NCBI GenBank assembly: GCA_003558335.1
Contig: PWMA01000123.1
Location: 1 to 33,543 of the forward strand
DNA length: 33,543 nt
Reading direction: 5' to 3'
From: Candidatus Methanofastidiosia archaeon
GTDB lineage: Archaea > Methanobacteriota_B > Thermococci > Methanofastidiosales > Methanofastidiosaceae
The stretch's first letter is position 1; each line of letters starts with the position of its first letter. Below the pieces are notes generated by a model, which searched no databases, was not told the DNA's origin, and saw only the letters and a program-made list of their open reading frames with translations. A program made the translations under genes and the position numbers. Shown piece by piece: positions 1 through 33,543 of this stretch.

Positions 1-137
1 TAACAGATCAGCGATAAAGGATATCTCAACATAGTCACAAATTTCAATCCTATAATAGTCTTATTCTAACTCACCTGTGGGTAAACGGGATTCACGATCA
101 TACCAAAATTTCAATCCTATAATAGTCTTATTCTAAC
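1..137 (-). CRISPR. End of a CRISPR array: 30-bp repeat ATTTCAATCCTATAATAGTCTTATTCTAAC at 41-70 and 108-137, partial repeat end (taac) at 1-4; spacers 5-40 (36 bp) and 71-107 (37 bp)
   Basis: Two identical 30-bp repeats with non-identical 36-37 bp spacers, next to cas2. On the minus strand the repeat reads GTTAGAATAAGACTATTATAGGATTGAAAT, ending in the ATTGAAA-type 5' handle common in archaeal type I repeats, so minus-strand transcription is likely. The array continues left of the window. Confidence 0.95.
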
Positions 138-244
138 AGGCCGAAAAATGGCCCTTTTTTATTTATTTAAGCTCAATAGGTCTTCTATTTTATAAAACTT
201 ATCTTGGATGTTAAATCAAGTGTATCATATATAAAGAACGACGA
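138..244 (-). promoter_or_regulatory. Candidate CRISPR leader (AT-rich, ~107 bp) with TATA-like elements
   Basis: Lies between cas2 and the first repeat; minus-strand TATA-like CTTTATATATG at 236-226 and TTTTATAAAAT around 200-188. Confidence 0.6.
139..160 (+). terminator. Hairpin GGCC-GAAAAAT-GGCC followed by CTTTTTT, abutting the first CRISPR repeat
   Basis: GGCC at 139-142 and 150-153, then a T-tract at 155-160; terminator-like only on the + strand. Confidence 0.4.
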
Positions 245-508
245 CTAAAGAATATTTGATGTGTCTGATTTATCAATTCCAATAGTTTCCCTTAATAAGA
301 ACTTATCACTTTTAGATATATAGATAATGACATTATCTTTCTCCTTTTTTATAATGGAATTTAGGCCATTTTTTAATTCACGAAGCTTTGAATCGGTAAT
401 CTCTCCCTCAAATACAGAGTTTTGAACCCAGTTTAGGTGCTGTCTTAAATAGCTCTTTACCTTATTTACTCTTTCAACAGATACATCATAAACAATTATA
501 ACGTACAT
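245..508 (-). CDS. cas2: CRISPR-associated endonuclease Cas2
   Basis: MYVIIVYDVSVERVNKVKSYLRQHLNWVQNSVFEGEIT is a Cas2 signature; start (ATG 508-506) overlaps the cas1 stop. Confidence 0.95.
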   Translation of the reverse strand: MYVIIVYDVSVERVNKVKSYLRQHLNWVQNSVFEGEITDSKLRELKNGLNSIIKKEKDNVIIYISKSDKFLLRETIGIDKSDTSNIL

Positions 509-1482
509 TACCACCAAATCCTAAAAGCTTCGTAGTCCTTTATTCCACTAACATGTTTTATCAATTTATAACATTCTAATCTCATTATATGTTTATAAGA
601 AACTTTCCTACCTAATGTACGATGTTTAATCGTTTTATCTAGACGTTCATTGTAATGCTTTAAAAATAATCTTTTGCCAGGGTCACTGAGGAGACAATAA
701 TTTAAATCTCTATCAAACTCATTTTCAGAAATTATTTTTTTGTTTAAGAGTTTGAATATAACTCGATCGCCAATAAAAGGCTTAAATATTTCACTTAGAT
801 CTAAACTCAAGGAAAATCTTCTTTTAAATGGTTCATGTAGATAAGAAATAGTTGGATTTAATTGAGTATTGTATATCTCCGTTAATATAGTTGCATATAT
901 CAGAGAATTAGAAAAAGAAATTAATGCATTCAACATATTTTTAGGAGGTCTTCTAGATCTTCTGCCAAATTTATATTTTTCCGGAAGTATTTTATCAAAC
1001 GACTGGTAGTAAATATTTCTTATGTTGCCTTCTATACTCATTAATTCACTTATAGAGTTAACACCTTCAATTTTTTCTCCCCAGGATTTTATAGAGTCTA
1101 CTTCTTCAACAAGTTTGTAATATGATAGGTTCTTACTTATGTTAGATATTCCGCCTCTGAGTATCTCTTTTGCAAGAATCATTCTTTTTTCTTTGTCCAA
1201 ATAGTGCTCTGCCTGTCTAACTATTGTCTCACCTGATAAAAGAGATTCTCTTGGATAATAAGTTCCTTCATAATAACCATAATAGTTAAAAAAATGCATG
1301 GGGATTCCTTTCTTCGATAAATATGAAACAACGCCTGAGGTAAAAGTAACTCTGCCGTAACAATAAATCGAAGATATGGTATTAATTGGCAAGATATGCC
1401 TATCTTTTTCAGAATAAAAATATATTGTATTCTCCTTTCGATTAAGAATACCATTTTTTATTAAATAAAAATCTTGTTTCAT
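508..1482 (-). CDS. cas1: CRISPR-associated integrase Cas1
   Basis: FYLIKNGILNRKENTIYFY, SYLHEP and LDLSEIFKPFIGDRVIF motifs typical of Cas1. Start placed at the internal Met (MKQDFYLIKNG), because the longer ORF runs into cas4. Confidence 0.95.
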   Translation of the reverse strand: MKQDFYLIKNGILNRKENTIYFYSEKDRHILPINTISSIYCYGRVTFTSGVVSYLSKKGIPMHFFNYYGYYEGTYYPRESLLSGETIVRQAEHYLDKEKRMILAKEILRGGISNISKNLSYYKLVEEVDSIKSWGEKIEGVNSISELMSIEGNIRNIYYQSFDKILPEKYKFGRRSRRPPKNMLNALISFSNSLIYATILTEIYNTQLNPTISYLHEPFKRRFSLSLDLSEIFKPFIGDRVIFKLLNKKIISENEFDRDLNYCLLSDPGKRLFLKHYNERLDKTIKHRTLGRKVSYKHIMRLECYKLIKHVSGIKDYEAFRIWW

Positions 1483-1486
1483 TTTT

Positions 1487-1978
1487 TTACACCCAGCAAA
1501 AATCGTAATAACTACATTTTTTACAATATGGCTTTTTTTCTGGTTGAGGTATAAGCCCATTAACAATTTCTTGTATATTTTGGAATATATTTTCTAATTC
1601 TTTCTCCCTTTCTTCATTTAGTATTACTTCTTCTGTTTTTTTGATAAGGGGATAATCTAAGATGCCTTTTGCAATGATATCCATTTCTTTTAATCTATAA
1701 AGGTAGAAAAGTAGTTGGTACGTAGATGAAATTTCCATTTTTTTAGACTTCTTTACTTCATATATTACCAAATCATTTTTCTTTTTTATTAGATCGATTT
1801 TCATTCCTGGTAAATTTACTTCTTTTATATTTCTTTGATGAACTGATTCATGTATTATCTTTCCGTCTTTAACAACATCTGACGAATGTTCCATTGTTTG
1901 AAACTTGGAAAAAAGCCAAAGCTTGGTTTTACAAATAAAGTAGTAATTTATTTCTGTGCCTGTTATTATATCGATCAT
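1487..1978 (-). CDS. cas4: CRISPR-associated RecB-family exonuclease Cas4
   Basis: N-terminal Cys, GKIIHESVH, YEVKKSKK and C-terminal CKKCSYYDFC, in cas4-cas1-cas2 order. Confidence 0.92.
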   Translation of the reverse strand: MIDIITGTEINYYFICKTKLWLFSKFQTMEHSSDVVKDGKIIHESVHQRNIKEVNLPGMKIDLIKKKNDLVIYEVKKSKKMEISSTYQLLFYLYRLKEMDIIAKGILDYPLIKKTEEVILNEEREKELENIFQNIQEIVNGLIPQPEKKPYCKKCSYYDFCWV

Positions 1979-1999
1979 ATTAAATTATAACTATTGTAA

Positions 2000-2572
2000 C
2001 TATATCATCCTTAAATCAAAATTAGAAAACTCAGATTTCAACTTGTTTGTATCGATTCCATCTTTGAATGAATAGTACTCTAAAAATTTATCAGTAGATA
2101 TAATAGCGTTAAACTTTTCATCCAGTTTTACAACTTGATTATACAACATATGATCCAATAATGATATGTCAGTTTGATAAATTTTTATATTGTTAATACC
2201 TGCTACGAATTGATTGTACAAGCTAGTTACCTTTTTCCTGATGTACTTGTCTTCAAATTTATCGGTTGAAGTAAGGACATTTTTCCATAATTCATATATA
2301 CTCTTAGTGTAGACTTTATTTTCTTGTATTATCTCATTTACTACCTCAAATTTCTTGATATTCCCGTCTTCAACAAATGATTTTAGGTAACATCTATCCT
2401 CAGTAGATAGCCATTCTAAAGGTATTTTTTCATCAATAAAAATATCAATTTGTTCTATTTCTTTTTCTATTACGTCAACCATATCGTTTACCGATTTATA
2501 ATGGAGTTGATTTATTTCAGTTATGACTGAATTGTAAGAATCAGACCCTATTTTCTTTACTTCTTTGGCCAG
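2000..2572 (-). pseudogene. cas3: C-terminal part of Cas3, separated from the body by an in-frame TAA (track ORF 2000..2482 plus 30 upstream sense codons)
   Basis: Same frame as cas3. Codons after the TAA (2575-2573) translate without interruption as LAKEVKKIGSDSYNSVITEINQLHYKSVND-MVDVIEKEIEQIDIFI... to the stop at 2000. Confidence 0.8.
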
Positions 2573-4651
2573 TTACCCATAATAATCGTCAAATTTTTTA
2601 TATTTTAAAATCTCATGAAGCTGTACAGGAATATATTTTTTTAGAACTCTATATCTAGAACTTTTTTTTGGAGAGTATATTTTAGTAACATCATAAGTAT
2701 CGCCCTCTTTGTATTTGATTACAAACAGCTTAGAAATGCCTGATTTTTTTGTATTGCACTCCCTATTGATCCTACCAGAAATCTGCTCAAGACTCTCTAA
2801 TATAGAATAGTCTCTAACACCAAAATCACAATCTATATCCATACCTGCCTCTACAGACTGTGTTGAAACTAAGATTGTATTCACATTGGTATTTTTATCC
2901 TTAAACTCTTCAATTATTTTTTTTCTTCGTAAAGTGTGGATAGTTCCATTTAAAAGATAGAACTTAAAATTTTTAAAATAGCTGTCCTCCTTTAGATTAT
3001 CGAAAACTTTTCTTGAAGTCCTAACTGTATTAAAAGTTAGCAATATTTTGACTTTTTTATCCAAATAATTTGTATCTATCTCTTCAATAACTAGTTTTTT
3101 TATACCATCTAAGTCTTTTATGTCATATCTAAAAACTACAGAATTTCTTTCAAGAAGCGGATGATTAAAGTATTTACTTGGATCTTCACATATTTCTGGA
3201 ATTGCCACATTATCTAAAAAATAATTAAAATTGGGCAATGTTGCGCTCATAATTATATAATAGATATTCAAATTTTTACTAGTTTCATTTATAAAATCAT
3301 AAAATACCCTTAAATTCTTATCACTCAAACTTTGTATCTCATCTATTACAACAACACTGTTGCATAGATTTGCTATTTTGTATCTATTATCTCTCTTATT
3401 CTTGATAAATGAATTGAAGAAGTTCACATTGGTAATTATGTTGACGCAGTTATTCAAGAAATTGTCATTTTGAATTATCATTAAATGTTGCAGGCCTGAA
3501 ATTGAATCATTATCTGTTTTAAATTTGTCAAAATAAGCTCTTGAGTAAATATCTGAAACTTTACCAATTTTATTAGAGAACAGAGATGGATCAAAAAAAG
3601 TTTCATTGATCACCTTGCTATTCTGCTCTATTATGTTGATAAATGGAAATACGTAGAATACCCTTTTTACATTATCATCATGTTCTAAAATGTTGAGGGC
3701 CAGTTTCATCGATATGTTTGTTTTGCCCCCTCCTGTAGGTACAGCTAACATAAATATTTTATTGTTTTCATTCAACAATTTTTTTATTCGATTGTTACAT
3801 TCAATCAATATTTCGCTGCGTAAATCATTGATGTTTTTTATTTCCGAGAGAATCTTTAACCCCCTTCTACCTATATCTTTATTGTACTCTATTCTAGAAA
3901 ACGATTGTACCATTTTTTTTCTAGTTTCAGTATCTATCATATTCAAATTATAAAACTCATTCAAATTATTTGTATAATGAAAGGTAGAATATGAGTCACT
4001 CATAACAAGCAACGAATAAATTAGTTTCACAAGTAAAAATAATCTTTTCCAATCGAAATTAGGATTGTCCCAGAATTCCAACATAGTTTTTTGATCTATG
4101 GTAGCATTGCCAATATTTGTCACACTAAAAATCTTTTCAGTTATTTCTTTTTCTATTTGATCTTCTTCTTTAATTTTTCCATTAAAGTCTCCCAAGGGGC
4201 TATGGTGAAAATTTACAGCGGTAGAAAATAAATGAACTACATAATCCAATCTTGGAAACTTTTTAATCAAAAACGATGTCAGAACCTTTGAAGAATAATA
4301 ACTGTGTCTTTTATCTCCAGAAACATCAATATTTTCAACATTTGCTTTTTGAAAATTTGGATTTATTTTGCCTATGTCGTGATAATGTACAATATATGAA
4401 ATTATTTCCTTGACAGTATCTGTATTTTTATCAGTAAATATATTGGATATCATATCATCTATTATAGATTCCAATTGCAATTTTTCAATTAGATATACAA
4501 AATATTTAGAACATAAAAATGAGTGATCTTCTAAAGATTCAAGAGAGTTTTCATAAATATCTTTTTTTTTATGGGCCGACCCGTAGATTTTAGAGGGTAT
4601 CAACGAATAATCAAGTGATTCAACTATTTGTTTAAATGTCTTAAAAAACAT
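2573..4651 (-). CDS. cas3: CRISPR-associated HD nuclease/helicase Cas3, ending early at TAA 2575-2573
   Basis: HD motif (HYHDIGKINPNFQ), Walker A AVPTGGGKTN, VVVIDEIQ, SATLP, QSVEAGMDIDCDF and QISGRINRE. Start placed at internal Met MFFKTFKQIVE. Confidence 0.93.
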   Translation of the reverse strand: MFFKTFKQIVESLDYSLIPSKIYGSAHKKKDIYENSLESLEDHSFLCSKYFVYLIEKLQLESIIDDMISNIFTDKNTDTVKEIISYIVHYHDIGKINPNFQKANVENIDVSGDKRHSYYSSKVLTSFLIKKFPRLDYVVHLFSTAVNFHHSPLGDFNGKIKEEDQIEKEITEKIFSVTNIGNATIDQKTMLEFWDNPNFDWKRLFLLVKLIYSLLVMSDSYSTFHYTNNLNEFYNLNMIDTETRKKMVQSFSRIEYNKDIGRRGLKILSEIKNINDLRSEILIECNNRIKKLLNENNKIFMLAVPTGGGKTNISMKLALNILEHDDNVKRVFYVFPFINIIEQNSKVINETFFDPSLFSNKIGKVSDIYSRAYFDKFKTDNDSISGLQHLMIIQNDNFLNNCVNIITNVNFFNSFIKNKRDNRYKIANLCNSVVVIDEIQSLSDKNLRVFYDFINETSKNLNIYYIIMSATLPNFNYFLDNVAIPEICEDPSKYFNHPLLERNSVVFRYDIKDLDGIKKLVIEEIDTNYLDKKVKILLTFNTVRTSRKVFDNLKEDSYFKNFKFYLLNGTIHTLRRKKIIEEFKDKNTNVNTILVSTQSVEAGMDIDCDFGVRDYSILESLEQISGRINRECNTKKSGISKLFVIKYKEGDTYDVTKIYSPKKSSRYRVLKKYIPVQLHEILKYKKFDDYYG

Positions 4652-5348
4652 AGTAGGCTCTATCCCCAGAAAAGATGAATTCGTCAACGTTATTAACGTT
4701 TATTTTTACCTCGTTTTCAGGTATTGCCATCAAACGGTAGGTATATTTAAAGTTTTCATCAAAACCTGAAGGAATCATCTCCAATTTAAAGTTTGTTTTA
4801 TTTTTATCTGAGATTAAATCAAATGGCATTATACTATGGCAATTTACAAAAGTTTCAGAACTTTTAGTTAAATCTTCTAAAGCTATATATTCTATATTTG
4901 CAGGGAACTCATTTTTTCCAAAGTATGGATTAAAAACAGATTTATTGTTCATTATATTTTCTATTATTTTTTTATGATTCTCGTTTTTCTCATTTAAAAC
5001 TAATCCAATCTCATAATCTGGATTCATTAATACTTGTTCCTTGACTATAACGTTTGGAGAAGGTGAATCTTTTCTGTTATTTAAAAAGCTATTTAGGCTA
5101 TTGTATGTGACAATGAATTTGCTATCTTTTTTATTTTTAGGCATTATAAAAATTTTTATATCGCTCAATTTTTCATAATATTCAGGGACTGTATCACTGC
5201 CCGAATAACCTTTAAGTCCAATTATGGCCCCAATGATACCCAGTAAGTGTGGTTTAGATATAATAGAATATGTGTTTTTAAACAGATTGCTTGAAGATTG
5301 ATTGAAGTGTGCAAAATTCCCATACAACCTAAACTTTAACAGTTTCAT
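4641..5348 (-). CDS. cas5: CRISPR-associated protein Cas5 (type I-B)
   Basis: MKLLKFRLYGNFAHFN...SKPHLLGIIGAIIGLKGY is a Cas5 N-terminus; position between cas7 and cas3. Confidence 0.9.
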   Translation of the reverse strand: MKLLKFRLYGNFAHFNQSSSNLFKNTYSIISKPHLLGIIGAIIGLKGYSGSDTVPEYYEKLSDIKIFIMPKNKKDSKFIVTYNSLNSFLNNRKDSPSPNVIVKEQVLMNPDYEIGLVLNEKNENHKKIIENIMNNKSVFNPYFGKNEFPANIEYIALEDLTKSSETFVNCHSIMPFDLISDKNKTNFKLEMIPSGFDENFKYTYRLMAIPENEVKINVNNVDEFIFSGDRAYYVF

Positions 5349-5392
5349 GACATTGCCCTCACTCTTTTCTAGATGATTAAAAATGTTTAATT

Positions 5393-6238
5393 TTAATCAA
5401 CACCTCTATTAACTACCTTGCAGTAATGATTTTCTTTGATCTTTACGTCATTCTTAATTAGATTCATTACTTTAGAGTAGTCAACAATTATTTCATTGTT
5501 CTCTTCAAAGATATCCACTAATGAGTTTAGATTATTGAATATTTTGTCTTTTTTGTTTTCTAACCAAATAAAACTCACAGTTTCAACGCCGAACATAGTT
5601 GTAGAAACAACCTCGCCCACAGAGTATTTCAATGCCTCAGTTAATTTAGTGATATCTGTATCTGTTATCTTTATACCTTGTTTCTCTGCAGAGTTCATAT
5701 TCAAGCAAATATCGTAAACATAGTAAACATCGTCCGCCCTAGATTCTTCGCCTATTGTAGTTTGTTGAGCATCTTGAGTTTTTTCACTTGGATTTCTGTA
5801 AGGAGACAGTATACTTGAAACATAAATATTGGATTTTTCATACTTGTTTATTCCATAACTTATTTGACAGGGGCCTGTAAGGGATATGTTACTGTCCACT
5901 GCAAAAACTACTCCAAAAAGTCGAACGTCTATGAAATTTAAAAGATTGTCAAGTATTTCTTTTTCATCTTTGGGTAATTTATCAACTTTACATTTCTTCA
6001 AATAGTTTTCTTTTAATGTGAGATATCTTTGTTTTAAATTTCCATCTTTTTCATGAAACTCTTTATCCCTTTGGACAAAAACAGACTCTGTTTTTGAGAG
6101 ATATTCTCTAATACAGTATTTAAGGGCTTTGTCTGTTGCAAATATCTTGCCATCTGGCAATCTTCTGGGAAGCCCGTCAAAGCTAGCATTGAAATTTGCG
6201 TTCTTTGCATTTATTACTACAATTCCATTATAATTCAT
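5393..6238 (-). CDS. cas7: CRISPR-associated Cas7 backbone protein (type I-B, Csh2-like)
   Basis: GIVVINAKNANFNASFDGLPRRLPDGKIFATDKALKYCIREYL and VRLFGVVFAVD...LTGPCQISYG. Confidence 0.9.
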   Translation of the reverse strand: MNYNGIVVINAKNANFNASFDGLPRRLPDGKIFATDKALKYCIREYLSKTESVFVQRDKEFHEKDGNLKQRYLTLKENYLKKCKVDKLPKDEKEILDNLLNFIDVRLFGVVFAVDSNISLTGPCQISYGINKYEKSNIYVSSILSPYRNPSEKTQDAQQTTIGEESRADDVYYVYDICLNMNSAEKQGIKITDTDITKLTEALKYSVGEVVSTTMFGVETVSFIWLENKKDKIFNNLNSLVDIFEENNEIIVDYSKVMNLIKNDVKIKENHYCKVVNRGVD

Positions 6239-8146
6239 TTATTCCACTTCCTTGTTTTCTTCTTCTAATATTTTTATTTCTTTTTTAGATCCGTATAAAT
6301 AATTTTTATCAAAATATCCCGTATAAAGAGGGATTTTGTTGTTCTCATAAGAGTCCAAAAATTCATAAGCCAAAACACTCTTCATAACAGTTTGAAATTT
6401 GGGATTTCTATCTATATACTCATTATATGAGTATTTTTCAAGGACGTCTAATAATCTCTTTTTTAAGTATTCCATATTATGCACATTCAAGGTATATTTT
6501 GTAAAAAGATCCAGCCTATTTTTTATTGATTCACTGTAACCTAGCAAATAACGAAACAGTTGGCCCATTAGATAGCTAGCTTCGAAATCATTTTCTATAT
6601 TTATTTTCTCTATATCTTTCAATTTTTTTTCTAATATTTTATACTTATCCAAATATATTCCTCCATTTGGTTCATTGTGTAAATATTTGTAATAAACAAT
6701 TAAAAATTGTCTAATCTTGTTACTGCCAAGTTTCATTTCATCTCTTAAATTAATATTTCTAACCATTTCATATAATAATTCCGTAAACATCTTTGAATAA
6801 TTGTTATCAATAAAAAGAGAACTGTCTTGATAAAAAATATAATTTCTAATTATGAAATTGTATTCTAGAATTTTTTGTTGGATAAAAGGATGAACTTTTA
6901 TTAAATTCTTTTTATCCGTTTCAAATAGAGAAGGAGCAAGTGTATTATTGAAAAGATAGTTTAAATCTGCTAAAAAAACTGATTTATTCTTTTCATTTGT
7001 TATTGTATAACTTTGACTGGTATTTGAGTTATGAAACCTGTAGTATAATGAAATGTTTTTTATATTTGTTGGAGCATTTGGACACTCCATCTCATAATTA
7101 AAATTAGAAACATATCTAAATTCTATATTATCTAAGCTAGGGCCTGTTAAGATCATTACATAGTCAAATTCTTTAAAATTATTTTTTTCATAAAGCTTTT
7201 TTAATATCTTCAAAATTCCGGGAGGGTCGCTTGCGTAGTTTTTATAATCTTTTTGATTAAATAAATCTTGCCTGGTAGGAAAGACATAACGGTAAAATTT
7301 GTATGATTTTAAATATTCAAAGAAATAATACAGTTGCATGGAGCATTCTCTACAAATATTATAATTTTCAGAACTCTTTGACCTCAAATTAGTTTTGTAT
7401 CTTGTTGGATTTCTTAATAAGTATTTTCTTTCCTTCCCAACGTCAAAGGTATTGCCATGAGTAAGGACATATAACTGATCATTTTTTTTACAGGCATTAC
7501 ATTCTCCTACATATGAGTCATACTTTAGTATTTTATCATTTACATATTCTTTAAATAATTCTAAGTATTGGCAAATATTATCCCCATCTACTAAAAAAAC
7601 GATATAATCATTTTTATTTAAATCGTATTCTTCATTGGAAAAATCTTCAAAGAAGGATACAACATATTCTATTAGTTCTGGAAATTTTCTGTAATACTCA
7701 GTCTCTACACTGCGTTTTTTAAATTCTACAATTTTTTTAGAAGGAAATTCTATAGTTGTAACTTTTTGATTAGATTCATTTGATATTTTTTCATTGACAA
7801 AAGCATCGGTAATCTTAAAGTGAGTAGGGCTATGACTCATTAATGCATTACTACCGCCAATATTATTAGAATTGTTATGAGTAGGATTAATAAATTTTTC
7901 AGGTGTTAATAATTGCAATAGTTCTTCTCTTTTTGGATAGTTAGATAAAAAATCAATATCATCGATAGACTCTGTTATTGATTCGTAAACTAAACATACA
8001 GGTTTAATTTTCAAATATTTTTCATTATAACTGGGGGGCACAATTAGAATTTTATTATTTCTACGTTTTCCGTTTTGAGATTTATCCAGCAATACTGAAT
8101 AATCTTCTTCTGAAAATAAGTTTATAATAAAGTTATACATTTGCAC
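6239..8146 (-). CDS. cas8b: CRISPR-associated Cas8b large subunit (Csh1-like)
   Basis: Large subunit with CxxC pairs (ECNACKK, NICRECS) in operon position between cas6 and cas7. Confidence 0.85.
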   Translation of the reverse strand: MQMYNFIINLFSEEDYSVLLDKSQNGKRRNNKILIVPPSYNEKYLKIKPVCLVYESITESIDDIDFLSNYPKREELLQLLTPEKFINPTHNNSNNIGGSNALMSHSPTHFKITDAFVNEKISNESNQKVTTIEFPSKKIVEFKKRSVETEYYRKFPELIEYVVSFFEDFSNEEYDLNKNDYIVFLVDGDNICQYLELFKEYVNDKILKYDSYVGECNACKKNDQLYVLTHGNTFDVGKERKYLLRNPTRYKTNLRSKSSENYNICRECSMQLYYFFEYLKSYKFYRYVFPTRQDLFNQKDYKNYASDPPGILKILKKLYEKNNFKEFDYVMILTGPSLDNIEFRYVSNFNYEMECPNAPTNIKNISLYYRFHNSNTSQSYTITNEKNKSVFLADLNYLFNNTLAPSLFETDKKNLIKVHPFIQQKILEYNFIIRNYIFYQDSSLFIDNNYSKMFTELLYEMVRNINLRDEMKLGSNKIRQFLIVYYKYLHNEPNGGIYLDKYKILEKKLKDIEKINIENDFEASYLMGQLFRYLLGYSESIKNRLDLFTKYTLNVHNMEYLKKRLLDVLEKYSYNEYIDRNPKFQTVMKSVLAYEFLDSYENNKIPLYTGYFDKNYLYGSKKEIKILEEENKEVE

Positions 8147-8183
8147 CTTACCTCATCATATAAATTCCAATAAAATTCAACAT

Positions 8184-8912
8184 TCACCCGTTATCACCAT
8201 CATCAATGACTTTAACCATACCAAATCCCATAGAATTTTTTTCACCAAAACCTGCATCATATCCTAACTTTATCAGATCGGGAGTTCCATAAACATTAAA
8301 TTCGATATAGTGTGCTGTATGAAAAGTATTCTTTATTTTTCTTTTTGTACTTCTCAGTATACCTGCTATATCAAAATTCACTTTACAGTTTTCAATCTCC
8401 TTGCCATAATATAGAGAGTATTTCTTTATAAGATTTCTTTCTAGATTCTTGTAGAATTTTAAATCAGTTGGAGAAAGATCCCACGTCTTTAGTTTACCGT
8501 CCATATTTAGTTTTGTAGTAATACATATTGGGGATATTGTTCTAAATCTTATGGAATCATCGATTTCAATGTCTTTCAATAGTTCAACTGATTCTAAATT
8601 TAAGGGCACTCCAGCAATATGAAATGAAGAGTTTTGGAATAAGCCCTCGACAAAAGGAATAGAAATATCTTTTCTCGGGGATGAAAAGAAAAAGAAACAA
8701 TTGTCTTTAATCAAAAGTCCTCTTTCGCCCATAGGGATAACTCCCTTTAAATCAGAAAATGTGAATAGTTTTATGTCTTTAGAATAATGAAGATACTCAG
8801 AGATATTGCTATCTGCACTTTGTATCGATGAGTAAATGAAAGAACCAATATAATAGTTGTAATTGTAAGGTATGAAGCTTTCTTTTGCTGAAAAGGTCAG
8901 TTTAAATCTCAT
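8184..8912 (-). CDS. cas6: CRISPR RNA endonuclease Cas6
   Basis: C-terminal G-rich motif DAGFGEKNSMGFGMVKV; first gene of the cas operon. Confidence 0.9.
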   Translation of the reverse strand: MRFKLTFSAKESFIPYNYNYYIGSFIYSSIQSADSNISEYLHYSKDIKLFTFSDLKGVIPMGERGLLIKDNCFFFFSSPRKDISIPFVEGLFQNSSFHIAGVPLNLESVELLKDIEIDDSIRFRTISPICITTKLNMDGKLKTWDLSPTDLKFYKNLERNLIKKYSLYYGKEIENCKVNFDIAGILRSTKRKIKNTFHTAHYIEFNVYGTPDLIKLGYDAGFGEKNSMGFGMVKVIDDGDNG

Positions 8913-8933
8913 TCACCATTTGTAAGTTTTCCA

Positions 8934-8944
8934 CATATATAAAG
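8934..8944 (-). promoter_or_regulatory. TATA-like box of the cas operon promoter (CTTTATATATG on the minus strand)
   Basis: CATATATAAAG on + strand, 22-32 bp upstream of the cas6 ATG; consistent with a leaderless or short-leader transcript. Confidence 0.6.
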
Positions 8945-8949
8945 ATTTG

Positions 8950-8958
8950 GAAAAAAAT
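8950..8958. repeat. Left target-site duplication GAAAAAAAT
   Basis: Identical to 10219-10227, immediately outside the TIRs. Confidence 0.9.
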
Positions 8959-8985
8959 GGCTGTGGGACATAATTATTTCAAGCT

Positions 8986-9150
8986 CTAGTCTTTGACAAT
9001 TATCACATAGGCTCGATAGCCTATGTATTTCTTCTGGGCATCTACTTTTGCCCCATTGCCGTATGCACTAACCTTTCGCTCATAAATTTCTATAACTTCT
9101 TCACTTAGGTTAAACTGGCCATTAGATTTAGCCTCAATATTACGCGTCAT
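8986..9150 (-). CDS. 54-aa DUF2080-like transposon-encoded protein (not in ORF track)
   Basis: Translation MTRNIEAKSNGQFNLSEEVIEIYERKVSAYGNGAKVDAQKKYIGYRAYVIIVKD*. The 'V..YGNGAKV...KKYIG..AYVII' pattern resembles DUF2080 transposon-encoded proteins. Encoded inside the IS, divergent from the transposase. Confidence 0.75.
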   Translation of the reverse strand: MTRNIEAKSNGQFNLSEEVIEIYERKVSAYGNGAKVDAQKKYIGYRAYVIIVKD

Positions 9151-9201
9151 AATAGGTATATACATAGAAATACTTATAAAGCTTAGGGTTATTAGTACCT
9201 C

Positions 9202-10203
9202 ATGCTAACAACAGAAGCTGTCAGAAGGCGTATCCGAGAAGTAAAAGAATTCCTACCCTCTGAAAATAAAATCAAATCATCAGCATACAGAAACTGGCCC
9301 GAGTATGAGAAGGAGCTATCTAGCAGCATCCGAGCTGCATTCAGGAACATAAGCCCACTAGTCGATGAGGCAGTTTCTAGCATACAAGTAAGTAAAGGTA
9401 GAGGATCTCCCCGTAAACTTACCTTGAAACAAAGAGTGACACTTCTTCTAATAAAAGAGCTTGTCGGCCACAGCAACAGGATGATGGCCAATATGCTCGT
9501 TGTTTTTTCAATGCTAAATGACATAGATGTCAGTTACAAAACAATAGAAAGGCTGTATTCCGATCCAGAGGTAGCGCTTGCCATCCATAATCTTCACGTT
9601 GTGATACTGAAAAAGAAGGGAATAAAGTATGCCGACACATCTGGAGATGGAACAGGCTATTCCCTCACAATATCCAAACACTACTCTTCAGCGGTCCAGA
9701 AAAGGCGTGACAAGGTGAAAGAAGTTAAATATGGGGAAAATCAGCTTCGAAGAGAATATGTCTATAAGTTCGCACTTCTCGATCTAAACACTTTCATGTA
9801 TATTGCATACGGAGCAAGCCTGAAAAGTGAGAAAGAAGCCTTTGAAAAGTCGATGGAAATGCTAGAGTCTCTTGATATAAAAGTAAAAAGCATTCGTCTT
9901 TACAAATATTACAGCTACCCATTCTACGTGAACAAGTTTCAAGATTCCAAGGTCTACATAATACCCAAGTCTAACTGCACAATCAAAGGGTCGCAAAAAT
10001 GGAAGAGCACTTTGAAAGAGTTTCTAAACGATACGGAAAGTTACCTGCAAGAATACTACAGAAGAGAAAGCTCTGAAGCAGCTTTTTCTGCAGACAAGAG
10101 ACGCTTTGGCTGGACAATAGAGCAGAGGCTCGCAGGAAGGATATACTGTGCCGCCTCCTGCATTGCGCTCTGGCACAATCTTTTGAATCTAAATACAGGC
10201 TAA
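9202..10203 (+). CDS. DDE-type transposase
   Basis: Spans most of the TIR-bounded element; DTSGDGTG and RRESSEAAFSADKRRFGW motifs; stop codon TAA is the first triplet of the right TIR. Confidence 0.9.
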   Translation: MLTTEAVRRRIREVKEFLPSENKIKSSAYRNWPEYEKELSSSIRAAFRNISPLVDEAVSSIQVSKGRGSPRKLTLKQRVTLLLIKELVGHSNRMMANMLVVFSMLNDIDVSYKTIERLYSDPEVALAIHNLHVVILKKKGIKYADTSGDGTGYSLTISKHYSSAVQKRRDKVKEVKYGENQLRREYVYKFALLDLNTFMYIAYGASLKSEKEAFEKSMEMLESLDIKVKSIRLYKYYSYPFYVNKFQDSKVYIIPKSNCTIKGSQKWKSTLKEFLNDTESYLQEYYRRESSEAAFSADKRRFGWTIEQRLAGRIYCAASCIALWHNLLNLNTG

Positions 10204-10218
10204 TTATGTCCCACAGCC

Positions 10219-10227
10219 GAAAAAAAT
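10219..10227. repeat. Right target-site duplication GAAAAAAAT
   Basis: Identical to 8950-8958. Confidence 0.9.
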
Positions 10228-10306
10228 AGGGAAAATATGGAAAAGATCTAATAAAATTACTGACATTAAATTAAGATCAACATATTAAATTCAAATCTGG
10301 AATAAA

Positions 10307-10453
10307 CTAGCTTTTCTTAAATAAATAGTCATAATTCTTTTCCATTTCTTTTATTGGAAATTTAGAACTTACAAAAGGTTTAAACTTTGCGGTTGAATTA
10401 TACAACAATTCAATTTGCTTAGAAAAGTTTAAATATTCTTTACCTAATTTCAA
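10307..10453 (-). pseudogene. 48-codon coding-like remnant, possibly the C-terminus of a zinc/quinone-type alcohol dehydrogenase
   Basis: From TTG: MKLGKEYLNFSKQIELLYNSTAKFKPFVSSKFPIKEMEKNYDYLFKKS*; the 'KPFVSSKFPIKEM..NYDYL' pattern resembles ADH C-termini. No upstream continuation seen. Confidence 0.3.
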
Positions 10454-10574
10454 TGTAAGGGCACATTATGAGGCCATCAAACATCTATATTAATAGTTTC
10501 TATTATAAAATGCAAAGTTATATCGATTTTTGTATTGTACTGATAACCGAAAAAAAATTAAAGTTGGAGATATT

Positions 10575-11237
10575 TTGGACGATAAAAAATCTATAGGGTT
10601 GTATGCAGCATCTTTAGTAAATGATGGTGATGTCGTAGGGCTTGGCACGGGTAGCACTACTGAATTTACAATAACTGAACTTGGAAGAAGAATTAAAGAG
10701 GAAGGCATCTCAATTTATGGTATACCTACTTCTTTTCAGGCTAAGCTTTCTGCTATGAATTCTGGAATACCATTATCAAGCCTTGATGAACATGATATTG
10801 ACATTGCAATAGATGGCGCTGATGAGATAGATCCAAAACTATGCCTTCTTAAAGGAAGAGGAGGTGCATTGTTACAGGAAAAAGTAATTGATTACAGCGC
10901 AAAAAAATTCTTTGTAGTGTGTGAGGAGAAAAAACTAGTTGAAGAACTTGGAAAAGATTTTCCAGTAACTGTAGAGGTATTCCCTCTTGCCTATAGAAAA
11001 GTTTTCAACATATTATCTTCATACGGAAAACCAGTTCTAAGAATTGCAGAAAAAAAGGATGGGCCTGTTATAACAGACAATGGTAACTTTATAATAGATC
11101 TTTTCACAAAAGTTAAAAATCCTAAAGCTATTGAAAATGAAATTAACAACATACCCGGTGTATTCGAAAATGGAATATTCACTTCAAAGTGCAATGTAGT
11201 ATTTATGAAAAATGGAGAAATAAAAACTCTAAGATGA
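10575..11237 (+). CDS. rpiA: Ribose-5-phosphate isomerase A
   Basis: GLGTGSTTEF, DIDIAIDGADEID, LKGRGGALLQEKV. TTG start at 10575 after GGAGA is preferred over the track start at 10530. Confidence 0.93.
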   Translation: MDDKKSIGLYAASLVNDGDVVGLGTGSTTEFTITELGRRIKEEGISIYGIPTSFQAKLSAMNSGIPLSSLDEHDIDIAIDGADEIDPKLCLLKGRGGALLQEKVIDYSAKKFFVVCEEKKLVEELGKDFPVTVEVFPLAYRKVFNILSSYGKPVLRIAEKKDGPVITDNGNFIIDLFTKVKNPKAIENEINNIPGVFENGIFTSKCNVVFMKNGEIKTLR

Positions 11238-11713
11238 TTTTTATGGATTATTATAAAATAGATGGTGAGAAAATGAAAGAATACGCTAGGGAAATAAAAA
11301 TTAATGTTCCAGAGAAAAGTGATATAGATAAGGGACTAATGGAAATTTTGAAGTTCTTTCTGGATACCGAATCAAAGATTAAAATATATCTTTATCTATT
11401 AAAAAAAGGAAGCTCAACTTATGATAGCATTGCAGAAGGAACCTCAATATATCCAAGCACGTGCCGTGAATCATTGGAATCAATGGAGCAGATTCAGGTA
11501 GTAAATAGGTCTGAAGGAGAACAGGAACGTTATACTGCTGTTCAACCTTCAAAACTTGTAGATAGAAAGATTGGAAAACTAGAAAAAGAACTTAATGATT
11601 TTCTTAGGCTTGAAGAAATACTAAAAAAAGAAAAGGAAATCAAAACACCGATCCTCCCTTTTAGAATTAAAATTGAAAGAGTTGTAAATTCAGAAGATAA
11701 AGATGAGGATTGA
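11234..11713 (+). CDS. TrmB/MarR-like HTH transcriptional regulator with C-terminal helix
   Basis: SKIKIYLYLLKKGSSTYDSIAEGTSIYPSTCRESLESMEQIQVVNRS reads as a winged helix. Start uncertain (11234 or 11273). Confidence 0.65.
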   Translation: MIFMDYYKIDGEKMKEYAREIKINVPEKSDIDKGLMEILKFFLDTESKIKIYLYLLKKGSSTYDSIAEGTSIYPSTCRESLESMEQIQVVNRSEGEQERYTAVQPSKLVDRKIGKLEKELNDFLRLEEILKKEKEIKTPILPFRIKIERVVNSEDKDED

Positions 11714-11719
11714 AATTTT

Positions 11720-12082
11720 TTGATAAAGATAGACAAAGAACTGTTGGAATTTATATCCTATGCCGCAAAAAATACCTATCCAAATGAATTTGCCGCATTT
11801 TTAAGAGATGAAGAAGGGGTAATATCTGAAGTTGTATTTTCGCCTTACAGTGTATTTGGAAATAGTTCGGCCACTATTTCTCATTTTAGCCTTCCAATTG
11901 ATACATCAATTGTAGGGACTGTTCACTCTCACCCAACTAGAAATGGCTCACCTTCAGAAGGCGATTTAAGTTTTTTTTCACATTATGGTAAAGTACATAT
12001 AATAGTCCGTTATCCTTATGAGAATGATGACTTCTTTTTTTATTCAAGAAATGGGGAGCGGCTAGAATATGAGGTCATATAA
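11720..12082 (+). CDS. JAMM/MPN+ (Mov34/PAD-1-like) metalloprotease
   Basis: GTVHSHPTRNGSPSEGDLSFF matches the JAMM HxHP...SxxD motif. Confidence 0.85.
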   Translation: MIKIDKELLEFISYAAKNTYPNEFAAFLRDEEGVISEVVFSPYSVFGNSSATISHFSLPIDTSIVGTVHSHPTRNGSPSEGDLSFFSHYGKVHIIVRYPYENDDFFFYSRNGERLEYEVI

Positions 12083-12891
12083 TGCAAAACAAGGATCTTC
12101 TTCTTGACTCCCTTTCAAAATCTGTTTCAGATTTCGTTGAAGATAGAAAATTTATTCCTGTTTCTTTTTCTGGTGGTATTGATAGTTACATTACTGCAGC
12201 ATTGGTCAAAAAGTATTCAACACCTATACTCTACACAGTTGGAAATGATCATTCAAAGGATATTTTTTATTCAACTATTGCATCAAAAGCTCTAGAGAGC
12301 TCCTTAAAGATAATTAATTTATCTGATAACGATATAATAGAAGGAATTGAAAAAACAATAGAAATAATTGGATCAAAAAATGGATTCGATGTATTGATAG
12401 GCTCTACTTTTTATATAGTTGCAAAAAAAATAAACAGAGACGGATTTGACATATGTATAGCAGGGCAGGGCGCAGATGAACTTTTTTTTGGTTATGATAA
12501 ATATAGAAGAGCTTTAGAAAAAGGTGAAGATCCGAATCTTTTAAGGAAAAAAGATATTAACGAGTTAGAAGAAATAATCTCAAACAGAGAGTGTAAAATT
12601 TTTGAGAGTTTGGGTATAAAATTTAAATCGCCTTTTTTAGATAAGAAAGTAAAAAAAATCGCTACAGAAATTGATAGAATACTTAATCTTAAAGATTCAA
12701 ATGACTACATAAGAAAGCATGTTTTAAGAGAGATTGCCTTTGATTTGGGCGCACCAATAGAAATTGTAAATAGAAAAAAAAAAGCTCTGCAGTATGGATC
12801 AGGAATTCTTGAAGATATAAGGCGAATAGCAAAGGAAAGAGGGCTAAGCCCATCCTTAAATGCATATTTGGAGTCTATTAAAAAAGAGTAA
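12082..12891 (+). CDS. Asparagine synthase-like PP-loop ATPase lacking the glutaminase domain
   Basis: VSFSGGIDSYITAALV (PP-loop), AGQGADELFFGYDKYRRA, RKKKALQYGSGI. Start overlaps the JAMM stop (TAATG). Confidence 0.85.
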   Translation: MQNKDLLLDSLSKSVSDFVEDRKFIPVSFSGGIDSYITAALVKKYSTPILYTVGNDHSKDIFYSTIASKALESSLKIINLSDNDIIEGIEKTIEIIGSKNGFDVLIGSTFYIVAKKINRDGFDICIAGQGADELFFGYDKYRRALEKGEDPNLLRKKDINELEEIISNRECKIFESLGIKFKSPFLDKKVKKIATEIDRILNLKDSNDYIRKHVLREIAFDLGAPIEIVNRKKKALQYGSGILEDIRRIAKERGLSPSLNAYLESIKKE

Positions 12892-12922
12892 GTCTTTTAT
12901 TATTTGTTCTCTTTATGCTATT

Positions 12923-14443
12923 ATGGAACTTAAGGTAAAATATATCGATATTCAAGAAAAACAAGATATTGTTTTTTTGAATGTTAAAGATGCAATTAAC
13001 GAAAGAATTGGCCCTGGGGAAAAAATTATCGTAAGAAAACCTAATTCTTCATATTCAGTTTCTGCTGTATTAACAAAATCTCTTATTAAGCAAGGTTATG
13101 TTGGCATTTCTAAAGAAAAATCAGAACACTACAACCACTTGGAAAACGATATCGTCGAAGTATTCCCGGACTCAAACATAGAGCTTGTTCAAATATCTAA
13201 AAAGAAAATGGATGGTAAAATACTGAAAAAGGATGAAATAACAAAGTTTGTTGGAGGGATAGTTAATGGAAATGTTGATACTGCAATGATATCTAGCTTT
13301 CTCACAATAACTCAAATACTTGGAACATCTCAAAAAGAAACAGAGTATCTTACAAGAGCAATGGCAGAAACAGGAACTATGATAAGATTTGACAAAAGCC
13401 CGATAATGGATGTACACAGTATTGGAGGAGTCCCTGGAAATAAAACTGCGCTACTTACAGTTCCAATAGTTGCATCTTCTGGACTTTTCATACCTAAAAC
13501 TTCTTCAAGAGCAATAACCTCTCCTGCAGGGACAGCTGATGTTGTAGAAGTTATATCTCCAGTTGATTTTTCTCCAGACAAATTAAAGGAGATAGTCAAA
13601 ACAACTGGAGGGTGTCTTGCATGGAGCGGAGTTTTGAATCTTACGCCTGCCGATGAAAAAATAGTTGAAGTTGAAAGAAAGCTACACATAGATCCAGAGC
13701 CTATTATCTTGGCAAGTGTTTTAAGTAAAAAATATGCAATGGGTGCAGAGTTTCTTTTGATTGATATTCCAATGGGCGATGGAACAAAGATTACCGAGTG
13801 GGAGAATGCGAGAAAACTTGCTTCAAACTTTACAGATCTTGGTTCAGCTTTAGGTATGCACGTAGATGTTGCGGTAACATATGGAGGGCAACCAATTGGA
13901 AATGCCGTTGGCCCTGCTCTTGAAGCAAGGGAAGCATTAATAGCTTTAGAGAGAAAACATAGTGGAAGTCTTGCACAAAAAGCCATAGGACTAGCTGCAA
14001 TACTACTCGAGCTTGGAAAAAAGGCAGAAGTTGGAAAGGGTAAGGAGATGGCAAGAAAGATTCTTGAAAGTGGAAAAGCTTTGGAAAAGTTTAGAGAGAT
14101 AATTGATGCCCAAGGCGGAAACTCTGAGATAACACCTGACGAAATACCTGTGGGAAAATATAAAGAAATTATATTGTCTGAAGATTCAGGATATATAACT
14201 AAGGTCAACAATGACACTATTGTAAAAGTTGCAAAGATATTGGGGACTCCATCTGATAAAGGCGCAGGGTTAGTTCTAAACTACAAAGTAGGAGAGCGTG
14301 TTGAAAAAGATGAGGTCATAGTTGAGCTTTATGCAGAAAGCAAGGAAAGACTTTTATCCGCTAAAAGATTTTTAGCTTATAATAGAATATTTCAGACTGA
14401 AGGAATGATTCTAAAAAGATTTCCAGGACTTAAGGTGATTTGA
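12923..14443 (+). CDS. deoA: AMP phosphorylase (thymidine phosphorylase family)
   Basis: MDVHSIGGVPGNKTALLTVPIVASSGLFIPKTSSRAITSPAGTADVVEV and YGGQPIGNAVGPALEAREAL. Start at MELKVKYIDI. Confidence 0.9.
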   Translation: MELKVKYIDIQEKQDIVFLNVKDAINERIGPGEKIIVRKPNSSYSVSAVLTKSLIKQGYVGISKEKSEHYNHLENDIVEVFPDSNIELVQISKKKMDGKILKKDEITKFVGGIVNGNVDTAMISSFLTITQILGTSQKETEYLTRAMAETGTMIRFDKSPIMDVHSIGGVPGNKTALLTVPIVASSGLFIPKTSSRAITSPAGTADVVEVISPVDFSPDKLKEIVKTTGGCLAWSGVLNLTPADEKIVEVERKLHIDPEPIILASVLSKKYAMGAEFLLIDIPMGDGTKITEWENARKLASNFTDLGSALGMHVDVAVTYGGQPIGNAVGPALEAREALIALERKHSGSLAQKAIGLAAILLELGKKAEVGKGKEMARKILESGKALEKFREIIDAQGGNSEITPDEIPVGKYKEIILSEDSGYITKVNNDTIVKVAKILGTPSDKGAGLVLNYKVGERVEKDEVIVELYAESKERLLSAKRFLAYNRIFQTEGMILKRFPGLKVI

Positions 14444-14778
14444 TGGATCCACATTATGAAAATCTTAAACATAGAAGACTTTTAGAAGATGCAAGAAGAA
14501 AAAGAGAAGATGGCATAATTTTATTTTTCACAATGTTTTTATCATCATTATTTTTGTTTAGAGTTGGATTTGGCTCATCTGTTCTTCTTATTTTTGCCGG
14601 AACAGTTATTCTAATGCTAGGTATATTTCTCTTCATGTATGAAGATTCTAAAAGCACAGAAATACTTGAAAGAGCATCCAAAGTAGAAAACCCACCTAAA
14701 AGAACAGTTGAAAGAGAAGTAGATAGTACAATAACTGACCTATTGATTGAAATAATGTCTTACTTGATGAAAAAATGA
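14443..14778 (+). CDS. Small membrane protein of unknown function
   Basis: Two hydrophobic segments (IILFFTMFLSSLFLFRVGF; SVLLIFAGTVILMLGIFLFMY); overlaps its neighbours in an apparent operon. Confidence 0.65.
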   Translation: MDPHYENLKHRRLLEDARRKREDGIILFFTMFLSSLFLFRVGFGSSVLLIFAGTVILMLGIFLFMYEDSKSTEILERASKVENPPKRTVEREVDSTITDLLIEIMSYLMKK

Positions 14779-15902
14779 CTGAACTAGTATCCATTAGAAA
14801 AGCTATAGACTACGAGGATAGTCTTCCAGAGGCAATTGATAATGTCCTAAGAGATTTGGGCGGTATTGAAAGATTTGTAAAAAAAGGAGACATAGTGGCT
14901 CTAAAGCCTAATTTACTTGTTTTCTCTTCCCCTTCAAAAGCTATAGTGACAAATCCACATTTTACTTTTGAAGTTTTTAAAAAAGTATTAGAAGCCGGAG
15001 GAAAACCTTTTGTTATAGATAGTCCTGGCAGTGGCATACCTTTCACAAAAAGGTCTCTTAATTCTCTTTATCGATTAACAGGTTATTCGGAGGTCTTTAA
15101 AGATTATCCTGATTGTCTAAATTTAGACACTTCGAAAAAAATGGTAGATATAGAAAATGGACTTATTTTAAAAAGTGTTAATATATTAAAACCTTTACTT
15201 GATGCAGATGTCATCATAAATCTACCTAAAATGAAAACTCATTCTTTAACATTTATTTCAGGAGCTGTAAAAAATATGTATGGATCAGTTCCAGGAATGG
15301 AAAAGACAAGATACCATTCAAGATTTAAAGATGTGCATGATTTTTCCAGAGCCTTACTTGATGTCTCTAATGTTACAAAACCCAATCTAACACTGATGGA
15401 TGGGATATTATCTCTTGAAGGAGACGGCCCAGCCATGAGGGGAGTTCCAAGAAAAACTGAAATTATCTTAGGTTCTAAAGATCCCCTTTCAATGGACTTT
15501 GCCATATGTAAATTGATTGGATTGGAATATAAAGAAATACCTTACTTGAAAGTTGCGATAGACAATAACATATCAGACGGTACTTACAATCTTAAAGGAG
15601 ATATACCTTCAATAGATAATTTTGTTCTTCCAAGAACGTATCATGGAAAGCTATCTCTTGATCCAGTTTCATTGTATAATTACTTTGTATTTCCTATTTT
15701 CTCGAACTTTTTGATTGAAAAGCCCAAAGTGATAAAGCAAAAGTGTATAAGGTGCGGCATTTGCGTTAGAAGTTGTCCAGAAAAAATAATTACAATGGAT
15801 AAAATTTCAGCAAAGATAGACTACTCTAAATGTATTAAATGTTACTGTTGTCATGAGCAGTGTCCTGAAGGCGCCATTGACCTTAAAAGAATTATTCTAT
15901 AG
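14775..15902 (+). CDS. DUF362 protein with C-terminal 2x[4Fe-4S] ferredoxin domain
   Basis: DUF362-type fold motifs and CIRCGICVRSCPEKI...CIKCYCCHEQCPEGAI. Confidence 0.88.
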   Translation: MTELVSIRKAIDYEDSLPEAIDNVLRDLGGIERFVKKGDIVALKPNLLVFSSPSKAIVTNPHFTFEVFKKVLEAGGKPFVIDSPGSGIPFTKRSLNSLYRLTGYSEVFKDYPDCLNLDTSKKMVDIENGLILKSVNILKPLLDADVIINLPKMKTHSLTFISGAVKNMYGSVPGMEKTRYHSRFKDVHDFSRALLDVSNVTKPNLTLMDGILSLEGDGPAMRGVPRKTEIILGSKDPLSMDFAICKLIGLEYKEIPYLKVAIDNNISDGTYNLKGDIPSIDNFVLPRTYHGKLSLDPVSLYNYFVFPIFSNFLIEKPKVIKQKCIRCGICVRSCPEKIITMDKISAKIDYSKCIKCYCCHEQCPEGAIDLKRIIL

Positions 15903-15945
15903 AAATTCTTTTAAATATAGGTGATAATATTTTTTTGGTGATAAA

Positions 15946-16266
15946 TTGAAAGAAGAAGTATTCTATGGAAAAGGCATGAGAAAAATAAGATCAGATTATC
16001 CAGAAATCTATGACGCTGTTATAAAATTAAATGAAGCTGTATTTACAGGAAAGGCTTTGGACTATAAAACTCAAAAGCTCATTGCAATAGGTATTGCAGC
16101 GTCAAGATGCGACGAAAGCGCTACTGAAAAACAGATGAGATCTGCGATGAAAGAACTGAATGTTACTGGTGAAGAGATAGCAGACGTTTTAAGAGTTGTT
16201 CTCTTATTATCAGGCATGCCATCTTTTACCAAAGGCATGAGAATTTTGGAAGAAATAGAAAAATAA
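15946..16266 (+). CDS. Carboxymuconolactone decarboxylase/AhpD-like family protein
   Basis: LDYKTQKLIAIGIAASRCDESATEKQMRSAMKELNVTGEEIADVLRVVLLLSG. Confidence 0.8.
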   Translation: MKEEVFYGKGMRKIRSDYPEIYDAVIKLNEAVFTGKALDYKTQKLIAIGIAASRCDESATEKQMRSAMKELNVTGEEIADVLRVVLLLSGMPSFTKGMRILEEIEK

Positions 16267-16285
16267 ATAATATTTTATTATTTTT

Positions 16286-17122
16286 ATGTACAGAATAGGT
16301 TTTCACGTATCAATCGCCCAAGGTTTCTTAAACGTCTTTGAAAGTGCTAAATTGCTAGGCGCAAACTGTTGCCAGATATTTACCCATTCTCCAAGAAGCT
16401 GGAAATTTAAACTGGTATCTGAAGATATTGCCAAAACATTCAAGAATATGTATAGACAAAAAGATATTAAACCTATAGTTGTTCATGATTCTTACTTACC
16501 AAATCTTGCTTCCAATGACTTAGAGATGAGAGAAAAATCTATAGATTCTATTAAAAAAGAGTTTATCTGTTGCAACAGAATGGGTTTGGAGTTTTTGAAT
16601 ATTCATCCAGGAGCTCATAAAGGGCAAAGCAAGGAAAAAGGACTTTTGCAAATATGTGAATCTCTTAATTCAATAAAAGAGCATGCAGAGAATGTAACCC
16701 TTCTTTTTGAAAATACTTCAGGCGGCGGCTCAGTTTTAGGATCGACATTTGAAGAACTTAAATTTCTTATTGATGGCATTGATTTTAACTGTGGAGTTAC
16801 ATTAGACACTTGCCATCTATTTGCGTCGGGATATGATATATCTAATCGAGAGACGCTTGAAAATACGCTCTCACATTTTGATAAAAAAGTAGGTCTAGAA
16901 AATCTAAAACTTTTACATTTAAATGATACAAAAGGTGAACTAAGTTCAAAAAAAGATCGACACGAACACATAGGTTTAGGCATGATCGGTGTGGAAGGTT
17001 TTAATGCTATAGTAAATCATGAATACTTAAAAAACATCCCAATGATACTGGAAACTCCCGTAAATGAGAAAAGAGGAGATATAGAAAATATTATTTTTTT
17101 GAAAAAAATGATAGAGACTTAA
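16286..17122 (+). CDS. nfo: Endonuclease IV (AP endonuclease)
   Basis: GFHVSIAQGF, FTHSPRSW, VVHDSYLPNLAS, NIHPGAH, VTLDTCHLFASGYDI, LLHLNDTKGELSSKKDRHEHIGLG. Confidence 0.95.
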   Translation: MYRIGFHVSIAQGFLNVFESAKLLGANCCQIFTHSPRSWKFKLVSEDIAKTFKNMYRQKDIKPIVVHDSYLPNLASNDLEMREKSIDSIKKEFICCNRMGLEFLNIHPGAHKGQSKEKGLLQICESLNSIKEHAENVTLLFENTSGGGSVLGSTFEELKFLIDGIDFNCGVTLDTCHLFASGYDISNRETLENTLSHFDKKVGLENLKLLHLNDTKGELSSKKDRHEHIGLGMIGVEGFNAIVNHEYLKNIPMILETPVNEKRGDIENIIFLKKMIET

Positions 17123-18662
17123 GATTTTTGTAACTCTGAATATTTTTATTCCCATGTTTCTTCTGCCATTCTTCTAATGGAATTGCATATTCCTTTTCAA
17201 TTTTCCCTCTGTGAAGGCTGTTATATGTACAAAAAGGGATTACCTTACCGCCTGGGACAGCATAATGTATCGCACATCTTTTTACTCTTTCAACATCAAA
17301 ATTATAAGGATCTTGGAAATGCATACAACCTATTAGCAATGTGTTGTAACTAAAGTCTGCTAGAGCATCAACATCTCCTTCTCTCAGTACGCTCAAAAGA
17401 AGTCTGTTAATATCAAGATTTTTAGGTTTTCTCTTTCTATCAACTAGATAAGGGAAATCTTTTGTTATCTTTGCAATAGCCATGGCTTTATTTATTTTTC
17501 CACCATTTATTATTTTTTCAGTCATGTCGTCAAGTAAAGAAAAGAATCCCTCTACGTCGACGAAATGTGTTATGGGAACCATTTTTCCTTCATCATCAAG
17601 AAAAACATATGTGGCCACTCCACAGTGCTCATGACAGGTAAATTTTACTTGGGGTTTATTTCGCCAAGCTTCGATAAAATTAGAGAAAGAATTAACACAA
17701 GGTGCAGAATAAAAATCTTCTGCTAAAATTTCACCATTTGTTTGCTCTTCAACAATTTTGGCAAAGTCAGGTATAGTAATTCTCATCTTCTCTAGTTCTT
17801 CTTTATCTATTCTACCGGAAAATGAGACCGGTTGAAAGTTTATTCCCCTTATTACATCCATATTTTTAATACCAAACTGGATTATATCGTTTACCTGATC
17901 ATCATTTATTCCCTTAACCAAAGTAGGCACCAAAACAACACTTGTTAGTCCAGATTTTCTAAAATTTTCCAAAGCCTGAAGTTTTATTGGAAGCGCATTA
18001 AATCCTCTAGCTGGAAAATATGGTTTCTCGTTTACTCCATCAAATTGAAGATAAACAGTATTAAGCCCTTTTTGTCTCAACTCTTTGCAAAATTCCAGAT
18101 CTCTAGATAATCTTACTCCATTAGTTGCAATTTGAGCAAGCGTAAATCCCAATTTTTTTGCTTCTTGGACGATTTCAGGCAGGTCATCTCTTATTGTTGG
18201 CTCACCACCTGAAAATTGGACAGCCATACAAGGCACCGGTTTTTCATTTCTTACAGATTTCATCATTTCAATAAGCTCTTCTTTGGAAGGCTCAAGAACA
18301 TATCCTGCAGTCTGAGCATTTGCAAAACATATGGGGCATTTCATATTACATCTGTTGGTAACATCTATATTACATAAAACTGTAGGTGTAAAATGTTCCG
18401 AACATATTCCACAATCAAGCGGGCAACCATCCTTTACTTCTCTGTGAGGATTATCTAATTTTGATCCATCATAGTGATATTTTTTTACCTTTTTGTACAT
18501 TTGATAATCTGACCAATAAATATCCTCGAAATTACCATGCTCAGCGCAGCTCTTTTTAATAAGAACTTTGCCCCCCTCTTCGACTATATCTGCATCAATT
18601 ACAGTATAGCATAAAGGACATATTGATTTAGTTTTATCGATTAATTCTGACATGGTATACAC
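17091..18662 (-). CDS. Radical SAM protein, tetraether lipid synthase (Tes/MJ0619)-like
   Basis: N-terminal CPLC and CPLDCGICSEH, then CNIDVTNRCNMKCPICFANA (CxxxCxxC), QFSGGEPT; length and domain layout as in Tes-family proteins. Confidence 0.75.
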   Translation of the reverse strand: MYTMSELIDKTKSICPLCYTVIDADIVEEGGKVLIKKSCAEHGNFEDIYWSDYQMYKKVKKYHYDGSKLDNPHREVKDGCPLDCGICSEHFTPTVLCNIDVTNRCNMKCPICFANAQTAGYVLEPSKEELIEMMKSVRNEKPVPCMAVQFSGGEPTIRDDLPEIVQEAKKLGFTLAQIATNGVRLSRDLEFCKELRQKGLNTVYLQFDGVNEKPYFPARGFNALPIKLQALENFRKSGLTSVVLVPTLVKGINDDQVNDIIQFGIKNMDVIRGINFQPVSFSGRIDKEELEKMRITIPDFAKIVEEQTNGEILAEDFYSAPCVNSFSNFIEAWRNKPQVKFTCHEHCGVATYVFLDDEGKMVPITHFVDVEGFFSLLDDMTEKIINGGKINKAMAIAKITKDFPYLVDRKRKPKNLDINRLLLSVLREGDVDALADFSYNTLLIGCMHFQDPYNFDVERVKRCAIHYAVPGGKVIPFCTYNSLHRGKIEKEYAIPLEEWQKKHGNKNIQSYKNLKSLSFFSKK

Positions 18663-18739
18663 CAGTAAAAGTTCCAGTAGGCTATCCTAAAATTATATTT
18701 AAAAGCCTTTGCCCAGATTTTACATATCAATTATTATTT

Positions 18740-19276
18740 TTACCAATTTATTTTTTTTATATTTTCCATTCCGGATTCAAAAGCACTTATATTTAGGTCA
18801 AGCATTTTTGGTATGCTATCTTTAATTGAGTCTTTCATAGAACCTTTTGAGATAATATCGCATATCTCACAAAAACCCCCTAGCATAACTATATTTGCTA
18901 CAATCTTGGTTCCAAGTTCTGATGCTATTCTTGTTGCATTAAGTTCTGCAAGTTTGAAATTGCCACCAATCTTTTTGTCAGGTATCAGCTCTGGATCATA
19001 AATAATTATTCCTTGATTTTCAGTCATTGGGGCATATTTTGAAAAAGCCTCTTGACTCATTATAATCGATATCGATGCCGATTCAACTTTGGGATAATCA
19101 ATCTCTTCATCTGAAATAACTATCTCCGAGCGTGACGATCCTCCTCTGGCTTCAGGTCCATAAGATTGAGTTTGCACTGCATTAAATCCATTCAATACTG
19201 CAGCCTTGCCAACTATAACTCCCGACAAGACAATACCTTGTCCTCCAAATCCACTTATTCTAATTCCTGTCTTCAT
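18740..19276 (-). CDS. korC: 2-oxoacid:ferredoxin oxidoreductase gamma subunit (2-oxoglutarate type likely)
   Basis: GIRISGFGGQGIVLSGVIVGKAA...QSYGPEARGGSSRSEIVIS. Confidence 0.9.
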   Translation of the reverse strand: MKTGIRISGFGGQGIVLSGVIVGKAAVLNGFNAVQTQSYGPEARGGSSRSEIVISDEEIDYPKVESASISIIMSQEAFSKYAPMTENQGIIIYDPELIPDKKIGGNFKLAELNATRIASELGTKIVANIVMLGGFCEICDIISKGSMKDSIKDSIPKMLDLNISAFESGMENIKKINW

Positions 19277-20100
19277 TTTAGTTCACCACAGAATCTTTTG
19301 TATTTTGTACCAAAGTCTTCTTTGTCAGTATTTACAAGCTCGCCTATAACCATCTTATCGGTAGTATTACCTTCCGCCAATATTTTTTCGTAAAGCTTAA
19401 CATTAATTGTAGATTCTTTCAAATGCTTTGTCATATCAAGAGCTGTACCCATTTTGTTTAATCTACCATAAAAAGTAGGACATGGAGATAAAACTTCAAC
19501 AAAGGAAAATCCAGGCTTTTGAAGGGCATTTTTTATTGAACTTATACATTGTCCAGGGTGTGCTGTAGTCCATCTAGCCACATAAGGGGCCCCAATAACT
19601 TTTGCAAGAATTGAAAGATCAAAAGGATATTCTATGTTGCCATAGGGGGTCGTTGATGTTTTTGATTTAATTGGAGTTGTAGGTGCAACTTGTCCCCCTG
19701 TCATTCCATAGATAAAATTATTTATTGAAATAACTGTTAAATCAACATTTCTCCTTATTGCGTGTAAAAAATGATTCCCCCCTATTGCACCACAATCACC
19801 ATCTCCTGTGAATACAATAACATTCAAATTGGGGTTTGCAAGCTTAACGCCTGTGGCATATGCTATTGCTCTTCCATGCAATGTATGAAGGCCATCGGAA
19901 TCAATGTACCCTGGTACACGTGAAGAGCATCCTATTCCAGATACAAAAACAGTAGTGTCAATATCAATATTTAAATCATATATTGCTCTAAGGGTAAAGT
20001 TCATCACTCCACCTATACCACATCCTGTACAGAATATTGTTGGAAACATACCTTTTCTAAGATATTTTTCTATTATTTTTTTGTTAGAAATAAAGCTCAA
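19273..20100 (-). CDS. korB: 2-oxoacid:ferredoxin oxidoreductase beta subunit (TPP-binding)
   Basis: FCTGCGIG, GIGCSSRVPGYID, LHGRAIAYATGVKLANP, FTGDGDCGAIGGNHFLHAIRRN. Confidence 0.92.
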   Translation of the reverse strand: MSFISNKKIIEKYLRKGMFPTIFCTGCGIGGVMNFTLRAIYDLNIDIDTTVFVSGIGCSSRVPGYIDSDGLHTLHGRAIAYATGVKLANPNLNVIVFTGDGDCGAIGGNHFLHAIRRNVDLTVISINNFIYGMTGGQVAPTTPIKSKTSTTPYGNIEYPFDLSILAKVIGAPYVARWTTAHPGQCISSIKNALQKPGFSFVEVLSPCPTFYGRLNKMGTALDMTKHLKESTINVKLYEKILAEGNTTDKMVIGELVNTDKEDFGTKYKRFCGELK

Positions 20101-21269
20101 GGTTTTACCTCCCCTATATACTTAAAAATTTCTTTCGGCGAATGAATAGCTCCACCTATTCTTGGTGCAAGTATAACTTTTACATCCTTTCCAACAACTT
20201 CCCTTATCGGATGTATCATCTGTCCAAGATTCATTTCAGGTACAATAACTGTGTGGACATTTTTTAAAAGCTCTTTTATCTTTTCATAATTAAAGGGCCA
20301 TATAGTGATTAGTCTTATATGGCCAACTTTTATACCCTTTTCCCTGGCCATTTTAACAGCACTTGCTGCAGGTCTTGAAGTTATTCCGTATGATATTACC
20401 ATTATTTCAGCATCATCAATCAAATAATCCTCATAATACCATACATTATCAATATCATCTAATATCTTATCGATTAATCTTGTGACTAGATCTTCATGAA
20501 CTTCAGCTGATGTTGTTACAGGAAAACCCCTTTCATCATGTGTTAGTCCTGTAATGTATGTTTTATAACCTAGTCCAAAGTGCTTGAAATTGGGAATTTT
20601 GGAAGATTTTTTAAAATGTTTTCTATAGGGTTTAAAATTATCAGATTCTATATTGGATTTTATCTTTTCTTCAACTTTAATATTTTTTACTTCAGGCAAT
20701 ACTACTTTTTCCCTCATATGTCCTAGCTCTGCATCAAGAAGTACTACAACCGGAACTCTATAGTCATCAGAGAGATTAAATGCTTCTATAGTAAGATCAA
20801 GTGTTTCTTGGACTGATTTTGGCGCCAATGCAATAATCTGATGGTCTCCGTGTGTTCCCCACATAGTCTGCATTATATCCCCTTGTGCTGCCTCTGTAGG
20901 TTGGCCTGTGCTTGGACCTCCTCTTTGGACATTTACGATTACGCAAGGTGTTTCAGCCATACATGCATAACCTATACACTCCTGCATTAGAGAAAAACCA
21001 GGGCCGCTTGTTGCTGTCATTGCCCTTACTCCTGTACACGAAGCCCCAATAACAGCAGCTATACTTGCTATTTCATCTTCCATTTGCACACAAACTCTGC
21101 CAAGTTTTGGCATCCATATGGCCATTCCTTCGGCAACTTCAGTAGCAGGAGTTATAGGATAACCAGCAAAGAATTTGCAGTCTGCAAGCAATGCACCATA
21201 AACTGTTGCTTCATCGCCTTGAATAAAAAGATCTTTCTTGCCAACAAGTCTAATAATTTCATTTGTCAT
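20097..21269 (-). CDS. korA: 2-oxoacid:ferredoxin oxidoreductase alpha subunit
   Basis: GDEATVYGALLADCKFFAGYPITPATEVAEGMA; start at MTNEIIRLVGKK (21269). Confidence 0.92.
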   Translation of the reverse strand: MTNEIIRLVGKKDLFIQGDEATVYGALLADCKFFAGYPITPATEVAEGMAIWMPKLGRVCVQMEDEIASIAAVIGASCTGVRAMTATSGPGFSLMQECIGYACMAETPCVIVNVQRGGPSTGQPTEAAQGDIMQTMWGTHGDHQIIALAPKSVQETLDLTIEAFNLSDDYRVPVVVLLDAELGHMREKVVLPEVKNIKVEEKIKSNIESDNFKPYRKHFKKSSKIPNFKHFGLGYKTYITGLTHDERGFPVTTSAEVHEDLVTRLIDKILDDIDNVWYYEDYLIDDAEIMVISYGITSRPAASAVKMAREKGIKVGHIRLITIWPFNYEKIKELLKNVHTVIVPEMNLGQMIHPIREVVGKDVKVILAPRIGGAIHSPKEIFKYIGEVKP

Positions 21270-21468
21270 CTTTATCCTCCACAATAATCGCAAAATCAGG
21301 ACACATAAGTTCACAAAGGTGGCATCTAATACATTTTTCAGGAAAATTCACCTCAGGAGGAAATACGCCTCTTTTGCTAAGCTTTTGAGATTTTATGTAT
21401 ACTTTCTTGGGGCAGTATTCTATGCACAATAAACAACCTTTACAATAATCTGTATTGATATGAATCAG
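21259..21468 (-). CDS. korD: 2-oxoacid:ferredoxin oxidoreductase delta (ferredoxin) subunit, apparent CTG start (not in ORF track)
   Basis: (L/M)IHINTDYCKGCLLCIEYCPKKVYIKSQKLSKRGVFPPEVNFPEKCIRCHLCELMCPDFAIIVEDKDDK*, two 4Fe-4S motifs, SD-like AAGGTGA upstream; overlaps the korA start. Confidence 0.85.
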   Translation of the reverse strand: MIHINTDYCKGCLLCIEYCPKKVYIKSQKLSKRGVFPPEVNFPEKCIRCHLCELMCPDFAIIVEDKDDK

Positions 21469-21542
21469 AAAATCACCTTGTCAATATAATAGAAAAGAAA
21501 TAAACTATTTTTATAAAGTTTATCGTCATTGACAAAAAGAAT

Positions 21543-22760
21543 CTATCTTCCATATTCCATATGGGCCTTTGTTAGATGCCTTGCTGCCAAAGCCCCTATT
21601 AAAGATATCTCACCTGCCAAGACAGCTGAAGCGCATATCTCAGAAAGAGCTTTAGCATTATCTCCACTGAATTTAGACCCTCCAGAGATTCCAAGAATGT
21701 CAAGGGCTTCCTTCTGCGTTTCAATTCTAGTTCCACCACCAACAGTTGCGACTTCAAGGGAAGGCAAGGTAACTGCAAAGTAAACTCCATTTTCATCTTT
21801 TTCAACTGTTGTAAATCCTTGACTTCCTTCAACAACTTGCGCTATGTCTTGACCTGTAGCCAAAAAAATTGCAGCAACAATATTTGCAAAATGAGCATTA
21901 AATCCATAAGAACCTGCTTGAGCCGAACCAATGAAATTCTTTCTATAGTTAACATCAATCAAAGTATCTGCGTCTGTCTTAAGCTTGTCCTTAATAATTT
22001 TATCAGGTATCATAATTTCAGCTGTTATGCTTTTACCTCTACCTTCAATTAAATTGATGGCCGAAGATTTCTTGTCTGTACAAAGATTACCTGAAAGAGA
22101 TACGCATTTTATTTCAGGAAATTTATCTTCAATTACTTTTATTGCTGCATCAGTTCCAATTGTAACTCCATTCATACCCATAGAGTCTCCTGTATCGTAG
22201 ACAAATCTCAAAAATAGATTACGCCCAACTAGGTATGGGACAATTTTTTGAAGTTTTCTAAATCTAGAATTTTTTTCACTTTCCTTTTTAATTTCGTCAA
22301 AATTACTGACAATAAATTCAGAAACCTTATAGTAATCTCTTGAAGATTTGAGTCTTAAAACAGGCGCTCTTGACATTCCATTTTTGAATATAGTGGTTAT
22401 GGCACCGCCTGAAGCTGTAATAACTGAAGCTCCTCTGTTGGTACTTGCTACTAGAGCACCCTCTGATGTGGCCATAGGTACATAAAAGTTACCATTGGCA
22501 TAGTTACCATTTACTTTTAAAGGTCCTACAATGCCCATAGGTACTTCTACAACACCAATCATATTTTCTATATTTTTCCCGAATAGATTTTCAGAATTTA
22601 AAGAATATTTGCCTATATGGTTTAAACTGATATTTCTTATTTTTTCTATAGCTGCCCTTCTTATCTCTACAGCTTCTTCTGTAGTTTCAGTGAAGTTTTC
22701 AATCTGATATATTTTAATCTTGCCGCTGATAACTTTTTTTAAAATTTCTTCTTTTTCCAT
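21543..22760 (-). CDS. hmgA: 3-hydroxy-3-methylglutaryl-CoA reductase
   Basis: ENMIGVVEVPMGIVGPLKVNG, MATSEGALVASTNRG, DAMG-like DSMGMNGVTIG, GTVGGGT-like ATVGGGTRIETQ. Confidence 0.95.
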   Translation of the reverse strand: MEKEEILKKVISGKIKIYQIENFTETTEEAVEIRRAAIEKIRNISLNHIGKYSLNSENLFGKNIENMIGVVEVPMGIVGPLKVNGNYANGNFYVPMATSEGALVASTNRGASVITASGGAITTIFKNGMSRAPVLRLKSSRDYYKVSEFIVSNFDEIKKESEKNSRFRKLQKIVPYLVGRNLFLRFVYDTGDSMGMNGVTIGTDAAIKVIEDKFPEIKCVSLSGNLCTDKKSSAINLIEGRGKSITAEIMIPDKIIKDKLKTDADTLIDVNYRKNFIGSAQAGSYGFNAHFANIVAAIFLATGQDIAQVVEGSQGFTTVEKDENGVYFAVTLPSLEVATVGGGTRIETQKEALDILGISGGSKFSGDNAKALSEICASAVLAGEISLIGALAARHLTKAHMEYGR

Positions 22761-22769
22761 CTAATCCAC

Positions 22770-23177
22770 TCATGGATGTGCATATTTAACTATTGGCCTA
22801 AATTTATATCCATAACAAATTATGCCATCTTCATTATATTCCATAATCTTTCGTGTAACCATTTCAACATCCATTCCAATTTCAAGCTCTTCTGCACGGG
22901 CATCGGTTATTTGGGCAGTAATTATTGGCCCTTCAACAAGACCTATTAAGGCTACAGCATAAGGCATGTTATATTTATGTTCCTGTGGAGGACTATTGAT
23001 ATCTGTAAAAGATAGAATCTTTCCCTTTCCTATGAGGGCATAATCCTCACATTTTCTACTCCTACATTTAGGACAAACTAATCTATATGGAAAGGATATT
23101 TCTTCGCAATCACAGCACTTTGAACCCAAGAGCCTATATCTTCTTACTTGCTCTCTCCAGTGTCTTGGCACGTTCAT
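22770..23177 (-). CDS. DUF35 Zn-ribbon/OB-fold acyl-CoA scaffold protein
   Basis: CCDCEEISFPYRLVCPKC zinc ribbon plus OB fold; adjacent to thiolase and HMG-CoA synthase. Confidence 0.9.
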   Translation of the reverse strand: MNVPRHWREQVRRYRLLGSKCCDCEEISFPYRLVCPKCRSRKCEDYALIGKGKILSFTDINSPPQEHKYNMPYAVALIGLVEGPIITAQITDARAEELEIGMDVEMVTRKIMEYNEDGIICYGYKFRPIVKYAHP

Positions 23178-24326
23178 TTAATCCCCCCTTTCAAGAACAC
23201 ATACAGACACTGTAGATCCACTACCACCAATATTTTCAGCTAATCCTTTTTCAGCATCTACTCGACCATCACCTCTAAGGCTATACACAAGCTCCCCTAT
23301 TTGATATACGCCTGTTGCGCCAACAGGATGTCCTCTTGCCTTAAGTCCCCCATAAAGATTTATTGGTAGTTGTCCTCCGATATAATATTGGCCTTCTAAT
23401 CCCATCTTTGCAGCTTCTCCTTTTTTTACAAAGCCAAGGTCCTCTAAAGATAGGGCGCTCATTATAGAAAAAGCGTCGTGAATTTCTGCTATATCGATAT
23501 CCTTTGGAGTAACACCTGCCATTTTATAGGCTTTTCTACTTGCCTCAACTGCTGCAGAAAGAGTAGTCATTTGTTTTCTGTCGTGTACACCTAAGGTATC
23601 AGTTGCAAGTCCAACTCCGGAGACTATTATTGGTGCATCTGTAAATTCTCTTGCTTTTTTCTCTGAACATAAGATAACAGAAGCAGATCCATCACATATT
23701 GGCGCACAGTCCATAAGAGTAAGTGGATCTGCTATCATTGGAGAATTAATAACCGTTTGATGCGTTAACTCTTTTCTATACATGGCATGTTTGCTAAAAG
23801 GTGCATTTTTGTGAGATATAACTGGAAAAATTGAAAGATCTTCTCTTTTAACATTAAACTCATGCATATAGCGCCTCATAACAAGAGCATTTAGGGCTAC
23901 AAAAGAAACTCCGTGAAAAGCTTCATAATCTCTATCTGAGGCATTTGCAAGAATTGATGTCGTTTTTGAAGGCAGGACATCTGTCATTTTTTCTACACCT
24001 GTTACAAGCACGCAATCATACATGCCTGACTTTATAGCCATATATCCTTCAATGAACGCCGCACCCCCAGAACCACACGCTGCTTCAATTTTGACTGCAG
24101 GAATAGATCCAAGCCCAGCAAAATCAGCTATCAATGTGCCTATATTTTCTTGCTCTATAAAAGGGCCAGATGACATATTACCTACATAAAGTGCATCGAC
24201 ATTATCTATCCCGCTATCTTCAAAAGCCATCCAGATAGATTCTATTGCAAGTTCTCTTAATGATTTATCCCAACGCTCTCCAACATTCCCAAGGCCAACT
24301 CCAATTACAGCTACATTATCGTTCAC
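23178..24326 (-). CDS. Acetyl-CoA C-acetyltransferase (thiolase)
   Basis: KIEAACGSGGAAF, GGLKARGHPVGATGVYQ, NIGGSGSTV. Confidence 0.92.
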   Translation of the reverse strand: MNDNVAVIGVGLGNVGERWDKSLRELAIESIWMAFEDSGIDNVDALYVGNMSSGPFIEQENIGTLIADFAGLGSIPAVKIEAACGSGGAAFIEGYMAIKSGMYDCVLVTGVEKMTDVLPSKTTSILANASDRDYEAFHGVSFVALNALVMRRYMHEFNVKREDLSIFPVISHKNAPFSKHAMYRKELTHQTVINSPMIADPLTLMDCAPICDGSASVILCSEKKAREFTDAPIIVSGVGLATDTLGVHDRKQMTTLSAAVEASRKAYKMAGVTPKDIDIAEIHDAFSIMSALSLEDLGFVKKGEAAKMGLEGQYYIGGQLPINLYGGLKARGHPVGATGVYQIGELVYSLRGDGRVDAEKGLAENIGGSGSTVSVCVLERGD

Positions 24327-24330
24327 TTGC

Positions 24331-25374
24331 TCACATCCTTATCTTCTTTCTATACCTTGCATAACGAGCATAGTCAATTTCTTCTCTTCTTTCAATGTAA
24401 GATTTAACTGATGGTGCATTTGCTCTTCTATCATTTATTTTATCTGTTACTTCGATAGAAAATGAATCACTCCCAGCTCCAGATCCATAAGATGTACAAA
24501 ATATCCTATCTCCCTCCTTAGAAATATCAAGAACTGAGGCAAGACCCAAAAGAGCCGAACCTGCGTAAGTATTACCTATGTAAGGCGATATTAATCCATC
24601 CATAATTTTTTCTTTTGGAAATCCAAGGATTTTTGCGACTTCTAGTGGGAATTTTCTGTTAGGTTGGTGAAATATAGCATAATCATAATCTTCTGGATTT
24701 GTTCCAAGCTCATCCATAAGTGCCTCTGAGCAATTGATCACATGTTTGAAATAGGAAGGTTCTCCAGTGAATCTGTTGCCATGTTTGGGGTAATGCTCAT
24801 GCTGTCTTCTCCAAAAATCAGGAGTATCTGTAACGTATGAAACTGAACTTTCAATAACTGCAAGACTTTCTTTTGAACTTCCAATAATATATCCTGCACC
24901 ACCTGCTGCAGCTGTATACTCAAGAGCATCACTTGGTGACCCTTGAGCAGTATCTACGCCTATCCCAAGGGCATAATTTGCCATTCCTGAACCAACATAT
25001 GCAATACATGCTTGAACTGTTTCGCTACCAGCCTTGCATGCGAACTCCCAGTCTGCAGCATTAACAAAAGGTGTTGCTGCAATTGCCTCTGCAACTATCG
25101 TAGAAGTTGGTTTTACGGCATAAGGTTTAGATTCTGTACCAATCCAGACAGCTTTTAGATCTTTAGGTTCTATACCAGCTCTTTTCAAGGCATTTCTAGC
25201 TATTTCTATAGCTATTGTAACAGAATCCTCATCAGATCCTGGAACTGATTTTTCTCTAATCGGCACAAGATTTGGGTCATTGCCCCACACTCTTGCAATC
25301 TCAGTATTTTGAATTCTATATTTGGGTATATAAACGCCATAACCTACTATACCTACAGATTTATTAGGTTTCAT
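24331..25374 (-). CDS. Hydroxymethylglutaryl-CoA synthase (archaeal type)
   Basis: [52 protein letters not shown]; preceded by AAGGAGG. Confidence 0.93.
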
Positions 25375-25506
25375 TAAATTCCTCCTTTACAAAGACGACT
25401 TTCTATAGATAAAAGAGATAAACATAATTGCGATATATTAGAAGTAAAATAAAATATATATAAATATTTCGGTATTAATGAAATATTCTATCGGCAAAAA
25501 CCGTTA

Positions 25507-27027
25507 TTATTTAATTTCTTTTATGTAGATTGACTTTTCCTTGTTGAGATCAATATTGATATCGCCAAGATCGATTTTACCTATTATATTTGTACCATCA
25601 AATTCTTCACCGGTGGGGCCATATGACTTGTCATCCTTTAGCCTTACTCCTATGAGGCCTTTATGTTGCCTTGACATGTTTGTAACTCCAACGTCTCCTC
25701 TCTTTGATATGTCAATTGGTGTATTTTCAGGTACTAATCCACTTGCTTCAAAAGACCTTCCCTCAAATGCTACAAGAGATACCGTTGGATGTGCAAATTG
25801 TATGTCAAGCTTTCCAATTGGTTTATTAATAAGGCCTGTTATTTTTCTAAAGTATTTTACAGTTTTTGGAGCTTTGTCTTCAAATAGCTCAATTTCAACA
25901 ATATTTTTTTTGTCTATGCCATATATCTTAACATTTTTGTTCTTAACTATGTCTGCTGTAAATGGAGGATCTTGATCTACCACTATCGCCTCATCAGAAG
26001 TATCGCCTTCCCTTTCTTGTTCGATTCCTTCTGCTTTAAGTTTATCTCCAACCTCCTTTTGTGTGAGTCCAAGAAGCATCAGAGTATGTGGGGAAGTCCT
26101 AACTGAAATTTTATCTCCCTTTTTTACCATATCAATTAATTCAGAACCCAACTCTATGATTCCGACAACTGAGTGATTAGGGGTTGTGATTCTTTCTTTT
26201 TTATATATATAGACAGTTCCTTTATCTTTTCCTTCAGTTCTAATAGAAACTGAGTTTTTCTTTCTTAAGTTAGAATTCTCACTTTCTACATCAAAACCTA
26301 TCAATCCTTTTGAAGCTACATAAGATTCAGAAACCTCATCAATAGTTATTTGACCATCTTTAGCAAGAGAAAAAATATGTTCCATCCCCATTGGAGCGAT
26401 CTCATTTAGTTTAATTAAAGCACAAGTAAATATTTTTTCACCATTTTTTGGTTTGTATAATAGATCAGTAGTAGTTTCAAAATCTCTTTCAACGCTAAAA
26501 ACTTCAACAGGCTCTATTGAAACTATTTCATCTCCTTCTTCCATCATGGATAGAACGTGTCGTCCTTGAGTAATCTTTCCAAGAGGGTTATTGGTACCGT
26601 AATCTCCTTTGTGAGTTTTTTGTGAAAGAACTATGTAGGTAGTGTTATTATCGTATCCTGCAAGTATAAAACTAACATCCCATGGATTATATATCTGCTC
26701 TTCTTTAATTGGTTTTAGATTTGTAGGAACTGCACCTATTGCTATAAGTGTTGAAGTCTTCCATCGAACGTTCTTCTTTTCAAAATGCTTTGATATCTCC
26801 TTAAAGAGCTTTCCTTCTTCGGTATCTTTAATTTTTACCACAAAAGAGCCTTTACTTGTCGTTACGAGAAACTCATCAAGGTATGAGGATTTTTCAGTTT
26901 CTTTCTTGATTATGCCAATAGTTGATCCTTTTTGATAAAATATGTTGTTTTCAGAAAAGATTTTTTCTAATGTAACTCCTTCTTTTATCTCAGTTTTATT
27001 GCCATCAACCTCTATATGCATATTCAT
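25507..27027 (-). CDS. Methanogenesis marker protein 3 (UPF0288) -like
   Basis: Features including DQDPPFTADIVK and SRQHKGLIGVRLKDDKSYGPTGEEFDGTNIIGKI, recognised from the MMP3/UPF0288 family. Confidence 0.8.
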   Translation of the reverse strand: MNMHIEVDGNKTEIKEGVTLEKIFSENNIFYQKGSTIGIIKKETEKSSYLDEFLVTTSKGSFVVKIKDTEEGKLFKEISKHFEKKNVRWKTSTLIAIGAVPTNLKPIKEEQIYNPWDVSFILAGYDNNTTYIVLSQKTHKGDYGTNNPLGKITQGRHVLSMMEEGDEIVSIEPVEVFSVERDFETTTDLLYKPKNGEKIFTCALIKLNEIAPMGMEHIFSLAKDGQITIDEVSESYVASKGLIGFDVESENSNLRKKNSVSIRTEGKDKGTVYIYKKERITTPNHSVVGIIELGSELIDMVKKGDKISVRTSPHTLMLLGLTQKEVGDKLKAEGIEQEREGDTSDEAIVVDQDPPFTADIVKNKNVKIYGIDKKNIVEIELFEDKAPKTVKYFRKITGLINKPIGKLDIQFAHPTVSLVAFEGRSFEASGLVPENTPIDISKRGDVGVTNMSRQHKGLIGVRLKDDKSYGPTGEEFDGTNIIGKIDLGDINIDLNKEKSIYIKEIK

Positions 27028-29459
27028 ACCCTCATCAATACAATGTCTTTAATACTATTATCCTTTTTACCTTTGAATATGTCAAAGACTTCTCGTCTTT
27101 CTCTTCCTTTTGAGTTTTGATAAACAACAAGCCAATAGGGAAGGTAAATCTCTTCACTTTTCCATACTCTAGCATTTCCAAGGTATTCGATCCCTTTCGT
27201 GATATCATTTTTTGTTATAAGTGATTCTATTACTTTCCCCGATAAATCTTTACTCTTAACAGAAAGATCAAGTTTTTTAATTTTTTTATCTTCAAATCCC
27301 TTGACCAATTTGAATTTAATTTTTGGTTTAACATTTATAGTATTTCCATTTTGTTTGCATTCAATAAGATCTTTTGATTCAAGATTTGATAATAATGAGT
27401 GAGTTTTTCTTGTTGTGTGTCCTGTTTCCTTTTTAATCTCTTGCAGCGTTGGATTTTCTCTGTCAAGGAGATACTCCAAAAAGTTTTTTTCATCAGGTTT
27501 GAGCTTATAAATTTCTGAAAATCCTAAAGTCCTTGAAACTTTTCCTTCCCATGTTACAAGCTCCCCTGTAATCCCATCAAAAAAACATGACATGCTTTTG
27601 TAACTGCCTTTCTTTGGCATATAGTCAAAAAATACTCTGATCAACGGGTAGAATATAGGATTTATTTCCTTTACCTCCTCAGAGTGCAATGAAATCTTTT
27701 TTCTATTTTTGATGGCAATCTCTTTTATCTCTTCATAGCTTATTTCGCCCGATATAGCCGGTGCTATCCTTATGCCTCTAAAATCAGGCTCTATAAGATC
27801 TTGATAGTCAGTTTCAAAATTTTCTAAAACTTCAAAATTTTCTATAAACTCTTCATTTTCATCTATTGAAGGTATCTCTATTGGAATTCGTTTTAATACT
27901 GGTTTTGGCTCTACATATTCGGACTCCGTTAAGTCAAATTCCCCTTCTAGTCTCAACTCTTCTACTATATCTTCAAATGAAAAGTTAAGTTTGTATTCCT
28001 CATTTGCTATGTTTACTACTTCTTCCATTTCTATAACAGGTCTCTTCTGACGGTACTTTTCCAAAATAAGATTTTTGACGTTTCTTTTCATAAGATCTGG
28101 GTCAATGTCAAGCATGGGGTGTCTTTCTCTTCCCTCATGTTGACTTATCCTTGGCCGTACAGATATTAAAAATGCTCTTGAAGTCAACTCTTCTTTATCC
28201 CCTATTATAGCACTACCTATAGGAAGTGAACGTATGAATCTAAAATCAGCAAGTTTGTTTGGAATTTCTGAAGGCATTCTTTGTAAAACTGCCTTTATGT
28301 CGTCTTGATAAACTAGCTTGTGACAGATAAGTAGGTCAACTTGGGACAGTATTCTTGAATCAATCGCCGAGGGTTGTTGAGTTGCTAAAACAATAGAGCA
28401 TCCAGGCTGTCTTCCTTGTCTAACATACTCTATAAGGCTATCTGTTGCAGCTGTTGCCCTTCCTCCTCTTGGCACAAGAATATGGGCTTCATCTATCATA
28501 AGCCATGTCACAGGCACATTACCAATTAAATTAATATCGCCCATAGCTTCTTGTCTTGAGATAACCTTCCTTGCGTTTAAGATATTCCTTGAAAGAAGTC
28601 CAACTACAAGAGCTCTGACGTTATCCTCTAAAAAACTAACATCAATCACAGAGACTTGACCTCTTTTTGAAAGATCGTTTAACTTTGTTCCATTCTTATC
28701 AAAAATTCCCCATTGGATTGCCCCTGTAAGTCTTGCTGTTAATGCTCTCCTAGTGTTCTCCTTAAAACCTCCTTCTCTAGAAGATACACTTTCTTCAGTT
28801 TCAATAGTTTTTATCATTTCTTCAATGCCATAGCCATCACCTAGGCCAGAGATAAATTTTCCATCGGTAGTTGTATATCCGTCCCTAGTTTTTTCTATGA
28901 CTCTTTCAATTAAGAGGCCCATAGTATCAAATCTTTCGATATCAAAAGTAAGACACCAATCTTCTACCCTTAATTCTGATGGTTTAATCTTAAAGATATC
29001 ATCCCATGTTTCTTTAGGTGCTTTTTTGACATAACCTTTTGGGATAAAGACTTTAACGTTTTTAATACCTGTGGACCTTAATCCCCATTTCTCAAGTAGT
29101 TCTGCTTCATTTGAGACTTTGTTCTTCTGCTTCATACTCCAAAAAATACCCATGGGATCTATTATTACAATACCTACAGCATCATTTTTTAGAGCCATCT
29201 CTTCAACAATTACTCCAAGCGTGTAGGACTTTCCACTACCTCGCATTCCACATATGAAAATCGCATGAGGACTTATACTGTCAAGAAATAACTTTCTATT
29301 GAAGTGATTTTGCCATTTGTTACTTGATTCATTTATTTTTCCAATATAAAGAGCAGCTTTACTTCCATATTTTTCGAGTATACTCTTTTTTCTACCGACG
29401 TATGATCCTTCTCCATCATGGAGAAGCTCTAAGCTTTCATCAATATCTATCATGTTCAC
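27024..29459 (-). CDS. HerA/FtsK-like ATPase with C-terminal wHTH-like region
   Basis: FICGMRGSGKSYTLG (Walker A), VTWLMIDEAHILVPRGGRA, SIVLATQQPSAID; HTH-like TLQEIKKETGHTTRKTHSLLSNLESKDLIE. Confidence 0.85.
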   Translation of the reverse strand: MNMIDIDESLELLHDGEGSYVGRKKSILEKYGSKAALYIGKINESSNKWQNHFNRKLFLDSISPHAIFICGMRGSGKSYTLGVIVEEMALKNDAVGIVIIDPMGIFWSMKQKNKVSNEAELLEKWGLRSTGIKNVKVFIPKGYVKKAPKETWDDIFKIKPSELRVEDWCLTFDIERFDTMGLLIERVIEKTRDGYTTTDGKFISGLGDGYGIEEMIKTIETEESVSSREGGFKENTRRALTARLTGAIQWGIFDKNGTKLNDLSKRGQVSVIDVSFLEDNVRALVVGLLSRNILNARKVISRQEAMGDINLIGNVPVTWLMIDEAHILVPRGGRATAATDSLIEYVRQGRQPGCSIVLATQQPSAIDSRILSQVDLLICHKLVYQDDIKAVLQRMPSEIPNKLADFRFIRSLPIGSAIIGDKEELTSRAFLISVRPRISQHEGRERHPMLDIDPDLMKRNVKNLILEKYRQKRPVIEMEEVVNIANEEYKLNFSFEDIVEELRLEGEFDLTESEYVEPKPVLKRIPIEIPSIDENEEFIENFEVLENFETDYQDLIEPDFRGIRIAPAISGEISYEEIKEIAIKNRKKISLHSEEVKEINPIFYPLIRVFFDYMPKKGSYKSMSCFFDGITGELVTWEGKVSRTLGFSEIYKLKPDEKNFLEYLLDRENPTLQEIKKETGHTTRKTHSLLSNLESKDLIECKQNGNTINVKPKIKFKLVKGFEDKKIKKLDLSVKSKDLSGKVIESLITKNDITKGIEYLGNARVWKSEEIYLPYWLVVYQNSKGRERREVFDIFKGKKDNSIKDIVLMRV

Positions 29460-29504
29460 TAAAAAGATATAAAAAGGTACATAATTAAAACCTTTTCGGA
29501 TTTC

Positions 29505-30548
29505 ATGGATATAATTTCTAAGATTAAGACGTCTAATGGAACTATAAAAACTCCTGCTCTGTTACCTGTGTGTGCCCTTACCTATGGTGTATGGGATGTA
29601 TTTATTGAAGAAAAAGTAATTCCTCCTTGGAAACTTTCAGAGGCAACTATGTTTTCTTTAGAGTATGTAAGGAACACAAAATATGAGGAAAAAGTTTCAG
29701 ATGGATTTCACAAACTTTTTACAGAAAAAAAACCGATATTTGTTGATTCTGGAGGCTTTCAATCAATGAAAAAAGGAATTGAAAGAGATCCAATTGACGT
29801 TCTTCGATTCCAAGAAAAACTAAAAGCCGATGTAGCCGCAACTTTTGATTATCCAGTGCCTTTGAATATAGATAATTCTGAGTATATTTTGATGCTTGAA
29901 AAGAGCATTAATAGTGCTAATCTTGCATTGCAAAATAAGAAAAGAAAAGAGATGCTCTTATATGCATGTGTTCACGGTTTTTCAGACAAAGAAATAGACT
30001 GGTATTTTTCAAAACTCGATCATGATTTTGATGGTTATGCAATAGGCTCCTTAGTACCAAGAAAAAATGACTATAAATCACTCATCAAAATAATTTATAG
30101 AGCAAAAATGCATACACACAAAAGAGAGAAACCCCTGCATTTATTTGGAGTTACGGGATTTCCAATGTTGTATGCTTTAAGTTTTATGGGAGTTGAAACA
30201 ATGGACTCATGGACATATCTTGTAGCTTCAATTTATAAAGAGTATATTCATCCTGAAACGCTTAAAAGAGTTAGAATGAGAAAAGTTGGCGACATACCTA
30301 AATGCGAATGTTTTGTATGTAGTGAATTTGGCATGGATGACTTTTTAGGTGCTACAAGCGTTCCTCAAGCGTATCTTGCAATTCACAATTTGAATATATT
30401 TATGCGCGAGATGAAACTTATAAATGAGCATGTGAATCGAAATAGTATTGAAGAACTTATTGAAGAAAAAAGTAAAAAAAATCAGAGAATAAAACTAGTC
30501 TATGACTATGCAAAAAACTATCTAAAAAATAATAAAATCATTGAATGA
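29505..30548 (+). CDS. tRNA-guanine transglycosylase superfamily protein
   Basis: PIFVDSGGFQSM, MDSWTYLVAS candidate nucleophile, Zn site CECFVC...AYLAIHNLNIFMREM; ~347 aa without extra archaeal TGT domains. Confidence 0.8.
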   Translation: MDIISKIKTSNGTIKTPALLPVCALTYGVWDVFIEEKVIPPWKLSEATMFSLEYVRNTKYEEKVSDGFHKLFTEKKPIFVDSGGFQSMKKGIERDPIDVLRFQEKLKADVAATFDYPVPLNIDNSEYILMLEKSINSANLALQNKKRKEMLLYACVHGFSDKEIDWYFSKLDHDFDGYAIGSLVPRKNDYKSLIKIIYRAKMHTHKREKPLHLFGVTGFPMLYALSFMGVETMDSWTYLVASIYKEYIHPETLKRVRMRKVGDIPKCECFVCSEFGMDDFLGATSVPQAYLAIHNLNIFMREMKLINEHVNRNSIEELIEEKSKKNQRIKLVYDYAKNYLKNNKIIE

Positions 30549-30587
30549 TAATAACAAATATTAATTTATTAATCTAAGGGGAAAATC

Positions 30588-31580
30588 GTGGAAATTAAAG
30601 TTTTGGAAAGTTTAGATAAGCTAAAACTGATGGAAGAAGTATTCAATCAAATGAATGTTTATGTAATGATCTTGGATGATAAAAATAATATACTAATTAT
30701 AAATAACAAAGTTAAAGAAGACTTTGGCAATATTATTGGCAAAAAATGTTATGAGGTCCATCACAAGTCTTCAATTCAACCTGAATTTTGCGCAATGAAT
30801 TTGATAAAAGATGGCAAGCCAGGGAAAGAAACTTTTTTTGATGATGCTGTTACAAATAAGTGGTATGATATAATAGTAAGCAAAGTCATTATTGGGGATA
30901 GTAACTTTTATGTACATTTGATGACTGATGTCAATGAAAGACACCTATCTCAACAGAGAATAGTCGATCTAAATCAAACATTAAGAATTTTAAATAAAAT
31001 TTTAAGACATGATATTCTAAACAATATTTCAGTTGTAATGATGTCTTTAGAACTTATGGAAACAAAGGACTCAGATCTCAAAAATCGAGCTTTTTCTGCA
31101 ATTAATAAAAGCATTGAGCTAGTAGATAAACTGAGAGATCTAGAGTCTGCAATATCTTCTGGTATGGAACTTAAACCATATGATGTTAATCTCATAATAA
31201 CAGAACTTAGTCTAAATTATCCTGAAGTAAGGATTAAAGTTCAAGGTGAGTGCAAAGTTTTAGCCGATGAGGCTTTAATCTCAGTATTTGATAATCTAGT
31301 AAGAAACGCGATACTTCATGGCGAAACTGATCAAATCGATGTTGCAATTGAAAAAATGGACAGTTTCTGTACTATAAGTTTTTCTGATTATGGTAAAGGA
31401 ATACCTCAAGAAATAAGAAAAAATCTATTCCAAGAAGGCATAGCTTATGGTAAAAATAAAGGAATGGGCCTTGGGCTGTATATAGTGCAAAAGACTATTT
31501 CCAGGTACGGTGGGAAGGTCTCATTTGAAGATAATTCTCCCAAAGGTACTACCTTTATTTTGAAGTTAAAAAATGCTTAA
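30588..31580 (+). CDS. PAS-domain sensor histidine kinase
   Basis: PAS-like N-terminus, ILRHDILNNI (H box), DNLVRNAILHG (N box), DYGKGIP, GMGLGLYIVQKTI. GTG start. Confidence 0.85.
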   Translation: MEIKVLESLDKLKLMEEVFNQMNVYVMILDDKNNILIINNKVKEDFGNIIGKKCYEVHHKSSIQPEFCAMNLIKDGKPGKETFFDDAVTNKWYDIIVSKVIIGDSNFYVHLMTDVNERHLSQQRIVDLNQTLRILNKILRHDILNNISVVMMSLELMETKDSDLKNRAFSAINKSIELVDKLRDLESAISSGMELKPYDVNLIITELSLNYPEVRIKVQGECKVLADEALISVFDNLVRNAILHGETDQIDVAIEKMDSFCTISFSDYGKGIPQEIRKNLFQEGIAYGKNKGMGLGLYIVQKTISRYGGKVSFEDNSPKGTTFILKLKNA

Positions 31581-31605
31581 CTATCTAAAATAAATAATAA
31601 TACTT

Positions 31606-31884
31606 TTATTTATTGTCATCTAAATATCTATAATGTTGGACTCCAAGAACTTCTTCAAAATGCTCAGGCAAAACTACCCACTCAGGATCTTCAATTATGT
31701 ATTCAACAGGAAAATGAGTGTGACGAGTTTTAATGTAACACCAAAGTATATCATCTTCGATTAGATATTCGTACCCTTCAGAGCTATCAGCGAAAAAAGG
31801 GATAGTGTTTGTATAATTTACAGCCAAAATTATAATTACAGCCATCATCAATAAGCTAAATAACTTTTTCATAAAAATCACCAT
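31606..31884 (-). CDS. Small secreted or membrane-anchored protein, unknown function
   Basis: N-terminal signal-like MKKLFSLLMMAVIIILAVNYT followed by a polar acidic domain. Confidence 0.55.
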   Translation of the reverse strand: MVIFMKKLFSLLMMAVIIILAVNYTNTIPFFADSSEGYEYLIEDDILWCYIKTRHTHFPVEYIIEDPEWVVLPEHFEEVLGVQHYRYLDDNK

Positions 31885-32083
31885 TTTTAGTTTTCTCGTA
31901 AAAAATTAAATAGTTCATCAGATTAACCTCACATTAGATAATCAAAAAAATATATAGTCATTCTGCACCAAAGAGATTATACAAAGTAACGTACCTTTGG
32001 TATATTATATTTTTAAATAATCTAAACAATACAATATATCACTTATAAGGACCTAGTTGTAATCTAGATTGTCTCTTCGATGA

Positions 32084-32392
32084 ATGGTTGATCTAATGAG
32101 TATTAATTACAGAAGTAGCAACAGGATAATTCTACAAATTCTCGAGTGTATACTTAAGAAAAAAACATCTCAAAGAAGAGTCTTAAAAACACATATAATA
32201 CAGTATGCAAATCTAAAAACAACAACTGCGGAGAAATATCTTAATTCGCTTGAAAATGCTGAATATATAAAAAGAATTGAAGCTACTTGGGGTAAAAGAT
32301 ACGTAATATTTTATGATATTACTGAAAAAGGCATTGAAAGATATAGGTGGTTTTCAAAACTTGATGAGGAGTTGGATGATTTAAATGAATGA
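32084..32392 (+). CDS. Winged-helix DNA-binding protein
   Basis: RIILQILECILKKKTSQRRVLKTHIIQYANLKTTTAEKYLNSLENAEYIKRIE...YDITEKGIERYRWF. Confidence 0.75.
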   Translation: MVDLMSINYRSSNRIILQILECILKKKTSQRRVLKTHIIQYANLKTTTAEKYLNSLENAEYIKRIEATWGKRYVIFYDITEKGIERYRWFSKLDEELDDLNE

Positions 32393-32771
32393 AGGACATA
32401 TTAATCTATTGTATGATTTAGTAGAATATATGGAAAGAGAAAGAAGGAGGCTATTTATTGCCACAGTTATTGTACTTTTAGTTGTTCCGCTGGCACTCGT
32501 TTTAAATATTATAGGTTTTTTTTCAATTACTCGATGGATACTAATTACAGATGCAGATTTTATTGGAACTCTATTTAGGGGAGGAAGATCATTTTTCTCA
32601 ATTTACTTCGTGGTAACTTTAAACACAATTACTAGCATCGCTCTTGTATTTCTTGGAATAAAGAATCTTTTATTCCTTAAAGCATGGGATAAAAAACTTA
32701 ACAAAATTAAAAAGATAGAAAAGAAAATTCACGATGAAGTTTTTAAAGATAAAGGATTAATTGAAAACTAA
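32385..32771 (+). CDS. Membrane protein overlapping the wHTH gene
   Basis: Two or three hydrophobic segments (LFIATVIVLLVVPLALVLNIIGFF; FFSIYFVVTLNTITSIALVFLGI); 8-bp overlap with the wHTH ORF. Confidence 0.65.
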   Translation: MNEGHINLLYDLVEYMERERRRLFIATVIVLLVVPLALVLNIIGFFSITRWILITDADFIGTLFRGGRSFFSIYFVVTLNTITSIALVFLGIKNLLFLKAWDKKLNKIKKIEKKIHDEVFKDKGLIEN

Positions 32772-32876
32772 TAAGATATACAAAATTTATAACTTTATAT
32801 AATTGAAGCTAGTGTTAATTCCAATAAATAGAATTTAGCATTGTAATGTATTTTTCTTATCCTCTAATCCAAACAA

Positions 32877-33155
32877 TTAAGATTTAACTTCTTCCATCAT
32901 GCTTTCTATATGATTTCTTAAAGTGTCTATAACTTTTTTTCTTAAAAAGATACAATCTTTTGAAGCCTCTTTTTTGATGTTCATTAGATCTTCTTGAGTT
33001 TCTTCTTTTTTATTTTCTAATTTTTCAGAGATCTTTTTTAAATCATTATTTAGTTCTGAAACATCTACCCCTTGATCTTCAAGTTTTTTTATTGATAGCT
33101 CTAGTTGGGATAGCGTTTCTCGAATATCATCTAAGTTTGAATTTTTTGTTTCCAT
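32877..33155 (-). CDS. Small coiled-coil protein, unknown function
   Basis: Charged heptad-like sequence (LSQLELSIKKLEDQGVDVSELNNDLKKISEKLENKKEE). Confidence 0.55.
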   Translation of the reverse strand: METKNSNLDDIRETLSQLELSIKKLEDQGVDVSELNNDLKKISEKLENKKEETQEDLMNIKKEASKDCIFLRKKVIDTLRNHIESMMEEVKS

Positions 33156-33274
33156 ATATATCTGCCTTAATTGATTTAAATAAAATGTTTTTTAACTTTA
33201 ATGGAAATTTTATTTAAGTTAAAGATATGATATGTATTAAGATATTTTGGAAATTTTTAGCATTTTTATAGATA

Positions 33275-33543
33275 TCAATTTTTAAAACTTGTAACAGATG
33301 CTGGTATCTTTCCACCTCTTTTGACAAATTTAGAGCAGTCAATCTTCTTTACAGCCATAATGGAGCCTTCTCCCAATAGACCACCAAAATGAACATAGTC
33401 TCCTTCCTTTTTACCTTTGATTGGAACAAGTCTTACGCCCACTGTTTTATTATTATAGACGCCAATTGCTATTTCATCTGCAATTATACCTGCTATAATC
33501 TCTTCAGGAGTATCTCCAGGAATAGGAACCATATCAAGACCTA
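33275..33543 (-). CDS. UPF0210/PFL (DUF711) family protein, C-terminal part only (runs off window)
   Basis: [56 protein letters not shown]...[17 protein letters not shown] matches the family C-terminus. Confidence 0.85.

What the first reader, a model, noticed from the sequence alone, without database searches (positions are those of the whole stretch)
2000..4651. cas3 is split by one in-frame TAA; the '160-aa ORF' is its C-terminal domain
The ORF track shows Cas3 (2573..4687) and an apparently unknown 160-aa gene (2000..2482). Both are in the same minus-strand frame. The 30 codons between the TAA (2575-2573) and the downstream ATG are all sense codons. The joined product is a normal-looking Cas3 with HD, helicase and C-terminal region. 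HD and helicase motifs all lie before the stop. The locus therefore either makes a truncated or two-part Cas3, reads through TAA, is recently inactivated for interference, or contains a sequencing error. Acquisition genes and leader-end repeats look intact.
Basis: seen in the sequence. Interest (0 to 1): 0.65.

Follow-up and report, generated by a model that had tools for sequence, protein, structure and literature searches.

The report
CRISPR cas3 gene with premature stop
In this draft archaeal genome the gene for the CRISPR DNA-shredding enzyme Cas3 is cut by one early stop signal, so the neighbouring "unknown small gene" is just the tail of Cas3; this is an ordinary recent gene break or a sequence error rather than a new system.

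Summary
On the minus strand, TAA at 2575-2573 interrupts one reading frame that otherwise runs from ATG 4651 to the TAG at 2002-2000. The nearest relative (G001, same genus) has the same operon, cas6-cas8-cas7-cas5-cas3-cas4-cas1-cas2-array. Its cas3 is one uninterrupted 883-aa gene, 73% identical, with no gap. One PADLOC Cas3b profile of 844 positions matches the 692 residues before the stop at positions 19-667. The 190 residues after it, searched alone, match at 671-838 (E 1.8e-29). Ten further intact Cas3 homologues (799-852 aa) all continue past this point. The 160-aa ORF is therefore the Cas3 C-terminal domain. No strong ribosome-binding site precedes its ATG. TAA is an ordinary stop in this window, and no TAA-reading tRNA was seen. 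The tail still looks constrained (dN/dS 0.155), so the stop is recent, still segregating, or a consensus error in a 182-contig draft. If real, it should remove the CTD and weaken or abolish interference while leaving Cascade and acquisition genes intact. cas3 pseudogenes beside intact cas genes are already known (PMC2886076). Interest is low.

The parts
2573..4651 (-). 5' part of cas3 (692 aa before the stop): HD nuclease and RecA1/RecA2 helicase domains
   Evidence: PADLOC PDLC01764 Cas3b profile 19-667 of 844; TIGR01587 and TIGR01596 above cut-off; start inferred from overlap with cas5 and from G001
2573..2575 (-). premature in-frame TAA at the junction of helicase and C-terminal domain
   Evidence: sense codon at this position in G001
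2003..2572 (-). 3' part of cas3 (190 codons), the C-terminal domain, out of reach of normal translation
   Evidence: PDLC01764 positions 671-838, E 1.8e-29; 67% identical to G001 with no gap
2000..2482 (-). the apparent 160-aa ORF (stop included): begins at an internal Met of cas3, not an independent gene
   Evidence: same Met inside the intact G001 cas3; weak ribosome-binding site, dG -3.1
1487..1978 (-). cas4, intact
   Evidence: PF01930 E 6.6e-55; 82% identical to G001, pN/pS 0.15
508..1482 (-). cas1 (type I-B), intact
   Evidence: TIGR03641 464 bits, cut-off 304; only Cas1 in the genome
245..517 (-). cas2, intact
   Evidence: PF09827 E 2.4e-21
4641..5348 (-). cas5b, intact
   Evidence: TIGR02592 105.9 bits, cut-off 97
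5393..6238 (-). cas7b, intact
   Evidence: PF05107 E 5.2e-32
6239..8146 (-). cas8b, intact but divergent
   Evidence: PADLOC Cas8b E 7.5e-14; no Pfam match
8184..8912 (-). cas6, intact
   Evidence: TIGR01877 144.7 bits, cut-off 58.65
39..137 (-). leader-proximal end of the CRISPR array, two identical repeats at 39-70 and 106-137; the array continues off the contig
   Evidence: three more copies at the start of contig C157

Best explanation
This is one type I-B cas3 gene carrying a recent premature TAA, either fixed in this strain or segregating in its population, exactly between the helicase and the C-terminal domain. Shown: the frame, the stop, the homology of both halves to one Cas3, and constraint on both halves. 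Inferred: ordinary translation ends at the stop and gives a 692-aa HD-helicase protein without its C-terminal domain. Because that domain is reported to contact Cascade and to close the ssDNA channel, target degradation is probably weakened or lost. Cascade, crRNA processing and the Cas4-Cas1-Cas2 acquisition genes remain encoded.
For: One profile matches both halves contiguously, 19-667 and 671-838 of 844. G001 has the gene uninterrupted in a syntenic operon. Ten other homologues of 799-852 aa are uninterrupted. dN/dS is 0.155 (95% 0.065-0.259) after the stop against 0.108 (0.074-0.148) before it, with no gap and no second stop in 190 codons, so the stop is young. TAA terminates 14 of 29 genes checked in the window. 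No other Cas3, Cas1 or Cas10 palm-domain match was found in the genome. CTD roles are described in PMC5965380 and PMC11417383. cas3 pseudogenes beside otherwise intact cas genes are known in Salmonella (PMC2886076).
Against: No reads and no second genome of this species were available, so a consensus error is not excluded. Constraint on the tail would also be seen if the tail were still translated. The effect of CTD loss on a type I-B Cas3 was not tested here, and the literature calls the exact function of this domain unclear (PMC7074321).
Confidence: 0.6

Rival explanations
1. The TAA is a consensus or assembly error in a draft genome, and the organism has an intact full-length cas3.
For: The genome is a draft of 182 contigs. 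The rest of the operon is intact and constrained, and cas3 shows no second lesion. Purifying selection on the tail is just what an unbroken gene would show.
Against: The break is a substitution, not a homopolymer indel. No other interrupted gene was seen among about 29 in the window. The codon next to the stop also differs strongly from G001: five of six bases over the two codons differ, against about 23% per site upstream (from the counts), which favours a real local change, although this was noticed after the fact.
Confidence: 0.3
2. A functional two-part Cas3: the 692-aa HD-helicase and the separately translated C-terminal piece (160 aa from ATG 2482) assemble in trans.
For: The tail is still constrained and in frame and has an ATG. 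Some type I systems do encode the HD nuclease separately from the helicase (PMC5965380).
Against: The predicted ribosome-binding site before ATG 2482 is weak (dG -3.1; random positions have median -1.1 and 5th percentile -6.3), and no better candidate lies in the preceding 30 codons. The Met is an internal residue shared with intact G001. A start there leaves 30 conserved codons untranslated (83% identical to G001). No relative examined has a separate CTD gene.
Confidence: 0.06
3. The TAA is read through, by suppression or recoding, giving full-length Cas3.
For: The downstream frame is conserved and in frame.
Against: TAA is the commonest terminator in the window, 14 of 29. No tRNA with a UUA anticodon appears among those read, though one partial tRNA at a contig edge was not read and a few expected tRNAs were not identified. 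The intact relative shows the stop is not a conserved signal.
Confidence: 0.03

Closest known systems
Type I-B Cas3 of the same-genus genome G001 (contig C3, 2556-5204)
   Same: Same operon order, same 30-nt repeat, 73% identity over all 883 residues without a gap
   Different: No internal stop
PADLOC Cas3b profile PDLC01764 and plasmid-borne I-B Cas3 of Sulfurospirillum sp. SP, Arcobacter cloacae and Fusobacteria bacterium ZRK30
   Same: HD, helicase and C-terminal regions in the same order; in Sulfurospirillum the same gene order cas6 through cas2
   Different: Single uninterrupted ORFs of 799-829 aa, about 30% identical before the break position
cas3 pseudogenes beside intact cas genes in Salmonella and Escherichia (Touchon and Rocha 2010, PMC2886076)
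   Same: cas3 broken while other cas genes look intact
   Different: Another CRISPR subtype (E. coli subtype) rather than I-B; there seen in several sequenced isolates, here in a single draft genome

Membership tests
Type I-B Cas3 (HD-helicase fusion) | N-terminal HD nuclease domain with its histidine/aspartate motifs | tested here: met
   TIGR01596 66.6 bits, cut-off 43.45; PF18019 26 bits, cut-off 23.1
Type I-B Cas3 (HD-helicase fusion) | SF2 helicase core: Walker A, DExx box, SAT, motif VI | tested here: met
   TIGR01587 137.5 bits, cut-off 102.45; motifs in the translation
Type I-B Cas3 (HD-helicase fusion) | C-terminal domain continuous with the helicase in one open frame | tested here: not met
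   The domain is encoded (PDLC01764 671-838, E 1.8e-29) but lies behind an in-frame TAA. The locus belongs to the Cas3b gene family; the predicted product is truncated.
Type I-B CRISPR-Cas operon | cas6, cas8b, cas7, cas5, cas3, cas4, cas1, cas2 and a CRISPR array | tested here: met
   Cas1 and Cas5 match I-B models above cut-off. Cas7 matches I-B/I-C models below the NCBIfam cut-offs, and Cas8b is divergent.
Independent small cas gene (160-aa family) | occurs as a separate gene in relatives | tested here: not met
   In G001 it is the end of cas3. In Sulfurospirillum cas4 follows cas3 directly, and no comparable gene is annotated behind cas3 in the other plasmid loci.
Inactivated cas3 (pseudogene) | stop verified in reads and loss of interference shown | not testable with these tools
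   no reads, culture or assay available

The most novel reading that the evidence does not exclude
A natural two-part type I-B Cas3, in which the HD-helicase and the C-terminal domain are made as separate chains and work together, or in which controlled read-through of the TAA sets the amount of full-length Cas3.
Probability: 0.06. Interest if true: 0.55.

Novelty: new member of a known kind. Interest (0 to 1): 0.18.

Why it matters
It corrects an annotation: the apparent unknown 160-aa gene is the Cas3 C-terminal domain and should not be counted as a new cas gene. If the stop is real, the locus is a natural case in which interference is probably lost while the acquisition genes stay intact, one more example of the decay of CRISPR immunity. 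Neither point is surprising.

Tried and rejected
Scans of genome contigs and viral contigs found no relatives; useful homologues came from the genome search and the plasmid collection. A single-sequence AlphaFold model of the read-through protein was useless (mean pLDDT 34), so no fold search was made. The PDB profile search matched only the HD and helicase parts. Pfam and NCBIfam gave no convincing match for the tail; PADLOC did. A profile of the ten distant Cas3 proteins alone scores the tail at only 10.1 bits against a maximum of 4.3 for shuffled tails: supportive but weak. An amino-acid relative-rate count gave no sign of faster change of the tail on this lineage (15 against 9 downstream, 59 against 53 upstream, Fisher p 0.50), with little power. 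Considered and rejected: general TAA reassignment, an independent 160-aa gene family, and a naturally short Cas3. Paper searches for split or truncated Cas3 found nothing on type I-B archaeal cases in the titles and abstracts listed.

Full report
Observation. The minus strand of 4651-2000 is one reading frame of 883 codons plus a terminal TAG, interrupted once by TAA at 2575-2573. The 30 codons between the stop and ATG 2482 are all sense. The best start for cas3 is ATG 4651, overlapping the end of cas5, as in the relative G001. The ORF list's TTG 4687 is only the first possible start. The predicted product is 692 aa and lacks the last 190 residues, 21.5% of the joined protein.

What the two pieces are. 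The piece before the stop is a Cas3 with HD and helicase domains. The piece after it has no convincing Pfam or NCBIfam match, which explains why it looks unknown. A PADLOC Cas3b profile (PDLC01764, 844 positions) decides the matter: the first piece covers 19-667 and the second, searched alone, covers 671-838 with E 1.8e-29. The joined protein scores 854 bits against 740 for the first piece alone. The two matches are only three profile positions apart, so no segment of the family is missing at the break.

Relatives. Among 61 genomes searched (the window's own and 60 relatives), the only close relative of this Cas3 is in G001, same genus, 73% identical over the whole length, with no stop and no gap. 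Its operon has the same order and the same 30-nt repeat. More distant same-genus Cas3 proteins (G002, G004, G007; 804 aa), one from the same class (G107; 833 aa) and six plasmid-borne homologues (799-852 aa) are all uninterrupted and continue through the break position into a C-terminal region with shared positions, such as an invariant I728 and a W789 found in 10 of 12. In Sulfurospirillum cas4 directly follows cas3, and none of the other annotated plasmid loci shows a comparable gene behind cas3.

Age of the stop. Between this genome and G001, dN/dS is 0.155 (95% 0.065-0.259) after the stop and 0.108 (0.074-0.148) before it; the HD domain alone is 0.175. The tail has no indel and no second stop. 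A long neutral period would have raised dN/dS and added lesions, so the stop is recent, or segregating, or not real, or the tail is still made. The other cas genes have pN/pS of 0.11-0.26 and are intact.

Could the tail still be made? The context of ATG 2482 gives a weak predicted pairing with the 16S tail (dG -3.1; random positions have median -1.1 and 5th percentile -6.3), and no better start lies between it and the stop. Some genes of this window, including cas4, also lack a good site, so this is weak evidence. The Met is an ordinary internal residue shared with G001. Read-through lacks support: TAA ends 14 of 29 genes checked, and none of the tRNAs read has a UUA anticodon, although one partial tRNA was not read and a few expected ones were not identified.

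Consequence. The genome has one Cas1, one Cas3-like match and no Cas10 palm-domain match, so a backup interference enzyme was not found in this draft. Reviews and structures describe the Cas3 CTD as closing the ssDNA channel and contacting Cascade (PMC5965380), and point mutations in it impair type I-C Cas3 nuclease activity (PMC11417383); its exact function is still called unclear (PMC7074321). A truncated protein would probably interfere poorly or not at all. This is inference.

Real or error. The genome is a draft in 182 contigs and no reads were available. The change is a substitution rather than an indel, the adjoining codon also differs from G001, and no other gene of the window looks interrupted; these lean towards a real change. 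A consensus error remains at about 0.3.

Organism. The tools give only kinship labels. The class holds many complete genomes of about 1.7-2.2 Mb, and the window is 32.5% G+C; an archaeon of the Methanofastidiosum kind would fit, but this is a guess from general knowledge and was not tested.

Verdict. It is a new instance of a known kind, a broken cas3 next to intact cas genes (PMC2886076), or an error. It is not a new gene or mechanism.

Noticed in passing
window 9202-10203 (+): A 333-aa ORF next to cas6 without a Pfam match, present in several copies and fragments in same-genus genomes (75-89% identical, one copy with an internal TAA): probably a transposase of an insertion element. The transposase label is my reading of its distribution, not tested.
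   Followed up: partly
window 1-137 and G000 contig C157 40-201 (L029): The CRISPR array is broken by the assembly: two repeats end this contig and three identical repeats stand at the start of C157, which probably holds the far end of the array.
   Followed up: partly
L030 (G007:C9:17223-17252): A lone, exact copy of the same 30-nt repeat on the contig of a same-genus genome whose Cas3 is only 29% identical to this one.
   Followed up: partly
window 6239-8146 (-): The Cas8b is very divergent: no Pfam or NCBIfam match, only a PADLOC Cas8b match at 7.5e-14.
   Followed up: no
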